Assembly: GCA_024655825.1 (NCBI GenBank)
Contig: JANLFJ010000003.1
Span: 1 to 64,000, forward strand
From: Peptococcaceae bacterium
GTDB taxonomy: Bacteria > Bacillota > Peptococcia > DRI-13 > PHAD01
Direction of reading: 5' to 3'
DNA length: 64,000 bases
The position numbers and the translations under genes are program-made. The notes under the pieces were generated by a model that saw only the letters and a list, made by a program, of their open reading frames with translations, had not been told where the DNA came from and searched no databases. Shown piece by piece: positions 1-64,000 of this stretch (position 1 is the first letter of the stretch; each line of letters starts with the position of its first letter).

Positions 1-353
1 TGAAACTTGCTTTTGGGCTCCAGGCAACGGTTGATGGCCATTACCTCTGCGAAGGGCAGGTCAGTAAAAAAGTTGTCCAGTCCCCAATACTGCCAGAAAT
101 GATGCAACAGCGCTACATCCAAAAACCGATAGTGGGTTTTGGCTACTACATCTGACAACCTACCAACAAACACATCTTCGTTTTGAGTAACCTTAAGGAT
201 CAGCCTGATTCGCTGGGCTTGGTTCTCGGTTAAAGACCCTAAATTCCAGATATTCCGGTGTTTAACCTTACCGTCTTCCCGATAAGATTCAGTCAGGGCA
301 TAGCTTTCGTAGACCTTGCCTTTAAAGGTTTTGGTAGCTCGTTTGAGGAACAT
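1..353 (-). CDS. IS1634/IS4-family transposase, N-terminal part (cut by window edge)
   Basis: An open frame runs from ATG at 353 to the window edge with no stop, giving 117 residues. A good ribosome site (GGAGG, 6 bases upstream) fixes the start. The protein begins MFLKRATKTFKGKVYESYAL and continues with a tract rich in basic residues, followed by GKVKHRNIWNLGSL. This resembles the N-terminal region of IS1634-type DDE transposases, which copy and paste or cut and paste their own element. The catalytic DDE domain would lie outside the window, so activity cannot be judged. It is on the same strand as the truncated istA into which it seems to have inserted. Confidence 0.65.
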   Translation of the reverse strand, partial: MFLKRATKTFKGKVYESYALTESYREDGKVKHRNIWNLGSLTENQAQRIRLILKVTQNEDVFVGRLSDVVAKTHYRFLDVALLHHFWQYWGLDNFFTDLPFAEVMAINRCLEPKSKF

Positions 354-365
354 CACAAACCTCCG

Positions 366-396
366 CTAGTATAATTCTATACTACGATTATACTAG
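366..396. repeat. 10-bp perfect inverted repeat in IS end
   Basis: CTAGTATAAT at 366-375 is mirrored by ATTATACTAG at 387-396, separated by 11 bases. The sequence lies 13 bases upstream of the IS1634-like transposase ATG. The arms contain TATAAT-like hexamers and the motif TAGTATA recurs nearby, so it may be a transposase-binding site, a promoter, or both. Confidence 0.6.
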
Positions 397-440
397 AAAA
401 GGCCGGTAATTACAATTATCTTAGGAGTCAATATCTGTCG

Positions 441-791
441 TTATACCGCATATTCTATACTACAACCAGTTCGTTTCGTAGCCGTGTATCCGTGATTTAT
501 AAGGGTTTGGTAAAATATGTCGCCAAACTCGGGTTTTAACCAATCATAAATTTGGGCAGCGGTTATTTCACGATAAGTCCGCAACCATGAGATAATCAAC
601 TCTTTGTGTTGCTCAAGACTGGATTTCTTAGCCGGTTCGAGGATTGTCTCCTGAAACTCATCAGGTGTCATATCCCAGTATTTCTTAACAGTATTACGAT
701 GAATCTGTAGCAGTTTTGCCACTTTACGCTGCTTGAAACCTTCACTTTTCATTACCTGAATTTTACTGTACATGTGCCACCTCTTAATCAT
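441..791 (-). pseudogene. istA: Truncated IS21-family transposase IstA
   Basis: The first ~91 residues look like the N-terminal helix-turn-helix region of IS21-family IstA: MIKRWHMYSKIQVMKSEG, then FKQRKVAKLLQIHRNTVKKY and a segment ending ITAAQIYDWLKPEFGD. IstA proteins are normally around 400-500 residues with a DDE integrase core. Here the frame stops at 116 residues, and the last ~25 residues are not IstA-like but are translated from the adjacent insertion sequence. A ribosome site (GGGAGG) precedes the ATG at 791. The gene is therefore a dead remnant interrupted by the IS1634-like element; the ATPase partner istB is not seen in the window. Confidence 0.75.
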
Positions 792-935
792 TTTTCGCCT
801 CCCATAATATTACTTTTTTGGTTCCGCACCAATTAAGATAATACCATGAAAAGCCATAATATTTGCCATTACTGGCTTATTTTAGTGGCACACTTTTCAT
901 TAGCGTTTTTGGTACACTTTATTTTAGCATTTACA
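519..935 (-). mobile_element. IS21-family element remnant with terminal repeats
   Basis: Read on the minus strand, the element begins at 935 with TGTAAATGC, the TG-type terminus of IS21 elements. Two imperfect 19-base direct repeats, TGGCACACTTTTCATTAGC (886-904) and TGGTACACTTTATTTTAGC (910-928), match at 15 of 19 positions. Multiple subterminal repeats of this kind are the hallmark of IS21 ends and bind IstA. The remainder is the truncated istA. The end lies only 21 bases from the last CRISPR repeat. Confidence 0.7.
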
Positions 936-956
936 CATAGGCTTTCCGACGGTCTC

Positions 957-1343
957 GTTTCCGTCCCCTTACGGGGTTAATAAGGTTCAAATCCCTCGAA
1001 GACGATTTTGGAAAGCCGATATATGTCGTTTCCGTCCCCTTACGGGGTTAATAAGGTTCAAATCCCTCGAAGACGATTTTGGAAAGCCGATATATGTCGT
1101 TTCCGTCCCCTTACGGGGTTAATAAGGTTCAAATTCTACAGCTACCAACTCAAAGATGTTCTAAAAGCCGTTTCCGTCCCCTTACGGGGTTAATAAGGTT
1201 CAAATCGAAAGCGAGAAGCCTGACAGAATTATCATCTTTTGTTTCCGTCCCCTTACGGGGTTAATAAGGTTCAAATAGAAGGAGGGGGAGGAGTAATATG
1301 TCAATTAGTTTCCGTCCCCTTACGGGGTTAATAAGGTTCAAAT
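957..1343 (-). CRISPR. Type III-A CRISPR array, 6 identical repeats, 5 spacers
   Basis: Six identical 36-base repeats start at 957, 1028, 1099, 1170, 1241 and 1308. Spacers lie at 993-1027, 1064-1098, 1135-1169, 1206-1240 (35 bases each) and 1277-1307 (31 bases). On the minus strand each repeat contains the hairpin CCCCGTAAGGGG followed by exactly eight bases, ACGGAAAC, up to the spacer. This is the expected Cas6 product: cleavage at the hairpin base leaving an 8-base 5' tag. Transcription is therefore leftward, like the cas genes, and the leader is at 1344-1517. The first two spacers by coordinate are identical. No degenerate terminal repeat is seen, suggesting that the old end was lost. Confidence 0.97.
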
Positions 1344-1517
1344 CCTGCCGTTGCAATCACCTGCCGGAGTAAGCCTCAAAATTCGTTTTGCGGCTTATGC
1401 ATCGATATTCATAATGCTTGCTCAGATTTTTGCCCCAAAACCTTGGTTTTTCCAATAAAATCAAAGTGCGGCTCATACTCATGATTTTTCTCTCCATATT
1501 CAATAAGTTGAATTTTT
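1344..1517 (-). promoter_or_regulatory. CRISPR leader
   Basis: This gene-free stretch lies between the cas2 stop and the first-transcribed repeat. It is AT-rich except near the repeat. Its position and the repeat orientation make it the leader, which carries the array promoter and the site of new spacer integration. I do not see a convincing -35/-10 pair, so no promoter is placed. An imperfect palindrome (GCTTATG..CATAATGC, 1393-1417) is present in its middle. Confidence 0.6.
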
Positions 1518-1850
1518 TTACACGACTATCACTTCATCAACTTCTGTTTTTTGGATATTTCCCCAAACCTGGACGTCAGCATTTCCAGCTAAGCGGTAAA
1601 TCCTAAGCAAATCATCATCGGTCACATATTTGCTTATCCCTTGAATCAGTTTTTTATGGGTTTTTGAGTCAAGGATACATTCAAAGGCGGACTTTTGAAC
1701 ACGAAAACCAAAGCTTTTCAAATATTTGGCCAGCCTGTTCCTTCTTTTGTTATCAATAACGTCATATATAACTACCACCAGGTACTTGCGCTTTTCTTCC
1801 GGTTCCGTTTCATCAAACAGAAAATAGTCTTCAAAAAGCTTAACCTCCAC
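1518..1850 (-). CDS. cas2: CRISPR-associated endonuclease Cas2
   Basis: Small dimeric ferredoxin-fold protein that bridges Cas1 dimers in the spacer-integration complex. The core reads YLVVVIYDVIDNKRRNRLAK, with the conserved aspartate of the first strand, followed by a YLKSFGFRVQKSAFEC segment typical of Cas2. I place the start at GTG 1850 (110 residues): a strong AAGGAGG lies 8 bases upstream, whereas the longer frame to 1895 would overlap cas1 and has no ribosome site. It is the last gene of the operon, 13 bases after cas1 and next to the leader. Confidence 0.93.
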   Translation of the reverse strand: MEVKLFEDYFLFDETEPEEKRKYLVVVIYDVIDNKRRNRLAKYLKSFGFRVQKSAFECILDSKTHKKLIQGISKYVTDDDLLRIYRLAGNADVQVWGNIQKTEVDEVIVV

Positions 1851-1863
1851 CTTGTACACCTCC

Positions 1864-2871
1864 TTAACGCAAGCGGACCGGATGATAGTAGTCAATGTTA
1901 TTATTTTCTATACAACTGGCCAATACTCCTGCCTGGTGCTGGATAGCCCGTCGGTAGCTCATGCGTTGATTTGCGTAGGGGAGGTAATTGGCTTCACTGC
2001 GGATTTTTTCTTCAAAATATTTGATGAATTTGTGGAGAGCTTTTTTCTCTAACAACACTGCGCCGGTTTTCTTATCTGTGGTAAAATCTTCAGGCACAAG
2101 GCTGCCTCCTTGAACAATGCTCATTACCAAGGAATCTGCAATCACGGGCCGCCATTCCTCAATAAGATCGCTGGCTAATGCTGGATGGCCCTGCCTGTCC
2201 TGATGCATCAACCCGGCGTAAGGATGAAGCCCTTTATTCACAACTGCAGTATATGTTTCATATAACAGCAACGTATAACCCAAACTAAGCAAAGAATTAA
2301 ACGGATCCAAAGGCGGCATCCGGCTTCGCCCTGAAAAAGCGAACCTCCTGTTGACCATAAGCGACAGAGCTTTGAAATAATGCCGGGAAGCCGCCCCCTC
2401 ATAGCCCATGATTTGGGCAATAGTTACTGCTCTCAAAACAGCATCTTCCAAAAGCAGCATCTGGGAGATGTGTTCATTTACGGCGGCATTTTCGATATGG
2501 CGGTTATACCGTCGCAGTACAACCACCTGGTTGGGGATTTTTGCGGCAACAACTTTGGCAGAGAATTTTAAGCAGAAGTCCTTGTCGTCACCCGCCCTGA
2601 ACTGCTCTCTCTGTCGAATGATGTTGACATGTTTGGTCGATTCCAGGCGGCCATAGAACAGGCCGGATTTGGACAGAAAGGTTACAGGGATACCTTTTTC
2701 CAGCAGTTCAGCCGAGCACGATGATGTCATTTGCGCCGAACCCATCAGAACTACACCTTCCAATAATTCCAAAGGTATGCTGACATTCAGCCCGCCGCGT
2801 TTTTCGGCAATAATCCGGCCTTCTTCTATCCTGATTCTTGTATCAGGCTCACAGACATACAAAAAGCTCAT
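1864..2871 (-). CDS. cas1: CRISPR-associated endonuclease/integrase Cas1
   Basis: Metal-dependent integrase that inserts new spacers at the leader end with Cas2. The 335 residues show an N-terminal beta domain (MSFLYVCEPDTRIRIEEGRI) and the helical catalytic domain. The metal ligands are visible as GYEGAASRHYF (glutamate, about residue 158), LMHQDRQGHPALASDLIEEW (histidine and acidic pair, about 220-235). All catalytic residues are present. The ATG overlaps the csm6 stop by four bases (ATGA), indicating translational coupling. Presence of cas1-cas2 within a type III-A operon implies that this locus acquires its own spacers. Confidence 0.96.
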   Translation of the reverse strand: MSFLYVCEPDTRIRIEEGRIIAEKRGGLNVSIPLELLEGVVLMGSAQMTSSCSAELLEKGIPVTFLSKSGLFYGRLESTKHVNIIRQREQFRAGDDKDFCLKFSAKVVAAKIPNQVVVLRRYNRHIENAAVNEHISQMLLLEDAVLRAVTIAQIMGYEGAASRHYFKALSLMVNRRFAFSGRSRMPPLDPFNSLLSLGYTLLLYETYTAVVNKGLHPYAGLMHQDRQGHPALASDLIEEWRPVIADSLVMSIVQGGSLVPEDFTTDKKTGAVLLEKKALHKFIKYFEEKIRSEANYLPYANQRMSYRRAIQHQAGVLASCIENNNIDYYHPVRLR

Positions 2872-4253
2872 AAAGACCTCTCCAGTTCACCGGAGATTTT
2901 TGCATTGATGGTATCAAAGATGTTGAAAATCTCCTGCTTACATCGAGATTTAAAGACAACCGCAATCAGTTTTTCCAATTTTTTAACGATCTTACTGCTG
3001 TTCATACCCACTTGTTCATGAATATCTTCTTCCAAAACTCCACAAAGGCTGTGAGCAGCTGTGTTCCTTTCTTCTTTATTGAGGTTTTCCATCGCCAGCA
3101 GGAAATCGCTAAAAGATTTGATTTGACTGTCCGCATTTCTTTTTAAAAAATAGCTGATCAGGCAGTTTTGCAATTTTATATTGACATGGCTGTTATCACG
3201 ATATTCTCCATTGTAGTATTCATCAATGTATTTTAGCATTCTTTGATCATAGTCCTTGATCTTATGCCTTCTGACCACCTTCTCTGGTTCCTTTTTAGGT
3301 CCTTTGGTTCTTTGGGGTTTATAGCGCTCTTCAATTATTGTATCAATTGAAAAGCCTAAGCAGTATTTAAGAAAGAGGCCTTGCAGCTCTGTGACGAGCG
3401 GGTTCAGCCGGAGAACAAAGTCCGTTAAATGCCCGGTTTTTTGCAGCAGCTTAATCGCGTTAAAGTATTCGCATACTTTCTTGCAATCTTTATCCAACTC
3501 CGGATAGCGTGCCAATGCTTTAGCAACAGCAAACTCCGGGCTATCGGATGCTGGATCCAGGTTTTTCTTGCAGTCCGCAAATTTGAGCAATGCCATTACC
3601 GACGAATCCTCTTCAGCCCCGTAGCTTCTTAGAATCTGAACGGCCTCCGCATAGTTGTATTTTTTTATCAATACCTGCACCTGCCCTTTGGCCAAGGTGC
3701 GCTTAAAGCTTATGATGTCTGGGAGCACACAGCGGTTGGGAGCGTCTGGTTCGTTATCAAGGTTGTCCTGAAACTCCCGTTCCACATCGTACTCTCTTCC
3801 CCCCGCCTTGCTCTCGTTAGCTTTGGCGGCCGGAGTGATCACCTGCACCGGGATTAATGGTTTTGACGACACAACGGTCTCCAGACAGAGCATGGCCATC
3901 ATCTGGGGTGTACCCGAGCTGACGTTCAACAATATTTTGTCTTTTGGGTATTGTTGAGCGATTTCTTCCAAATGTTTGCTGAAGATGCCGATAAACGCAT
4001 CGAAGTCATGAGGGTTTTCGATATGAGAGAATATCAGCTTAATATCAACGGGGTGAGCCAATTTCTCGCCCAGGAACTTTACTCCCCTGGAAAAGCGCCG
4101 GTCTTTTTCCTCCCGCATCCCCATTTCCTGCGACAGGAAAATATAGACGGTGTGCGGCCGGTAATGCCTGATGATGTGAAGCATCGGCCCGTCATAATTA
4201 TCCCGGACAGGATCCGTGGAACCCGTACAGGAAAACAAAACATAATCATTCAA
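2868..4253 (-). CDS. csm6: Type III-A accessory RNase Csm6 (CARF-HEPN)
   Basis: Stand-alone ribonuclease switched on by cyclic oligoadenylate made by Cas10. The N-terminal CARF domain shows LFSCTGSTDPVRD (about 6-18) and the second pocket motif LLNVSSGTPQMM. The C-terminal HEPN domain carries RNTAAHS at about 396, the R-x4-H catalytic motif. Between them lies a helical linker. An upstream ATG at 4310 would start inside cas6 and add an unrelated tail, so I prefer TTG at 4253, which overlaps cas6 by eight bases and begins directly with the CARF strand; its ribosome site (GGGGGCGATGGG) is weak. Length is about 461 residues, normal for the family. Confidence 0.92.
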   Translation of the reverse strand: MNDYVLFSCTGSTDPVRDNYDGPMLHIIRHYRPHTVYIFLSQEMGMREEKDRRFSRGVKFLGEKLAHPVDIKLIFSHIENPHDFDAFIGIFSKHLEEIAQQYPKDKILLNVSSGTPQMMAMLCLETVVSSKPLIPVQVITPAAKANESKAGGREYDVEREFQDNLDNEPDAPNRCVLPDIISFKRTLAKGQVQVLIKKYNYAEAVQILRSYGAEEDSSVMALLKFADCKKNLDPASDSPEFAVAKALARYPELDKDCKKVCEYFNAIKLLQKTGHLTDFVLRLNPLVTELQGLFLKYCLGFSIDTIIEERYKPQRTKGPKKEPEKVVRRHKIKDYDQRMLKYIDEYYNGEYRDNSHVNIKLQNCLISYFLKRNADSQIKSFSDFLLAMENLNKEERNTAAHSLCGVLEEDIHEQVGMNSSKIVKKLEKLIAVVFKSRCKQEIFNIFDTINAKISGELERSL

Positions 4254-4995
4254 TGCCCATCGCCCCCATTCCCAAGGCTGTTTTAATGCCGAGACCGGAC
4301 CATTCACCATAACTGAAAAGCAGATTGGCCAGGCTGACCATGGTTTCCGGCCCGCTAATCACTAATTCCAGTTTCCCGATAAACGAAGGGATTTTTATTC
4401 CTTCGAGGGAATAGCTGGTGCTTCGCAGAGAATAATTTCTGATCCTGGTATTTTGCGAGAGGTGCCGGAGGGCTTCTTCATTTTTTAATGAAAAATCATC
4501 AGCAAAGGCGTCATATTTATTCATCAGGCTTTGATAGATTAAAGCAAGGTCCGGAAAAATCATGTATTGGTTGGCCGATTTAAAGGAGCAGGGAGTGAGA
4601 AACCTGATTTTAACAATTCTTCTTGGGGTTTGCTCCAGATAGAATTTCCTGGTCAGTTCCCGGTAAGTTACGGGCGGCGTTTCCTTTTTGTCCTTGATGA
4701 CCAGTTTTAAATCCTTATCCTTGATGATTAACTCAGTCAGGTCGTCCTTCAAGAGAGGCTCGCCTATACCCTGCCAGGCCTGTTCGGTCAAGGTGTTGAC
4801 GATCCAGACCCAGGTCTTTCCTCCTTCGCCGCAGCCAAGGAACTGGCTGAAGGGTTTAAGGCCGCTTTCGTGAAGGTGCGCAGCATAGCTGCGCTCAACT
4901 CTTTCCATCAGGATCCCATGGAAAAGCGACGCCATGTTGTAATTGCATTTTTCTTCCCTGCCAGGCTCCAAGACAATTTTAATTGTTCTCAGCAT
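4246..4995 (-). CDS. cas6: CRISPR pre-crRNA endoribonuclease Cas6
   Basis: Cuts the leftward array transcript at the base of each repeat hairpin to give crRNAs with the ACGGAAAC tag. The 249 residues contain the N-terminal ferredoxin-like repeat with AAHLHESGLKPFSQFLG, the mid segment KIRFLTPCSFKSANQYMIFP typical of the Cas6 C-terminal domain, and the glycine-rich loop YGEWSGLGIKTALGMGAMGI at the end. The open frame extends upstream to 5280 but that part is antiframe to csm5. ATG 4995 starts two bases after the csm5 stop and is preceded by GGGAGAG. Its presence inside the operon makes the locus self-sufficient for crRNA processing. Confidence 0.93.
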   Translation of the reverse strand: MLRTIKIVLEPGREEKCNYNMASLFHGILMERVERSYAAHLHESGLKPFSQFLGCGEGGKTWVWIVNTLTEQAWQGIGEPLLKDDLTELIIKDKDLKLVIKDKKETPPVTYRELTRKFYLEQTPRRIVKIRFLTPCSFKSANQYMIFPDLALIYQSLMNKYDAFADDFSLKNEEALRHLSQNTRIRNYSLRSTSYSLEGIKIPSFIGKLELVISGPETMVSLANLLFSYGEWSGLGIKTALGMGAMGIE

Positions 4996-4997
4996 GA

Positions 4998-6197
4998 TCA
5001 GCTCTCCCTGATCCGGCAAATACCCATAAACATGTCCTTCCCGTTGACTCTTGCCACCTTCAGCGCCCGGGGAGAGAGCGGGCGGTCCTGGAAATGCTTG
5101 TGTCTGGGGAAAACCATCTGCATGACTTTTTTCGACAATTCGTTGGCCTTCTTGGGGTCCGCCGCCAAGGAGGAAATGACGGATTTGGAATGGTAGCCGG
5201 CCCCTCCCCCCATAATTAACACTCCTTTGCCGCTGTCCTTCAGCGCTTCTCCAGGCAGGAATTTCATGCTGCCAGGCCAAACGGAAATAACGCCGGCTGA
5301 GCCAAAGAGCGCTTCAAACCTTTTTTGCAGACACACGGCAATATCGTCAAAGGTTGTAATCCCATACTCCATCTTGATCTTGAAGGAATCGATGGTTAAG
5401 GAAAACTCCACTTCGGTCCCCGGCCGGGCGCATTCCCGGTAAAGAGGCAAAGCCCCTGCTCTCTCGTCCTCGCCCTTCAACCGCCCGTCTACCAGGGATA
5501 GGTCTCTCTTCTTAACCAAAACCAGGCTTTCCGGGGGAAAGGGAGTAGAATCGCTGACGGAGATGCCGGCCATCCCTTTGAAATCTTCCAGGCGGCCGTT
5601 AATATGTTTCCGGTAGTCCAACAGGTTTTTCTCTATTTCTTGGCCCAGCCTTTCAACATCCTTCTTCTTATATTTGCCGTCGCTTGCTCCTCCCAGGATG
5701 GCCTCCATTTTTTGAAGATATTTCTGGTTTGGAGCGGCCTCCCTGTGCAGGAGAGAGGCTACGACCGCCGTGCGCAGGGCGCCCTTGATGCTGCTTCCCG
5801 GAATATAGGGAAGGCCGGCCGTATTCTTAATAAAACCGTGGATGTCATTGGTTTTAAAATCAGGGTGTTCCGCCGTGGAATAAACTACCTTGCTGACCTG
5901 TTTAAACACTGCTACCGCCCGGTTTTTGATGCGGTACTCTTTTTCTTTCAGCCATCTAAAAGTGTCAAACCCTCCATCTTTTGCCTTCTGCTGGATGAAA
6001 GCAGCGTATTCATTAAACAGCCCTGTGGACAGCAAATAATTGATCCATTTCCGCTCGTCCAAAACATAAACCTTTTTTTCGTCAGGCACAAAGGCATAGT
6101 TAAGCCTGGTAAGCTTAGTGCTGTCCCCTCCGCCCACAAAAAGGGGAGTAATTACCTGCAACTTGAGGCGATAGTTGGTTTTGCCGGCCAGGCTCAT
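4998..6197 (-). CDS. csm5: Type III-A effector subunit Csm5
   Basis: RAMP-fold (Cas7-like) subunit that caps the 3' end of the crRNA in the Csm complex and helps trim it. The 399 residues start with LQVITPLFVGGGD, the first strand and glycine loop, and carry the RAMP signature YIPGSSIKGALRTAVV near residue 130. A second glycine-rich region GKGVLIMGGGAGYHSKSVIS near 340 and a PLSPRALKVAR tail are typical of Csm5. The start overlaps the csm4 stop by four bases. It is on the same strand and in the standard csm4-csm5 order. Confidence 0.94.
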   Translation of the reverse strand: MSLAGKTNYRLKLQVITPLFVGGGDSTKLTRLNYAFVPDEKKVYVLDERKWINYLLSTGLFNEYAAFIQQKAKDGGFDTFRWLKEKEYRIKNRAVAVFKQVSKVVYSTAEHPDFKTNDIHGFIKNTAGLPYIPGSSIKGALRTAVVASLLHREAAPNQKYLQKMEAILGGASDGKYKKKDVERLGQEIEKNLLDYRKHINGRLEDFKGMAGISVSDSTPFPPESLVLVKKRDLSLVDGRLKGEDERAGALPLYRECARPGTEVEFSLTIDSFKIKMEYGITTFDDIAVCLQKRFEALFGSAGVISVWPGSMKFLPGEALKDSGKGVLIMGGGAGYHSKSVISSLAADPKKANELSKKVMQMVFPRHKHFQDRPLSPRALKVARVNGKDMFMGICRIRES

Positions 6198-7174
6198 ATC
6201 TTCACCCCCAGATACATCCCTTTTCCGTACCGGTAGACCGGGTGACCGCCGCGGTCAGAAACGTCAAGCACCTGCCCTTTGATTCGTTCCGGGAAGCAGG
6301 CCCCGGCAGCAAACATCACCACCGGTTTTCTTTTTAGCTGGGCTGCGGCGTAGGTCTGAGAAGCCACAAAACCGGTTCTGCCCACCAGGGTATAATACGA
6401 GTTGTCCTGTTTGACGATGCTCAGTTCGTCCTTGGCAGGAGCCAACACAGACAAGGACATATACAGCCCCACCTCTTCCGTCAGCAGCTCATCAAGGATG
6501 CAATCGCTGTCATAAAGGCCTGTCTCAAAGGAGTCCTTGACCAATACAAATTTCCCCAGCCCGCTGCTCTTTTTGCCGCCGATACCGGATAGCCCCAGAC
6601 TCTCCATGACCTTATCAAGCCTCACCCTCCACTCTTCGGAGACCCCAAGGATGAAATACAGGCCGCTGTTTTTACGAAAGCAGTATGCCGAGACCGGGTA
6701 AGGCATGGTCTCCTCTTCCCGGGCTGTCTTCGCCCGGTAAAGAAGCGTTTCATAGGCAAAACTCTCTTGTTCCTGGAGCCAGGGCAGTTCTCCACCCCGG
6801 CGAAGAAAACCAAGATACGCCCTAAACTTGCTGGCCGGGATATAATCCAGCTTTTTCAGGGACTTTTTGTCGGTCTTTCCTTCTTCTTCCCCGTCCTGCT
6901 TAATATATGGGGGTATGGCCGGCTTTGGCAGATAAAGCTCCTGCCCTGACCAGGGAAACAAATCAGAGAGCAGGAACAGGCCGCTTTGGGCAGCCTCAAT
7001 CAATTCGCCACATCCCTGCACTCCGTAAACATTTATCCATTCCTGGCAAATGGCGCTAAAAAGGGTGTCGGCATGGCAGGCCATCCTGCTTTGCGCCAGC
7101 ACGGCTCCGGCCCTGTCGCCGCCAAAGCGGACCGGGGTCAGAAACTCCATCTTGTATAGATAGTGCTTCATCAT
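6194..7174 (-). CDS. csm4: Type III-A effector subunit Csm4
   Basis: Cas5-like RAMP subunit that holds the 5' tag of the crRNA and contacts Cas10. The 326 residues begin YKMEFLTPVRFGGDRAG, the expected first strand and glycine turn. SRMACHADTLFSAICQEW follows, a Csm4 segment, and a later GLGLSGIGGKKSSGLGKF-like glycine-rich stretch (LSGIGGKKSSGLGKF, about residue 200) is the RAMP G-loop. The ATG at 7174 overlaps the csm3 stop by four bases. The gene is followed, again with overlap, by csm5. Confidence 0.94.
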   Translation of the reverse strand: MMKHYLYKMEFLTPVRFGGDRAGAVLAQSRMACHADTLFSAICQEWINVYGVQGCGELIEAAQSGLFLLSDLFPWSGQELYLPKPAIPPYIKQDGEEEGKTDKKSLKKLDYIPASKFRAYLGFLRRGGELPWLQEQESFAYETLLYRAKTAREEETMPYPVSAYCFRKNSGLYFILGVSEEWRVRLDKVMESLGLSGIGGKKSSGLGKFVLVKDSFETGLYDSDCILDELLTEEVGLYMSLSVLAPAKDELSIVKQDNSYYTLVGRTGFVASQTYAAAQLKRKPVVMFAAGACFPERIKGQVLDVSDRGGHPVYRYGKGMYLGVKI

Positions 7175-7899
7175 ATGACCACGCCGTTTCTGCCGTTCTG
7201 GAAGGCCTCTTCCGCCTTTGTTCTGACGTCAAAGCCTAAAGCCTTTTTGCCTGAAACCTGGGCGTAGTCCTTATATTCCAGTGTTATTCCCGCGAATTCA
7301 ACCCGCCCGCAGCCCCTGCTGCCGTGGCCCCCGATGTAATCATCCTGGAGCAAGGAAATCCCGCAGCCCAGGTGCCGCATGTCTTCCTCCAGTTCTTCGG
7401 GCTTTTCCAGGTTGTAAACCAACTTAAAAGCGAATTCCGCTCCGGCCGGCACCCGCTCCATTTGGCGGGGATTGGCTATTCCGCTGAGACGGGGGATGGT
7501 GTTTTCAAATTTGATTTCGGTCAAATAAAGGTCGGTGTCCATTTTTTTCAGTCGTTCTAAGCTCTCCTTTGTCATGAAAGCATCATAAAACTGCAGCCGG
7601 GAGAGGAAGAGCTTTTCGCCGCTGCTGCCGAAAAGGCGCAAAAGCTTATCGTCCTCGTCCTTGAAATCCTTCAACTGCCCTTCCCGCGCATAAACCCGGG
7701 CCAAAAGGTAGCGCATTTTCCCCTTCAGGCTGCTGCCGGGGATATAGGGGCTCTTGGTCAATGGATCGCGGACCACGACCATATCCACTGCGCCGATGGA
7801 GGAAAAGTTCTTGGAAGCGCCGATATGCAGCCCGGTCTTCAGGCAGATCTTGCCCCCCAGAATCAGTTTGCCGCAAATTCCGTTGATGTTATTGCTCAT
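7171..7899 (-). CDS. csm3: Type III-A backbone subunit and target-RNA nuclease Csm3
   Basis: Cas7-like subunit that forms the crRNA-binding filament and cuts bound target RNA every six bases. The 242 residues show GKICLKTGLHIGASK, then GAVDMVVVRDP with the catalytic aspartate at about position 39 (equivalent to D33 of well-studied Csm3), then YIPGSSLKGKMRYLLAR, the RAMP signature. GHGSRGCGRVEF near the C-terminus is the G-loop. All elements needed for target RNA cleavage are present. Start and stop overlap the neighbours by four bases each. Confidence 0.96.
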   Translation of the reverse strand: MSNNINGICGKLILGGKICLKTGLHIGASKNFSSIGAVDMVVVRDPLTKSPYIPGSSLKGKMRYLLARVYAREGQLKDFKDEDDKLLRLFGSSGEKLFLSRLQFYDAFMTKESLERLKKMDTDLYLTEIKFENTIPRLSGIANPRQMERVPAGAEFAFKLVYNLEKPEELEEDMRHLGCGISLLQDDYIGGHGSRGCGRVEFAGITLEYKDYAQVSGKKALGFDVRTKAEEAFQNGRNGVVI

Positions 7900-8294
7900 G
7901 AGTCTTTACCCCCCTCGAATTTATGATAGGCCACAATGGCTTCGATATAATCGGCAAAATTGTTGAATCTGCTGGCGCTGGTCTTGATGGCATTGATTTC
8001 TTTTATCAATTCTGCCTTTTTCTCAAAATCCTTTACTTCCTTCATATCTTTTTTGCCACACTGGTAGATCAGTTTTACTTTTAAGGCTTGGATGTCCCCC
8101 AAAATGTCTTCGTGCAGCCTGTCATCCTGGATCAGGCCAGCCGATTCGTAGATTTGGAGCTTGTTTTTAATGGCGTTTACTCCGGCCAGAAACTTGCGGA
8201 TCTGGCTGATGGTCAGGCTTATTTGCCCTCGTTCGTTTTTTAGGCTTTCCACAACCGCTTTGGCCTTGTCCACATACTCCTTATTCACGGTCAT
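7896..8294 (-). CDS. csm2: Type III-A small subunit Csm2
   Basis: All-helical small subunit forming the inner filament of the Csm complex. The 132-residue product reads VVESLKNERGQISLTISQIR followed by KFLAGVNAIKNKL and a C-terminal ASRFNNFADYIEAIVAYHKF, matching the helical Csm2 pattern and its usual length of 120-150 residues. The family has no catalytic residues to check, so the call rests on size, this sequence pattern and its place between cas10 and csm3. It overlaps the cas10 stop by 14 bases. Confidence 0.92.
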   Translation of the reverse strand: MTVNKEYVDKAKAVVESLKNERGQISLTISQIRKFLAGVNAIKNKLQIYESAGLIQDDRLHEDILGDIQALKVKLIYQCGKKDMKEVKDFEKKAELIKEINAIKTSASRFNNFADYIEAIVAYHKFEGGKDS

Positions 8295-10833
8295 CCTCCT
8301 CTTTCCGGTTGAGATAAATGATGAGGCTGAGCGCAGTCATGAACTCCTGCCGGTCTTTCTCCGACAGGGCCCATTGATAGATGGCCTGCTTCATCTCGCG
8401 GTAAACACCGCCCACGCACTCTTTGTCTTTTCCGGAAGGCTCCATCCGGCCCAAAACATAGGCTAAACGGGCTACTTCGATTCGATCGCCGCTGCGCCAA
8501 CCCTCTTCAATTCTTGCAAAAAGCTGGAGCAGTTTGTAAAGCCTGGTCATGCCGCATTGCAGTTTGCCCGGCTCGGTTTTGTCCTCGCCGATACTGAACC
8601 ATTTCACGAGTCCCCCCAACTTCTCGCCGCATACCTTTTCGGTGAAAGCGTCCCAGTCATAGACATGTTTAAAGACGTATTCCGCCTGTTTCCCTCCCTG
8701 CCCCTCAATTTCAGGTCCAAAAAGCGATATTTTGTTTTTCCCCGCGACCTTTGCCGATTGCTCCAGCTCCCCGGTCAGTTTCGCCATCTGGCTGACAGGA
8801 AAAGCGGCATGGAAAACACCTACGCCGGCGGATATTGTCATTTTCCCGTTGGTGAGTTTTTTAAAGGCCCGGTGCAGGTCCACCGCCAGTTCCAGCGTCT
8901 CATCCCAGGCGCCGACGATAAAAACGTCGTCTCCGCCTGCATAAACGATAACCACGTCTTTTTCCTTGCCTTGCTCCTGCATTTTTCCCGGCAGCCTGAA
9001 GGGGGCAAGCGTCCCCAACTGTCCCCGGCACAGCTTGTTGATTTCGTGCTTAAAAAAGAGGGAAAGGCTGTAAGACAAGGACGCGTTGCGAGAAAGGGAC
9101 ACGTACCTGAACCGCTCCGGTTCACCCTTGGGAAGAATAAAACCCTTAACAAAGGCTTGTCCCAGGTTGTCGACATCGGCTCTCAGGACCCCGAGCCGCT
9201 TGATTCCACAGCTCCTTTGGGCCAAAGTGGCGAAGTCGATCAACCCTTCGCTGCCGCTTGCCGCGCTGTAGGTTCCTGCCCACAGGTTGGTCATATAGTG
9301 TTCTCCCGTCAAGAGGCTGTTGATGGAATAAACCCGTAGAGCCTGTCCCTCACGTAATAGCTCTTGGGCTTCCTTGATCCCTGAAAACGAAAGATAAACC
9401 TGCCCCTTCTCCAGGGACGGCAGAGGGAGCTGGTCTCCCGCAGGGTCTTCCAGCCTGATCGCAATTACCGGCCTCTCCTCTGCGCTGACTTTTAGCCTGG
9501 CCAGCTTGTCGCCTGCCCGGAAAAGCGCCAGGCAGTTCCTGCAGACCATAGAGCCGTCTTTGTCTTTCAGCAGATGGTGGGAAGAACCGCAGACGGCGCA
9601 CTCTCTGCCGGCCTCCAGCTGGCTGTTTAACGGGCTGTCGGGATCAGTCAGTTCCTCCAGCTGCTGGCATGAATACCGCTGCAGCTTTCCCAGGGAATTG
9701 GCCCTGGACACCTGGCGGAACAAATTGCCCAAGAGGTTCTCCGTCTTTTCTTCACGGTTAAGCCCGTTGGCCAACTCGTGGGCGCTGGCCTCAACAGACG
9801 AGATTTCCAGATAAAGCCCCGTGGAGCACATTCCCATCAACCAGCCGTTTACACGTTCCTTGGCCGTTTCTAAGACGCCCTTGACCGTTTGAGTATTAGG
9901 AAGGATCAGATAAAAATGTCCTCCTCCCGAGTAAAGCAAATTGGCCCGGCAAAGACCGCAGGCTTCCAAGATTTCATCTATCACGTGCTCAAGGAATATT
10001 TCCAGGTAAAAGGAACGTCCCCGCAGAGATTTCAAGGCTCCCTTGCTGGAGATTGTATAAATGAAACTCTGGATGCCGGACATGTCCCCGGAAACCAGGA
10101 GCGCGGTCTTTTCAGACCGGAGTTTTTCAGGCTTTTCGAAACACAGTTCCTGATAGCTCTTGATGCCTTGCTCAGCAAAGTAATAGTAAAGGCACCCTGC
10201 AATCATAGCTGTTATCTTGCTGTGGTTGAACAAAGAAATGTCAGGCACCTCATTGGCGCTGGTGCTGGACGGAACGTAAGCCAAGCAGACTTCCAACAGT
10301 TTCAGCAGTGATTCTATGGAATCGATGCCTGCTCTCATCTTTTGGAAGCCTTTTTCAAAGGACTGCAGCAAATAAGCGTATTTTTGCGAGGATATTTCCG
10401 CACTGCCCTCTTTTTCAGGAAAAGTTATCTGCCCGAATTCTTCGATTGTTTTTAAGAAGAAGGCCGTCTTTTCAGCTGAAGCTTCTTCCTTAAAGACGTT
10501 GAAAATGCTGTGGAGGGGCATGTCCTTGCGGAAAAGGCCTTGTTCTGCCGCCGCCTCTGTCCTCCTCCGGTCAGCTCCAGCCGCAACGTTGTCCGCTTCA
10601 TAAACAAGGTAGGCCAGGCTGCTGTCCGCCAGTCTCGCATTTCTAAGCGCTTCGGCATGATGATAACGGATGCAGTCTTCAACCTCACGCCATTCTTTGC
10701 CTGCCAGCACATTTCGAACAAATTCTGCCCCCCTGTCGCTGTGGCTCCCCTCCCCAGGGCTGGCCCGCTGAACCAGCTTGCCGATATCATGAAGCAGCGC
10801 GCCGTACATCAGATGCTTATAACCGGCATTCAA
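8281..10833 (-). CDS. cas10: Type III-A large subunit Cas10/Csm1 (HD nuclease, cOA synthase)
   Basis: Signature protein of the type III effector; target RNA binding turns on its DNase and its synthesis of cyclic oligoadenylate, which activates Csm6. The 850 residues start with the HD nuclease (MYGALLHDIGKLVQR, His-Asp at about 15-16), followed by a first palm domain, a four-cysteine zinc motif (CAVCG..CRNC, about 411-435) and a second palm with VIVYAGGDDVFIVG, an intact GGDD at about 632. The C-terminal D4 helices follow. I choose the TTG start at 10833 because GAGGGG lies 10 bases upstream. It is the first gene of the cas operon, 140 bases after spoVK. Confidence 0.96.
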   Translation of the reverse strand: MNAGYKHLMYGALLHDIGKLVQRASPGEGSHSDRGAEFVRNVLAGKEWREVEDCIRYHHAEALRNARLADSSLAYLVYEADNVAAGADRRRTEAAAEQGLFRKDMPLHSIFNVFKEEASAEKTAFFLKTIEEFGQITFPEKEGSAEISSQKYAYLLQSFEKGFQKMRAGIDSIESLLKLLEVCLAYVPSSTSANEVPDISLFNHSKITAMIAGCLYYYFAEQGIKSYQELCFEKPEKLRSEKTALLVSGDMSGIQSFIYTISSKGALKSLRGRSFYLEIFLEHVIDEILEACGLCRANLLYSGGGHFYLILPNTQTVKGVLETAKERVNGWLMGMCSTGLYLEISSVEASAHELANGLNREEKTENLLGNLFRQVSRANSLGKLQRYSCQQLEELTDPDSPLNSQLEAGRECAVCGSSHHLLKDKDGSMVCRNCLALFRAGDKLARLKVSAEERPVIAIRLEDPAGDQLPLPSLEKGQVYLSFSGIKEAQELLREGQALRVYSINSLLTGEHYMTNLWAGTYSAASGSEGLIDFATLAQRSCGIKRLGVLRADVDNLGQAFVKGFILPKGEPERFRYVSLSRNASLSYSLSLFFKHEINKLCRGQLGTLAPFRLPGKMQEQGKEKDVVIVYAGGDDVFIVGAWDETLELAVDLHRAFKKLTNGKMTISAGVGVFHAAFPVSQMAKLTGELEQSAKVAGKNKISLFGPEIEGQGGKQAEYVFKHVYDWDAFTEKVCGEKLGGLVKWFSIGEDKTEPGKLQCGMTRLYKLLQLFARIEEGWRSGDRIEVARLAYVLGRMEPSGKDKECVGGVYREMKQAIYQWALSEKDRQEFMTALSLIIYLNRKEEDDRE

Positions 10834-10871
10834 AATGCATCATCCCCTCTTAGTAAGAGTTATATCGCTAT

Positions 10872-10890
10872 TCAATACTTTCAGTATTGA
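10872..10890. promoter_or_regulatory. 8-bp inverted repeat upstream of cas10, candidate operator
   Basis: TCAATACTTTCAGTATTGA is a perfect inverted repeat with 8-base arms and a 3-base centre, about 40 bases upstream of the cas10 start. It has the size of a small dimeric repressor site. As RNA it would form a short hairpin but there is no T-run, so it is not a terminator. I find no clear sigma-A promoter in 10834-10973. Confidence 0.45.
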
Positions 10891-10973
10891 TTGCGTTTCA
10901 TAATCTTCGCATTTTTCCGCCATATACCCATTTTCGTCCCCCCCCAGGTACTTGAATAGGGCTTTATCGGTTG

Positions 10974-11933
10974 TCACAGCAACGCTTTGCTTAAGTCGCT
11001 AGCGGTGATCGTGATCAGTTCTTGGCGCGAGACGCTGTTTTCGCCCACCAGGCGCAAAGCCTGCTGCCTGATGGCTTTTTCAATGATGTTGCGCACCAGG
11101 CGGGCGTTGCCGCTGTGTTCATGCCGCGTCAGCAGCGCGCTGTTGAGGTGTTTTTCCAGTTCGAGCTTGGCTTCTTCTGTAAACTGGTACTGCCTTTTTG
11201 CCAGCATTATTTGAGCAATATCCAGCAATTCCTGCACTGTGTAATCCGGGAAATCAATAAAAATAGGAAAGCGCGACCGCAGGCCGGGGTTGGTTTCCAA
11301 AAACCAGTTCATCTCGTGTTTATAACCGGCCAGAATAAGGATAAGGTTTTCCTTGTATTCTTCCATGTTTTTGACCAGGGTGTCGATCGACTCCTTGCCA
11401 AAATCCCTCTCTCCGCCGCGGGCCAGAGAATAGGCCTCATCTATAAAAAGGACGCCTCCCAGCGCCTTTTTTATTTGCTCCCGCGTTTTATGGGCTGTAT
11501 GCCCTATATATTCGCCAACCAGGTCGGCTCGTTCCACTTCCACAACATGCCCCTTTTCAAGCACACCTAGTTCCTTGAAAAGACGTCCCAGGATGCGGGC
11601 CACCGTGGTCTTTCCTGTACCTGGATTGCCTTTGAAAACCATATGTAAGACCATCGGCTCGCAGATAAGAGATTCCTTTTCCCTGCGTTTTTGTATCTCG
11701 ACGTAAGCCCTTATTTCCAGGATCAGCTTCTTTACTGAAACCAGCCCCACGAGTGAATCAAGTTCTTGAAGTATCTCCTCTATTTTTCCCCGGCGACCGT
11801 TATTTTGCGGTTCGTGTTCCCATTTGAAAACCTGCAGTTCAGAAAGCCTGGGCGCTGGGTATGGAGGTTTGTTAACAACCAGTACCGGCGGCTCGTTGTT
11901 TTTTTGATGATTGAATGAGTAACGGATAGCCAT
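10974..11933 (-). CDS. spoVK: Stage V sporulation protein K, CbxX/CfqX-type AAA+ ATPase
   Basis: AAA+ ATPase required for late spore maturation in Bacillus. The 319-residue product has Walker A GNPGTGKTT at about 102-110, Walker B VLFIDEAYSL at about 161-170 and the sensor/arginine region PGLRSRFPIFIDFPDYT, all in CbxX/SpoVK order. The start is ATG 11933, preceded by GGGAGGTG at 8 bases; a longer frame to 12062 has no support. The upstream region has CATATTTT, similar to sigma-E/sigma-K -10 elements, as expected for a mother-cell gene, but the match is partial. In Bacillus, spoVK also lies near hfq and miaA. Confidence 0.88.
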   Translation of the reverse strand: MAIRYSFNHQKNNEPPVLVVNKPPYPAPRLSELQVFKWEHEPQNNGRRGKIEEILQELDSLVGLVSVKKLILEIRAYVEIQKRREKESLICEPMVLHMVFKGNPGTGKTTVARILGRLFKELGVLEKGHVVEVERADLVGEYIGHTAHKTREQIKKALGGVLFIDEAYSLARGGERDFGKESIDTLVKNMEEYKENLILILAGYKHEMNWFLETNPGLRSRFPIFIDFPDYTVQELLDIAQIMLAKRQYQFTEEAKLELEKHLNSALLTRHEHSGNARLVRNIIEKAIRQQALRLVGENSVSRQELITITASDLSKALL

Positions 11934-11966
11934 AATCTTGCACCTCCCGGCTAAAATCCAGTTACA

Positions 11967-11999
11967 AAATATGCGCCGGAAAAGAGATGGTGCATATTT
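11967..11999. repeat. 11-bp imperfect inverted repeat between divergent genes
   Basis: AAATATGCGCC (11967-11977) is mirrored by GGTGCATATTT (11989-11999) with one mismatch and an 11-base spacer. It lies centrally between divergent spoVK and the cis-prenyltransferase gene. Each arm contains CATATTT facing one of the genes, so it could be a shared operator or a pair of sporulation-type -10 elements. Confidence 0.5.
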
Positions 12000-12040
12000 G
12001 GAAATAATATAACTAACCGTTTTAAGGAGGGGAAGTATCC

Positions 12041-12736
12041 GTGAAACCGGTTGTAATGTCAAGCCCTTTGTTTAAAAGAATACCGCGTCATATAGGCGTT
12101 ATCCCTGATGGAAACAGGAGATGGGCCGTACAAAATGGGCTAAGGAAGGAACAGGGTTATTCATATGGTATTGACCCTGGTTTCAAGTTATACCAGGACT
12201 GCCTGCAGCTTGGTATCGAGGAAATGACTTTTTATGGTTTTACCCAGGATAACACTAAAAGACCAGCCATACAGAGGATAGCATTCCAAAAAGCTTGCGT
12301 AAACGCGGTATTAAAACTGGCACAAATGGATGCTTCATTGCTGGTGGTGGGAAACACCGATTCCCCGCTTTTCCCGGTTGAATTGCTGCCGTTTGCCTCT
12401 AAACGCGTCACTTTTGGCAACGGCAGGATGAAGGTTAATTTTCTTGTTAATTACGGCTGGCAGTGGGACCTGGGGAAAGCCCTCTCTATAATGTCAAGCA
12501 ATCAAAGCAATCCTTTAAGAACGGATATTCTCGGAAATTTAGGCTCTAAAGACATCTCGAAAATCGACTTAATCATCCGTTGGGGCGGCAGGAGGAGATT
12601 GAGCGGGTTTCTGCCAGTCCAGACAATATATGCGGACTTTTATATCATAGATGATTTATGGCCGGACTATACGACGGAACATTTATATGATGCCCTGCAC
12701 TGGTATGAAGAACAGGACATCACATTAGGAGGATAA
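12041..12736 (+). CDS. Divergent cis-prenyltransferase (UppS-family paralogue)
   Basis: Member of the undecaprenyl diphosphate synthase fold, which elongates isoprenoid diphosphates with cis geometry. GVIPDGNRRWA (about 19-29) carries the pyrophosphate-binding aspartate; FTQDNTKRP and IIRWGGRRRLSGF with IYADFYIIDDLWPDY are the other family blocks. Compared with E. coli UppS, the active-site histidine 43 is a tyrosine (KEQGYSYG), E198 is arginine, W75 is threonine and the Mg ligand E213 is aspartate, while D26, N74, R77, R194, R200 and S202 are kept. At 231 residues it is slightly short. It starts at GTG 12041 after AAGGAGG. It stands alone on the plus strand beside spoVK and is probably not the housekeeping enzyme. 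Confidence 0.8.
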   Translation: MKPVVMSSPLFKRIPRHIGVIPDGNRRWAVQNGLRKEQGYSYGIDPGFKLYQDCLQLGIEEMTFYGFTQDNTKRPAIQRIAFQKACVNAVLKLAQMDASLLVVGNTDSPLFPVELLPFASKRVTFGNGRMKVNFLVNYGWQWDLGKALSIMSSNQSNPLRTDILGNLGSKDISKIDLIIRWGGRRRLSGFLPVQTIYADFYIIDDLWPDYTTEHLYDALHWYEEQDITLGG

Positions 12737-12762
12737 TTGCGCTCTACCTCATAAATGTATTG

Positions 12763-12784
12763 AAGTCCTCCTCGCGGAGGACTT
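12763..12784. terminator. Hairpin between convergent genes, likely bidirectional terminator
   Basis: AAGTCCTCC and GGAGGACTT form a perfect 9-base stem around TCGC, between the ends of the convergent cis-prenyltransferase gene and hfq. The flanking T-runs are poor on both strands, so the terminator call is moderate. Confidence 0.6.
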
Positions 12785-12788
12785 ATTA

Positions 12789-13025
12789 TCAGCTTTTGTT
12801 TTCAGGGTTTAAGTTGACGGGACGAAGCGGTGAAATTGTGGAAATGGCATGTTTGTATACAAGCTGCTGCTTGCCTTCAGCTTCAAGTATGACTGTGAAA
12901 TTATCGAACCCTTTAACGTTTCCCTTGAGTTGGAACCCGTTTATCAGGTAGATAGTCACTGGTAAATTTTCCTTCCTCACCTGGTTCAAAAACGAGTCCT
13001 GCAGGTTTATCTGTTGTTTGGTCAT
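12789..13025 (-). CDS. hfq: RNA chaperone Hfq
   Basis: Sm-fold hexamer that binds small RNAs and A/U-rich RNA. The 78-residue product starts [20 protein letters not shown] and contains the Sm1 segment [20 protein letters not shown] followed by [20 protein letters not shown], including the YKHAISTI Sm2 motif. Start ATG 13025 is preceded by GGAGGGA at about 6 bases; the longer frame to 13055 has no support. Length equals the usual Firmicutes Hfq. It lies 33 bases after miaA, the common order. Confidence 0.97.
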
Positions 13026-13058
13026 CAAAGTCCCTCCGATACTTCCTATACTCACATT

Positions 13059-14012
13059 TTAGTATTCTACATTTATCTTGATAGTCCTGCCAACTATTGT
13101 CATTATTTCGGAAAGTAAGTGCTGTTTTTTTTCGTAAGCGTCTGTGCGGAACCAGTAAATGCGCGGGTCGCGCCGGAACCAGGTGAGCTGCCGTTTAGCG
13201 AAACGCCTTGTATCCCGCTTGATCAGTTCCACCGCCCCTTCCAGGCTATGCTCCCCCTTAAGATAGGCGATAAGCTGGCTATAACCCAGTCCCTGCAAGG
13301 CTGGCGCTTCCGGAGAGTATCCCATCCTCAACAAGCCCTGCACTTCTTCCAGCAACCCTTCTTCCAACATTGTGTCAACTCTCTTGTTGATCGCTTCATA
13401 AAGATTTCTGCGTTCCATAGTCAAACCTATCAGCACCGCGTTGTACTTTTTCATCGCGGAGCGCTCGCAGCCTTCACGGTTGGCTGAAATGGGCCTGCCG
13501 GTAAGGTGGTAGTATTCAAGGGCCCTGGTGATCCTTTTCAGATCGTTTTTATGTATTTTTTCAGCTGAGACGGGATCGACAAGCGCCAGCCGCTTGTGTA
13601 GCTTTTCATTCCCTTCGGCGGCGGCCAGAGCGTAAAGTTCTTTCCTTAACGCCTGGTTGCCTTTTTGTTCTTCGAAATTGTACTTGTCGATCACCGATTG
13701 GATATATAGTCCTGTGCCGCCAACAAGTACAGGCAGCCTGCCGCGAGCGGCTATTTCTTCAATTTTTTCCTGTGCCAGCTTCTGGAATTCGGCCACGCTG
13801 AATTGTTCATCGGGGTCCTTTATGTCGAGGAGATGATGAGGTATCCCCTTCATTTCCGCCGGTTTTATTTTCGCCGTCCCGATATCCATGTGCCTGTATA
13901 CCTGCATTGAATCGCCGGAAACAACTTCTCCGTTGAGGGCGACGGCCAGGTCGACCCCCACTTTCGATTTTCCCACAGCGGTGGGTCCAACAACAGCGAG
14001 TAACGGAAGCAA
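13059..14012 (-). CDS. miaA: tRNA dimethylallyltransferase MiaA
   Basis: Transfers a dimethylallyl group to N6 of A37 in tRNAs reading codons that begin with U; MiaB, encoded at 22426-23739, then methylthiolates it. The 317 residues start with the P-loop VVGPTAVGKSKVG, then GDSMQVYRHMDIGTAK and HHLLDIKDPDEQFSV, followed by LVGGTGLYIQSV and KRQLTWFRRD, all family motifs. The start is TTG 14012 with AAAGGAGA 9 bases upstream. It is followed by hfq after 33 bases. Confidence 0.97.
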   Translation of the reverse strand: MLPLLAVVGPTAVGKSKVGVDLAVALNGEVVSGDSMQVYRHMDIGTAKIKPAEMKGIPHHLLDIKDPDEQFSVAEFQKLAQEKIEEIAARGRLPVLVGGTGLYIQSVIDKYNFEEQKGNQALRKELYALAAAEGNEKLHKRLALVDPVSAEKIHKNDLKRITRALEYYHLTGRPISANREGCERSAMKKYNAVLIGLTMERRNLYEAINKRVDTMLEEGLLEEVQGLLRMGYSPEAPALQGLGYSQLIAYLKGEHSLEGAVELIKRDTRRFAKRQLTWFRRDPRIYWFRTDAYEKKQHLLSEIMTIVGRTIKINVEY

Positions 14013-14066
14013 GCAATAATCTCCTTTCTATTATTGTTGCCACAATGGAAAAATTTACACATCCAT

Positions 14067-14843
14067 TTAACTTTTCTCCCAAACGCCGTATGCCACAGGG
14101 CTGTAACGCCCCCCGCTTACGAAGTGGGCTTTTAGCCTGGCAAACTCGCCGCTTTTGGCGCTTTCTTTTACCACAACGCGGCATTTTGCCACCCGCAGCG
14201 CTTCCCGTATGTCTTCCTCATTCAGCGGGTCGTGTTTGGCCAGCGGCCTTAACGCGTTGATAGATGATGATTTTTTCCGGCCATGCCGGAACATGGGATC
14301 AAAATAAACCACGTCAAAACTGCCGGCCGCCTGCTGTTTTAAAAACTCCCGGAAATCGACGTTGATAACTTTTAGGCGGTCTGTGGCCTTCCGCAAATGC
14401 TTATTTTGACCGCCAAAATGCCGCAGGCCCCATCTGGTAATAAAGGCCAGGTACTTGCTTGCCTCCAGGCCGGTAACGCTCCCGCCATCGCCAGCGGCGT
14501 ATGCGGCAACCAGGGCATCGGAACCTAAGCCCAGGGTGCAATCGAGGACGCTGTTTCCTTCCCTGAGGGCCATCGCTTCAACCATGGGGTCCTTTTTCCC
14601 CTCGCGCAAGGCTTTAATCCTGGGAACAGCCATGCTGGGATGCCAGTTCAGAATGGTAGCTCCTTTTAAGACGACCTGTTCCCGCTCCACGACCAGCAAA
14701 TAATCGAGCATGTGTTCAGCCCTAATACTGTCCAGGCTCCGCCCGCGCCTGGGTATCCAGGGAACATCGAGTTCCCTGGCAATGCGCTGCGCCCGGCTTT
14801 CCGTCATCTCTTCATCCCTTGAGGTGGTTACGGCGATTCTCAT
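14067..14843 (-). CDS. Class I SAM-dependent methyltransferase, RsmJ/YhiQ-like
   Basis: The 258-residue protein has an N-terminal segment MRIAVTTSRDEEMTESRA and an acceptor-binding middle part, then the SAM-binding fold: NSVLDCTLGLGSDALVAAYA (motif I, about 106-125), VTGLEASKYLAF and a DVVYFDPMF catalytic-like motif. FDPMF resembles the DPM(Y/F) of the YhiQ/RsmJ family, which methylates 16S rRNA G1516 in E. coli. The methylated target here is not known. It lies 14 bases downstream of the mutL stop and 54 bases before miaA, so it is likely co-transcribed with them. Confidence 0.75.
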   Translation of the reverse strand: MRIAVTTSRDEEMTESRAQRIARELDVPWIPRRGRSLDSIRAEHMLDYLLVVEREQVVLKGATILNWHPSMAVPRIKALREGKKDPMVEAMALREGNSVLDCTLGLGSDALVAAYAAGDGGSVTGLEASKYLAFITRWGLRHFGGQNKHLRKATDRLKVINVDFREFLKQQAAGSFDVVYFDPMFRHGRKKSSSINALRPLAKHDPLNEEDIREALRVAKCRVVVKESAKSGEFARLKAHFVSGGRYSPVAYGVWEKS

Positions 14844-14857
14844 GCACTCATGTCCTC

Positions 14858-16666
14858 TTACCGGCGAAAGGCCTTGAGTATTTCTTTATGAGAAATTAAG
14901 TTTATAACTGGCCGCCCATGCGGGCAAACCAAAGGACATGCCGTGCTGTTCAGGTCGTCGATGAGGCGCTGCATCTCTTCAACGGACAGTTTCTGTCCGG
15001 CTTTTACAGCCCCTTTGCAGGATGCCAGGATGATAAATTCTTTCCGGACATCGACAGGGTTTGGCTTTTTATGCCTTTCTGAAAAATGCTGGATTAATGA
15101 GCGGAAAAAATCTTCCGGAACACTTTTTACGATGGCAGGCACGGCCCGCAGCAGGTAGTGGCAAGTCCCGAAGTGTTCCAGAATGATTCCCAGATCGGCA
15201 AGAGGAAGAATCATTTCGATAACTGTTTCTTCTTCCAGCGGGGTAAGCTGGACGGGAACCGGTTCGAGCAAGACCTGGCTTTCCATCGGACCGGCCTCCG
15301 CCTGTTTCACCATGCGGTCATAGATTATTCTTTCGTGAGCGGCGTGCTGGTCGATAAGATAAAGCCCTTCTTCTCCTTCCGCCAGGATAAATGTTCCGGC
15401 TAACTGGCCGATGATCCTCAATTCAGGCAGCCTTCCGGCGCCACGTCCAGCTGCAGGGCTTTCCCGCCGCGCATCCTCCGGTACCTGGAACACTTCCTCG
15501 CGCGCTGGCGCGCTTTGTTTTTCCTCCAATTTTCCGCTGTCCCAGGAAAAAAAATCCCGAAAAGATTCCTGCCGGTCTTGCGATGGCCGGAGCGCAGTAG
15601 AAACCTGGCGGTATGGGGCCTGTTCTTCTCCAACATCGTTTGAAAGAACAAAACCGGGTATATACTGCGGTACTTCTTTAACTTCCCGAAGCCCTTCCTT
15701 TAATACGGCGATCAGATTGGCGACAATGGCCGGTTCGCGCAGTCGTATCTCCAGCTTGCTCGGGTGCACGTTGACATCGATAAGGGAAGGATGCAGGTCA
15801 AGGTGCATTACAGCCAGTGGGAAGCGACCTCCCGGCAGCATGTTTTCGTAGGCTTCTTCCACCGCCGCAAGCAGCTCCCTGGAAATGACCCGCCGAGAGT
15901 TGACAAAAATAAATACCGCCTTCCTGTTCGCCCTGCTGTAACCGGCACCGGTCAGGAAAGCCCGAACCTTGCCGTGGGGAGGCAGTTCTTTTTCTACGGA
16001 GACTAGTGCTCCTCTTGCCTCAGGCCCATAGTACAACTCTATCAGTTCGGGGATGTTGTTCACCCCTTTAGTGTTAAGAACTTCCTTGTCGTCTCTTATC
16101 AATCGGAAATTAACGGCCGGGTGGCCAAGAGAAAACTGCGACACCAGTTCGTGAATAAGCCCGCCTTCGTAACTCTCGTTCCTCATGAATTTTTTCCTGG
16201 CAGGGGTATTAAAAAACAAGTCTCTCACCGTCACGCTTGTTCCTTTTGGAGCGCCGGCAGGCTCCACGTCAAGCAGTTTATTGCCTTCCAGTTTCATTTT
16301 CGTACCTTGCGTTTGACCTGCTGCGCAGGTCAGTATTTCCAACCTGGCCACCGCATTTATGCTGGGCAGCGCTTCTCCTCTAAAGCCCAGTGTCTGCAGT
16401 GCATTTAGGTCATCAAGGCTTTTGATTTTGCTGGTGGCGTGCCTTTTTACGGAAAGAAGCGCGTCTTCCTCGGACATGCCGCAGCCGTCGTCCGTTACCC
16501 TGATATAGCTTAACCCGCCCTGGCGGATTTCAACCGTGATGGTGGACGCTCCGGCGTCAATGGCGTTTTCAACCAGTTCCTTGACTACGGAAAATGGCCG
16601 CTCTATAACCTCGCCCGCCGCTATCTGGTTGGCTGTCGATTCATCAAGCAAGTGAATGCTGGCCAC
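14858..16666 (-). CDS. mutL: DNA mismatch repair protein MutL
   Basis: GHKL ATPase that couples MutS recognition to strand cutting. The 602 residues show N-terminal motifs ELVENAIDAGAST, DDGCGMS, HATSKI and GFRGEAL, and the C-terminal endonuclease domain with LIDQHAAHERIIYDRM at about 436-451, ACKGAVKAGQ and CPHGRP. The nickase consensus is DQHA-x2-E-x4-E; the last residue here is Asp. Start is GTG 16666, seven bases after the preceding stop codon. It is separated from mutS by two genes of unrelated family. Confidence 0.97.
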   Translation of the reverse strand: MASIHLLDESTANQIAAGEVIERPFSVVKELVENAIDAGASTITVEIRQGGLSYIRVTDDGCGMSEEDALLSVKRHATSKIKSLDDLNALQTLGFRGEALPSINAVARLEILTCAAGQTQGTKMKLEGNKLLDVEPAGAPKGTSVTVRDLFFNTPARKKFMRNESYEGGLIHELVSQFSLGHPAVNFRLIRDDKEVLNTKGVNNIPELIELYYGPEARGALVSVEKELPPHGKVRAFLTGAGYSRANRKAVFIFVNSRRVISRELLAAVEEAYENMLPGGRFPLAVMHLDLHPSLIDVNVHPSKLEIRLREPAIVANLIAVLKEGLREVKEVPQYIPGFVLSNDVGEEQAPYRQVSTALRPSQDRQESFRDFFSWDSGKLEEKQSAPAREEVFQVPEDARRESPAAGRGAGRLPELRIIGQLAGTFILAEGEEGLYLIDQHAAHERIIYDRMVKQAEAGPMESQVLLEPVPVQLTPLEEETVIEMILPLADLGIILEHFGTCHYLLRAVPAIVKSVPEDFFRSLIQHFSERHKKPNPVDVRKEFIILASCKGAVKAGQKLSVEEMQRLIDDLNSTACPLVCPHGRPVINLISHKEILKAFRR

Positions 16667-16672
16667 TTTTTT

Positions 16673-18004
16673 TCACCCTTTTTCTCTCAAGTAGCGGTTT
16701 CCCTTTTTGTCCTGGAGGTAAAAGCAGTCAGGCCCGTTCCCTGAGTTTTTCTTTCCAATTATCTTTTCCCAGTATTCGTAAGCCCTGGCCTGACAGGCCG
16801 GGCAAGCGTACAGTGGTATGGACATGCCCCATATCCAGCGGCTGTCTCCCCAGGTTTTTTTGGCCCGGGATTCCACCTGGTAAAGCCCCGGGCAATCCGG
16901 GCAGTATTCAACCGATTCGCGCTGCTGCTCGTATATCTGGTCGGTGTCATAATAGATGCTACGGCTGCGCAAATACAGCCCTTTTCCGCCAAACAGTTCG
17001 TCTTTACCGGGCGGTTCCCGGCCCAGTTTCTCCTGCCAGTAACCGGTAATCCGGTCTATTGCCTGCTCGATCTCTTCGGACTGGCGCAGTACAGTTCCCC
17101 TTTTTTGCGGTTCGATGACGTTGCTGTAATCTTCGCCGGCCAGGGCCAGCAGGATGGCCAGATTAACGTACGGCAGTGCCGTCTCGACAGCATACCCGCC
17201 TTCAAGTACGGCCAGGTCCGGCTTCAACTCCTCTGTCAGTTTCCCGTAACCGGCCGCGCTTACCCTCATATTGGCCAGAGGATCGGTAAAGTGATTGTCC
17301 TGCCCGGCCGAATTAATGACCAACTCCGGTTTGAACGCCTCCAGTGCCGGCTTGATGACCCGGCGCCAGGCCTTAAGGAACCCTTCGTCAGTTGTTCCGG
17401 GAGGCAGTGGGATGTTTATAGTTTTAAGATAGGCCCCAGGACCTCCCGCTTCATCAACGAAACCGGAACCGGGATACAAGGTCCGGCCGTCCTGGTGCAG
17501 GGAAACAACCAGGACATCGGGGTCATGATAAAAAATATCCTGGGTTCCGTCGCCGTGATGGACATCGGTATCAACAACCGCTATCCTGCGTATGCCGTAT
17601 TTGAATCGCAGGTATTCCACCAGGATTGCCTCGTTGTTTATATTGCAAAATCCCCTGTTCCCGTGGACTACGCGCATGGCATGGTGCCCGGGAGGTCTTA
17701 CCAACGCAAAACCGTTTCTAATTTCCCTGTTTAACAGCGCATCTCCCAGTTTAAGAGCGCTGCCGGCTGAAATCAAATGCGCGTTGGTTGTCTGACTTGC
17801 AACATCGGGCACGCAAAAATGGACGCGTTCGACATCTTCTATTTCCGCCAGGCGCGGTTTATATTCCACTATCCTGGGGTTATCCAGGATACCTTCTTCA
17901 AATATCTGATCCCTGGTATAAAGAAGCCTTTCTTCACGCTCCGGATGTGACGGCGAAATTGCCCAGTCGAAAGCCGGAAAAAAGATTAAAGCCGTCTTAC
18001 GCAC
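16673..18004 (-). CDS. Histone-deacetylase-family amidohydrolase with C-terminal zinc ribbon
   Basis: Zinc-dependent deacetylase fold (AcuC, acetylpolyamine amidohydrolase, HDAC). The catalytic region has RPPGHHAMRV (His pair), VVDTDVHHGDGTQDIFYHDP (zinc ligands Asp and His) and NSAGQDNHFTDPLAN (third ligand Asp) within residues ~100-270. After the usual domain, at about 340-443, an extension carries CPDCPGLYQ and later YACPACQ, two CxxC pairs that could form a zinc ribbon. The substrate is unknown. GTG 18004 overlaps the upstream hydantoinase-like stop by eight bases, and mutL follows after six bases. Confidence 0.85.
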   Translation of the reverse strand: MRKTALIFFPAFDWAISPSHPEREERLLYTRDQIFEEGILDNPRIVEYKPRLAEIEDVERVHFCVPDVASQTTNAHLISAGSALKLGDALLNREIRNGFALVRPPGHHAMRVVHGNRGFCNINNEAILVEYLRFKYGIRRIAVVDTDVHHGDGTQDIFYHDPDVLVVSLHQDGRTLYPGSGFVDEAGGPGAYLKTINIPLPPGTTDEGFLKAWRRVIKPALEAFKPELVINSAGQDNHFTDPLANMRVSAAGYGKLTEELKPDLAVLEGGYAVETALPYVNLAILLALAGEDYSNVIEPQKRGTVLRQSEEIEQAIDRITGYWQEKLGREPPGKDELFGGKGLYLRSRSIYYDTDQIYEQQRESVEYCPDCPGLYQVESRAKKTWGDSRWIWGMSIPLYACPACQARAYEYWEKIIGKKNSGNGPDCFYLQDKKGNRYLREKG

Positions 18005-19673
18005 CGGTTCCCGCCCCCTTTTCCAAGAAAGCTCGCAGCCCCGGCGGCGTCTGCATCCCTATCTGGTATATCTTTCCTAGTGTGTTCCACCCGCGAATGA
18101 TGTTGAATCCTTCCTCGTAAAGCGTCTCACTGCGTGAAACGGGCATATCCAATTCTTTTGCTGCCTGCCGGAAAAGGGATTCGGCAAATTGTTTCGCTTC
18201 TTCCAGGTTGGGAAGAATGTGTTCCAGCGAACCGTGCAGCCCGCCAATGTTGGTGGAATAAATCATTTGCTGGGTATCGGCAAAAAAGTCCAGCCGCAGC
18301 GTAGTTTTTGACAGCGCCGCGCCAATAGCGTTCGCCACCTGGGCATGGCGGGGAACGATTACCTGCCATCCTTTCTTCTTCCCCCAAAGTATTCCGAGCC
18401 CCTTGGCGGGTCCCCCCAGGCAAACAACGGTGCGGGGTCGTTTCTTTTGCCCCGATATTACCTGCCAGATGCGGTAGGCCGGCTCCTCCTCCCACACCGC
18501 AAACATCTCTTCCAACTTCCTTTCCAGGGACTCAAGGAATATGGAAACCGCTTTTTCCGCCAGTTCGCCGGCCTCAAGACCGTGCCGGCGCGACATTTCC
18601 TCCAGGATCGGCAGTATTTTTTCCCTGCCCGCCAGGTCGCTCAGTCCTAGGTAGACAAGAGCGTCTGTAACGGTAAGCCGTGCCCCTCCCAGGCACATGG
18701 CCTTCCCGTACCTTTCCCCCAGGACAACCCTGCCGTTTTCCAGGGTTATGGTCGAATCCCCTCCCAGGGCCAAAGAAGCGACCGCCATAGCCCTTGTGCA
18801 TACAGGGTAACCGTTCACGAATGCTCCCTTTTCCGAGAAAAGGGGCCTGCCCTCAAGAACCAGGGCCAGGTCGGTGGTCGTGCCCCCTGTGTCCATCACC
18901 ACACTGGTCAAACCTTCGCCTCCCGCTGCCAGGGCTCCCAATGTACTGGCCGCAGGTCCCGAAAAAATCCCTTCCAACGGTCGCTGAAGCGATTGTTCAA
19001 GCGGAATAGTGCCGCCGTCGGCTTTTAGTATGCAGACAGGGCATTTCAAACCCAAACGCTCCATCGACACTGCAACCTCGCCGGCAAATAAACGGTAATC
19101 ATCGGAAACCTGCAGGCTGAAAACCGCGCCGTTAGCTCTTCTGACCCAGTTTAGCAGACCGCTTACCCTGCTGCTGGCCAACACCCGGACTGCAGGACAC
19201 TCTTCTTCGATCAGCCTGCTTATCTCTTCTTCCAGGGCCGGGTTGCGCTGGCTGAACTTGCAGGCAACGGCAATGCGCGATATACCGCTGTCCAGGAACC
19301 TTTTCAGCGCCGCTGAAACTTCCGCCGGATCGATTTTTTCGATGATTCTCCCCCGGTAATCCACGGCCCCTTTAATGATTTCCGCCTTAGCGGCAAAAGG
19401 TAAATCCCGCGGGTTTACACCCGGACCGGGAAGCAAAATCAAGCCGGCAGGCGCCACCCTCCCCTGAGCGATTATATTCGTAATCAGGGTTGTGCTTAAA
19501 ACCACACGTTTTACAGAAAACGGATCAATACCTGCCAGCAGTTGCTCCAGCACACCCTGGATGGAAGAAGCGATGTCTTCGCCCGTCTCCTTTTTTACCC
19601 AGTTCACCACTTGGCCGCCGTTCATGACCACGCCGTCGGTAAATGTCCCTCCGACATCTATGCCAATTTCCAA
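17997..19673 (-). CDS. Hydantoinase/oxoprolinase family protein (HyuA-like)
   Basis: ASKHA-fold protein of the hydantoinase A/5-oxoprolinase family, ATP-dependent ring-opening amidases. The 558 residues begin MEIGIDVGGTFTDGVVMNGG (phosphate-binding loop) and later have VVMDTGGTTTDLALVLEGR, the second ATP-binding signature, with LGGPAKGLG near the C-terminus. HyuA normally pairs with a HyuB subunit, and none is encoded here, so this may be a stand-alone relative with an unknown substrate. Start is TTG 19673 after GGAGG. It lies 45 bases downstream of mutS and overlaps the HDAC-like gene. Confidence 0.85.
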   Translation of the reverse strand: MEIGIDVGGTFTDGVVMNGGQVVNWVKKETGEDIASSIQGVLEQLLAGIDPFSVKRVVLSTTLITNIIAQGRVAPAGLILLPGPGVNPRDLPFAAKAEIIKGAVDYRGRIIEKIDPAEVSAALKRFLDSGISRIAVACKFSQRNPALEEEISRLIEEECPAVRVLASSRVSGLLNWVRRANGAVFSLQVSDDYRLFAGEVAVSMERLGLKCPVCILKADGGTIPLEQSLQRPLEGIFSGPAASTLGALAAGGEGLTSVVMDTGGTTTDLALVLEGRPLFSEKGAFVNGYPVCTRAMAVASLALGGDSTITLENGRVVLGERYGKAMCLGGARLTVTDALVYLGLSDLAGREKILPILEEMSRRHGLEAGELAEKAVSIFLESLERKLEEMFAVWEEEPAYRIWQVISGQKKRPRTVVCLGGPAKGLGILWGKKKGWQVIVPRHAQVANAIGAALSKTTLRLDFFADTQQMIYSTNIGGLHGSLEHILPNLEEAKQFAESLFRQAAKELDMPVSRSETLYEEGFNIIRGWNTLGKIYQIGMQTPPGLRAFLEKGAGTGA

Positions 19674-19718
19674 ACCGTCACTGCCGCCTCCTTTTCTTGT
19701 CCAGGTTAGCTGTTTATT

Positions 19719-22361
19719 TTACTTTTCGACGCCTCCGCGTCTTTCTTTTTTCAGCATCTCCTGGAGCTGGTAGAGTTTGTTCAAGGCTTCCAGAGGTGTG
19801 ATGTTCAACAGGTCCATTTTTTCAAGAAAGGCTAGGCATTCACTCCCGGCAGCGTCTTCCGGAACAAAACCGGCTGTTTTTTCTTTATCCTGTTCCGGCC
19901 GCGTGACAGCAGCAGGATTATCTTGCCCGTCAATGTGCCTTCTCTCCATATTATTCAAAACGTCCTCAGCCCTGCCGATCACTTCCGGCGGAAGCCCGGC
20001 CAAACGCCCGACTTGGATGCCGTAGCTTCTGTCAGCCGGCCCTTCCACAATCTTGTGCAGGAAAATAATTTCTTCTCCTTTTTCCCTAACGGAGGCGCTG
20101 AGGTTTTTAATCGAAGGATAGCTCTCTTCCAGGCGGGTCAATTCGTGGTAGTGTGTGGCAAAGAGCGTCTTTGTTTTAAGAACTGTGGCCAAATACTCGC
20201 TGACTGCCCAGGCCATACTGAGACCATCGTATGTGCTTGTCCCCCTGCCCACCTCGTCGAGTATTACCAGGCTGTAAGGCGTGGCATTTCGCAGGATATT
20301 GGCGACCTCGTTCATCTCCACCATGAAGGTGCTTTGCCCGCTTCCCAGGTCGTCGCTCGCCCCCACCCTGGCGAAGACCCTGTCTCGCAGCGAAATGACG
20401 GCCTCTTTAGCCGGGACGAAGCTTCCCGCCTGGGCCATAACAACAGCCAGGGCCACGCTGCGAATATAGGTGCTTTTCCCCCCCATGTTTGGTCCCGTAA
20501 TAATGCATAGGCTCGTGTCCCCGGCAAACTGCAGGTCGTTGGGCACAAAATAATTATTTGCCGAAAGTTTTTCCACCACCGGGTGGCGCAGCTCGCGGAA
20601 AAACAGCCGGTTTTCTTCCTTGTCTAGTAAAGAAGGACGGACGTAATCGTTCTGCACGGCCAGTTCAGCCATAGACTGCAGTACATCTACCTGGGCCAAT
20701 ACCTGGGTGGTTTTTTGCAGCGTTTCGGCGGCAGCGCCTATCTCCGCGAGGACCTGGTTGTAAACTTCAAGCTCGCGGGCCAGGAGCTTTTCTTCCGCTC
20801 CCAGCACCTGGTTTTCAAGTTCGAGAAGCTCTTTCGTGACGTACCTTTCCCCGTTGGCCAGGGTCTGTTTTCTCTGGAAGTATTCGGGAACAAGCGATAG
20901 ATTGGCTTTGGTCACCTCGAAATAATACCCGAATACCTTATTGAAACCTACTTTCAGCGACTTGATGCCGGTTTTCTCTTTTTCTTCGCTTTCCAGCCTG
21001 GCTATCCATTCTTTCCCGTGCCGGCTGGACGAGCGCAGGTCGTCTATTTGAGGGTCATACCCCTGCCTGATAACCCCGCCGTTGTTCAGGTTATAGGGCG
21101 GATCTTCTTCAATGGCCCGCGCCAGGAGCCGGTATGCCTCATCCAGGGTCTCAAGCTCGCCGTGCAGGCGCTTGAGGTATGCCGAGCCTTCCAGTGAACC
21201 AAGCACATTTTTGATCTGCGGGAGAACAGCCAGGGAATTTCTCAGGGAAACCAACTCCCTTGGTCCGGCCCTATTGTAAAGAATCCTGGTCATCAATCTT
21301 TCCAGGTCATAAATCTCCTCTAGCAGTTTTCGCAAGGTCTGGCGCTGCGACCACTGCTTGGTCAGGACCTCCACCGCCGATAATCTTTCCTCAAGGACGT
21401 TTTTATCAGTGAGCGGCTTTTCCAACCACTGCCTGAGCAGCCTTGAACCAGGAGCCGTTTTCGTTTTATCCATGATCTCAAGCAATGACCCTTTTTTTTC
21501 ATTGAAGCGCATTGTTCTGGTCAATTCCAGGTTGCGGAAAGTCGTGCTGTCTATGAGCAGGTACAAGTCCGGCGAGTATTGTTTTAGCGTTTTAATCTGC
21601 CGTGGCGACGCCTTCTGGGTTTCCTGCAGGTAAAAAATAATCGCTCCGGCACACGCAACAGCCAGCGTCAGTCCCGTGCAGCCAAACGATTCAAGCGATA
21701 ATACGCCGAAATGTTCCAGGAGAATCTGGCTGGCTCTCCGGAAAGAAAAAACACCTTTTTCAAGGTAAGTGGCTGCCGGGCAGTTTATAAAAGCCGGGGT
21801 TTTGTCTTTGATCCCTTCACCGGGCAACAGGACCTCCGACGGGCTGAGACGAAAAAGTTCGTCCTTGAGCCTGTTTTCAGCGTCAGGACCGGTAAACTCC
21901 GCAGCATAAAAATCTCCTGTCGAGACATCGCAGTAGGCCAGGCCCCAGGCATACTGCCGGCCTGTCACCGCTGCCAGGTAATTGCTGTACTGCGCTGCAA
22001 TCATCTGCGATTCAACTACTGTACCGGGAGTAATGACGCGGGTAACTTCGCGCCTGACAATTCCCCGGGCTGACCTGGGGTCTTCAATCTGCTCGCAAAT
22101 AGCTACCTTGTACCCTTTCTGTATTAACCTGGCTATGTAATTATCGGCCGCATGGTAGGGAACGCCGCACATGGGCACACGCGCTTCCAGGCCGGCGTCC
22201 CTGCCGGTAAGGGTTATTTCCAGTTCCCTGGAAGCCAGTTCGGCATCGGGACCGAACATCTCGTAAAAATCTCCCAGGCGAAAGAAAAGAATGGTATCGG
22301 GATACCTGGCCTTGATTTCCTGGTACTGGCGCATCATGGGTGTTTTTCCCAGCATCGGCAT
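19719..22361 (-). CDS. mutS: DNA mismatch repair protein MutS
   Basis: Mismatch-recognition ATPase. The 880 residues begin with the mismatch-reading loop GDFYEMF (Phe-Tyr-Glu at about 32-34), then connector, clamp and lever domains, and the ATPase: GPNMGGKSTYIRS Walker A at about 622, VILDEVGRGTSTYDG Walker B and ATHYHELT. The helix-turn-helix dimer segment is at the end (SYGIQVGRLAGLPPEVIGRA). ATG 22361 has AGGAG upstream. Together with miaB upstream and mutL downstream this is the common Clostridia order. Confidence 0.98.
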   Translation of the reverse strand: MPMLGKTPMMRQYQEIKARYPDTILFFRLGDFYEMFGPDAELASRELEITLTGRDAGLEARVPMCGVPYHAADNYIARLIQKGYKVAICEQIEDPRSARGIVRREVTRVITPGTVVESQMIAAQYSNYLAAVTGRQYAWGLAYCDVSTGDFYAAEFTGPDAENRLKDELFRLSPSEVLLPGEGIKDKTPAFINCPAATYLEKGVFSFRRASQILLEHFGVLSLESFGCTGLTLAVACAGAIIFYLQETQKASPRQIKTLKQYSPDLYLLIDSTTFRNLELTRTMRFNEKKGSLLEIMDKTKTAPGSRLLRQWLEKPLTDKNVLEERLSAVEVLTKQWSQRQTLRKLLEEIYDLERLMTRILYNRAGPRELVSLRNSLAVLPQIKNVLGSLEGSAYLKRLHGELETLDEAYRLLARAIEEDPPYNLNNGGVIRQGYDPQIDDLRSSSRHGKEWIARLESEEKEKTGIKSLKVGFNKVFGYYFEVTKANLSLVPEYFQRKQTLANGERYVTKELLELENQVLGAEEKLLARELEVYNQVLAEIGAAAETLQKTTQVLAQVDVLQSMAELAVQNDYVRPSLLDKEENRLFFRELRHPVVEKLSANNYFVPNDLQFAGDTSLCIITGPNMGGKSTYIRSVALAVVMAQAGSFVPAKEAVISLRDRVFARVGASDDLGSGQSTFMVEMNEVANILRNATPYSLVILDEVGRGTSTYDGLSMAWAVSEYLATVLKTKTLFATHYHELTRLEESYPSIKNLSASVREKGEEIIFLHKIVEGPADRSYGIQVGRLAGLPPEVIGRAEDVLNNMERRHIDGQDNPAAVTRPEQDKEKTAGFVPEDAAGSECLAFLEKMDLLNITPLEALNKLYQLQEMLKKERRGGVEK

Positions 22362-22425
22362 CTTACGCTCCTTGTTGGCAGGTGGTTTGGGCAGTGATTC
22401 AATGCTTAAATTTAATTATACCACA

Positions 22426-23739
22426 TTAAACAAGCCTGCCTTTTAAAACCCATGTCTGCGGGCTGGTTATCTTTACCTTTACTATCTGGCCTGCGAGTTC
22501 TTCCGGACCCGAAAAAAGAACCGTCTTATTGCCGTCAGTTCTGCCTGTCAAGATGTTCGACGCAGTCTTGCTGCGGCCTTCCACCAGCACTTCCAGTACC
22601 TTTCCTTTCAACGACTGGTTGATCTCCAGGCTTATCTTGTTCTGCAGTTTCATCAATCGCTGCAGCCTGTCCTTTTTCACGGCCTGGGAAAGCTGGCCTT
22701 CCATGACGGCGGCAGGGGTTCCACGGCGAGGCGAAAACATAAAAGTGAACGCCGAGTCGAACCTGGCACGCTCAACCAGGTCCAGGGTACAGGCAAAGTC
22801 CTCTTCCGTCTCGCCCGGAAAGCTTACAATAATATCAGTGGTGACTGCTGCCTCCGGAAAAAGCCGGCGCACCTTTTCTAGGAGAATCAAATATTCTTCC
22901 CTTGTATAACCGCGGTTCATTAGCCGCAATATCCTGTTGCTTCCGGCTTGTACGGGCAGGTGAAAATGGCGGCAAACTTTTTTGGAGCGGGCAATAGTTT
23001 CCAGCAGCCTGTCCGAAAAATCCCTGGGATGAGAAGTCATGTACCGGATGCGCCTTAATCCTTCTATCCCGTCGATCTCTTCCAGCAGCCTGGCAAAGGT
23101 CATCGGCGGCCGGAGGTCCTTTCCATATGAGTTCACGTTCTGTCCAAGCAGCATTACCTCGACAGCACCGTCCGAGACTGCCCTCTTGATTTCGGATATA
23201 ATATGCTTCGGCTGCCTGCTTTTTTCCCTCCCGCGGACATAAGGCACAATGCAGTAGGTGCAAAAGTTGTCGCAGCCGTATGTTATGTGAACAAGCGCTT
23301 TGAAAGAGTACTGTCGATTATCGGGGAGCCCCTCGATGACATTCTTCATTTCCGGATAAACGCTCACCTGCGCAGCCTTTTGCCTGCCTAGTTTTTCAAG
23401 CAGCAAGGGAAGCTCATGAACGTTGTGAGTGCCGAAGATCAAATCAACATGCGGGGCGCGGCGGCGGATTGTTTCAGCCATACTCTCCTGTTGGACCATG
23501 CAGCCGCAGATCCCGATCACCAGGTCCGGGCGCTTTGACTTGAGTTCCTTCAATTTGCCTACCTGGCTGAAAACCTTGTCCTCCGCTTTTTCCCTGACAC
23601 AGCAAGTATTAAAAAGTATCAGGTCGGCTTCATCTAGCTTTTCCGCAGGTTCATACCCTTTTTCCATCAATAGGCCCCTGATGATCTCCGAGTCTCTTTC
23701 ATTAGCCTGGCAACCGAATGTTGTAAGAAAGAACCGCAT
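22426..23739 (-). CDS. miaB: tRNA-2-methylthio-N6-dimethylallyladenosine synthase MiaB
   Basis: Radical-SAM methylthiotransferase acting on the i6A37 made by MiaA. The 437 residues have the N-terminal UPF0004 domain with cluster cysteines in TTFGCQANERDSE, FNTCCVREKAE and GICGCMVQ, the radical-SAM triad YGCDNFCTYCIVPYVRG at about 150-165, and a C-terminal TRAM domain. All six cluster cysteines are present. ATG 23739 has GAGGGG at 6 bases. A promoter-like pair lies upstream, and mutS follows after 64 bases. Confidence 0.97.
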   Translation of the reverse strand: MRFFLTTFGCQANERDSEIIRGLLMEKGYEPAEKLDEADLILFNTCCVREKAEDKVFSQVGKLKELKSKRPDLVIGICGCMVQQESMAETIRRRAPHVDLIFGTHNVHELPLLLEKLGRQKAAQVSVYPEMKNVIEGLPDNRQYSFKALVHITYGCDNFCTYCIVPYVRGREKSRQPKHIISEIKRAVSDGAVEVMLLGQNVNSYGKDLRPPMTFARLLEEIDGIEGLRRIRYMTSHPRDFSDRLLETIARSKKVCRHFHLPVQAGSNRILRLMNRGYTREEYLILLEKVRRLFPEAAVTTDIIVSFPGETEEDFACTLDLVERARFDSAFTFMFSPRRGTPAAVMEGQLSQAVKKDRLQRLMKLQNKISLEINQSLKGKVLEVLVEGRSKTASNILTGRTDGNKTVLFSGPEELAGQIVKVKITSPQTWVLKGRLV

Positions 23740-23780
23740 GTCATCCCCTCGTTCGTTATTATTCCTGCTATCACAACTAT

Positions 23781-23810
23781 ACTATAATTCAATTTAATAA
23801 AGAAACTCAA
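23781..23810 (-). promoter_or_regulatory. Sigma-A-like promoter of miaB
   Basis: On the minus strand TTGAGT (23805-23810) and TATAGT (23781-23786) are 18 bases apart, in AT-rich DNA about 45 bases upstream of the miaB ATG. It could drive miaB-mutS and the genes below. Confidence 0.5.
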
Positions 23811-23855
23811 TAATAACACATCCCGGAATTACAAACGTTTCCGGCATTGTGCCGT

Positions 23856-24728
23856 TCAACGCGCCAGCAGTTGTTTTATTCTTGGGATTTCGCTCTTTGT
23901 CGCCCGGTAGCCGCACTCGATTAAGTAATCTATTTTGCTCATGTCGCTGTGTTTCACATCACAAAAGGAAGGGGTTATGACAACATCGGCCATGGCCAGG
24001 CTCGGCCTGGTTATTTGATAAATCATCAGGTCAATTGACTGTAGAGAAATCTCCAGTATATCGTCCACCCCGGGAACCGGATATCCGCTATAGCCCAGGT
24101 TTACCGCTATCACTTTGCGCGCACCCATTCTCTTTATGGCTTCAACGGGAAGGTTGGCCCGCACCCCGCCGTCCACCAGCCTCATCTTGTCGATCATCTT
24201 GGGCTTGAAGATCCCCGGTATGGAAATACTTGCGCGTATGGCTTCCGCGATCGTGTTCCCGGTCAGGTACACGCAGTCTTCCTGCCGCATAAACCTGGTG
24301 TTGCAGTTTGTAAAAATAACAAGATGGGTATTGTTGATATCAACGGCAGTGATGGCGACCGGGATTTTTGCGTCTTTTAACCTGGCCCCTTTTGTCAGCC
24401 TGAAAAACATGCACTCCAGCAAATCACCATGTATCAGCCCGCTGATGAGAATATTACCCCGGCAAAACAGGGAAACCATTGTTTTCAATATGCCTTTATA
24501 ATCCACATCAAAACAGTTGCTGCCGATCTTCCGGGCGATCAACCTGATCTCTTCCGGCGAATAACCATAGGCGTAAAGACCAGCTATTATTGAACCGGCG
24601 CTGGTTCCGGCAATCATCCCCGGAAATATTTTCTCCTCGTGAAGAGCCAGAAGAACACCGATGTGCGCACCACCTCTTACCCCGCCCCCAGAAAAAACCA
24701 GACCCAACGTCATACGTCCAATCCCCAT
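23856..24728 (-). CDS. Patatin-like phospholipase family protein
   Basis: Ser-Asp dyad acyl hydrolase of the patatin/RssA family. The 290 residues have the oxyanion loop GLVFSGGGVRGGAHIGVL near the N-terminus, the nucleophile motif GTSAGSIIAGLYA (Ser at about 43) and the aspartate motif LVDGGVRANLPVEA. No signal peptide is seen, so it is probably cytoplasmic. The start could be ATG 24728 or ATG 24713 (MTLGLVF); neither has a strong ribosome site. It is divergent from the L,D-transpeptidase gene and 116 bases upstream of miaB. The natural lipid is unknown. Confidence 0.9.
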   Translation of the reverse strand: MGIGRMTLGLVFSGGGVRGGAHIGVLLALHEEKIFPGMIAGTSAGSIIAGLYAYGYSPEEIRLIARKIGSNCFDVDYKGILKTMVSLFCRGNILISGLIHGDLLECMFFRLTKGARLKDAKIPVAITAVDINNTHLVIFTNCNTRFMRQEDCVYLTGNTIAEAIRASISIPGIFKPKMIDKMRLVDGGVRANLPVEAIKRMGARKVIAVNLGYSGYPVPGVDDILEISLQSIDLMIYQITRPSLAMADVVITPSFCDVKHSDMSKIDYLIECGYRATKSEIPRIKQLLAR

Positions 24729-24885
24729 TCAAACAGTCTTGTTACACTATATGATTTAAACAGCCAGCGGGGTGCGAAAGTTGATTGCCTGGGAAATATT
24801 ACCATGCGGGCTTTTTAAAAGCACGCATCGATTGTTTTCATCTATGAGAAAATAAACCTGAACATTCGGGGAGGTGACATGGTTT

Positions 24886-25848
24886 TTGTCAATCAACAAA
24901 CAGGCGTTTTTCAAAACTGCTTTACAGTTTTTCTTTTGTTGCGTTCTGGCGGCGGGACAGGCAGTTTTTGCAGCTGACACAGCGCCCGGGAACCACGAAT
25001 GCCCTTGCTGTATCGAAAATTTCCCGGATTTGTCCATCCAAACCCCTAGTTCCGAGAAACCTTATATCCTGGAAGTCCAGGAAGCCTTAAAACAAACCGG
25101 CTATTACCGCGGAGACTGCAGCGGGGTTTTTGACGAAAAAACGGCGCAGGCCGTCAGGTCTTTTCAGGAAAAATCAGGACTTGCGCCCGACGGGGTTGTC
25201 CGCTATCACGTCTGGCTTAAGCTGGCTGCCGAACTGGAAAAGGCGACTGTCTCCAAGGAACTGTCTCCCCCGTCAGGAGAAGTGTCTGTGGTCATTGACA
25301 CGTTTCGCCGAAAATTGATCGTCCTCAGCGACAGTGCTCCTTATGCGCAGTTCCCCATCGCCATCGGCAAGGCCGAAACCCCTTCGCCGATCGGAAACTG
25401 GACTGTCATCAATAAAGCGTCCGGGTGGGGAACAGGTTTTGGAACACGCTGGCTGGGTCTAAATGTGCCCTGGGGCATTTACGGCATCCACGGGACAAAC
25501 CGTCCCTGGTCCATAGGATCCATGGCCAGCCACGGTTGTTTCCGCATGCGGAATACCGATGTTGAAAGGATCTATCCCTGGATAAAGACAGGCACACGCG
25601 TATTTGTGGTCGGAAACCCGTTCGGTTATATGTCGGGGGGCATTCAGCGCCTGAACAGGGGAGACAATAATGCTGCCGTCAGGTACGTTCAGGAAAAATT
25701 GAAACGCCGCGGTTTTTATAATCATGAGCCTGACGGGATGTTTGGTCGTATTTCGGAAAGGGCCGTGCTGCAATTCCAAAAAAAATACAACCTTGAACAA
25801 ACCGGACAGTTTGGGACAAGAGAGTATGAAATCCTCGGCCTGTGGTAA
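24886..25848 (+). CDS. Secreted L,D-transpeptidase flanked by two peptidoglycan-binding domains
   Basis: YkuD-type enzyme that makes or remodels 3-3 peptidoglycan cross-links or attaches proteins to the wall. An N-terminal signal segment (ALQFFFCCVLAAGQAVFA) is followed by a PG_binding_1 domain (YILEVQEALKQTGYYRGD), the catalytic domain with GIHGTNRPWS and SHGCFRM (catalytic Cys at about 218), and a second PG_binding_1 domain (AAVRYVQEKLKRRGFYNHEP). I choose TTG 24886: GGAGGTGA lies 8 bases before it, while the upstream GTG at 24874 overlaps that ribosome site. It is alone on the plus strand and ends at a terminator. Confidence 0.92.
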   Translation: MSINKQAFFKTALQFFFCCVLAAGQAVFAADTAPGNHECPCCIENFPDLSIQTPSSEKPYILEVQEALKQTGYYRGDCSGVFDEKTAQAVRSFQEKSGLAPDGVVRYHVWLKLAAELEKATVSKELSPPSGEVSVVIDTFRRKLIVLSDSAPYAQFPIAIGKAETPSPIGNWTVINKASGWGTGFGTRWLGLNVPWGIYGIHGTNRPWSIGSMASHGCFRMRNTDVERIYPWIKTGTRVFVVGNPFGYMSGGIQRLNRGDNNAAVRYVQEKLKRRGFYNHEPDGMFGRISERAVLQFQKKYNLEQTGQFGTREYEILGLW

Positions 25849-25868
25849 AAGCCATTAAGAGATTATTA

Positions 25869-25891
25869 AAAGGAGGCGCCAGGCCTCCTTT
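25869..25891. terminator. Bidirectional terminator between convergent genes
   Basis: AAAGGAGGC and GCCTCCTTT form a 9-base stem with a 5-base loop, between the ends of the L,D-transpeptidase gene and the decarboxylase gene. T-rich sequence follows on both strands. Confidence 0.8.
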
Positions 25892-25903
25892 CTAGTTGTT
25901 TAA

Positions 25904-27409
25904 TTAGATTACTTGCTGGTTTAACGTCTCTTCGTTTTGAATGAGAACAAGCCGCCTGTTTAACACCCTGATCATCCCGACCTCAGGGTCTTCAGTCCCT
26001 TGCAGTTCGGCTGCTTCGTTTTTTAGGATGTTGATATAATCAATTATTTCTCTGGTAATCCGTTCTCCGGGACAAACAATAGGTATTCCCGGCGGGTAGG
26101 CCATGACCATTTCAGCGCTGATCTCGCCTTCTGCCTCGTTAAGCGGGACTGTCCTGCTCTCTCCGTAAAAGGCTTCTCGTGGTGAAACCACCGCCTCCGG
26201 GATGGCCGGCAGCGGTATGAAATATTTTACGACATTGCTGTGGCTTTGTGCCTCGGCCATTGCGGCAAGAGCTTCAATCAGGCGGGAGAGGCTTCTTTTG
26301 TCATCGCCTATGCTGACGAGAACAATAATGTTTAACAGGTCGGAAAGCTCAACCTGTATATGGTATTTCTTCCGCAGTATTTTCTCCGCTTCATACCCGG
26401 AAAGTCCCAGCGCCTTAACATTAATCACTATTTTGGTCGGATCAAGAGAATAACACCCCAACTGGCCGAGAACCTCTTCGCCCATTACATAAAGACCCTC
26501 GATTTTGCTAATCTCCTCACGCGCCCAAACTGACAACTGCCAAGCCTTGTTTATCATTTCCTTTCCTCTCCCCGCCAGCTGCCGCCTGGCAATATCCAAG
26601 GAAGCCAAAAGGAGATAAGAAGGGCTTGTCGTCTGGGTTAAATTCAAAGCCGCTTTGACTTTTTGAGGCTTGATCAACTGCCCCTGGTGAAGCAGGAGCG
26701 AACTTTGGGTTAATGAACCACCCAATTTGTGGGTGCTGCTGGCAGCCAGGTCGGCGCCGGCTTCCATGGCGGAAAGCGGCAGATTTTTATCGAAATTCAA
26801 ATGGGCCCCGTGAGCTTCATCAACTATTACGGGAATTTGAAAGGAATGAGCAATCTCCACTATGCTTTTCAAGTCGGAAGCAATCCCGTAATAGGTGGGA
26901 TTAATCATAAACACGGCTTTGGCGTCCGGGTGCGATTCCAGCGCCCTGGCCACCGTTTCCGGCCTAACCCCCATGGCAATGCCAAGCTGCTCGTTTATTT
27001 CCGGCTCGACGTAAACCGGTTCAGCTCCGCTTAATATCAACCCGCCGATGGCCGATTTGTGCGCGTTTCTCGGGATAATAATCTTATCACCAGGATTGCA
27101 AACGCTCATAATCATGGCCTGAATGCCGCCGGTCGTACCATTCACCAGAAAAAAGGCGTTTTCCGCTCCGTACAGTTCTGCTGCCAGTGCTTCCGCTTCT
27201 TTAATGACGCTTACCGGGGTGCAGATATTATCCAGGTCTTCCATACAAGTCAGGTCGATTTTTAAACATGCTGGTCCCAGCAGTTTTTTTAAATCCCTGT
27301 TTCCTTTACCCTGTTTATGGCCAGGAACATGGAAGGGGATGGTCTTCTCTTTGCTGTATTTAAGTAGCGCGGCAACGATAGGTGTCTTATTTTGTCGATC
27401 AATCCTCAA
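25904..27409 (-). CDS. Orn/Lys/Arg decarboxylase (aminotransferase class I/II-like)
   Basis: PLP-dependent decarboxylase of the Orn/Lys/Arg family (SpeA/YaaO/CadA type), which begins polyamine or cadaverine synthesis. The 501 residues start with TPIVAALLKYSKEKTIPFHV and PGHKQGKG, have VDEAHGAHLNF (PLP-ring aspartate and histidine) and the PLP-lysine motif SSTHKLGGSLTQSS at about 228, followed by the C-terminal domain with MAYPPGIPIVCPGERIT. The product amine cannot be told from sequence. Start TTG 27409 is tentative. The gene is divergent from mreB. Confidence 0.92.
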   Translation of the reverse strand: MRIDRQNKTPIVAALLKYSKEKTIPFHVPGHKQGKGNRDLKKLLGPACLKIDLTCMEDLDNICTPVSVIKEAEALAAELYGAENAFFLVNGTTGGIQAMIMSVCNPGDKIIIPRNAHKSAIGGLILSGAEPVYVEPEINEQLGIAMGVRPETVARALESHPDAKAVFMINPTYYGIASDLKSIVEIAHSFQIPVIVDEAHGAHLNFDKNLPLSAMEAGADLAASSTHKLGGSLTQSSLLLHQGQLIKPQKVKAALNLTQTTSPSYLLLASLDIARRQLAGRGKEMINKAWQLSVWAREEISKIEGLYVMGEEVLGQLGCYSLDPTKIVINVKALGLSGYEAEKILRKKYHIQVELSDLLNIIVLVSIGDDKRSLSRLIEALAAMAEAQSHSNVVKYFIPLPAIPEAVVSPREAFYGESRTVPLNEAEGEISAEMVMAYPPGIPIVCPGERITREIIDYINILKNEAAELQGTEDPEVGMIRVLNRRLVLIQNEETLNQQVI

Positions 27410-27562
27410 TTATACCCACCACCTGTTTTATACACAATGAGTATTAAAACATATTTTCATCAAATATTCAATAACCCCGGGCATGTATTTTACAGAAAAC
27501 CTTTTAAAATACTAATAATAACTGGTTGCAAAGCCCGTATACAGTAAAAAGAGGTGACGTTT

Positions 27563-28609
27563 TTGGGTTATAATAAACCGTTCAGATTAAGACTGCATCT
27601 TTTTAAAGACATCGGGATTGATCTTGGAACCGCCAACACCCTTGTTTTTATGAAAGGAAAAGGGATAGTCCTCAAAGAACCGTCGGTTGTGGCCATAGAT
27701 GTAAAAACCGGCAGCTTGCTGGCCGTAGGTAATGAAGCAAATGAAATGATCGGCAGGACTCCCACAAATATTGTGGCCATTCGCCCTCTCAAAGACGGTG
27801 TCATTGCTGATTTCAATACAACCCGAATGATGCTGAAATATTTTATTTCCAAAGCAATGAAAGGGGCAAGAATGACCAAGCCGCGCGTTTTGATCGGCAT
27901 TCCCCTCGGGATAACGCAGGTGGAAAAAAGGGCGGTGTTGGAAGCAGCTTACCAGGCAGGGGCAAGAGAAGCCTACCTGATCGAGGAACCTGTTGCCGCA
28001 GCCATTGGAGCAGGTTTGCCTGTTGCCGAACCAACAGGGAACCTTGTGCTGGATATCGGCGGCGGGACCTCCGAAGTAGCCCTGATCTCTCTGGGAGGAG
28101 TCGTCGTGGGCAAATCTCTGCGGGTTGGCGGAGATGAAATGAACCAGGTTATTGCGCGTTATTTAAGAAAATCCTACAACCTTGATATAGGCGAAAGAAC
28201 AGCGGAAAAAGGCAAAATTGAAATCGGTTACGCCATCGACCCTCCTCAAAACCTTACTTGTTTTATTAAAGGTCGCGACCTGGCAACCGGCTTACCCAAC
28301 GGGATTGAAGTAACTTCAAAAGAAATCTGTGAAGCGCTAAGTGAACCGCTGCAGTCAATTCTTGAGGCCGTCAGGTCCACTCTAGAAAAGACGCCGCCGG
28401 AACTTGCCGCTGATATCATTGACCACGGCATGACCTTGACCGGCGGCGGCGCGCTCCTAAAAAACATCGACAAATTTATTGCTCGGCATACAAATATGCC
28501 CGTTCACGTGGCCGATGACCCTCTTACCTGCGTAGCCCGGGGAACGGGAAAGGCACTGGAGGAAATCAATCTTTTAAGGAAGCTGGCCGTAAATTGGCGG
28601 GTCAGTTGA
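27563..28609 (+). CDS. mreB: Rod shape-determining actin homologue MreB/Mbl
   Basis: Actin-like filament protein guiding cell-wall synthesis. After a short amphipathic, basic N-terminus ([11 protein letters not shown], probably membrane-binding), it has [20 protein letters not shown] (phosphate 1), [14 protein letters not shown] (connect 1), [18 protein letters not shown] (phosphate 2) and [12 protein letters not shown] (adenosine). TTG 27563 is chosen: AGAGGTGA precedes it at the right distance, and the GTG at 27554 overlaps that site. Length is about 348 residues. No mreC/mreD follows, so it is a lone paralogue of the Mbl/MreBH kind. Its end overlaps the convergent deacetylase by eight bases. 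Confidence 0.95.
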
Positions 28610-29420
28610 CTTTTAATTTTTGAATTCCGTTCACGTCTATATAATAATTATCTTTGTATATAAGCTCGGAAATAGGAATAATGCTGTAACCATCACTTTT
28701 TAAATATTCGATAATCGGTTCCAGCGCTTGGGGCGTGTTGGTGCCGTCATTATGAAAAAGAACAATGGCTCCAGGATGGATCCTTTGAGTTACGCGCTGG
28801 ATGATCGCTTCGGCGGAGAGATTTTTCCAGTCTAGCGAATCAACGCTCCACTGGACCGGGACCAGGTTCTCTTCCCTGGCAATCGTAATAACCCGGTTAT
28901 TATATGCGCCAAAGGGTGGTCTGAACAGAAAAGGCTTCTCACCTGTCACCTCGATAATTTTCTGCCGGTTTTCGACAAGCTCGCGGCGAATTTTTTCATC
29001 GTTTAATCCGGGCAGACTGGGATGGCTTGCTGTGTGAAGACCGGTTTCATGACCCTGAACCACAATCTCTTTTGCCAGTTCCGGGTATGAATTAAGCCAG
29101 ATATTGGTTAGAAAAAAAGTCGTCTTAAGGTTGTGCTTTGCTAAGACCTGCAAAATTTGAGGGGTTCTGCTGCTTCCCCAGGTAGCATCAAAAGAAAAAG
29201 CCGCTTTCTTTTCCTGGAGGTCTACCGCATATATGGGATGGAGCTTGTTTGTTCCCGCGACCAGAACACTGACCACTTCCCCGGCAGTATCCATAATGGG
29301 CACATGAAAGAAACAGCAGACCGCCAGCAGGATGGTTGCCGCCAGCAGGAATCCGGCTGCATGCCTTTTGGAAAAATATACAATTGAAATGGTAATCCCT
29401 CCTTCCCGTTTTTTTATCAC
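28602..29420 (-). CDS. PdaB-like polysaccharide deacetylase
   Basis: NodB-fold carbohydrate esterase with an N-terminal signal anchor ([18 protein letters not shown]). The domain has [12 protein letters not shown], matching the FDxxWG form of motif 1 in the sporulation deacetylase PdaB, then [13 protein letters not shown] (metal histidines), RPPFGAYN (motif 3) and [15 protein letters not shown] is the final motif. PdaB maintains the spore cortex in Bacillus. The frame opens at GTG 29420 without a ribosome site; a strong AAGGAGGG is followed 6 bases later by an in-frame ATT at 29390, which may be the true start. Confidence 0.85.
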
Positions 29421-29465
29421 ATTTTATTCATAAACGCTCAATCTAGACCAGTTCACTGGCCTATA

Positions 29466-29496
29466 AATAAAAAAGAGAGCCGTTTTGACTCTCTTC
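29466..29496 (-). terminator. Intrinsic terminator of guaB
   Basis: On the minus strand AAGAGAG and CTCTCTT form a 7-base stem with a 9-base loop, followed by TTTT and more T-rich sequence. It starts 14 bases downstream of the guaB stop. Confidence 0.8.
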
Positions 29497-29509
29497 TAAA
29501 CATCTATGA

Positions 29510-31006
<1,497 letters not shown>

Positions 31007-31024
31007 CTACTTCGTATTATTGGA

Positions 31025-31033
31025 ATTATATCA
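31025..31033 (-). promoter_or_regulatory. Extended -10 promoter element of guaB
   Basis: TGATATAAT on the minus strand, about 57 bases upstream of the guaB start, is an extended -10 (TGnTATAAT). No good -35 is seen. Confidence 0.45.
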
Positions 31034-31059
31034 TATCGAGAACCGCAGTGGACAGAATA

Positions 31060-31359
31060 TTATTTTTTATTCTCTTCATCTTCCTCGAAATAATAATCAG
31101 CTTCAATGTGGTCATCGGGAACTGCCCTGTTGACGAACCAGTTCAACAGCAAAAAGATAAGGCCAAGGTCGTCAAGCTGGCCGATCAGCGGCACATCAGG
31201 TACCAGGTCAAACGGCCAAAGCAAATAACCCGCCCCCAACAGCAAAAGAAGGAGTTTGTTTCCCCCGGGGACACGGGGATCCTTTAATAGCAGCCAGCTC
31301 GTTTTTATGAGACGAGGAATATTCCAGATCATATTCCATTTGCTGCGGAAAGCAGCCAT
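31060..31359 (-). CDS. YkvA-like DUF1232 membrane protein
   Basis: The 99-residue product has the DUF1232 pattern: a basic N-terminal helix, then LLLLLLGAGYLLWPFDLVPD and VPLIGQLDDLGLIFLLLNWF, giving one or two membrane helices with the characteristic DLVPD and LDD motifs. The acidic tail EADYYFEEDEENKK is hydrophilic. Function is unknown for the family. It lies 17 bases downstream of the cobC-like phosphatase, so they are probably co-transcribed. Confidence 0.85.
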   Translation of the reverse strand: MAAFRSKWNMIWNIPRLIKTSWLLLKDPRVPGGNKLLLLLLGAGYLLWPFDLVPDVPLIGQLDDLGLIFLLLNWFVNRAVPDDHIEADYYFEEDEENKK

Positions 31360-31376
31360 GACTGATTCCTCCTTTC

Positions 31377-31994
31377 TTATCCAGTTTCTTCAAGATGCGA
31401 CGTGTCATTCAGCAGCTCTACCGTGACCTCTTTTCCCCTAATAACGACTATGTTTACGGCCGCGTTTTTCTGCCGGTATTTCCACATGTTGGAGAGCGGT
31501 TCGTTTAAAAGGCCGCAAAGCATTGCGGCAATAGTTCCTCCGTGGGTTACCACCGCGATGTTTCCGCTTGGATAAACAGCCAGTATTTCCTGCAAGCCCT
31601 TTAAAGCCCTCTCCTTCAATTCAACAAAAGTCTCCGCCCGCTCCACTTTTAAAAGATGCGGGGCTTCTTTCCATATCCTTAACTGTTCCGGGTAATCCCT
31701 TTCAATATCCTGGTAAGTCAATCCCTCCCAGACCCCGAAATTTATTTCCCTCAGTAGAGGAGACGTTTTTACCTCGAGTCGATGCGAACTCGCTATTATT
31801 TGCGCCGTCTCCACAGCCCTCCTCAAGTCGCTCGAAAAGACGGCCACCAGTTTTTCGTTCCTTATCCTTTCCCGGAGGGCCCTGGCCTGCCTGACTCCTT
31901 CACTATTCAACCTGGTATCAGTATGCCCCTGATAACGCAATTCATAATTCCATAATGTAAGGCCGTGCCGAATAAGAATTATACGGGCTGTCAT
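31377..31994 (-). CDS. cobC: Histidine phosphatase, probable alpha-ribazole phosphatase
   Basis: Phosphoglycerate-mutase-like phosphatase. ARIILIRHGLTLWNYELRYQ carries the RHG catalytic motif with its phosphohistidine; SSDLRRAVETA, LREINFGVWEGLTY and VVTHGGTIAAMLC complete the family pattern. The nearby cobS and cobU support removal of the 5' phosphate from alpha-ribazole (phosphate) in cobalamin nucleotide-loop assembly, though the domain alone cannot prove this. ATG 31994 is preceded by GAGGAG; the frame to 32027 is an unneeded extension. The product is 205 residues. Confidence 0.82.
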   Translation of the reverse strand: MTARIILIRHGLTLWNYELRYQGHTDTRLNSEGVRQARALRERIRNEKLVAVFSSDLRRAVETAQIIASSHRLEVKTSPLLREINFGVWEGLTYQDIERDYPEQLRIWKEAPHLLKVERAETFVELKERALKGLQEILAVYPSGNIAVVTHGGTIAAMLCGLLNEPLSNMWKYRQKNAAVNIVVIRGKEVTVELLNDTSHLEETG

Positions 31995-32033
31995 TTTTAC
32001 TCCTCTTTCTTTTTCTTTACCTAACATTATAAA

Positions 32034-32783
32034 CTAGAACCGGCCTGAGAACACGGACCAGAATAAAAAAAATGACCCGGTCATCTCGTTTATCAAGCCG
32101 TAGGTATCGCCTGTAAGCCCCTTTAAAGCGTTATTGATCTTCTTGGCAGCCAAGTAGACGCAAAACAGCGTCAGGGGCAAGGCCAGGTACAATTTTGCCG
32201 GCAAAATGACTATAGAAAAAATGAGGGTGTAAAGTGAGGCCCAGAACAGGTTGATTTTACCACTATAACCGTGGAATAATTTTCCCAAGCCCTCTTGCTT
32301 GGCGTACGGGAACAAGGAAATGGCACATGCCATAGCCCAGCGCCCCAGCATGGGCATAACGAGAAGGACCTGCACATACAGGTTTGCCGGCAGCTCAAGA
32401 AGAAGCAGGACCCTGATCAAAATGTGAACGACAAGTCCCAGCACTCCCATCGAGCCAACCCTGCTGTCTTTCATTATTTCCAGCATCTTTTCCCTGCCGC
32501 AGCCGGATAAAAGCCCGTCGCAGGAATCCATTAAACCATCGTGATGCAAGCCCCCTGTTATGACAATTTCCAGGACGATTACAAGGAGCACGGTGGAAGG
32601 CTTTTGCAAAAAAATGCTGCCTGCGCGTGCGGCCATGGCCAGCAGGCCGCCAATAAGCAAACCGACCAGCGGGAAAAAAACCGTGGAATCCTTAAAATCG
32701 TCTTCAGGATTGTACGCGTTCTTTATTAAATTCACACGAGTAAGAAATTGGAGCGCAGTTAGAAACCTTTTCAATAAAACCAC
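32034..32783 (-). CDS. cobS: Adenosylcobinamide-GDP ribazoletransferase CobS
   Basis: Integral membrane enzyme joining alpha-ribazole to adenosylcobinamide-GDP, the last step of cobalamin synthesis. The 249 residues show LKRFLTALQFLTRV at the N-terminus, FFPLVGLLIGGLLA, the active-site region TGGLHHDGLMDSCDGLLSGC (HxDGxxDxxDG) at about 79-98 and several membrane helices. The start is GTG 32783 or TTG 32774; an AAGGTGG site favours the latter. It lies between cobU and the phosphatase gene. Confidence 0.95.
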   Translation of the reverse strand: MVLLKRFLTALQFLTRVNLIKNAYNPEDDFKDSTVFFPLVGLLIGGLLAMAARAGSIFLQKPSTVLLVIVLEIVITGGLHHDGLMDSCDGLLSGCGREKMLEIMKDSRVGSMGVLGLVVHILIRVLLLLELPANLYVQVLLVMPMLGRWAMACAISLFPYAKQEGLGKLFHGYSGKINLFWASLYTLIFSIVILPAKLYLALPLTLFCVYLAAKKINNALKGLTGDTYGLINEMTGSFFLFWSVFSGRF

Positions 32784-32822
32784 CTTGCTATCGATAAATC
32801 TTTAGCGCTTTCAAACTGTAAT

Positions 32823-33377
32823 TTATTTTAGCCTTACAGGTATACCCAGGGCAACCAGGTACACTTCCTCAGCATGCGAGGCCATTTTCTGGTTAACAAA
32901 ACCAACCACATCCCTGTACAACCGGCTGAGCGGGTCAGGCGGCACCAGGCCCCAACCCACTTCGTTGGTCACAGCGATAAGGGTGAGATCAAGGCGGCGA
33001 ACCGTTTCCATCAGGCTGTCAATACTCTGAAAAATGTATTCCTCGATGCGTTTATCAGCCAATTTCTCCTCATGCACGTCCTTAACCACGGAAAAAAGCA
33101 GGTTCGAAACGTAAAGGGTCACACAGTCTAAAAGCCACACCTTATAAGCCGGGTGGTGTTTTTCTATTACCAGGTGCACGGCAGTTTGTTCCTCAAAGGT
33201 TTGCCAACCAGCCGGCCTCCTTTTCTTATGCCGTTCAATCCTCTCTTCCATTTCCCGGTCCAGTGCTTGTGCCGTGGCCAAATAGGCCACATGCTTGTCC
33301 ATACCTGCAGCGAGTTTTTCAGCGAACAGGCTTTTACCACTCCTTGCAGCCCCCGAAACAATAATTAATTTTCCCAA
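32823..33377 (-). CDS. cobU: Adenosylcobinamide kinase/guanylyltransferase CobU
   Basis: Bifunctional enzyme that phosphorylates adenosylcobinamide and activates it with GMP, providing the CobS substrate. The 184 residues begin LIIVSGAARSGKSLFAEKLA (P-loop GAARSGKS), then VAYLATAQALDREMEERI, RHKKRRPAGWQTFEE (guanylylated histidine region) and VTNEVGWGLVPPDPLSRLYRD. The start is TTG 33377, one base after the preceding stop codon with GGAGG upstream. No cobalamin riboswitch is seen upstream. Confidence 0.96.
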   Translation of the reverse strand: MGKLIIVSGAARSGKSLFAEKLAAGMDKHVAYLATAQALDREMEERIERHKKRRPAGWQTFEEQTAVHLVIEKHHPAYKVWLLDCVTLYVSNLLFSVVKDVHEEKLADKRIEEYIFQSIDSLMETVRRLDLTLIAVTNEVGWGLVPPDPLSRLYRDVVGFVNQKMASHAEEVYLVALGIPVRLK

Positions 33378-33378
33378 T

Positions 33379-33645
33379 TTATAGTTCCTCCATCAAACTG
33401 CGTTGTTCATCCTTTAACTCCACCAGGTAAGAGTTGTATTTCATCAACCTTTTGGCGTACCTGCGGTTATCCATTTGCAGTTTTTTATTCTCTTTCTCCA
33501 GCCTGCTTACACTATTTTTCTTTTCTTCTTCCATTCTTTCGATGAGGTTCATTAAAACCCTTCTGCTTACCCGCAGCTGTTCCACTTGTTTTTCCAATTC
33601 CTTAACCCGCCGGCGGAGCAGCCAGATTTCTTGTTCATAACCCAT
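33379..33645 (-). CDS. Small coiled-coil protein of unknown function
   Basis: I do not recognise a family. The 88 residues are almost entirely charged heptads: LLRRRVKELEKQVEQLR, LIERMEEEKKNSVSRLEKEN and KRLMKYNSYLVELKDEQRSL, predicting one long alpha-helical coiled coil. No signal or membrane segment is present. It ends one base upstream of the cobU TTG, so its translation is probably coupled to cobU. The ribosome site is poor (GGGAG 13 bases before ATG) and sits in the arm of a large inverted repeat. Confidence 0.65.
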   Translation of the reverse strand: MGYEQEIWLLRRRVKELEKQVEQLRVSRRVLMNLIERMEEEKKNSVSRLEKENKKLQMDNRRYAKRLMKYNSYLVELKDEQRSLMEEL

Positions 33646-33656
33646 CGTTTACGATC

Positions 33657-33700
33657 AGCTCCCGCAATATATTCTCATTTTTATTATATTCCCGGGAGCT
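33657..33700. repeat. 8-bp inverted repeat with 28-base AT-rich loop
   Basis: AGCTCCCG (33657-33664) is complementary to CGGGAGCT (33693-33700). On the plus strand TTTTT follows; on the minus strand the downstream arm includes the only ribosome-site-like GGGAG before the coiled-coil gene. It may be a transcription stop or a hairpin that limits translation. Confidence 0.45.
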
Positions 33701-33716
33701 TTTTCATAGTCTTTTG

Positions 33717-34541
33717 TCAGCCCGAAATTCCGGCTTCTTTTTTTAAAGAGCTTATAGTTCCGGGCGGGACAAAAACAGCGCCCAAATTATTTATATCACC
33801 TGGTTCATGCCCGTGAAAATCGGAGCCTCCCGTAATTATCAGACCATGCTCTTCGGCCTTGTGTGAACAGTATTCTTCCATCTCCCTTGTATGCAGCGGA
33901 TAAAACGCCTCTATTCCCCTAAGGCCCGCCTCCATACAAGGTTCCAGCAGCTCAAACGGGAAACCCAAACCGGGGTGGGCCAACACCGGTACGCCGCCCG
34001 CCGTTTTTACCAGCCCAATGGCCTGGAAAGGTGACAGCCTGCAGCGGCTCACATACCCTGGACAGCCCGGGTTGAGCAGCCTGTTGAAGGCCTCTTCCAT
34101 GTTTTTGACATAACCTTTTTCTACCAGGGCGAGGGCAACATGAGGCCTGCCGGCACTGGCAGAACCGGCTGCTTTTTTTCTGACATCATCCAGGGAAAGT
34201 TTGTACCCCGCTTTATTCAATTTGCCAACCATTTTCTCAATACGCAGTTCCCTGAAAGCGGCCAATTCCTCCAATTTATTCTGAAGTTCAGGATTAAAAA
34301 TGTCAATGTAATATCCTAAAATATGGACCTCGTACCGGCAGTATTCAGCACTTAACTCTATCCCCGGGATAACCTGCAGTAAAAACGGGTCGCTGTTGGC
34401 ATCTTTTAACCGGAAAAGGCCTGCTGTGGTATCATGGTCAGTAATGGCAAGATACTTTAAATTTTTCTTTCTGGCCAGTTCCACTACCTGGGCGGGTGAA
34501 TAAAGCCCGTCGGAAGCACTGGTGTGCACATGCAGGTCCAT
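33717..34541 (-). CDS. PHP-domain phosphoesterase
   Basis: Metal-dependent PHP phosphoesterase of the YciV/RNase AM or nucleoside-3',5'-bisphosphate phosphatase group. MDLHVHTSASDGLYSPAQVV has the first HxH motif, AITDHDTTAG the second, IPGIELSAEY the glutamate, VLAHPGLGFP and GGSDFHGHEPG the final histidines. All PHP metal ligands seem present. ATG 34541 follows GAGGAG and leaves 13 bases after the dipeptidase stop; the longer frame to 34586 would overlap that gene. The product is 274 residues; its natural substrate is not known. Confidence 0.88.
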   Translation of the reverse strand: MDLHVHTSASDGLYSPAQVVELARKKNLKYLAITDHDTTAGLFRLKDANSDPFLLQVIPGIELSAEYCRYEVHILGYYIDIFNPELQNKLEELAAFRELRIEKMVGKLNKAGYKLSLDDVRKKAAGSASAGRPHVALALVEKGYVKNMEEAFNRLLNPGCPGYVSRCRLSPFQAIGLVKTAGGVPVLAHPGLGFPFELLEPCMEAGLRGIEAFYPLHTREMEEYCSHKAEEHGLIITGGSDFHGHEPGDINNLGAVFVPPGTISSLKKEAGISG

Positions 34542-34554
34542 TTTCTCCTCGCTG

Positions 34555-35532
34555 TTATTCTCCCGGAAGAACCTCGTAAAGGACACGTATAAAATTACCT
34601 CCCATTACTTTCTTGATGTTTTCTTCTTTCCAGCCTTTTTTAAACAGCCTTTCCGCAAGGTCGGGCAAGCAGGCGACGTTTGCCAGGCCGGCCGGAGTTT
34701 TATTTATGCCGTCAAAATCCGACCCTAATCCGACGTGGTCAACACCGGCCACTTCCGCGGCATGCTCCAGGTGTTCAACAACCTTCTCTATCCCGACATT
34801 ATTATCTCCCAAAAATCCCGGGAAAAAGTTTATTCCTATTATACCATTGTTTTCAGCCAGCGCACGCAGCTGTTTATCACTAAGATTGCGCGGGTGGTCT
34901 TTCAGCGCCCTGCAGCAGGAATGGGTGGCGGCTACCGGTTTGCTGCTAAGCTCCATCACATCCCAAAAGCCTGCTTCAGCCATGTGCGAGACATCGATAA
35001 GCATACCCAACCGGTTCATTTCCTGCACCACGTCCCGTCCAAGCCTCGTAAGCCCGCCGCGGCTTTCATTTTCCCATGCGCCGTCAGCCAGGCTGTTTCT
35101 TTGGTTCCAGGTAATGGTGAGACAGCGGAATCCAAGTTCAAAAAGGATGCTTAAGATGTTCGGCTTGCCTTCGATCGCCTCCCCGCCTTCAATCGCGAGC
35201 AAGAACCGGGTCACGTCGGGGCCCAGCCGCCGCAGGTCGTTTTTTTCTCTCACCACCTCAAGCCGTTCTTTATTCTCTTCCTGCAGTGACCGGAAATATG
35301 CCAACAGTTCCAATACCCTGGCCAGAGACCCGGCCGGTTTATACGCCGGTTCAATATAAAAGGCCAAAAACTGCAGGTTTACCTTGCCTTTTTTCAGACG
35401 CGGCCAGTCAAGGTGCCCTTTATTGTTTTCCATCCAAAAACATCTCTTTTTTTTGTACAATTCTAATATGGTATCGCAGTGGCCGTCCACAACTGTCATT
35501 TCTTCGTATCTTTCCCGCCATTCTTTTTTCAA
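34555..35532 (-). CDS. Membrane (renal-type) dipeptidase, peptidase M19
   Basis: Zinc dipeptidase of family M19. VVDGHCDTILELY has the first metal motif (HxD), LAIEGGEAIEGK the bridging glutamate, LIDVSHMAEAGFWDVMELS and ATHSCCRAL the histidine ligands, and HVGLGSDFDGI the aspartate motif. Bacterial homologues hydrolyse dipeptides, sometimes with D-residues. TTG 35532 is chosen because AGAGGTGA precedes it; 325 residues. It has no signal peptide. In Bacillus-like genomes a peptidase gene commonly follows spoVS. Confidence 0.92.
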   Translation of the reverse strand: MKKEWRERYEEMTVVDGHCDTILELYKKKRCFWMENNKGHLDWPRLKKGKVNLQFLAFYIEPAYKPAGSLARVLELLAYFRSLQEENKERLEVVREKNDLRRLGPDVTRFLLAIEGGEAIEGKPNILSILFELGFRCLTITWNQRNSLADGAWENESRGGLTRLGRDVVQEMNRLGMLIDVSHMAEAGFWDVMELSSKPVAATHSCCRALKDHPRNLSDKQLRALAENNGIIGINFFPGFLGDNNVGIEKVVEHLEHAAEVAGVDHVGLGSDFDGINKTPAGLANVACLPDLAERLFKKGWKEENIKKVMGGNFIRVLYEVLPGE

Positions 35533-35566
35533 AAACCTCACCTCTTGCCTGGTTAATAAATAAAAC

Positions 35567-35591
35567 AAAAAAAGCCTGTCAATCAACAGGC
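35567..35591 (-). terminator. Intrinsic terminator of spoVS
   Basis: GCCTGT and ACAGGC pair around a 6-base loop on the minus strand, followed directly by TTTTTTTG. It begins 16 bases after the spoVS stop and makes spoVS a single-gene unit. Confidence 0.9.
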
Positions 35592-35606
35592 CCAGTTTAA
35601 AAATAT

Positions 35607-35867
35607 TTATCTGGGTTCCACGATAAGCTTGATCGCCGTTCTTTCTTCCCCGTCAATCACGATGTCGGTAAAAGCGGGGATACAGATCAAATCAATACCG
35701 CTGGGAGCTACAAAGCCCCTGGCAATAGCTACCGCTTTTACGGACTGGTTTAAAGCCCCGGCTCCTATTGCCTGAATTTCTGCACAACCTCTCTCCCGGA
35801 TCACACCGGCCAGTGCGCCTGCCACCGCATTTGGGCTGGACTTTGCTGAGACCTTTAAAACTTCCAA
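35607..35867 (-). CDS. spoVS: Stage V sporulation protein S
   Basis: Small Alba-fold protein required for late sporulation. The product reads EVLKVSAKSSPNAVAGALAG and later EIQAIGAGALNQSVKAVAIA, ending with RTAIKLIVEPR, near-invariant across SpoVS proteins. TTG 35867 gives 86 residues, the standard length, and has GGGAGGT at 7 bases; the longer frame to 35894 is not needed. A sigma-H promoter lies upstream, matching the known sigma-H control of spoVS in Bacillus. Confidence 0.98.
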   Translation of the reverse strand: MEVLKVSAKSSPNAVAGALAGVIRERGCAEIQAIGAGALNQSVKAVAIARGFVAPSGIDLICIPAFTDIVIDGEERTAIKLIVEPR

Positions 35868-35915
35868 TCTTGTTACCTCCCAACTCACGCGCATAGTAAG
35901 ATTTGTATAATAACT

Positions 35916-35942
35916 ATTCTACACGGTTTATGAAATTCCTTT
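35916..35942 (-). promoter_or_regulatory. Sigma-H promoter of spoVS
   Basis: On the minus strand AAAGGAATT (35934-35942) fits the sigma-H -35 consensus RnAGGAwWW at every position, and GTAGAAT (35916-35922) fits the -10 RnnGAAT. The 11-base spacer is the sigma-H standard. Transcription would start roughly 40 bases before the spoVS start codon. Confidence 0.85.
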
Positions 35943-35970
35943 AAAATCCAGAGTCAAATGTTGGACAAAT

Positions 35971-36765
35971 TTAAGTATTTCTAATCATTTTTTCATCAAT
36001 CCTTTCAATTTTCGACGTCCTGCCTGATGATTCGTCAATATCCAACAGCAGGGCGTTAAACTGGACAGGACCGCCTGCCACTTCGAAGCGGGTAGGCATC
36101 TGGCTCATAAATTTCCTTATAACCAGTTCCTTATCCACCCCGAGTACAGAATCGCGGGGACCGGTCATGCCTACATCCGTAATATACCCTGTACCAAGAG
36201 GCAGTATCCGTTCATCCGCGGTCTGGACATGGGTATGCGTCCCGACAACAGCCGATACCCTTCCATCCATAAACCAACCAAACGCGATTTTTTCCGAAGT
36301 GGCCTCGGCATGAAAGTCTATGATTATCAAATTGGTCTCCTTTCTCATTTCCCGAACAATCGATTCTGCCGCGCGGAAAGGGCAGTCCAGGGGCGGTAAA
36401 AAAACACGTCCTGCCAAATTAATTACTCCCAGCTTTAAACCGCCTCGCAGGCTCAAGACGACGCTCCCCCTTCCGGGTGTTCCGGGGGGGTAGTTCGCCG
36501 GCCTGATCAACAGCGGGTCGTGCTCAATGAATTCTAATATTTCTTTTTTATCCCAGGTGTGATTGCCCATAGTAATGACATCAATACCCGCATCATACAT
36601 TTCACGGGCAATCGGCTGAGTAAGACCGTTGCCGCCGGCAGCGTTTTCTCCGTTGGCAATAACCACGTCCAGGTTGTATTTCTTGCGGTATGGTTTTACC
36701 AGTTCTTTTACTGTTTTTCTTCCAGGACGTCCTACAATATCCCCCACCATCATGATCCGGATCAT
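35971..36765 (-). CDS. ymdB: YmdB-type metallophosphoesterase (2',3'-cyclic phosphodiesterase family)
   Basis: TIGR00282-type calcineurin-like phosphoesterase; YmdB of Bacillus hydrolyses 2',3'-cyclic nucleotides and affects biofilm and motility switching. MVGDIVGRPGRK, VIANGENAAGGNGL, MGNHTWDKKE and DFHAEATSEK with GTHTHVQTADERIL are the metal-binding blocks in order. ATG 36765 is preceded by GGAGGAAAT; 264 residues. It follows rny, as in Bacillus. The 250 bases between the rny terminator and this gene hold no other gene; TTGTGT/TATATG near 36880 is a weak promoter candidate. Confidence 0.93.
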   Translation of the reverse strand: MIRIMMVGDIVGRPGRKTVKELVKPYRKKYNLDVVIANGENAAGGNGLTQPIAREMYDAGIDVITMGNHTWDKKEILEFIEHDPLLIRPANYPPGTPGRGSVVLSLRGGLKLGVINLAGRVFLPPLDCPFRAAESIVREMRKETNLIIIDFHAEATSEKIAFGWFMDGRVSAVVGTHTHVQTADERILPLGTGYITDVGMTGPRDSVLGVDKELVIRKFMSQMPTRFEVAGGPVQFNALLLDIDESSGRTSKIERIDEKMIRNT

Positions 36766-37014
36766 AATTTCCTCCATATAACATTATGCTCGCGCAAATA
36801 TATTATTACCTAAGTGGTAAGCAGGCTAATCGTTTCTTCATCGTTTTGTCTTCTTCCTTTCGGCTTTTGCCTCACATATACCATTCTTTGCGTTATGTAC
36901 ACAAATTTCATTATTCGTTGCCTCAGGCTAAAATCCTCTTCCCGGGTCAATTTTGGGTTCTTGTACCAATGGTAAAAAAGCATTTAAACAATGTTGTTGC
37001 TCACTAATTCGTAA

Positions 37015-37044
37015 TAAGAAACGGCTGCAGGCAGCCGTTTCTTA
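37015..37044 (-). terminator. Strong hairpin terminator of rny
   Basis: TAAGAAACGGCTGC pairs perfectly with GCAGCCGTTTCTTA (14 bases) around a two-base centre. On the minus strand the right arm ends TTTCTTATT. It lies just after the rny stop codon. Confidence 0.85.
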
Positions 37045-37062
37045 CCGTTTTTGCTTTCAGGT

Positions 37063-38613
37063 TTATTTTGCGTAATCAACCGCTCTTGTCTCCCTGACGA
37101 CAACAACCTTTATCTGTCCAGGGTATTCAAGATTCTCTTCAATCTTTTTGACAATATCGCGCGCCATACGGACAGACGTGGCATCATCGATCTTTTCGGG
37201 TTTTACGATTATCCTTATTTCCCTGCCTGCTTGAATGGCATATGACTTCTCGACGCCTTCAAAAGCGTTAGCAATTTCCTCCAGCTTTTCCAAGCGTTTG
37301 ATGTACGCTTCGAGAGTTTCTCTTCTTGCTCCGGGCCGGGCTGCCGAAATGGCATCAGCGGCAGCCACCAGCACCGCTTCGATTGTTTGAAAAGGCTGGT
37401 CGCCGTGGTGAGCAGCAATCGCATGCACGACTTCGTATGACTCCCTGTACTTTTTGGCCAGGTCTGCCCCAATTGCGACGTGCGGCCCTTCAACTTCGTG
37501 GTCGACTGCCTTGCCGATGTCGTGCAACAACCCCGCGCGTTTAGCAACAGCCACATCCGCCCCTATTTCGGCCGCCATGATTTTAGCGAGATGGGACACC
37601 TCGATGGAATGTTTCAAAACATTCTGGCCGTAGCTTGTCCTGTATTTAAGCCGTCCCAGTATTTTGATGAGCTCCGGGTGCAGGCCGTTTACGCCAGTTT
37701 CAAACGTTGCCTGTTCGCCTTCTTCCCTTATTTTCTGTTCAATCTCTTTTTGTGATTTTTCAACCATCTCTTCTATCCGGGCGGGATGGATTCTTCCATC
37801 CTGGATCAGCTTTTCTAGGGCATTCCTGGCCACTTCCCGGCGAATAGGATCAAAACCTGAAAGTATTACGGCTTCCGGCGTATCATCAATGATCAGGTCA
37901 ATTCCCGTCAGGGTTTCCAAAGTCCTGATATTTCTTCCTTCTCGACCGATAATCCGTCCTTTCATTTCATCATTGGGCAGGGCGACAACGGAAACGGTTG
38001 ACTCGGCCACATGGTCGGCGGCGCAGCGCTGAATGGCGAGAGAGATAATATCCCGCGCCTTCTTTTCCCCTTCCTCTTTGGCCTTGTTTTCATATTCCTT
38101 TATTAACATGGCCGTTTCATGCTTGATTTCATCTTCTACCCGCGCCAGCAGTATTTCACGCGCCTGTTCAAAAGACAGATTAGATATTTTTTCCAGCTCA
38201 GACATTTGTTTTTGCAAAACTTCGGATAGGTTTCTTTTTTGGTGGTTTAATTCATGCTCCATTTTATGGAGCATCTCTTCTTTACGTTCGATTGAATCTG
38301 TCTTTTTATCAAGCGTTTCTTCCTTTTGCAGCAGTCGCCTTTCCAATCTCTGCAGTTCATTGCGCCGTTCTCTCATTTCCCTTTCGGCTTCCATACGGAA
38401 ACGGTGGGCTTCTTCTTTTGCTTCCAGAATCGCTTCTTTTTTCCTGGCTTCCGCGTTCCTTTTAGCTTCCTCCAGCAATTTCACCGCGGCTTCTTCCGCT
38501 GAGGCTATCTTTGCTTCCGCCGTCTTTTTTCTGACGATATACCCGGCAAAGGACCCGCAGGCAAGTGCCAGCAACGCTATAACAACATAGTAAAGAATCT
38601 TCTTCACCTCCAT
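37063..38613 (-). CDS. rny: Ribonuclease Y
   Basis: Membrane-anchored endoribonuclease that starts mRNA turnover. The protein has one N-terminal membrane helix ([20 protein letters not shown]), a long coiled coil (about 30-200, many KxAE/ERR heptads), a KH domain ([15 protein letters not shown], about 220) and the HD phosphohydrolase domain ([14 protein letters not shown], His-Asp at about 366). Length of 516 residues is normal. ATG 38613 has no ribosome site upstream, but GGAGGTG begins at its second base; an in-frame ATT nine bases further on (38598) is a possible alternative start. Confidence 0.96.
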
Positions 38614-38632
38614 CTTTATTATTTCGACTAAT

Positions 38633-38656
38633 AAAAAAAACCGAGTTAATTCGGTT
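38633..38656 (-). terminator. Small hairpin with T-run upstream of rny
   Basis: AACCGA and TCGGTT pair around ATTAAC on the minus strand, followed by TTTTTT. It lies 20 bases before the rny start within a 253-base gene-free gap (38614-38866) after recX. It could end the recA-recX transcript or act as a leader attenuator for rny. The remainder of the gap is AT-rich with no recognised feature. Confidence 0.6.
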
Positions 38657-38866
38657 ATTTTAAGCATCCATCATATCATTACCGCGGGTCAAGACCATAC
38701 TTAGCCCTCGGAGGGCAAAGCTGCATCTGGCTATACAAAACCCGTACCGGGATTTAAAGCTTATATATACTTTGAGTTAATATATATGCTAAAATCCAAC
38801 GATGGAGATTAAAACAACCGGATTTATCCATTATCATTCTAATATTTCTTGAAATAACTGTCAAGA

Positions 38867-39325
38867 TTAGTCCCCATTTAAACAATGGCCGCGAAAACAC
38901 AATTCAACAACTTTTCTGATTGTTTCGTCAGAAAACCCCTTACGAGCAAGGTTCCCTGCCAGGGTACCAGGAGAATATTTTTTTTGCAGAAGATATTTAT
39001 TTGCCAACCTGCACGCTGTTTCTATTTCCTTGTCGCTGTCATAATCCGCGAGCACATCATCAATTATATCCCGGGGTATTCCTTTTATTTCCAGCAGTTG
39101 TTTTAAATAAAGCGGCCCGCGCGGTTTGCGGGTGGTATGATAAGAATATATCTCCCGCGCCAGGTTTTCGTCATCAAGATATCCTGCGCGTTGGAGACGT
39201 TGAACCGTTTCATCCGTTTCCGGCAGTCCGTAACCGGCCCTCAACAGGGCTTGCTTAATCTCTTCGCTGCTGTAACCCCTCCGAGCCAGTCTTTTCAAAG
39301 CAAAAGCAAACGGTTCTTCCTTCAT
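38867..39325 (-). CDS. recX: Regulatory protein RecX
   Basis: Modulator of RecA filaments. The 152 residues show three-helix repeats typical of RecX: ALKRLARRGYSSEEIKQALL, LQRAGYLDDENLAREIYSYH, KPRGPLYLKQLLEIKGIPRD and a C-terminal ARKGFSDETIRKVVEL. Its ATG overlaps the recA stop by one base (TGATG), so translation is coupled to recA and it should share the SOS-controlled transcript. Confidence 0.95.
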   Translation of the reverse strand: MKEEPFAFALKRLARRGYSSEEIKQALLRAGYGLPETDETVQRLQRAGYLDDENLAREIYSYHTTRKPRGPLYLKQLLEIKGIPRDIIDDVLADYDSDKEIETACRLANKYLLQKKYSPGTLAGNLARKGFSDETIRKVVELCFRGHCLNGD

Positions 39326-40356
39326 CAGTCAACCTGTGAGTCATCGGCGCTGCTGGCGCTTTTTGCGCTTGTAAAACTGAAGGTACTGCGCACCTTTTCT
39401 TCGATTTCTCTGGCAATTTCAGGATGTTCTTTCAAATATTGCCTGGCATTCTCCTTTCCCTGGCCAAGCCGCGTATCGTTGTACGAATACCAGGTGCCGC
39501 TTTTCGAAATAATATCCTGCTCGGCTGCCATGTCGATTATGCTGCCTTCGCGTGAGATTCCCTCGCCGTACATTATATCAAAATCCGCCTGCTTGAAAGG
39601 CGGCGCTATTTTGTTTTTCACAATCTTAACCCGCGTGCGGCTCCCTACTAATTCAGAACCCTGTTTGAGCGTCTCGATTTTTCTTACCTCCATGCGAATA
39701 GACGCGTAAAACTTCAGCGCCCTTCCGCCGGGAGTTGTTTCCGGGTTACCGAACATTACGCCAACTTTTTCCCTGATCTGGTTAATGAATACAGCAATCG
39801 TGTTTGACTTGCTGATTGCCCCGGTAAGCTTACGCAGGGCCTGGGACATGAGCCTGGCCTGAAGCCCCACGTGAGCATCGCCCATCTCGCCCTCGATTTC
39901 CGCTCTGGGTACCAGCGCCGCCACCGAGTCAATAACAATAACATCCACCGCACCGCTGCGGACCAGGGCCTCGGCGATTTCCAGAGCCTGCTCGCCGGTG
40001 TCAGGCTGGGAAACCAGAAGGTTATCAATATCCACACCGAGATTCCTGGCATAAACGGGGTCGAGGGCGTGTTCCGCATCGATAAAAGCCGCTACCCCGC
40101 CATTTCTCTGCGCTTCAGCCACAATATGCAGGGCAACCGTCGTTTTCCCGGAAGACTCAGGCCCGTAGATTTCCACTACCCTGCCACGCGGCACCCCGCC
40201 GACTCCCAGGGCCAAATCAAGCGAAAGAACCCCGGTGGAAATCACATTCACCTGCAGTTTGGCCGGCGATTCGCCCAATCTCATAATCGACCCTTTGCCA
40301 AACTGCTTTTCAATTGATATAAGGGCCATTTCCAGCGCTTTTTTCTTATCCGACAT
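39325..40356 (-). CDS. recA: Recombinase RecA
   Basis: DNA strand-exchange ATPase and SOS coprotease. The 343 residues carry [16 protein letters not shown] (Walker A, about 62-77), [20 protein letters not shown] (Walker B and L1), [20 protein letters not shown] (L2) and [17 protein letters not shown] 40356 is preceded by GAGGAGGG; the frame continues upstream through the LexA box to 40404 but is not coding there. A strong promoter and LexA site precede it. Confidence 0.98.
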
Positions 40357-40375
40357 GGAAACCCTCCTCAAACAA

Positions 40376-40388
40376 AACATTTGTTCGA
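40376..40388 (-). promoter_or_regulatory. LexA (DinR) SOS box of recA
   Basis: CGAACAAATGTTT on the minus strand matches the Gram-positive SOS box CGAACnnnnGTTyG in all conserved positions up to the last bases. It lies 9 bases downstream of the -10 element, covering the transcription start, where LexA would block initiation. Confidence 0.88.
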
Positions 40389-40396
40389 TACTCTGA

Positions 40397-40425
40397 TTGT
40401 ACAATTTTTGGTATGCTTTGTCAAT
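40397..40425 (-). promoter_or_regulatory. Sigma-A promoter of recA-recX
   Basis: TTGACA (40420-40425) and TACAAT (40397-40402) are separated by 17 bases, with TG one base... directly before the -10 region (TTGTACAAT). The -35 overlaps the stop codon of the upstream thpR gene by a few bases. Confidence 0.92.
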
Positions 40426-40987
40426 TATGATTATTTTTCAACGGGAAATTACAGTATACACTGTAAATAGGACCATCAGGCGTCAAACGGCTGGTGTACA
40501 GGTTTATCTCTTTCAATAAGAAGCTGCTGTTTTCCACATGCTCGTATTCCCTGAGCTCACTGGTATCTCTTTCTGCTGCCCGTTTGCGGGCAATAGTGAT
40601 GTGCGGGAAAAAAGGCCTTTCTTCAATTTGACATCCAATATTCTGGAGGACTGTCCCCGTATGATTGTGAATTCGCCTGATTTCCTCAATCTCCCCGCGT
40701 AAAGAGAACCACAGCACTCTGGCCTCATAACGGTTTGGAAACGCCCCTATTTTCCCGGGAACAACTTGTACAGCCCGGAAATTCGCCAGCATAGGAATGC
40801 ACTGCTTGGCTATTTCCTTAAGCTGTTCTTCTGTTTGATTACCTAAAAAATGGATGGTCAGGTGAAGATTCTCCTTAGCCACCCACCTGAAACCGGAATA
40901 AACGTGACGCAGTTTCTCCTGTGTTTCAACAATCACCTTGAGCAATTCCTCAGGAAGAACGAACGCCAAAAAGGAGCGCAGAACCAT
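40421..40987 (-). CDS. thpR: RNA 2',3'-cyclic phosphodiesterase ThpR (2'-5' RNA ligase family)
   Basis: Two-histidine phosphoesterase that opens 2',3'-cyclic phosphate RNA ends and can join tRNA halves by 2'-5' linkage. The 188-residue protein has both HxTx motifs, HLTIHFLG at about 42 and HITIARKR at about 128, and the RVLWFSLRG segment between. It lies between the metallophosphoesterase gene and recA; its end carries the recA -35. Confidence 0.93.
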
Positions 40988-41040
40988 TTCGCGACCTCAC
41001 CCTCGCTTCTCTATTCTTAATAATCCCTACCTGTTTTATT

Positions 41041-42420
41041 TTACCTGGAAAACAGTTTTCTTTCCAGGGTAAAGCCTTTTTCCCAATTATATATTTTTAT
41101 GGTGTCGGCGGCAGCCAGCCGCAGTTCGTTTTTTTCATCCCTTTGGAAATAGAGAAGGACAACCGAATATGGTATTTCCTTGGCCACCTGCAAACCCCTC
41201 AGACCGGCCCCTCCTGTGGTTCCGGCATTAACCAGCACGGTCCCCTTTTCCTCCCCGATCATATACTGGTGCGAATGCCCGTAGAGAATCAAAGGCACCA
41301 TCCCCGCAAGCGGTTCAGCCAGGTTGAAGTTGTGTACGGCAACAAGACAGGGTTTGGTTTCCGCCTCTTCCCACAAGCTAAGCAGCTTGGCCCTGGCCGT
41401 GTTTTCCGAAGCTGGATCGGGCGGCGCAACGGACCTCGAAGATGATGCGGGATCCGCCATCCCAAGTATCCTCAAGCCATGGATCTCAATAATCCCCCCG
41501 GACAACACCTGCACCTGCGGGTACGCGGCCAAGATTTTCTTGATTTCCGGAGAATCGTGATTCCCCGGTATGAAAACATAAGGCACTTTCAAATCGGCCA
41601 GACCGGTCAAAAGGCGGCTTTCCAGCGGCGTCCCGTAGTCGGTAATATCACCTGTATCGATTATCAAATCAACGGGGAAGCTTTTGACTATCTGCTGTAT
41701 TAACCTGTGAGCGGCAGGATTATTATGAATGTCGCTGACATGCAGGACCAGCAGGTCTGCTTTTTCCTGTTCCAGCGGCTTTATTCTTTCAATCTTTTCA
41801 AATACGGCATAGAGGTTGGCGGCAATAACCTGCATTTGATCTCCCAGGAGGTTGAACTTGTTAAAGGCGGCTTCAGCCATATCAATGACCCAGGGCGCCG
41901 CCCTGAGAGCCCCGTGATACTCGGGTGTCTTCAGCTTTTCCACCTGGTATGACGACAGAGTCATGGAAATAAGCGCCGCGCTTAAAAGCAACCCCGCTGC
42001 GGCTCCCCACAAGGCAGGCTTGAGCTGACGCCCGCAGATGAGAGCCGCGCCCAGCAAACCTCCCAACGCGGCGAGAAACAGCAAGCGCCGCACATAGTTG
42101 TAAAGAACTTTCCGCAGTTCGTCTTTCAGCTGGGCGATTAAATGAACGGGCGCAGGCGCTTCATCAATAAGCTGCTGCAGCTCGTCGAGGTCAATGTTTT
42201 GGAGAACAAGTTTCAGCTTCAGCGGCGCCCAATGGGTGTGCGCGGTGATGCTTCCCACCGGCGGGAACTGGATTTCCGTTATCCCCTTTGCGTAAAATGA
42301 AACTTCCGTTTTGAAATCCATTCCCTTAAGGTTGAAGGTCATACCGCTCAAAAAAGTCGTGAACAGAAGCGACATGAAGAGTGCCATCATTACTGCCCTG
42401 GCTGTCTGATTATTCATCAT
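41041..42420 (-). CDS. Membrane-anchored metallophosphoesterase
   Basis: A 459-residue protein with an N-terminal membrane helix (VMMALFMSLLFTTFLSG), an outside-like segment, two further helices at about 105-155 (LLFLAALGGLLGAALI and LWGAAAGLLLSAALISM) and a calcineurin-like phosphoesterase domain from about 220: LVLHVSDIHNNPAAH, IDTGDITDYG, IPGNHDSPE, AVHNFN and YGHSHQY. All metal-binding motifs are present. The architecture is related to YkuE-like enzymes but the substrate is unknown. Its ATG overlaps the cinA stop by four bases, so it is co-expressed with cinA. Confidence 0.85.
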   Translation of the reverse strand: MMNNQTARAVMMALFMSLLFTTFLSGMTFNLKGMDFKTEVSFYAKGITEIQFPPVGSITAHTHWAPLKLKLVLQNIDLDELQQLIDEAPAPVHLIAQLKDELRKVLYNYVRRLLFLAALGGLLGAALICGRQLKPALWGAAAGLLLSAALISMTLSSYQVEKLKTPEYHGALRAAPWVIDMAEAAFNKFNLLGDQMQVIAANLYAVFEKIERIKPLEQEKADLLVLHVSDIHNNPAAHRLIQQIVKSFPVDLIIDTGDITDYGTPLESRLLTGLADLKVPYVFIPGNHDSPEIKKILAAYPQVQVLSGGIIEIHGLRILGMADPASSSRSVAPPDPASENTARAKLLSLWEEAETKPCLVAVHNFNLAEPLAGMVPLILYGHSHQYMIGEEKGTVLVNAGTTGGAGLRGLQVAKEIPYSVVLLYFQRDEKNELRLAAADTIKIYNWEKGFTLERKLFSR

Positions 42421-43670
42421 CTGATCCCCGAAAGGTATTTATAAATCAGGTACTGGGCCGCTTTAACGCTTCTTTGCCTGATAAATTCCCTGTCTCCCGT
42501 AAAATGATTGGAAACAGACAGTTTCTTATCCCCGGCGTCAAGTCCGATAAAAACCAGCCCTACCGGCTTTTCCTCGCTCCCGCCGCCAGGACCGGCAACT
42601 CCCGTAATCCCAAGGCCGATGCTGCTGCCTGTCATTTTCCTTACGGTTCCCGCCATGGCTTCCGCAGCCTCCACGCTGACAGCGCCGTATTTTTCGATCA
42701 AAACTGCGGGTACCCCGAGCAAGTTTATTTTGACGTCGTTGCTGTATGCCACCACCGAACCCAAAAAATACTGGGATGAACCGGGAAGGGAAGTCAGGCT
42801 GGCGCTGAGCAGGCCGCCCGTGCATGACTCCGCCGCGCTTATGGTTAGTTTTAATTGTTTAAGCCTGCCAGCAATAGCTTCAAGTAGCGTCCCACCGTCC
42901 TCAGCCACGAGGTATTCGCCGGCTCTATTCTTGATTTCCTTCAAAACGGGTTCAATTATCTCCTGGAACTCCAGTTCATCCCTGGCCCTGGCCGTAATTC
43001 TCAGCTGTATTTCACCCAACGAAACAAGCGGGGCCAGGGTAGGTACGGTCTGCCGGGCGATGAGATCTGAGAGGACCTTTTCCAGCTTGGATTCGCTGAT
43101 CCCTACAAATCTCAGAAGGCGCGAGTACAGCGCAGGCGTGCCGGGTTTTATTACGTTTTCTTTCAACCAGGAAACGGCATATTTTGAGAACATGTGTTCC
43201 ATTTCCCTGGGCGGTCCTGGAAGGAGGATAAAAGTTTTGCCGTTGTTATTAACGGCAACGCCTGGGGCAGTGCCGTAATCGTTTCTCAGAACCGCAGAGC
43301 CGGGGAAAAAAGCGGCCTGCTTGGTGTTTGACTCGATCCATTCTATCCCTCTTTGGGTAAAATACCTTTTCAACCTTGCCAGCTCCCCGGCATCAACCTG
43401 CAGCGGCAGGTTTAAAAATTCTGCCAGCGTTTCCTTGGTCAAATCGTCGCTGGTCGGGCCTAGGCCCCCTGTGGTTATAATAATATCCGCCCTGCCAACC
43501 GCCCTTTCATACGTTTCCAACAGCCGCAGGCGGTTGTCACCCACCGTGGTGTGGTAGTATACATCTATTCCCAGTTTGGCCATTTGTTCTGATAAATACC
43601 GGGCGTTCGTATTCAGAACCTGGCCCAGCAGCAGTTCCGTGCCGACAAAAATCAACTCGGCGATCATCAT
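42417..43670 (-). CDS. cinA: CinA: NMN deamidase/ADP-ribose pyrophosphatase family protein
   Basis: Two-domain protein of pyridine-nucleotide recycling. The N-terminal MoCF-like domain has ELIFVGTELLLGQVLNTNAR and TTGGLGPTSDDLTKE; the C-terminal deamidase domain has SAAESCTGGLLSASLTSLPG with its conserved serine and cysteine, and GITGVAGPGGGSEEKPVG. The 417 residues match full-length CinA. In Firmicutes it commonly precedes recA and was named competence/damage-inducible; here thpR and a phosphoesterase gene lie between them. Confidence 0.96.
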   Translation of the reverse strand: MMIAELIFVGTELLLGQVLNTNARYLSEQMAKLGIDVYYHTTVGDNRLRLLETYERAVGRADIIITTGGLGPTSDDLTKETLAEFLNLPLQVDAGELARLKRYFTQRGIEWIESNTKQAAFFPGSAVLRNDYGTAPGVAVNNNGKTFILLPGPPREMEHMFSKYAVSWLKENVIKPGTPALYSRLLRFVGISESKLEKVLSDLIARQTVPTLAPLVSLGEIQLRITARARDELEFQEIIEPVLKEIKNRAGEYLVAEDGGTLLEAIAGRLKQLKLTISAAESCTGGLLSASLTSLPGSSQYFLGSVVAYSNDVKINLLGVPAVLIEKYGAVSVEAAEAMAGTVRKMTGSSIGLGITGVAGPGGGSEEKPVGLVFIGLDAGDKKLSVSNHFTGDREFIRQRSVKAAQYLIYKYLSGIR

Positions 43671-43745
43671 TCTTCCCCTCCTAAAACCGTCACTTGAATC
43701 ATTTTACTTAAAAAACCCGGCCTTATCAACAATTAAAAGCATGAA

Positions 43746-43768
43746 AAGAAAACACGGTCTTCACCGTG
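43746..43768 (-). terminator. Intrinsic terminator after the FtsH-like gene
   Basis: CACGGT and ACCGTG pair around GAAG on the minus strand, followed by TTTTCTTTTC. It lies 10 bases past the stop codon of the FtsH-like protease gene. Confidence 0.85.
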
Positions 43769-43777
43769 CTTCACTTG

Positions 43778-45271
43778 CTAAGCAGTCGCCGTATAGTGGT
43801 TGCCCGCGTTTAGCAGGCCGCGCAGTTCGTTCCCGCTTATTTTCTCTTTCTCTTGGAGAAGACTTACAATTCTGAAAAGCATTTCCCTCCTGCAGGCAAT
43901 GATTTCCACCGTTCTTGCCTCCAGACTGCGGATGATTTCCTGGCAAATCCGGTACAAATCGCTTTTGGGGATCATTTCGGGCGAAACCACTCCCAGCCTG
44001 GAAAGTCCCGTTCCAACAATTTTTTCAGTCAGGCTCAGCGCCTGTTGAAAGTCATTGGCCGCTCCCGTGCTCCGCTCTCCCAGGAATAGGTCCTCGCTGA
44101 TCGCTCCGGCCAGGAGGATCATAATTTTTTTTTCCAGTGCCGATTTCGTATAAAGCTGCTGTTCCTCCGCCTGGTTGTGTCTCACATAACCCAGCGCACT
44201 GCCGCGCGAAGTCACCGTAACCTGGTCTACCGAACCCGGGTTAAGAGTCTCGCTTACCAGTGCATGACCTGCTTCATGAACCGCCACCCGGTGCAGTATT
44301 TCCTTGCTAGCCCTGTTCCCCAGCTTTTCGCCAAGTATGACCTTGTCCACGGCTTCCCTCAGGTGGACCTGTGTAATATGCTGGCTTCCGTCCCGCAAGG
44401 CAAGAATGGCCGCTTCATTGGTGAGGCTCTCCAGGTGCGCACCAGAAAAACCGTACGTCCCGCTGGCTATTTCTTCGACATCCACGTCCGGGGCCAGAGG
44501 TTTGTTCCTGCAGTGCAGCCGGATAATGGCGGCCCTGTCTTCTTTGTCAGGCAGGTCTACCCTTACCTGGCGGTCAAAACGGCCGGGCCGCAGAAGGGCT
44601 GTGTCCAGCAAGTCCGACCGGTTGGTGGCGGCAATCAGGAGGATCTGGCAATCTTTTTCAGTGGTAAGCCCGTCCATTTCTACCAGCAGCTGATTAAGGG
44701 TCTGATCGTATTCCAGGTGACTGCTGTGGCTTCCTCTTTTCCCGCCGAGCACTTCTATTTCATCGATAAAAATGATCGCTCTGTTCTTTTTTTCTTTCTT
44801 GGCCATTTCACGAGCAGTCTGGAACAGGTTTCTCACCCTTTGCGCCCCCACGCCGGCATACATTTCAATAAACTCGCTTCCCGACGCGGCCAGAAAAACG
44901 GCGTCGGTATAACCTGCCGCAGCTTTCGCCAGAAGTGTTTTCCCCGTGCCGGGAGGCCCTGTAAGGAGAATCCCCTTCAAGGGCCTGATGCCCATTTTTC
45001 GAACCTGTTCCGATTTCAAAAGGAAATCCAACGCTTCTTTCAATTCCTGCTTGGCAGTCTCCTGCCCACCAATATCGTCAAAATTAAACTGCCGCTCCTG
45101 GTAAACCTTTTGGTGTGAATCCAGCCTCAGCAGCCCCTTTTTCCTGGAGATTACATAAAAAGCGTAACCGAAAGCGCCTAAAATTAACAGGGGCGTAACA
45201 TCATAACCCAGGTAGACCAGGTAAGAGAGTATGCCAAGAGAAATACCCGCAATTATTTCCTTATTGATCAC
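43778..45271 (-). CDS. Short FtsH-like membrane AAA protease
   Basis: ATP-dependent zinc metalloprotease of the FtsH/M41 family. Two closely spaced membrane helices (about 6-22 and 27-43) lack the ~70-residue outside domain of true FtsH. The AAA module has FNFDDIGGQETAKQELKEAL, Walker A GPPGTGKT (104-112), Walker B IIFIDEIEVLGG and TALLRPGRFDRQVRVDLPD; the peptidase has HEAGH (about 332) and the third zinc ligand in STGAANDFQQA. Thus it seems catalytically complete. At 497 residues it is shorter than FtsH (about 600). It starts at GTG 45271, overlapping its membrane partner gene by four bases. Confidence 0.9.
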   Translation of the reverse strand: MINKEIIAGISLGILSYLVYLGYDVTPLLILGAFGYAFYVISRKKGLLRLDSHQKVYQERQFNFDDIGGQETAKQELKEALDFLLKSEQVRKMGIRPLKGILLTGPPGTGKTLLAKAAAGYTDAVFLAASGSEFIEMYAGVGAQRVRNLFQTAREMAKKEKKNRAIIFIDEIEVLGGKRGSHSSHLEYDQTLNQLLVEMDGLTTEKDCQILLIAATNRSDLLDTALLRPGRFDRQVRVDLPDKEDRAAIIRLHCRNKPLAPDVDVEEIASGTYGFSGAHLESLTNEAAILALRDGSQHITQVHLREAVDKVILGEKLGNRASKEILHRVAVHEAGHALVSETLNPGSVDQVTVTSRGSALGYVRHNQAEEQQLYTKSALEKKIMILLAGAISEDLFLGERSTGAANDFQQALSLTEKIVGTGLSRLGVVSPEMIPKSDLYRICQEIIRSLEARTVEIIACRREMLFRIVSLLQEKEKISGNELRGLLNAGNHYTATA

Positions 45272-45828
45272 AGATACTCTCCTCCCATGGTATTGATTAT
45301 CATTAATGGCGACCCGCCCCGGTTGAGGATCATGTGGGCTGTCTTATCGCCGGAACTGGCCGTAATAAACACATAATTATTGTCCACTTCCAATTCATAA
45401 ACAACGCCCATCCGGCTGGCCTTCCTGTCAAGATGCGCAGGCAGTTCGGTAAACTTGCCAGTGCTGATCGCTTCAAACAACGGCAGCCTGGCCTGCGTCA
45501 TGAAATCCCGCAATTCAGCGTTTGAAGGATTCTGTATTACTATGGTTAGGTTTTCGGGCTCCCGGTAGTTTTGTTCGGCAAGCTGGTCAAGCAAAAGATA
45601 AAAACTGGCCCTTAACTTTTCTCGTACGGAAAACTGGACTTCTATCCGGTAACGCGATTTTAGTTTTTCCACCTTAAACGAGCTGATGGAGCTCATCTTG
45701 GTCATCGTGTTTTCCAAAGGCTTGGCATAAACCACTCTATTATAAAGGTGGGTAGCTCCCACCAGGATCACCATTGTCAAAAAACTCGAAATAATAACTG
45801 TCAGCGCACGCACAGCTTTTTGGGGCAA
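45268..45828 (-). CDS. Membrane-anchored protein of unknown function, partner of FtsH-like protease
   Basis: I do not recognise a family. The 186-residue product has one N-terminal membrane helix (ALTVIISSFLTMVILVGATH) and an outside domain with a mixed alpha/beta pattern (KSRYRIEVQFSVREKL, YREPENLTIVIQNP, VVYELEVDNNYVFITASSG). No catalytic motif is evident. TTG 45828 is chosen because AGAGGTGG precedes it; the GTG at 45837 overlaps that site. Its stop overlaps the start of the FtsH-like gene by four bases, so the two should be made together and may act together; an outside domain on a separate chain could replace the one missing from the protease. Confidence 0.7.
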   Translation of the reverse strand: MPQKAVRALTVIISSFLTMVILVGATHLYNRVVYAKPLENTMTKMSSISSFKVEKLKSRYRIEVQFSVREKLRASFYLLLDQLAEQNYREPENLTIVIQNPSNAELRDFMTQARLPLFEAISTGKFTELPAHLDRKASRMGVVYELEVDNNYVFITASSGDKTAHMILNRGGSPLMIINTMGGEYL

Positions 45829-45902
45829 AATTACCACCTCTCTTTCCCGAATATTATATCACAGCAAGTCCCGCCCTTCCTTAGAGAAAGGCTGGAAACA
45901 CG

Positions 45903-45933
45903 AAAAGACGCCGGGACGGCGCTCCAGCGTCTT
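45903..45933 (-). terminator. Hairpin terminator after pgpA
   Basis: AAGACGC and GCGTCTT form a 7-base stem around a GC-rich loop on the minus strand, followed by TTCG. It lies 20 bases after the pgpA stop and before the extended -10 (TGATATAAT, 45853-45861) of the next unit. Confidence 0.65.
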
Positions 45934-45952
45934 ATAAGCTAAAACACAACAA

Positions 45953-46381
45953 TTACCAGATAAAACCTGCTCCGGCCGACAGCAGCCTTGCCGCCAGTCC
46001 GGCAGCCAGGTCGTCGGCCATTATCCCTAAACCTCCCGGCAGTTCTTGCAGTTTATTGATCGGGAACGGTTTTACCATGTCAAAGAACCTGAAAAGAACG
46101 AAAGCGACCAAAAAGATCCTTATATCCTGAATCTGCCAGGAAGCAATAAACATCCCGCAGATTTCATCAAAAACAATATGGGGGCTGTCATGTTCGTTTA
46201 AGATAGCTTCAGCCCTATCGCAGATAAATATCCCCGCCGCACACAGCACGATGATCTGCCATATATCAGGGTGGTAAATCCAGGCAATTACCGCCGCCAG
46301 GGCGCTGCCGGTCGTTCCTGGAAAACGCGGCGCGTAGCCGCTGCCGAAACCTGTGGCTATAGCCTTGATTAAAAACTTCAT
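45953..46381 (-). CDS. pgpA: Phosphatidylglycerophosphatase A
   Basis: Membrane phosphatase making phosphatidylglycerol from PGP, the product of PgsA. The 142 residues have FGSGYAPRFPGTTGSALAAV at the N-terminus, the DEICGMFIA motif (here VFDEICGMF), FFDMVKPFPINKLQELPGGL and MADDLAAGLAARLL, all PgpA signatures. Its ATG overlaps the pgsA stop by four bases, so the two consecutive pathway steps are translationally coupled. Confidence 0.95.
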   Translation of the reverse strand: MKFLIKAIATGFGSGYAPRFPGTTGSALAAVIAWIYHPDIWQIIVLCAAGIFICDRAEAILNEHDSPHIVFDEICGMFIASWQIQDIRIFLVAFVLFRFFDMVKPFPINKLQELPGGLGIMADDLAAGLAARLLSAGAGFIW

Positions 46382-46923
46382 TCCAGCTTTAACCTCGTAC
46401 TTCGCCTGGCCTTAAGATAGTAATCCACCCCTGACCAGATTGTAAAAATAACGGCTACATAAATGGCATATTTTCCAAAAGTTATGTTGAACAAACTTAA
46501 GGGGAAATCTTTGAGCAGCAGCGCGGATATGGCTACTATCTGGCTGATCGTTTTTAGTTTTCCCAGTTTGCTTGCCGCAATAACGACCCCTTCGCCAGCC
46601 GCAATAGCCCTAAGACCAGTGACGAAAAATTCCCTTCCGATAATGATAACGGCAACCCAGGCGGATATTTGTTTAAGGTCCACAAGAGAAATGAGCGCAG
46701 CGGAGATCAGCAGTTTGTCGGCGAGAGGGTCCATGAGTTTTCCCAGGTTTGTCACTTGCCTCTTTTTCCTGGCAATATAGCCGTCCAACCCGTCCGTACT
46801 GGCCGCGATGATAAAAATAACTGCCGCAATATATTCCCCGAACGGGATTTTGATCAACAAAAAAAACATAAACACCGGGACAAGAAAGATTCTGGAAAGT
46901 GTAAGCTTATTCGCCAAATTCAT
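46378..46923 (-). CDS. pgsA: CDP-diacylglycerol-glycerol-3-phosphate 3-phosphatidyltransferase
   Basis: Integral membrane enzyme committing CDP-diacylglycerol to phosphatidylglycerol. NLANKLTLSRIFLVPVFMFF at the N-terminus and the CDP-alcohol phosphotransferase motif STDGLDGYIARKKRQVTNLG with KLMDPLADKL (DG-x2-AR-x8-G-x3-D-x3-D) are intact. Several membrane helices follow. The 181-residue gene overlaps the rimO stop by 17 bases and pgpA by four. Confidence 0.97.
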   Translation of the reverse strand: MNLANKLTLSRIFLVPVFMFFLLIKIPFGEYIAAVIFIIAASTDGLDGYIARKKRQVTNLGKLMDPLADKLLISAALISLVDLKQISAWVAVIIIGREFFVTGLRAIAAGEGVVIAASKLGKLKTISQIVAISALLLKDFPLSLFNITFGKYAIYVAVIFTIWSGVDYYLKARRSTRLKLE

Positions 46924-48256
46924 GCATTATCTCTCCTATTAAGGCGAATTCTTGACTGTGGGTAATTTTAACTGCCAGTATATCGCCCGGATTCACACCT
47001 GGTACTGGTCTGAAATACACCACCCCGTCAATTTCAGGGGCATCTCCTCTTGTTCTTCCTTCCCAAAGCCCTTCGCAATCTGAACTTGGGCCATCAACTA
47101 TTATTTCTGTCATTTTGCCAACCTGCAGCGCTTGCTTGGCGCTCATGATTTCTCTTTGTATTTTAACAGCTTCTTCAAGCCTTCTCTGTTTTTCCCTGGC
47201 GGGTATCTGCCGGCGAAGTGAAGCCGCCGCGGTTCCCGGTTCCCGCGAATAAGTAAAAAAACCCGCCCTGTCAAACCTTGTCTCTTCAAGAAAAAAAAGC
47301 AACTCTTCAAAATCTTTTCTGCTTTCTCCAGGGAAACCCACGATAAATGTCGAACGCAGCACCATATCAGGCACAAAGGCGCGAATTCTGTCCAGCAGCC
47401 TTCTTATGCTGTCTTTGCCCAGTGTCCTGCCCATCTTCTTCAGTATCCCGTCCGAGATGTGCTGCAGCGGAAGATCGAGATAGGAACACACCTTTTTTTC
47501 CTCCTTGATCACCTGCAGCAGCGAATCTGTGATATGCGCCGGATATGAATAAAGCAGCCTCACCCAGGCCAGTCCCGGGATTTTGACCAAGTCTTTCAAC
47601 AGTTCCGGCAGGACAGGTTTCTTATATATATCATAACCATACCAGGTCGTATCCTGGGCTACCAGGATTATTTCTTTTACACCCTCCTTAGCCAGGGCAT
47701 CCGCTTCAGTAAGTATGGCTTCCTTCCTTCTGCTGCGGTAAGGGCCGCGCACTGACGGGATTACACAATATGAGCACCGGTTATCGCACCCTTCGGCAAT
47801 CTTCAGGTAGGCGTAATGCTTTCTCTCTCCAGGCGGAAACTGCACCCCATCATTGTACAGAAACCCAGCAGGATCGCCCACGCAGGTCGCTTTCTTCCCG
47901 GGCTTCAAGGTTTTTAGGACAACCGGTAAACGCGGAATATCGCCAGTACCTATGATTATATCAATTTCAGGTATTTCTCGTTCCAGTTCCCCGGCATATT
48001 TTTGTGCCAAGCAGCCTGCAGCAACCAGTACCCGGCAATTCCCTTTTTTCTTCCAGAGGGTCATGTCGAGAATTGTCTCGATTGATTCGCGCCTGGCATC
48101 TTCAATAAACCCGCAGGTGTTGATTATAATAATCTCGGCCTGCTCCGGGTTCTCAGTAAGACAATAACCTTCCTCCCGCAAATAGCCTTTGATCTGCCTG
48201 CTGTCCACCTGGTTTTTGGGACAGCCCAGCGTTACAACCTTAACGCGCCGTGGCAT
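46907..48256 (-). CDS. rimO: Ribosomal protein S12 methylthiotransferase RimO
   Basis: Radical-SAM methylthiotransferase acting on an aspartate of S12. KVVTLGCPKNQVDSRQIKGY, INTCGFIEDARRES and VAAGCLAQKYAGEL carry the auxiliary cluster cysteines; EGCDNRCSYCVIPSVRGPYR has the SAM triad at about 155; the TRAM domain is at the end. GCPKNQVDS is the RimO form, distinguishing it from the MiaB at 22426-23739. The 449-residue gene starts at ATG 48256 after GGAGGA and begins the rimO-pgsA-pgpA operon. Confidence 0.96.
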   Translation of the reverse strand: MPRRVKVVTLGCPKNQVDSRQIKGYLREEGYCLTENPEQAEIIIINTCGFIEDARRESIETILDMTLWKKKGNCRVLVAAGCLAQKYAGELEREIPEIDIIIGTGDIPRLPVVLKTLKPGKKATCVGDPAGFLYNDGVQFPPGERKHYAYLKIAEGCDNRCSYCVIPSVRGPYRSRRKEAILTEADALAKEGVKEIILVAQDTTWYGYDIYKKPVLPELLKDLVKIPGLAWVRLLYSYPAHITDSLLQVIKEEKKVCSYLDLPLQHISDGILKKMGRTLGKDSIRRLLDRIRAFVPDMVLRSTFIVGFPGESRKDFEELLFFLEETRFDRAGFFTYSREPGTAAASLRRQIPAREKQRRLEEAVKIQREIMSAKQALQVGKMTEIIVDGPSSDCEGLWEGRTRGDAPEIDGVVYFRPVPGVNPGDILAVKITHSQEFALIGEIMHEFGE

Positions 48257-48354
48257 CCGGATCCTCCATATCTGCCGCCTTCAACTATAACTTGCTTGAA
48301 TAAGTATATAACACCGCTGCAGTGATGTCAAAAAAAACCTGTTGCGGATTACCG

Positions 48355-49131
48355 TTATCTGTTAGAAATCTTTACCTCTTTTATTTCATCGTTCTCCACA
48401 ACATACTTCTTATAAACGGGTTCTCCTTTTTTGCCCAGCACGCCAAGGTAATTGTCGTTAATATACACTTCAACGTCTCCGGAATTACCCAGAGCAAAAT
48501 AGACCTGGGTCAGGTTTTCAAACGTTTTTTCTTCCCCTTTGTTCAACGTCCCTTCAAAAAGCAGTGCCTGCCCGCTTCTTACTTCAATCCAGCATTTATA
48601 GTCAACAACCCTTATCACCAGGTTTATACTGTCAACCGTTTGCTTGGCTGGCTCCTCAGGCTGTACTTCGGTCGCGTTTTCATCCGCAGCGCCGGCACCA
48701 GGCTGGGGTGCCTGGCTGTTTTCCCGGGTGAGTTCATTGGTCCCTCTCATTCCGGACGGCTGACTGATGAACCGGACATAAATGTACTGGAAGGATACCA
48801 GCAAGACAACGGCAATGATCCCAACTATGACTGTCATTCTCTTGCGCGGTTTTCCCGGGAGCTCTATTCTTTCGGGAAGAGGTTCAAGCTGAGGTTCTGG
48901 ATGGAAGGTTTCTTCCAAGGATTTAAGCAGTTCGTTTTCGTCAAGCCCCAGGAAGCGGGCATAAGTCTTCAAAAACCCTTTCAGGTAAACCATGCCGGGA
49001 AATATGCCCCATTCTTCTTCCTCCATTGCTTCCAAGTATTTGCGCCTTATTTTTGTGTTTTTCTCGGCTTCGTCCATTTCTATCCCTTTTCCCAGCCTCG
49101 CCAGTCTCAGTGTCTCCCCGATTTTACCCAT
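48355..49131 (-). CDS. rodZ: RodZ/YmfM-like HTH membrane protein with DUF4115
   Basis: Cytoskeletal adaptor that links MreB to the membrane in other bacteria. An N-terminal HTH_25 domain (IGETLRLARLGKGIEMDEAE and YLEAMEEEEWGIFPGMVYLK) is followed by a basic stretch, one membrane helix (TVIVGIIAVVLLVSFQYIYV, about 100-120), a Pro/Gln-rich linker and a C-terminal DUF4115 domain. ATG 49131 follows GAGGGGTGA; GTG 49140 overlaps that site. 258 residues. The place before rimO/pgsA is that of Bacillus ymfM. Confidence 0.9.
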   Translation of the reverse strand: MGKIGETLRLARLGKGIEMDEAEKNTKIRRKYLEAMEEEEWGIFPGMVYLKGFLKTYARFLGLDENELLKSLEETFHPEPQLEPLPERIELPGKPRKRMTVIVGIIAVVLLVSFQYIYVRFISQPSGMRGTNELTRENSQAPQPGAGAADENATEVQPEEPAKQTVDSINLVIRVVDYKCWIEVRSGQALLFEGTLNKGEEKTFENLTQVYFALGNSGDVEVYINDNYLGVLGKKGEPVYKKYVVENDEIKEVKISNR

Positions 49132-49158
49132 TGTCCTCACCCCTCGTACTAGATATGT

Positions 49159-50193
49159 TCAATCTTTAAAAAACGTTTTCCTAATAACCTCTGCAGCATA
49201 TTCCGGCTCGCTTCCGGAGAGGCATGTCTCGTATTCCTTCGAAGGACCGGCAGGATAACGATAAAGCGGGTCATAATAGTCAACAAGCAGTTTTTCAACG
49301 AACTCGTCATACCTGCGTTGTTCCAGCAGTTGTAGGATTCTTGCCGTTTTTTCGCCGCCCAGGCGTTTTTTTAACCTCAAAACAGCTTGCTTCAATTGTT
49401 CTTCATTTTCTCCCCCAAGACAGGGCGCATACGTGGCAATAAGCCGTTCAACGCGTTTCTCCATCCGGTCATAAACCAGCACCCTTATTCCTTTTTGCAT
49501 AAACTCAAAAAAACGTGTCGGGAGCAAGACAGAACCGATCCTTCTGCTTTCACACTCCACCACAATCTTGGAAGACTGCCTGTGTTTAAAACACTCCCAG
49601 TACAAAAGACCTTCAAAATGTTTTTGGGTGGGCTGTTTCGGCAGCCCAAGATGGCCAAAGACAGAACCCCTGTTACCGGCAATGCCTTCCAGGTCTACAG
49701 CTGGCAGGCCTTTATCCTTCAGCTTTTTCAATAATTCTGTCTTGCCGACCCCTGTAAGTCCATCCAATACCACTACTTCTTTTTCAAAATCCCTTTCAAA
49801 ATAGTTCATAACATGGCGGCGGAAAGATTTATACCCGCCTTCCAGCCTGAAGTGTTTCGTTCCTAGAATATTTAAAACCTGGGATAACGCCTCGCTGCGC
49901 ATTCCTCCCCGCCAGCAATAAAGAACAACATCTTTTTCCCTGCTCAATCTTTTTATATTCTCGTGCAGCGCTGGAAGCCGTGGAGCGATAAGCGAAAAGC
50001 CTTTATCAACCGCTTCTTCAGGAGAACGCTCTTTATAAACCGCGCCAATCAGCGCACGTTCCTCATTATTCAACAGGGGCATGTTAACAGCCCGCGGGAT
50101 ATGGGCTTCCTCAAATTCCAACGGTGAGCGCAGATCGACAAATTGAGGTTTAGGAAGATTTAAGGCCTGTTCAATAGTAATCAGGTTACCCAT
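49159..50193 (-). CDS. mnmH: tRNA 2-selenouridine synthase MnmH (SelU)
   Basis: Replaces sulfur by selenium in the wobble uridine of some tRNAs, using selenophosphate through a geranylthio intermediate. The N-terminal rhodanese domain has FVDLRSPLEFEEAHIPRAVN and the active cysteine in VLYCWRGGMRSEAL (about 95); the P-loop domain has VVLDGLTGVGKTELLKKL at about 146. The 344 residues match the family. It implies that the organism makes selenophosphate, though selD is not in the window. It lies between ftsK and rodZ, a place not standard in Bacillus. Confidence 0.92.
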   Translation of the reverse strand: MGNLITIEQALNLPKPQFVDLRSPLEFEEAHIPRAVNMPLLNNEERALIGAVYKERSPEEAVDKGFSLIAPRLPALHENIKRLSREKDVVLYCWRGGMRSEALSQVLNILGTKHFRLEGGYKSFRRHVMNYFERDFEKEVVVLDGLTGVGKTELLKKLKDKGLPAVDLEGIAGNRGSVFGHLGLPKQPTQKHFEGLLYWECFKHRQSSKIVVECESRRIGSVLLPTRFFEFMQKGIRVLVYDRMEKRVERLIATYAPCLGGENEEQLKQAVLRLKKRLGGEKTARILQLLEQRRYDEFVEKLLVDYYDPLYRYPAGPSKEYETCLSGSEPEYAAEVIRKTFFKD

Positions 50194-50226
50194 GTAGTCT
50201 TTTTTTTAAACCTCACTTAAGTCAGT

Positions 50227-52488
50227 CTAATTATTCGGGGTTGGCCTGGTAGCACGACCAAAGGTTTTTTCATACTCCTCCCAGGTCATGCGAATAGCCC
50301 TGGGTTTGCTTCCTTCATAGCCTCCCACAATCCCTTTTTGTTCAAGCTGGTCGATAATGCGCGCAGCGCGCGTGTATCCTATCCTGAACCTTCTTTGCAG
50401 AAGCGATATTGAGGCCTGCCCGCTTTCAATAAAAAGGCGGGCTGCCTCAGGGAGCAGTTCATCATCCTCGTTCATTTCAGGCGCGTTTTGTTCTGTGTCC
50501 GTCCATGGCGTTGTATACTGGGGCGTCTTTTCATCTTGAAGATAGTTGACCAGCCTTTCAATCTCCTGATCGGAGACAAAAGCTCCCTGAACCCTCAACG
50601 GCTTGGCCATCCCGGTTGGATAAAAAAGCATGTCCCCGCGGCCTAAAAGCCGCTCGGCGCCCCCCATATCGAGAATCGTTCGCGAATCTGTCTGCGAGGA
50701 AACGGCAAAAGCAATCCTGGAGGTGATATTGGCCTTAATGACGCCGGTTAGAACGTCCACGGAAGGCCGCTGGGTAGCCACAACCAGGTGTATACCCGCC
50801 GCTCTGGCCATTTGGGCCAATCGGCAAATGGCGTCCTCCACATCGGCCGGAGCAACCATCATCAGGTCCGCCAGTTCATCGATAAACACCACGATATAGG
50901 GAAGCAGCGGGACGCTCTGCCCCTGGGCCTCCGTTTTTCTAGCCTGGTTGTAGCGAATTATGTCTTTTACTCCCAACCCGGCAAAGAGTTCATAGCGGTT
51001 TTCCATTTCATGAACAACCCATCTTAAAGCAGTGGCCGCCTTTTTAGCGTCGGTAACCACTGGAGATATAAGATGAGGTATCCCATTAAAGTTCGAGAGT
51101 TCCACCACTTTCGGATCGATCATCAACATCTTTGCCTCGTCCGGTTTCGCTTTAAATAATATACTGCCGATAATTGCGTTCATACAGACGCTCTTTCCCG
51201 AACCTGTTGCTCCCGCAATCAGAAGATGCGGCATTTTTGCCAGATCGGCCACAATGGGATTGCCGGCAATATCCTTGCCCAGGGCAATTGTGAGCTTGGA
51301 CTGGGATTCCTGAAAGAGACTGGTTTCCAAGACTTCCCGCAAGGTAACAATGGCAATTTCCTCGTTGGGCACTTCTATTCCCACCGCGGCTTTCCCCGGA
51401 ATAGGCGCTTCAATCCGCACCTGCGGAGCAGCCAGAGAGAGCGCTATGTCATCGGCAAGGTTGACGATACGGCTAACCTTGACGCCTGGCGGCGGCTGTA
51501 TCTCGTACCTTGTAATGCTTGGTCCCCTGCTCACCTGCGTAACCCTGGCTTTAACCCCGAAATTTTCCAGTGTTTCTTCGAGGATGCGAACATTTCCTGT
51601 AATATCTTTATTTAAACGCTGGCTTTTTATCCTGCTGGGAGAATTCATGATTTCCAAAGGTGGCAGCTTGAAATTGTCGGCGCAAGAAAGCTGAACGGGA
51701 AAACGTTCTTCTTCCCGAGAATCCCTTGATTCCTGTTTTTGAACCAGCTTGAGATGGCCTTTTACCAGCGCCGGCGAACCGGTCAGGTTTAACGGCATCG
51801 GCTCCGGCCGCTGCTGTTTTTCCACATGATCAACGATCAGCGGGAGCACACTGCCAGAACCGGCAATTTCTTTAGACGTCCCTTTTTTTGCAGCCGGGAC
51901 GTCTTCATCATCAACCTTCTCCAAAATGAAATCTGCCAATTCTTGCCTGGTCCTGGAAAACAGCTGCTGCAGGCCCATCTTTAGCTGTTTGAGAATATCA
52001 GTTAAAGGCTTTTGGGCAATGCCTATCAGCGAAATGCCCAGGCAGGCAGCAAAAAAAATGTACGAACCCACCAGACCGAACATGGCCAGGGTAAGGCGCG
52101 AAAAGAAGACCCCGGTTATTCCTCCTCCTTCCCCTTTCCACCCGGCGGACAGCGTTTGAAATTCCGGGGGCAGGCGCAGCTGGAGAATGGCGAGCAAGGA
52201 AAGAAAAAGCAACAGCCAAGAAACGACGGTAAACTTATCCCAGGCCGTCCTCTTCCACAGCTTCGTTACGCCGAGAAGAAACATGATCGCGGCAACCAGT
52301 ATTTTACCCTCCCCGAACAGTGTTGTCATCGTCCGGTAGATAAAACTGCCGACTGCTCCCACGGTCCCGTAGTCATTTTTACCCGTTCCCTGCCAGAGGC
52401 AAAAGAACATGAACAAACTGAGGGCAATCATAATTATGCCCGATAACTCATTCTTCAGTTCATTCTTAAAACTCTTTTCCTTTTTCAT
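50227..52488 (-). CDS. ftsK: DNA translocase FtsK/SpoIIIE
   Basis: Septal DNA pump for chromosome segregation and, by this genomic position, spore DNA translocation. Four membrane helices occupy about 15-165; a linker follows; the motor domain has [20 protein letters not shown] (Walker A about 425-432), [19 protein letters not shown] (Walker B) and [18 protein letters not shown]; the C-terminal winged-helix gamma domain ([18 protein letters not shown]) reads DNA orientation. The 753-residue gene starts at ATG 52488 after GAGGTGA. Upstream ylzJ-tepA-rnj-dapA is the Bacillus spoIIIE neighbourhood. Confidence 0.97.
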
Positions 52489-52562
52489 TTTTTCACCTCA
52501 TCATCATAAGTGTACTATTACAGTTCATAGAGGGCAATGCCTTTCTTGTGCAAAATTCTTGT

Positions 52563-52588
52563 TAAAAAAGCCTGCCTGTTAGACAAGC
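52563..52588 (-). terminator. Intrinsic terminator after ylzJ
   Basis: GCTTGTC and GGCAGGC pair (with two G-U) around TAACA on the minus strand, followed by TTTTTT. It starts two bases after the ylzJ stop codon and separates tepA-ylzJ from ftsK. Confidence 0.85.
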
Positions 52589-52589
52589 C

Positions 52590-52817
52590 TCAATGTTTTG
52601 GGCCAGCAAGGTATTCAACTTCGCTGCCTGGCTGGCAAGACGGCTGCAGGTAAGCGTAAGGATCAGTGCTTAAAACGCGTTCAACCTTATAAGAGTTATC
52701 CGCACTGACCCTGAGCTGGACGGGTATTCCGGCGATCACATCTTCCACCAGCCGGAAATCCGTTTGCTTTGCGTCGTACCACAGCACTTCCGGAGGTATC
52801 GGCGAGTAAATGATCAC
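52590..52817 (-). CDS. ylzJ: YlzJ-like protein
   Basis: Small conserved Firmicutes protein of unknown role. The 75 residues read [20 protein letters not shown] and continue with [17 protein letters not shown], matching the YlzJ pattern. No membrane segment is evident. Its ATG overlaps the tepA stop by four bases, and its place between tepA and spoIIIE is the same as in Bacillus, which supports the call. Confidence 0.85.
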
Positions 52818-53554
52818 TGCAGACGCCTCCCCTCCATATTTCGTTTGTTTATGCCTATTAATTCGTTCAGCTTATGAACAGCCCTGGAAAGCCCGCCAAC
52901 CTCATGGATAAGACCGAATTCAACAGCGTCTTTGCCCACCAGCACCGAACCTATATCCCGGGCTAAGTCTCCCGTTTTAAACATTAAATCCCTCAATTTC
53001 TCCTGAGTAATGCGCGAATGTTGCTCGATGAAACGAATCACCCTGTCCTGCATCTTGTCCAGGTACTCGTATGTCTGGGGAACGCCGATCACCAGGCCGG
53101 TCAACCTGATGGGATGAATGGTCATGGTTGCAGTGTCCGATATAAACGAATAATCTGCTGCCACAGCGATCGGTACGCCGATGCTGTGACCGCCGCCCAA
53201 GATCAGGGAAACCGTCGGTTTGGAAAGCCCGTCTATCATTTCCGCTATGGCCAGCCCCGCTTCAACATCGCCTCCCACAGTGTTTAACAGGACCAGCAGC
53301 CCTTCCACCTGAGGGTTCTGCTCCACCGCAACGAGCTGCGGGATAACATGTTCATACTTTGTTGTCTTGTTCTGGGGTGGTAAAATAATGTGCCCTTCTA
53401 CTTGGCCAATAATGGTTAGAATATGAATATTTGAAACCTGCGCGGGGACCGGCACCTGAGCCGTGCCCATTTCTTTGATCGCCTCCACGTCAGCCGGTTT
53501 CTTATTCTTTTTTTTAGACCTTGGGTTGACTGCAGGCTCAGGAGAATCAGCCAC
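52814..53554 (-). CDS. tepA: ClpP-like serine protease TepA/YmfB
   Basis: ClpP-fold peptidase named translocation-enhancing protein in Bacillus. After a basic, proline-rich N-terminal segment, [20 protein letters not shown] begins the fold; [20 protein letters not shown] precedes the nucleophile motif [14 protein letters not shown] (Ser at about 124), and [10 protein letters not shown] supplies the catalytic histidine region. Start is GTG 53554. The 246-residue gene is followed with overlap by ylzJ. Confidence 0.9.
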
Positions 53555-53605
53555 CGGTTCTTCACTCTCCTTTCTTTTTCATTCGTAACTAGGATGCGTA
53601 AGTAG

Positions 53606-53634
53606 GAAAAAAAAATGCGCGCACTGCTGCGCGC
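53606..53634 (-). terminator. Intrinsic terminator after the ribonuclease J gene
   Basis: GCGCGCA and TGCGCGC pair perfectly around GCAG on the minus strand, followed by nine Ts. It starts 30 bases after the ribonuclease J stop codon. Confidence 0.92.
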
Positions 53635-53663
53635 TGCCTTAAACAGCCTAGCTTTGTTCTTTT

Positions 53664-55331
53664 TCATATTTCCATGATGATCGGCATCACCATAGGACGG
53701 CGGCCTGTTTTTTCATACAAGAACTTGCCAAGCGTTTCCTTGACCTGGGTCTTAATTGTCGTCCAGTCGGCTCCTCTTTTTTCAAAGCACCTGTCAACCA
53801 CCTCTTTGACGATCACCTTTGCTTCCTCAATCAGCTCCTCCGCCTCCCTGACATAAACAAACCCGCGGGAAACAATATCGGGTCCGGCAACCAAAAGGTT
53901 TGCCTCCTTGTTAATCGTCAGCACGGCAATAAGTATCCCTTCCTGGGACAGCTGCCTCCGATCCCGCAGGACAATGTTGCCGACATCCCCTACGCCGAGC
54001 CCGTCGATCAATACCCGCCCTGCTGTAACTTTCGGGCCAAACGAGCCTTTTGCCTTTGTAAATTCTATTACCTGACCGTTTTCGGCCACAAAAATGTTTT
54101 CTTTCGGGATACCCATTTGCTGGGCCAGTTTGGCATGTTTCACCAGGTGCCTGTATTCGCCGTGAACCGGCACGAAAAATTTTGGTTTAACCAGGTTGAT
54201 CATCATTTTCAACTCTTCCTGGCTGGCGTGCCCGGAAGCATGAATCCCGCTTACTGCCTCGTGCATCACATCTGCTCCCTGCCGGTAAAGCTGGTTGACA
54301 ATCCTGGCAACCAGCTTTTCATTCCCCGGAATGGGTGTCGCCGAGATGATCACCGTGTCGCCGGGAATAATTTCCACCCTGCGGTGATCGGACATGGCCA
54401 TTCTAGTCAAGGCCGACATGGGTTCTCCCTGGCTCCCGGTGGTGATAATCACTACCCGGTTCCGCGGATAATTGCCAAGCTCTTCCACCTCAACCAGCGT
54501 GCCCTCCGGGATAGTCAGGTAGCCCGTTTCCTGGGCGATGGAAGCGACGTTTACCATGCTCCTGCCCAGTATCGCCACCTTCCGGTTATACTTGTTGGCG
54601 GCGTTAATGACCTGCTGGATGCGATGGACATTTGAAGCGAATGTCGCCACAATTATGCGCTCTTTGGCCTGGCGGAAGGTTTCTTCAAAGGTCTGGCCGA
54701 CGACGCGTTCCGATGGCGTAACCCCTGGCCGTTCCACGTTAGTGCTGTCAGAGAGCATAACCAGCACGCCTTTTTCTCCATACTCGGCGATTCGCGCGAA
54801 GTCTGTTACGGCACCATCTACGGGTGTCTGGTCGAACTTAAAGTCTCCGGTGTGAAGCACTATGCCTTCGGGAGTATGGATCGCCATCCCTACAGGGTCG
54901 GGAATACTATGGCTTACCCTAAAAAACTCAACTTTGAAAAATGAACCAAGTTTCACTTTATCTCTGGGACGAACAGGGATAAGTTTAGCGTTGTTAATGT
55001 GGTTTTCTTTCAGTTTTCCTTGCAGTAGTCCCAGGGTCAGCCTGGTGCCGTACACCGGGGTATCAATTTCTTTTAAGACATACGGCAGTGCTCCGATATG
55101 GTCCTCGTGACCGTGTGTCAAAACTATTCCCTTGACCATCTCCTTGTTTTCCAGAAGGTAAGTGACATCAGGAATCACAATATCAATTCCCAGCATCTCA
55201 TCCTCTGGGAACATCAAACCAGAGTCAATCACCATTATTTCGTCGCCGTACCGCAAGACCATCATGTTTTTGCCGACTTCCCCCAGGCCGCCCAGGGGAA
55301 TCAGCATCAGTTTTCTTTCGTTATCTGCCAT
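53664..55331 (-). CDS. rnj: Ribonuclease J
   Basis: Beta-CASP metallo-lactamase nuclease with 5'-3' exo- and endonuclease activity, acting in RNA maturation and decay. The 555 residues have LTHGHEDHIGALPYVL (HxHxDH, 73-78), HTGDFKFDQTPVDG, LSDSTNVERPG and SGHASQEEL, and the C-terminal oligomerisation domain. ATG 55331 follows GAGGAGG. Position between dapA and tepA is that of rnjB in Bacillus; RNase J1 and J2 cannot be told apart here with certainty. A promoter and a leader hairpin lie upstream. Confidence 0.96.
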   Translation of the reverse strand: MADNERKLMLIPLGGLGEVGKNMMVLRYGDEIMVIDSGLMFPEDEMLGIDIVIPDVTYLLENKEMVKGIVLTHGHEDHIGALPYVLKEIDTPVYGTRLTLGLLQGKLKENHINNAKLIPVRPRDKVKLGSFFKVEFFRVSHSIPDPVGMAIHTPEGIVLHTGDFKFDQTPVDGAVTDFARIAEYGEKGVLVMLSDSTNVERPGVTPSERVVGQTFEETFRQAKERIIVATFASNVHRIQQVINAANKYNRKVAILGRSMVNVASIAQETGYLTIPEGTLVEVEELGNYPRNRVVIITTGSQGEPMSALTRMAMSDHRRVEIIPGDTVIISATPIPGNEKLVARIVNQLYRQGADVMHEAVSGIHASGHASQEELKMMINLVKPKFFVPVHGEYRHLVKHAKLAQQMGIPKENIFVAENGQVIEFTKAKGSFGPKVTAGRVLIDGLGVGDVGNIVLRDRRQLSQEGILIAVLTINKEANLLVAGPDIVSRGFVYVREAEELIEEAKVIVKEVVDRCFEKRGADWTTIKTQVKETLGKFLYEKTGRRPMVMPIIMEI

Positions 55332-55365
55332 TAAATACCTCCTCATATGTTTTATGAAATAGCAC

Positions 55366-55404
55366 AAAAAAAAACCTTCCCCATTCGTCCGCTCAGAAGG
55401 TTTT
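55366..55404 (-). terminator. Terminator hairpin in the ribonuclease J leader, candidate attenuator
   Basis: AAAACCTTC and GAAGGTTTT form a perfect 9-base stem with a 16-base loop, followed by TTTTT on the minus strand. It lies downstream of a strong promoter (55448-55476) and upstream of the rnj start, so transcripts for rnj must pass it. The preceding GGTTT (55419-55423) can pair with the AAACC of the left arm and could act as antiterminator. Confidence 0.75.
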
Positions 55405-55447
55405 CGATCATCAAGATTAAACCGATCCGACCAGCTACCCTGCGTAT

Positions 55448-55476
55448 ATTATAAACCAACAGGGTTTATATGGCAA
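55448..55476 (-). promoter_or_regulatory. Sigma-A promoter of rnj
   Basis: TTGCCA (55471-55476) and TATAAT (55448-55453) on the minus strand with a 17-base spacer, between the dapA stop and the leader hairpin. Confidence 0.85.
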
Positions 55477-55488
55477 GTGTTCGCAGAA

Positions 55489-56370
55489 TCATATTAATTC
55501 CAAATTTTCCATGGCCTTTTTAATAACCCTTGTTTCTTCCGGCGTGGCCTCGACCAGGGGAAGCCGCGGTTTCCCGGCAGGCAGCCCCAGCAGTGAGACC
55601 GCTTTTTTTACCGGAATAGGATTAGTAGTCACAAACATGGCCTTGTACAGCGGGAAAAGCCTCCGGTGAATCTGCCCGGCTTCTTCAATCCAACCTTTCA
55701 AATAAGAATAAATCATTTTATTCATCATCTTGCCAGCCACATGGCTGGCCACGCTGATCACGCCGTAGCCGCCTACGGCCATAATGGGCAGCGTCATGCT
55801 GTCATCGCCGCTGTATATTAAAAAGTTGTCGGGAATCATCGTCATTAAAGCTGAAACCTGGTCCATATTCCCGCAGGCCTCTTTCAGGGCGGTGATATTT
55901 GGTATACCGGCCAACCTGGCCACTGTTTCGGGAAGCATGTTCACTCCTGTCCGCCCAGGCACGTTGTATAGAATTACCGGCAGGTCGGTTGCTCCGGCTA
56001 CTGTCTTAAAATGCTGGAAAAGTCCTTCCTGGTTGGGCTTATTGTAATAAGGCGTCACGGCCATGATCCCGTCAACCCCCAATTTGGAAGCCTCTGCGGT
56101 AAGCCGGGCGCTTTCGATCGTCGAGTTGGAGCCGGTACCGGCAAAAACCCATCCCTTTTCTCCGACAGCATCCTTAATCGCCTTAAACAGGTCCAGTTTT
56201 TCTTGTTTCGATAAGGTCGGTGATTCGCCGGTGGTCCCACTTACTACCAAACCCTCGTTGCCGCAATCAAGCAGTTTAAGGGCCAATTGCTGCGCGCCCT
56301 CGTAATCCACTCTTTCATCGTCCTTGAATGGCGTAATCATAGCCGCTATCAAGCGGGGATATGCATTCAT
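55489..56370 (-). CDS. dapA: 4-hydroxy-tetrahydrodipicolinate synthase
   Basis: Condenses pyruvate with aspartate semialdehyde, the first step of the lysine/diaminopimelate branch. The 293 residues have VSGTTGESPTLSKQEKLDLF, VILYNVPGRTGVN (Tyr135) and ITALKEACGN with the Schiff-base lysine at about 163; GDDSMTLPIMAVGG and GVISVASHVAG follow. ATG 56370 has AAAGGAG upstream. It lies 20 bases after dapB, downstream of a lysine riboswitch; dipicolinate for spores also comes from this branch. Confidence 0.98.
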   Translation of the reverse strand: MNAYPRLIAAMITPFKDDERVDYEGAQQLALKLLDCGNEGLVVSGTTGESPTLSKQEKLDLFKAIKDAVGEKGWVFAGTGSNSTIESARLTAEASKLGVDGIMAVTPYYNKPNQEGLFQHFKTVAGATDLPVILYNVPGRTGVNMLPETVARLAGIPNITALKEACGNMDQVSALMTMIPDNFLIYSGDDSMTLPIMAVGGYGVISVASHVAGKMMNKMIYSYLKGWIEEAGQIHRRLFPLYKAMFVTTNPIPVKKAVSLLGLPAGKPRLPLVEATPEETRVIKKAMENLELI

Positions 56371-56390
56371 TTAAAATCAACTCCTTTCAG

Positions 56391-57185
56391 TTAATCCATA
56401 ATCGATTCCAATCCGATTTTTAAGCCCTGCCACCCGTCTATCTTTCTCACAGCCATTAAAATTCCTGGTATAAATGATTCTCGAGAAAAAGAATCATGCC
56501 TGATGGTCAGAAGCTCTCCACACCCTGAAAACAGTACCTCCTGGTGTGCCACAAGGCTTTTCAGCCTGACGCTGTGTATCCTGATCCCGTTATAATCCGC
56601 GCCCCTGGAACCGTCTTCTTTTACCCCGTTCACGCTTCCATTGGCCACAATGTTTTCCCTCATCCCCCGCGCAGTAGCTATGGCTGTCCCCGAAGGGCTA
56701 TCCAGCTTTTTCTCGTTGTGAAATTCTATTATTTCCGCCTGGTTGAGGTAACGGGAAATCTCCCTGGCCATTTTCATCATCAAAACCGCGCCGAAAGAAA
56801 AATTCGGTGCAATCAGCATTCCAACCCCGTTTTTTTTTGCCAGGGAATCAAAGACCTCCAGGTCCATTTGCGACAACCCTGTTGTTCCCAGCACCACCGC
56901 TGCGCCCTTTTTCAGCGCAACTTGCACATTTTCCCTCGCTGCCTCCCTATTGGTAAAATCAACAACCACCACCGGTTTTTCAAGTCTATCCAGGAGCTCG
57001 CCTAAATTTCCGGAAACCTGGATTCCCGTCGGCCTTGCCTGAATTAAATCCCCAATGTCGCAGCCTACTCCAGAAACGTCAACGGCTCCAACAATTCTTA
57101 TATCCTCGCACTGGCTGAAACCCCTTATCACTTCTTTACCCATTTTTCCGCATGCGCCAACAACGACTGTATTGATTACTTTCAT
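56391..57185 (-). CDS. dapB: 4-hydroxy-tetrahydrodipicolinate reductase
   Basis: NAD(P)H-dependent reductase acting on the DapA product. The 264 residues begin with the dinucleotide loop VVVGACGKMGKEVIRGF, have VDFTNREAARENVQVAL and LGTTGLSQMDLE, and the substrate motif EFHNEKKLDSPSGTAIATA. ATG 57185 is preceded by AGAGGTGG; the longer frame to 57227 runs into the leader. It is the first gene behind the L box. Confidence 0.97.
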   Translation of the reverse strand: MKVINTVVVGACGKMGKEVIRGFSQCEDIRIVGAVDVSGVGCDIGDLIQARPTGIQVSGNLGELLDRLEKPVVVVDFTNREAARENVQVALKKGAAVVLGTTGLSQMDLEVFDSLAKKNGVGMLIAPNFSFGAVLMMKMAREISRYLNQAEIIEFHNEKKLDSPSGTAIATARGMRENIVANGSVNGVKEDGSRGADYNGIRIHSVRLKSLVAHQEVLFSGCGELLTIRHDSFSRESFIPGILMAVRKIDGWQGLKIGLESIMD

Positions 57186-57245
57186 TATCATCCACCTCTC
57201 AAAATCTCTTTCATTCGAGCCGCTCATCGATGAGCAGCAGCGGCT

Positions 57246-57279
57246 AACAAATAACGACTAAAGGTTAGACCTTTAGCCG
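57246..57279 (-). terminator. Lysine riboswitch terminator
   Basis: CGGCTAAAGGT and ACCTTTAGTCG form an 11-base stem (one G-U) with a 3-base loop on the minus strand, followed by TTATTTGTT. It lies between the lysine aptamer and the dapB start. Confidence 0.88.
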
Positions 57280-57311
57280 TGAACGCTTCCAGCCCCCCTC
57301 TCATGCCCTTC

Positions 57312-57490
57312 GTGAGATAGTGCTCCACCTGGCGCCTGGGCTGGTGCCGGGTGACAGTACTGCATCTGTTAAATGCAGTCCCAGCATAATAAACCGGCCG
57401 TTTACCATGCTTCGGCGGTTGCCCCTTTCCTCAAGGTCATTGCTGCCGCGCTTGCTGGAGTACTCTTGGCCACCGCAACCTCTACCCCAC
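57312..57490 (-). promoter_or_regulatory. Lysine riboswitch (L box) controlling dapB-dapA
   Basis: Read on the minus strand, the closing stem P1 pairs GTGGGGTAG (57482-57490) with CTATCTCAC (57312-57320). The conserved core follows the L-box order: AGAGG after P1, then AAGAGTA, then GAAAGGGG, then ACCGCCGAAGC, and later a hairpin built on ACTGCATTT/GATGCAGT next to GTCAC. Downstream comes a terminator and dapB. When lysine binds, P1 forms and transcription ends; without it dapB-dapA are made. Pairings were derived by eye. Confidence 0.93.
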
Positions 57491-57522
57491 CCTAGTTGAG
57501 TGAGGTATTATGTTTTTTTTAC

Positions 57523-57551
57523 ATTGTATGCCGGCGAGTAATTTTTGTCAA
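57523..57551 (-). promoter_or_regulatory. Sigma-A promoter of the L box-dapB-dapA unit
   Basis: TTGACA (57546-57551) and TACAAT (57523-57528) on the minus strand are exactly 17 bases apart. Transcription would start near 57516, just before the lysine aptamer. Confidence 0.93.
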
Positions 57552-57579
57552 TAAATTTGAGAGCAATTCTTTTATATTT

Positions 57580-57858
57580 TTAATAGGTGTATCTTTTATA
57601 GCGCATATGCGAATCGTCGAGATCGACAATGATGACCTCTGAACCGATTTTCCTTACTGCTGACCAGGGAATGGCCAGATTGCTCCTATCCCATAGATTA
57701 AGCAGTCCGCCCCTGCTGGGGAGGATTATGGATTCAATCTCCCCGGTTTCCGCCTGGATCACCAGGTCGGAATCGGCCACCGTGCCGAGACGGCTGCCGT
57801 TTTGTATATTGACAATATCTTTGCCGATAAGCTCGCTTAATCTCACGACGTTCATCAT
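57580..57858 (-). CDS. ymxH: YlmC/YmxH-family PRC-barrel sporulation protein
   Basis: Small PRC-barrel protein of the YlmC/YmxH family, conserved in spore formers. The product reads MNVVRLSELIGKDIVNIQNG, then SRLGTVADSDLVI and GEIESIILPSRG, ending NLAIPWSAVRKIGSEVIIVD. The start is ATG 57858 or 57855. It lies seven bases after the small membrane protein gene and follows mlpA, as in Bacillus. The precise role is unknown. Confidence 0.9.
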   Translation of the reverse strand: MMNVVRLSELIGKDIVNIQNGSRLGTVADSDLVIQAETGEIESIILPSRGGLLNLWDRSNLAIPWSAVRKIGSEVIIVDLDDSHMRYKRYTY

Positions 57859-57865
57859 TCGACCC

Positions 57866-58195
57866 CTATCTGCCAAACATTTTATAGTAGGCTACAATTA
57901 AAAACGGCTGAACAAGCGCAATAAGAATCGCAATCAAGGCGAGAGGATCCATAGTCATGTTCAAAACTCGTACCCTGTCCGGAACCGACATGTCCAAAAA
58001 GGAGGTCAACAGGACCAGCGATAAATAGACCCCTCCAGCAATGGCCACCAACTCGGCAAGGGCCACAGAGGCCGGTGAGGGCGCAGCATTTTCGATCTTT
58101 TCCAGGCTGCGTGTTCTTTTTAAATTAATCCTGGTTTTAACCGCCCCAAGCAATACCGCCAGAACCAGTAAAACAATACCTGTCTTCCAGATCAT
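57866..58195 (-). CDS. Small membrane protein of unknown function
   Basis: I do not recognise a family. The 109 residues have an N-terminal helix (IVLLVLAVLLGAVKTRI), a polar stretch with RTRSLEKIENAAPSPAS, and two more helices (LAELVAIAGGVYLSLVLLTS and LALIAILIALVQPFLIVAYY). ATG 58195 has a strong GGGAGGGGG site. It lies between mlpA and ymxH, seven bases before the latter, where Bacillus has no such gene. Confidence 0.7.
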   Translation of the reverse strand: MIWKTGIVLLVLAVLLGAVKTRINLKRTRSLEKIENAAPSPASVALAELVAIAGGVYLSLVLLTSFLDMSVPDRVRVLNMTMDPLALIAILIALVQPFLIVAYYKMFGR

Positions 58196-58246
58196 TACAA
58201 TCCCCCTCCCATACCAATCTATATGCCGGCGGGGAAAAGATATGCC

Positions 58247-58267
58247 AAAAAAACGGCTTGGAAAGCC
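58247..58267 (-). terminator. Weak terminator after mlpA
   Basis: GGCTT and AAGCC pair around TCC on the minus strand, followed by G and seven Ts. The stem is only five bases, so it may allow read-through into the following small genes. Confidence 0.55.
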
Positions 58268-58273
58268 TTAACA

Positions 58274-59566
58274 TCATTTATAAACAGCAATCTCCTGTTT
58301 CTTTACATATTTTGATAGATCAACAGGTTTTTCCAGCGGTCCAATCGTGCTCAAACTAAAATCTCTATTCCCAAACAATTCCTGGGCCACGCTGTGAACT
58401 CTTTCCAGGGTAAGGGCCTGCACTTTACTGACCACCTCTTCCGGGGTTACAACCCTGTTCAGGCAAAGCTCTGTTCGGCCCAGCCTGGTCATCCTGCCGC
58501 TTACACTTTCCAGACCCAGGTAAAGACTGCCTTTGATCTGTTCCTTTGTTCTCTCCAGTTCCTTTTGGGTAATCCCCTCTTTGACAACCCGTTTAATCTC
58601 TTCCGCTAAAAGCTGAATGACCTCATCATGCTTGGCAGGACTTGTCCCCGCGTAAAAGGTGAACAAACCGGTATCGCAAAAAGCCGTATGGTATGTATAA
58701 ACGGAATACGCCAGTCCCCTCTCTTCTCTGATCGCCTGGACCAGCCGGGATGAAAGGCCCCCTCCCAGGATGCTGTTGAGGACATAAACGCAGTAAAGCC
58801 TTTCGTCGCTGTGAGGAATACCTTCGGTACCCAGGCAAATCTGAACCTGCCCTGTTTCCCGCGTAAGATTTGTCACGTTGGAAACCGCCGGGCCGGGCGG
58901 GCTAGTCAAGAAAGGCTTTCTTTTCTCCTTCATCCCTTCGAAAAACGGCCCTATTTTTTCCTGCACTTCCCGGTGGTCTATATTGCCGGCTGCCGCTATC
59001 ACCAAGTTGCCCGGCAGGTAATTGCTTTCCAAGTATGAGATGATGCTGTCCCTGTCAATAGCCTGCAGCGAATCGACGTTTCCGAGGATCGGCTTGCCCA
59101 GCGGATGTTCCGGCCAAACCGTCTGCATAAACAGGTCGTGGATAAGCTCATCAGGCGTATCTTCATACATTTTTATTTCTTCTTCAATGACTCCGCGTTC
59201 CTTGTCAATAGCCTGTTCGCTGAATTTTGAATTGAAAAACATGTCTGTCAGCACATCCAGGGCCAGGTCAAAGTGCTCATCCATTGTTTTTGCGTAATAG
59301 CAAGTGTATTCTTTCGTCGTAAAGGCGTTAAGCTGCCCGCCGACGGCATCAAGCGATTCGGCGATTTCTGCGGCCGTTCTTCTTTCCGTTCCTTTAAACA
59401 TCAAATGTTCGATAAAATGTGAAATACCGCTGTTGCTCTCATTTTCATGGCGCGAGCCCGCGCCAATCCATATTCCCAGGGCGACCGATCGCACACCCGG
59501 CACCTTCTCGCTTACAATCCTAACGCCGTTGGGCAGCTTAACCTTAGCAATATCATCTTTATTCAT
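58274..59566 (-). CDS. mlpA: M16-family zinc peptidase (MlpA/YmxG-like)
   Basis: Insulinase-type metallopeptidase related to mitochondrial processing peptidase. The inverted zinc motif HFIEH at 50-54 (SGISHFIEHLMFKG) and the downstream glutamate region RGVIEEEIKMYEDTP are intact; VQICLGTEGIPHSD begins the second domain with the RLVQAIREERGLAYSVYTYH motif. ATG 59566 follows GGGAGTG and overlaps the dacF stop by eight bases. 430 residues. In Bacillus mlpA lies in the same pnp-ylxY-mlpA-ymxH run. Confidence 0.93.
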   Translation of the reverse strand: MNKDDIAKVKLPNGVRIVSEKVPGVRSVALGIWIGAGSRHENESNSGISHFIEHLMFKGTERRTAAEIAESLDAVGGQLNAFTTKEYTCYYAKTMDEHFDLALDVLTDMFFNSKFSEQAIDKERGVIEEEIKMYEDTPDELIHDLFMQTVWPEHPLGKPILGNVDSLQAIDRDSIISYLESNYLPGNLVIAAAGNIDHREVQEKIGPFFEGMKEKRKPFLTSPPGPAVSNVTNLTRETGQVQICLGTEGIPHSDERLYCVYVLNSILGGGLSSRLVQAIREERGLAYSVYTYHTAFCDTGLFTFYAGTSPAKHDEVIQLLAEEIKRVVKEGITQKELERTKEQIKGSLYLGLESVSGRMTRLGRTELCLNRVVTPEEVVSKVQALTLERVHSVAQELFGNRDFSLSTIGPLEKPVDLSKYVKKQEIAVYK

Positions 59567-60383
59567 AAGACACTCCCTTTTCATTCAAACCGTATTCTAA
59601 CAGCCTTTGCGCTTCCAGAAAGCGACTGGGTGAATGCAGTAATACGGCAATGACTTCCCGGCCCATCCTGCTGGCCGAGGCAACCAGGCACTGGCCCGCC
59701 TTATCCGTGGTCCCGGTTTTTACGCCGGTTGCATAAGGATAAGACCATAACAGCCTGTTGGTGTTTTTTAAGTGCAGCGTGCGAGTCGAACCTTCCCACC
59801 TGAGAAGATACTCTTTCTTTTTCACTATACCGGCAAATGTTTGATTGTTCATGGCATAACGCGCGATCAGGGCGAGGTCGTAAGCGGTTGTCAGGTGGTC
59901 TTTGCCGGGTAGCCCGTTCGGGTTTTGAAACGTTGTGCTGCAGGCGCCCAGAGTCAGGGCTTTAAGATTCATCAACCCGACGAATTCTTCCTCGCTGGGG
60001 GCAACCGCTTCCGCAATAGCAACACACGCATCATTGCCCGACCTGAGCAGCGCCCCGTGCAGCAGGTTGTAAAGGGTAAGCCTGTCTCCCCGTTTAAGGT
60101 GGATGGTCGCTTCACCGGTGACCGCGGCATTTTCGCTTATTTCGATTACCTCGTCCAGCTTACCGCATTCGATGGCCAGAATGGCCGTCAGGATCTTGGT
60201 GGTGCTTGCTGGCGGCCTTCTTTGTTCATCATTCTTTTTATAGAGGACCTTGCCCGAATCCTTTTCCATTAAAACCGCAGACCGGGCCTGAATGACCGGA
60301 ACCGCCCCTGTTGAATCAGAGTAGTACAAAATACCTGCAAGAACAATTATAACCAGAAAAGCTTTTCTCCTCAATCTTTTCAC
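59559..60383 (-). CDS. dacF: D-alanyl-D-alanine carboxypeptidase, DacF-like, short form
   Basis: Penicillin-binding protein that removes the terminal D-alanine from wall peptides. A signal segment (AFLVIIVLAGILYYSDS) is followed by the S11 domain with PPASTTK (Ser60, Lys63), RSGNDA (115-117) and VKTGTTDKAG (about 222). At 274 residues it ends right after the catalytic domain and lacks the C-terminal beta domain and amphipathic tail of PBP5/DacF, so it may be soluble outside or held only by its signal anchor. The start is GTG 60383 or TTG 60374. It lies between ylxY and mlpA. Confidence 0.92.
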   Translation of the reverse strand: MKRLRRKAFLVIIVLAGILYYSDSTGAVPVIQARSAVLMEKDSGKVLYKKNDEQRRPPASTTKILTAILAIECGKLDEVIEISENAAVTGEATIHLKRGDRLTLYNLLHGALLRSGNDACVAIAEAVAPSEEEFVGLMNLKALTLGACSTTFQNPNGLPGKDHLTTAYDLALIARYAMNNQTFAGIVKKKEYLLRWEGSTRTLHLKNTNRLLWSYPYATGVKTGTTDKAGQCLVASASRMGREVIAVLLHSPSRFLEAQRLLEYGLNEKGVSYE

Positions 60384-60432
60384 CTTTGCTGTCCGTACTG
60401 TACAGTAAATAGTATGGCTACTTTTCCCTGTT

Positions 60433-61146
60433 TTATTGAAGAATACCGGTCACTGTTTTGAAGGAAAAATCTTGTGCCCTCAAGGCGTCAATAACCGCAG
60501 GAAGTGCGGCAACCGTGCATTCCTTGGGATGCGTCAAAACAAGCGCTCCGTTGTCAGCCTTGGAAAGCACCTTTTTGATAATCGCCTCCGGCGAAGGGTC
60601 CTGCCAGTCCAAGGTATCAATCGTCCACATAATCGTCTTATAACCGAGCGAGTTAGCCGCCTTCAGGACATGCTGCTGGTGTTCGCCGTAAGGCGGAGCA
60701 AAAATCTTGCTGACCTTCACATTGAGCCCTGTCAGGACCTGTTCTGTTTTAATGATTTCATTTTTATTCTGTTCAAGTCCCATACTGTTGGGGTGCGGGT
60801 GTGAATAACCGTGGTTTCCGATCTCAAAACCCGACCTTGCTATTTCTTGGACCAGCTCTTGGTTCTTTTGGGCAAACCTGCCGGTAATAAAAAAAGTTGC
60901 TTCAATCCTTTTGTTCTTGAACATTTTTATCATGGCGGGCAAAACCTTTTCCCCCCAGTCTACATTAACCATAATGGCCACGGCTTTTTCCTGGGTGTTG
61001 CCAATGTAAACGGGGTTAACAGCAGGCACGCTTGCTTTGCGGTCTGGGTTTTGGCTTAACATGTTGGTGGCGGCTGCAAGCGCCAGAACGATGACCGCGG
61101 CAGCAAAACAAGACAGGGTTCTCCTTGTCAAATAATAGATATGCAA
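60433..61146 (-). CDS. ylxY: YlxY-like polysaccharide deacetylase
   Basis: NodB-fold protein with an N-terminal signal anchor (LSCFAAAVIVLALAAATNML). Motif 1 reads AIMVNVDWGEK: the usual second aspartate, a metal ligand, is tryptophan. IGNHGYSHPHPNSMG keeps the histidine pair, and IFAPPYGEHQQHVL and THPKECTV follow. This altered motif is typical of the YlxY branch, whose activity is uncertain. Start is TTG 61146 after GGGGGTGG. 237 residues. The position between pnp and the dacF/mlpA genes agrees with Bacillus ylxY. Confidence 0.88.
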   Translation of the reverse strand: MHIYYLTRRTLSCFAAAVIVLALAAATNMLSQNPDRKASVPAVNPVYIGNTQEKAVAIMVNVDWGEKVLPAMIKMFKNKRIEATFFITGRFAQKNQELVQEIARSGFEIGNHGYSHPHPNSMGLEQNKNEIIKTEQVLTGLNVKVSKIFAPPYGEHQQHVLKAANSLGYKTIMWTIDTLDWQDPSPEAIIKKVLSKADNGALVLTHPKECTVAALPAVIDALRAQDFSFKTVTGILQ

Positions 61147-61229
61147 CTATACCACCCCCGGGGCAATCATTAAACTCTCCTTTATCTATATGCTTGGGTA
61201 AGACCGCCCATGCGGGAGTATCAATACAA

Positions 61230-61262
61230 AAACAATAAAAGCGATTGACAACCGCTTTTATT
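61230..61262 (-). terminator. Intrinsic terminator of pnp
   Basis: AATAAAAGCG and CGCTTTTATT form a perfect 10-base stem with a 9-base loop on the minus strand, followed by GTTTTTG. The left arm overlaps the pnp stop codon. Confidence 0.88.
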
Positions 61263-63393
61263 TCTCCTGCAGACCGCTTTTCTGCTGGCGCAGAGCCTCT
61301 TTGCGCGATAGGTTTATCCTCCCTTGCCTGTCGATTTCCGTTACTTTGACCAGTATTTCATCCCCCACCGAAACGACGTCTTCCACCTTGCCCACTCTTT
61401 CCTCGGCCAGGTGAGAGATGTGCACCAGCCCTTCCTTGCCAGGCAGGATCTCCACAAAAGCCCCAAAACCCGTAATCCGGTTTACTTTCCCGATATAAAT
61501 CTTTCCGACTTCCACGTCCCGGGTCAAATCCTCTATTATGCGCAGCGCTTTTTTGCCTGCCTCCACGTCAACCGCCGCAATAAAAACACGGCCGTCGTCT
61601 TCTATGTCGATTTTCACCCCGGTATTCTCAATGATTTTCTTGATTGTCTTCCCGCCTGGTCCTATTACCTCCCTTATTTTTTCCGGATCGATCGTCGTGG
61701 TGATAATGCGCGGCGCATACGGGGACAAATCCGGCCTCGGTTCGGCAATAACGGAGAGCATTTTCTCCATGATGAAAAGGCGTCCTTTCCGCGCCTGTTC
61801 CAGGGCATCCCGCAGTATATTCCTGTCTATGCCCGGGATTTTGATGTCCATCTGGATCGCGGTAACCCCTTTTTTTGTCCCGGCAACTTTAAAATCCATA
61901 TCCCCCAGCGCATCTTCCATCCCTTGAATATCTGTAAGTATGGAATAGTGTTCACCTTCCTTAATAAGCCCCATGGCCACGCCGGCAACCGGCGCTTTGA
62001 TGGGTACTCCCGCATCCATCAGCGAGAGTGTGCTTCCGCAAACGCTGGCCATGGAAGTCGAGCCGTTCGATTCGAGAACTTCGGAAACCAGCCGGATCGT
62101 GTACGGGAAATCTTCCTCCGGTGGGATCATCGGTTCAAGAGCGCGTTCCGCCAGCGCTCCGTGCCCGATTTCACGCCGGCCAGGACCGCGCATGGGCCGG
62201 GCTTCTCCTACGCTGTACGGTGGAAAGTTATAATGGTGCATATAACGCTTGCTTTCCTCAACACCCAGCCCGTCCAGGATCTGTTCTTCTCCAATCGCTC
62301 CCAACGTTACCACAGTAAGCACCTGGGTCTGCCCACGAGTAAAGAGCCCGGAACCGTGTGTCCGCGGCATCACTCCAACTTCGCAGGTGATAGGTCTTAT
62401 TTCGTCCATGGCTCTTCCATCGGGCCGGATCTTGTCGACGGTGATCAACTTGCGGACATATTCCTTCACAATAGAGTCCAGCACTGTGTTAATGTCTTTT
62501 ACCTGCTCGGGATATGTTTCCAGGAACTTCTCCACGGTTTCATTCTTAATCCTTTCAATATTCTCTTCCCGTTCCAGTTTGTCCTTGTTCATGATGGCTT
62601 GGTGCAGCGGTTCAGTTGCATATTCCCTCACTGCTTTCTCCAGTTCAGGATCACACGCGTGAAGGACCGGTTCCTTTTTTTCCTTAGCCAGGCCCATTTT
62701 TAAGGCTTCAAGGCGAAATTCTTCAATAAACCGCACTATTTCTTTTACTTTTTCATGGCCGGCCATAATTGCCTCTAGGCATATTTCTTCCGGCACTTCA
62801 TTGGCGCCTGCTTCAACCATCATCACGGCATCCTTTGTGCCGGCAACAACCAGGTGCAGCAGCGACCGTTCACTTTGTTCCAGGTCCGGGTTAATGACCA
62901 GTTCGCCGTCCAAATAACCTACGGCCACAGCCCCGATCGGGCCTTCAAACGGTATATCTGAAATGTGGAGGGCTGCCGAAACTCCATTTATGGCCGCTAC
63001 ATCCGGCAGGTTGTCCTGGTCAACCGACATGACAGTGGCCACCACATGGACATCATTGCGGTAGCCTTTGGGGAAAAGCGGCCTGATTGGCCGGTCAACC
63101 AGCCTGCCGGAAAGAATCGCTTTTTCGCTGGGTCGTCCTTCCCGTTTTATAAAACCTCCCGGGATTTTTCCCACTGAATACAGTCTTTCTTCATAGTCAA
63201 CCGTAAGCGGAAAGAAATCTATCCCCTCTCTCGGTTCCGCAGAAGAAGTTGCTGTCGTCAAAACACAGGTGTCGCCTTGCCTGACAAGCACTGCTCCCCC
63301 TGCCTGTTTGGCCAGCCTGCCGGTCTCAAGAATCAAAGAACGCCCGGCAATAACAATTTCCTTTCTGAGTATCGGATACGGATATTCCATCAA
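61258..63393 (-). CDS. pnp: Polyribonucleotide nucleotidyltransferase (PNPase)
   Basis: Phosphate-dependent 3'-5' exoribonuclease of RNA decay. The 711 residues have two RNase PH domains ([40 protein letters not shown], and [29 protein letters not shown]), a KH domain ([20 protein letters not shown], about 565) and a C-terminal S1 domain ([20 protein letters not shown], about 630-695). The start is TTG 63393 or ATG 63390, with GGGAGG upstream. It follows rpsO, the near-universal order. Confidence 0.98.
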
Positions 63394-63507
63394 ACCTGTA
63401 AAACCTCCCTAATATTATGTCTTTGTTTCTTCTTCAAATATTTCTATTTTCTACACTCTACTTATTATTTCCTTCACCAGGGGTAAAAAATACCAGCTTA
63501 CGCCCAT

Positions 63508-63532
63508 AGAAAAGAGGGCGGTTTTCCGCCCT
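63508..63532 (-). terminator. Hairpin after rpsO
   Basis: AGGGCGG and CCGCCCT pair perfectly around AAAA on the minus strand, followed by CTTTTC. It overlaps the rpsO stop codon and may partly end transcription before pnp. Confidence 0.8.
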
Positions 63533-63800
63533 ATCTTCTAATTCCCAAACTTACAATTATATTCCTGTATCTGTCGAGGTCTTTTTCTTTCAGGTAATTA
63601 AGCAGACCCCGCCGCTGGCCAACCATTTTCAACAACCCGCGCCTTGAATGGTGGTCCTTTTTGTGTTTCTGCAAATGCTCGGTAAGATAGTTTATTCTTT
63701 CCGTAAGAATAGCGATTTGCACCTCTGGAGAACCGGTATCGTTTTCATGCAGCTTGTACTTGTTGATGATTTCGTTCTTTTTTTCCTTATCCAAAGACAT
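63531..63800 (-). CDS. rpsO: 30S ribosomal protein S15
   Basis: Primary 16S rRNA-binding protein of the small-subunit platform. The 89 residues include [40 protein letters not shown] and [20 protein letters not shown], essentially the family consensus, with no gaps. ATG 63800 has GAGGAGGTG upstream; ATG 63812 would overlap that site. A promoter at 63894-63922 leaves a leader of about 90 bases, where S15 autoregulation could act. Confidence 0.98.
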
Positions 63801-63893
63801 CTTGCTTTTCACCTCCTCGATAAAGTCCGGCGAAACCAGGTAAAGCGTTGGTGAATCGCTTAACCTAGTCTTTCGCTAAATCTGACAGCATTC

Positions 63894-63922
63894 ATTATAC
63901 GTTAGGAACACTGCTATTGCAA
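63894..63922 (-). promoter_or_regulatory. Sigma-A promoter of rpsO
   Basis: TTGCAA (63917-63922) and TATAAT (63894-63899) on the minus strand with a 17-base spacer, about 90 bases upstream of the rpsO ATG. Confidence 0.88.
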
Positions 63923-63944
63923 GCTTTTTGTATTTTTCGCTGTT

Positions 63945-64000
63945 TTATTTGCCAATGATGGTGATTACAAGCCGGCCGCTGGGGATATCCTTGGCCACAA
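63945..64000 (-). CDS. C-terminal end of a gene upstream of rpsO (cut by window edge)
   Basis: A minus-strand frame with no stop runs from the window edge to TAA at 63945-63947 and ends VAKDIPSGRLVITIIGK. Only 17 residues are visible. In many Firmicutes ribF or truB precedes rpsO, but this tail is too short to assign. The strong rpsO promoter lies inside the following gap, which supports a gene end here. Confidence 0.4.
   Translation of the reverse strand, partial: VAKDIPSGRLVITIIGK

What the first reader, a model, noticed from the sequence alone, without database searches (positions are those of the whole stretch)
55366..55476. Attenuator-like leader in front of ribonuclease J
A strong promoter is followed within 40-75 bases by a 9-base-stem terminator with a T-run, before the rnj ribosome site. 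An upstream GGTTT can pair with the terminator's left arm. The loop has a distinct 16-base purine-rich sequence. No known riboswitch or T-box motif is present. This might let RNase J levels control their own synthesis or sense a small molecule or antisense RNA.
Basis: partly seen in the sequence, partly recalled or inferred. Interest (0 to 1): 0.65.

Follow-up and report, generated by a model that had tools for sequence, protein, structure and literature searches.

The report
Conserved regulatory leader of RNase J
The gene for RNase J, a main RNA-degrading enzyme of Gram-positive bacteria, starts with its own promoter and a short RNA leader carrying a repeated GNNCGG motif and, here, an early stop hairpin; the motif recurs in front of this gene in most Bacillota lineages sampled, Bacillus RNase J2 included, which points to an undescribed feedback control of RNA decay.

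Summary
Independently promoted leaders occur before rnj throughout Bacillota. They share a single-stranded motif, GNNCGG, about 18-21 nt after the -10 box (predicted RNA position about +9 to +14), usually repeated downstream. GNNCGG ranks first of all short gapped patterns in two separate parts of 63-69 dissimilar leaders (z 13-14). The window leader has three copies; the third lies in the terminator loop, where it is invariant in 13 relatives of the order. Premature terminators are enriched (21/63 leaders; shuffles mean 0.9). In Bacillus the same element precedes rnjB. Rfam finds nothing; in the window's own genome the motif is not enriched behind promoters, and rnj is the only good case. The proposed antiterminator pairing (GGTTT/AAACC) is possible but not supported by covariation. 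Best explanation: an RNA-protein operator for feedback control of RNase J, read out by early termination here and near the ribosome site elsewhere. The binder is unproven; RNase J itself is the leading candidate.

The parts
55471..55476 (-). -35 box TTGCCA of the rnj promoter
   Evidence: TTGnnn-17-TATAAT conserved before rnj across the phylum
55448..55453 (-). -10 box TATAAT of the rnj promoter
55427..55432 (-). first GNNCGG copy (GGTCGG), predicted RNA position about +9 to +14
55422..55427 (-). second GNNCGG copy (GATCGG), sharing one G with the first
55396..55404 (-). left arm of leader terminator, AAAACCTTC
55389..55394 (-). third GNNCGG copy (GAGCGG) in the terminator loop; G..CGG invariant in 13 order-level leaders
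55380..55395 (-). terminator loop TGAGCGGACGAATGGG
55366..55379 (-). right arm GAAGGTTTT and T-run of the terminator
55419..55423 (-).
55338..55344 (-). Shine-Dalgarno GAGGAGG of rnj
53664..55331 (-). rnj, RNase J family beta-CASP ribonuclease
   Evidence: TIGR00649, 687 bits, cut-off 400
55489..56370 (-). dapA, the upstream neighbour on the same strand; ends 12 bases before the -35 box

Best explanation
The leader is a cis-acting RNA operator of rnj. Shown by comparison: an independent promoter, a GNNCGG motif at a nearly fixed place close to the predicted 5' end of the transcript, further copies of the same motif downstream on the sense strand, one of them in this genome presented in the loop of an intrinsic terminator, and association with rnj whatever the downstream layout. 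Inferred: an RNA-binding protein recognises the GNNCGG copies in the nascent leader and lowers rnj expression. In the window's lineage this would happen by favouring or stabilising the terminator, and in lineages with short leaders by acting near the ribosome site or on mRNA decay from the 5' end. The likeliest protein is RNase J itself (or the J1/J2 complex), giving negative feedback comparable to that of RNase E, PNPase and RNase III on their own leaders. The identity of the protein and the direction of the effect are inference, not shown.
For: GNNCGG is the top-ranked pattern both in the first 30 nt (54 vs 9.2 expected, z 14) and, independently, in the rest of the leader (64 vs 20.2, z 13.3) of dissimilar leaders. 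G at -3 is 94% though only CGG was used to align. The opposite-strand form CCGNNC is only weakly raised (16 vs 8.4, z 2.6, against 84 vs 24.8, z 13.3, for GNNCGG). The CGG is less paired than in shuffles (0.42 vs 0.33, p 4e-4). G..CGG is invariant in the terminator loop of 13 order-level leaders. Premature terminators are enriched (21/63 vs 0.9). Unrelated promoters in the fetched loci seldom carry the motif, and in the own genome TATAAT-N14-18-GNNCGG is not enriched (30 vs 33 in the reversed control), rnj being the only good promoter among them. The element is present at the dapA-rnj(B)-tepA locus of Bacilli without a terminator and in Paenibacillus-like leaders of about 360 nt. Autoregulation of decay ribonucleases through their leaders is established for rne, pnp and rnc (PMC3997798) and for rny (PMC10303841).
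Against: No expression, TSS, term-seq or binding data were available. The binder is unknown; nothing here ties RNase J physically to the motif. A fixed distance from the -10 box also fits a DNA-level or promoter-proximal role for the first copy. After strict removal of related leaders, GNNCGG in terminator loops is only mildly enriched (6 of 21 vs 2.75 expected, maximum 6 in 200 shuffles). About 30% of leaders lack a perfect 5' GNNCGG (49/69 have it), though several have near variants such as GNACG. The rny upstream region has a modest excess of GNNCGG too (16 vs 6.4), so the motif may not be strictly rnj-specific.
Confidence: 0.5

Rival explanations
1. The GNNCGG copies are sites of a dedicated RNA-binding protein other than RNase J (for example a KH-domain protein such as KhpA/KhpB, or another decay-machinery component) that tunes RNase J in response to some state of the cell.
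For: Repeated short single-stranded motifs are typical of RNA-binding-protein operators; the rny upstream region shows a modest excess of the motif, as a shared regulator would give.
Against: Pattern searches give no wider regulon in the own genome or in class-level genomes. No candidate protein was tested. The CsrA consensus (ANGGA) does not fit, since the base after CGG at the first site is C or T more often than A.
Confidence: 0.3
2. A transcription attenuator with an RNA switch: the 5' segment (..CGG..GGTTT) pairs with the left arm of the terminator (AAACC..CTG) to form an antiterminator, controlled by a small molecule, an antisense RNA or the ribosome.
For: The pairing is possible in the window and the 7-pair helix keeps 89% of cells paired across 13 leaders, against at most 58% for slid versions; one family pairs ATCAGA with TCTGGT or TCTGAT (sequences).
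Against: Pairing energy is no better than shuffles outside that family; shuffling gives covariation as high in 150 of 500 trials; leaders in other lineages have no terminator at all but keep GNNCGG.
Confidence: 0.12
3. A promoter-proximal DNA element: the first GNNCGG is a downstream promoter, pausing or operator sequence acting on RNA polymerase, and the terminator simply insulates dapA from rnj.
For: The first copy lies at a nearly fixed distance (18-21 nt) from the -10 box.
Against: Extra copies downstream on the same strand at variable distances and in terminator loops; little enrichment on the opposite strand; relatives have separate hairpins after dapA and keep the leader terminator.
Confidence: 0.08

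Closest known systems
E. coli rne 5' UTR (RNase E autoregulation by direct binding to a leader stem-loop; PMC3997798 and its ref. 153)
   Same: Leader of the gene for a main mRNA-decay enzyme with conserved recognition elements; feedback by the enzyme is the proposed function.
   Different: RNase J is not homologous to RNase E; the element here is a short repeated single-stranded GNNCGG near the 5' end, with a terminator in some lineages; autoregulation is not shown.
RNase Y autoregulation in B. subtilis (PMC10303841)
   Same: A Gram-positive decay ribonuclease thought to adjust its own mRNA, partly through its 5' UTR.
   Different: There control is by cleavages in the UTR and early ORF; no conserved motif like GNNCGG is reported in the passages read.
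Protein-dependent transcription attenuators (e.g. TRAP/trp, ANTAR/eut)
   Same: Repeated short recognition elements in a leader with an intrinsic terminator, some in hairpin loops.
   Different: The motif GNNCGG differs from TRAP (GAG/UAG) and ANTAR elements; no antiterminator is supported; many leaders have no terminator.
CsrA-regulated leaders (ANGGA in loops; consensus from general knowledge)
   Same: Short motif with GG, in loops and single strands, in several copies, often near the ribosome site.
   Different: The consensus is GNNCGG with a required C before GG and no requirement for a following A at the first site.

Membership tests
Known Rfam cis-regulatory RNA or riboswitch | match to a curated covariance model | tested here: not met
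   No match on the window leader up to E 5; the only hits in the 4.5 kb around it are the lysine riboswitch upstream of dapB and one sub-threshold chance hit; none on 20 related leaders up to E 1.
T-box leader | specifier stem and T-box antiterminator sequence | tested here: not met
   No Rfam hit; leader only about 75 nt up to the end of the terminator.
Transcription attenuator | intrinsic terminator between promoter and start codon | tested here: met
Transcription attenuator | mutually exclusive antiterminator conserved by covariation | tested here: inconclusive
   possible helix, no covariation beyond shuffles
Transcription attenuator | regulated read-through | not testable with these tools
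   needs term-seq or reporter fusions
CsrA-type operator | ANGGA core at the sites | tested here: not met
   Position after CGG is C 39%, T 27%, A 24% at the first site; G three before C in 94%.
Autoregulatory ribonuclease leader | own-leader element associated specifically with the ribonuclease gene | tested here: met
Autoregulatory ribonuclease leader | the ribonuclease binds or cleaves its leader and lowers its own expression | not testable with these tools
   no binding or expression data

The most novel reading that the evidence does not exclude
RNase J (or the J1/J2 complex) recognises repeated GNNCGG motifs in the 5' leader of its own mRNA, an ancient feedback operator found across Bacillota that acts through premature termination in some lineages and near the ribosome site or 5' end in others. 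To my knowledge it would be the first sequence-specific RNA recognition described for RNase J.
Probability: 0.35. Interest if true: 0.85.

Novelty: new variant of a known kind. Interest (0 to 1): 0.66.

Why it matters
RNase J sets the pace of 5'-to-3' RNA decay in Gram-positive bacteria, yet the open-access papers searched here describe no control of its synthesis. A leader motif shared across Bacillota, including Bacillus rnjB where genetics is easy, makes the question of how cells set RNase J levels directly testable, and may reveal a new RNA-recognition rule (GNNCGG).

Tried and rejected
Ordinary dapA terminator: rejected as sole explanation, because relatives have a separate hairpin after dapA. 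Known riboswitch or T-box: no Rfam match. CsrA sites: the consensus does not fit. GGTTT/AAACC switch: not supported by pairing energy or covariation. A wider regulon: pattern searches for TATAAT-N-GGTNCGG, -TGGTNCGG and -GNNCGG in the own genome and 46 class genomes gave background numbers apart from rnj. Second rnj paralogs (L118-L120) mostly lack the element (L118 has CGG close to its -10 box; L119 and L120 do not have it). RNAalifold on the order-level alignment gave no significant consensus fold, partly because the right terminator arm is misaligned. Literature: seven searches of the open-access library found no description of this leader; subscription papers and preprints were not covered.

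Full report
What is there. The finding lies on the minus strand. Downstream of dapA (55489-56370) a near-consensus promoter (TTGCCA-17-TATAAT, 55476-55448) is followed by a leader, an intrinsic terminator (stem AAAACCTTC/GAAGGTTTT, loop TGAGCGGACGAATGGG, nine T) and then the ribosome site and ATG (55331) of an RNase J gene. The MFE fold contains the hairpin, but the leader as a whole folds only slightly better than shuffles (z -1.25). dapB further upstream has a lysine riboswitch; Rfam finds nothing in the rnj leader.

Related leaders. The rnj upstream regions were collected from the order (25 genomes), the class, a spread over the phylum, and public assemblies. Promoters of the form TTGnnn-16..18-TATAAT, nearly all with a 17-base spacer, were found in 109 leaders, 94 after removing near-duplicates. 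CGG begins 12-21 nt after the -10 box in 68 of the 94, most often 18-20 nt. Aligned on CGG alone, the base three before the C is G in 94%, which defines GNNCGG. If transcription starts about 7 nt after the -10 box, this is about +9 to +14 of the RNA; start sites are not mapped here.

The motif is repeated. Downstream of the first site, GNNCGG occurs 84 times against 24.8 (sd 4.5) in dinucleotide shuffles; the reverse form CCGNNC 16 against 8.4. With stricter removal of related leaders (69 left, 63 long enough for the downstream test), GNNCGG ranks first of all tested patterns of one base, a gap of 0-3 and three bases, in the first 30 nt (z 14) and independently in the rest (z 13.3). CGG within the motif is less paired than CGG in shuffles (0.42 vs 0.33, p 4e-4). 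The window leader has three copies, GGTCGG, GATCGG and GAGCGG (0.52 expected, P 0.008). In 13 order-level leaders the G..CGG of the terminator loop is invariant while the two bases between G and C vary.

The terminator. Terminator-like hairpins occur in 21 of 63 dissimilar leaders against 0.9 (maximum 3) in shuffles. Their arms differ entirely between lineages, so it is the hairpin rather than its sequence that is kept. In the order the leader terminator is retained where a separate hairpin lies between dapA and the rnj promoter (L003, L009, L010, L014, L015), so it is not just the end of dapA. The loop is not always where the motif lies: 6 of 21 loops have GNNCGG, 2.75 expected.

Beyond the class. 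In Bacilli the gene between dapA and tepA is the RNase J2-type gene; its leader carries TATAAT-N-GGACGGG (or GGTGCGGG) about 15 nt before the ribosome site, without a terminator (L340, L342, L343, L335, L339, L348), while the J1-type copies in the same genomes lack it (L329-L331). That the gene is rnjB is inferred from synteny and my knowledge of B. subtilis. Paenibacillus-like rnj genes have the element at the head of leaders of about 360 nt.

Specificity. In the own genome TATAAT-N14-18-GNNCGG gives 30 matches, 33 for the reversed control, and only rnj has a good -35 box at the right place together with extra copies. In the 46 class genomes TATAAT-N8-17-TGGTNCGG is at background apart from rnj. 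Among promoters found in all fetched loci, those with the motif are mostly rnj promoters missed by the first filter; the rest are few, and several of them were brought in by the pattern search itself. The rny upstream region shows a modest excess (16 vs 6.4), pnp none clear (9 vs 6.5), rnj of the same order 38 vs 6.8.

The alternative pairing. Across 12 relatives the pairing energy of the 5' segment with the left arm is near that of shuffles (mean z -0.8; positive in L006, L007 and L008); only family f8 is consistently low. RNAalifold suggests a 7-pair helix joining CGG..GGT to ACC..CTG; 89% of cells pair, slid versions reach 58% at most, but the covariation score is reached by 150 of 500 shuffles. 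Since these columns are already constrained by the motif and the arm, the test is inconclusive and leans against a conserved switch.

How it most likely works. Repeated short single-stranded sites on one strand, in leaders of very different layout, fit an RNA-binding protein better than a riboswitch or an RNA switch. Because the element follows one gene, feedback by its product is the simplest idea, as known for RNase E, PNPase and RNase III (PMC3997798) and RNase Y (PMC10303841). The protein, the direction of control and the read-through step are inferences. A separate RNA-binding protein is the main rival.

Limits. Most genomes are metagenome assemblies without names in the search tool; start sites and termination are predicted; literature was limited to the open-access library.

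Noticed in passing
window 38584-38840, minus strand: The rny (RNase Y) gene (37066-38583) also has a leader conserved in many order relatives (L264-L287): an ACGGGT..ACCCGT pairing segment, then a terminator-like AACCGAG..CTCGGTT with T-run before the ribosome site; no convincing Rfam match.
   Followed up: partly
window 57310-57492, minus strand: Lysine riboswitch (RF00168, 106 bits) in front of dapB, followed by a terminator at 57254-57280.
   Followed up: yes
L340, L342, L343, L335, L339, L348 (about 70 nt upstream of the J2-type gene): The same GNNCGG leader element sits before the RNase J2-type gene in Bacilli, at the conserved dapA-rnj-tepA locus (tepA not found by the search in L339), while the J1-type gene lacks it.
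   Followed up: yes
L231 141-560, L315, L316, L319 (minus or plus as rnj): Paenibacillus-like rnj genes have leaders of about 360 nt that begin with AAGTGACTGGGTGCGGT, strongly conserved; the rest of these long leaders was not examined.
   Followed up: no
L020, L163, L165, L169, L170, L181 leaders; L184, L189, L191, L209, L212 leaders: Two groups of rnj leaders have their own terminator types (ACCGGGCCGGC..GCCCGGT and ACCTACCTT..GAGGTAGGT), several of them with 5' variants GAACGT or GGGAACG instead of GNNCGG.
   Followed up: no
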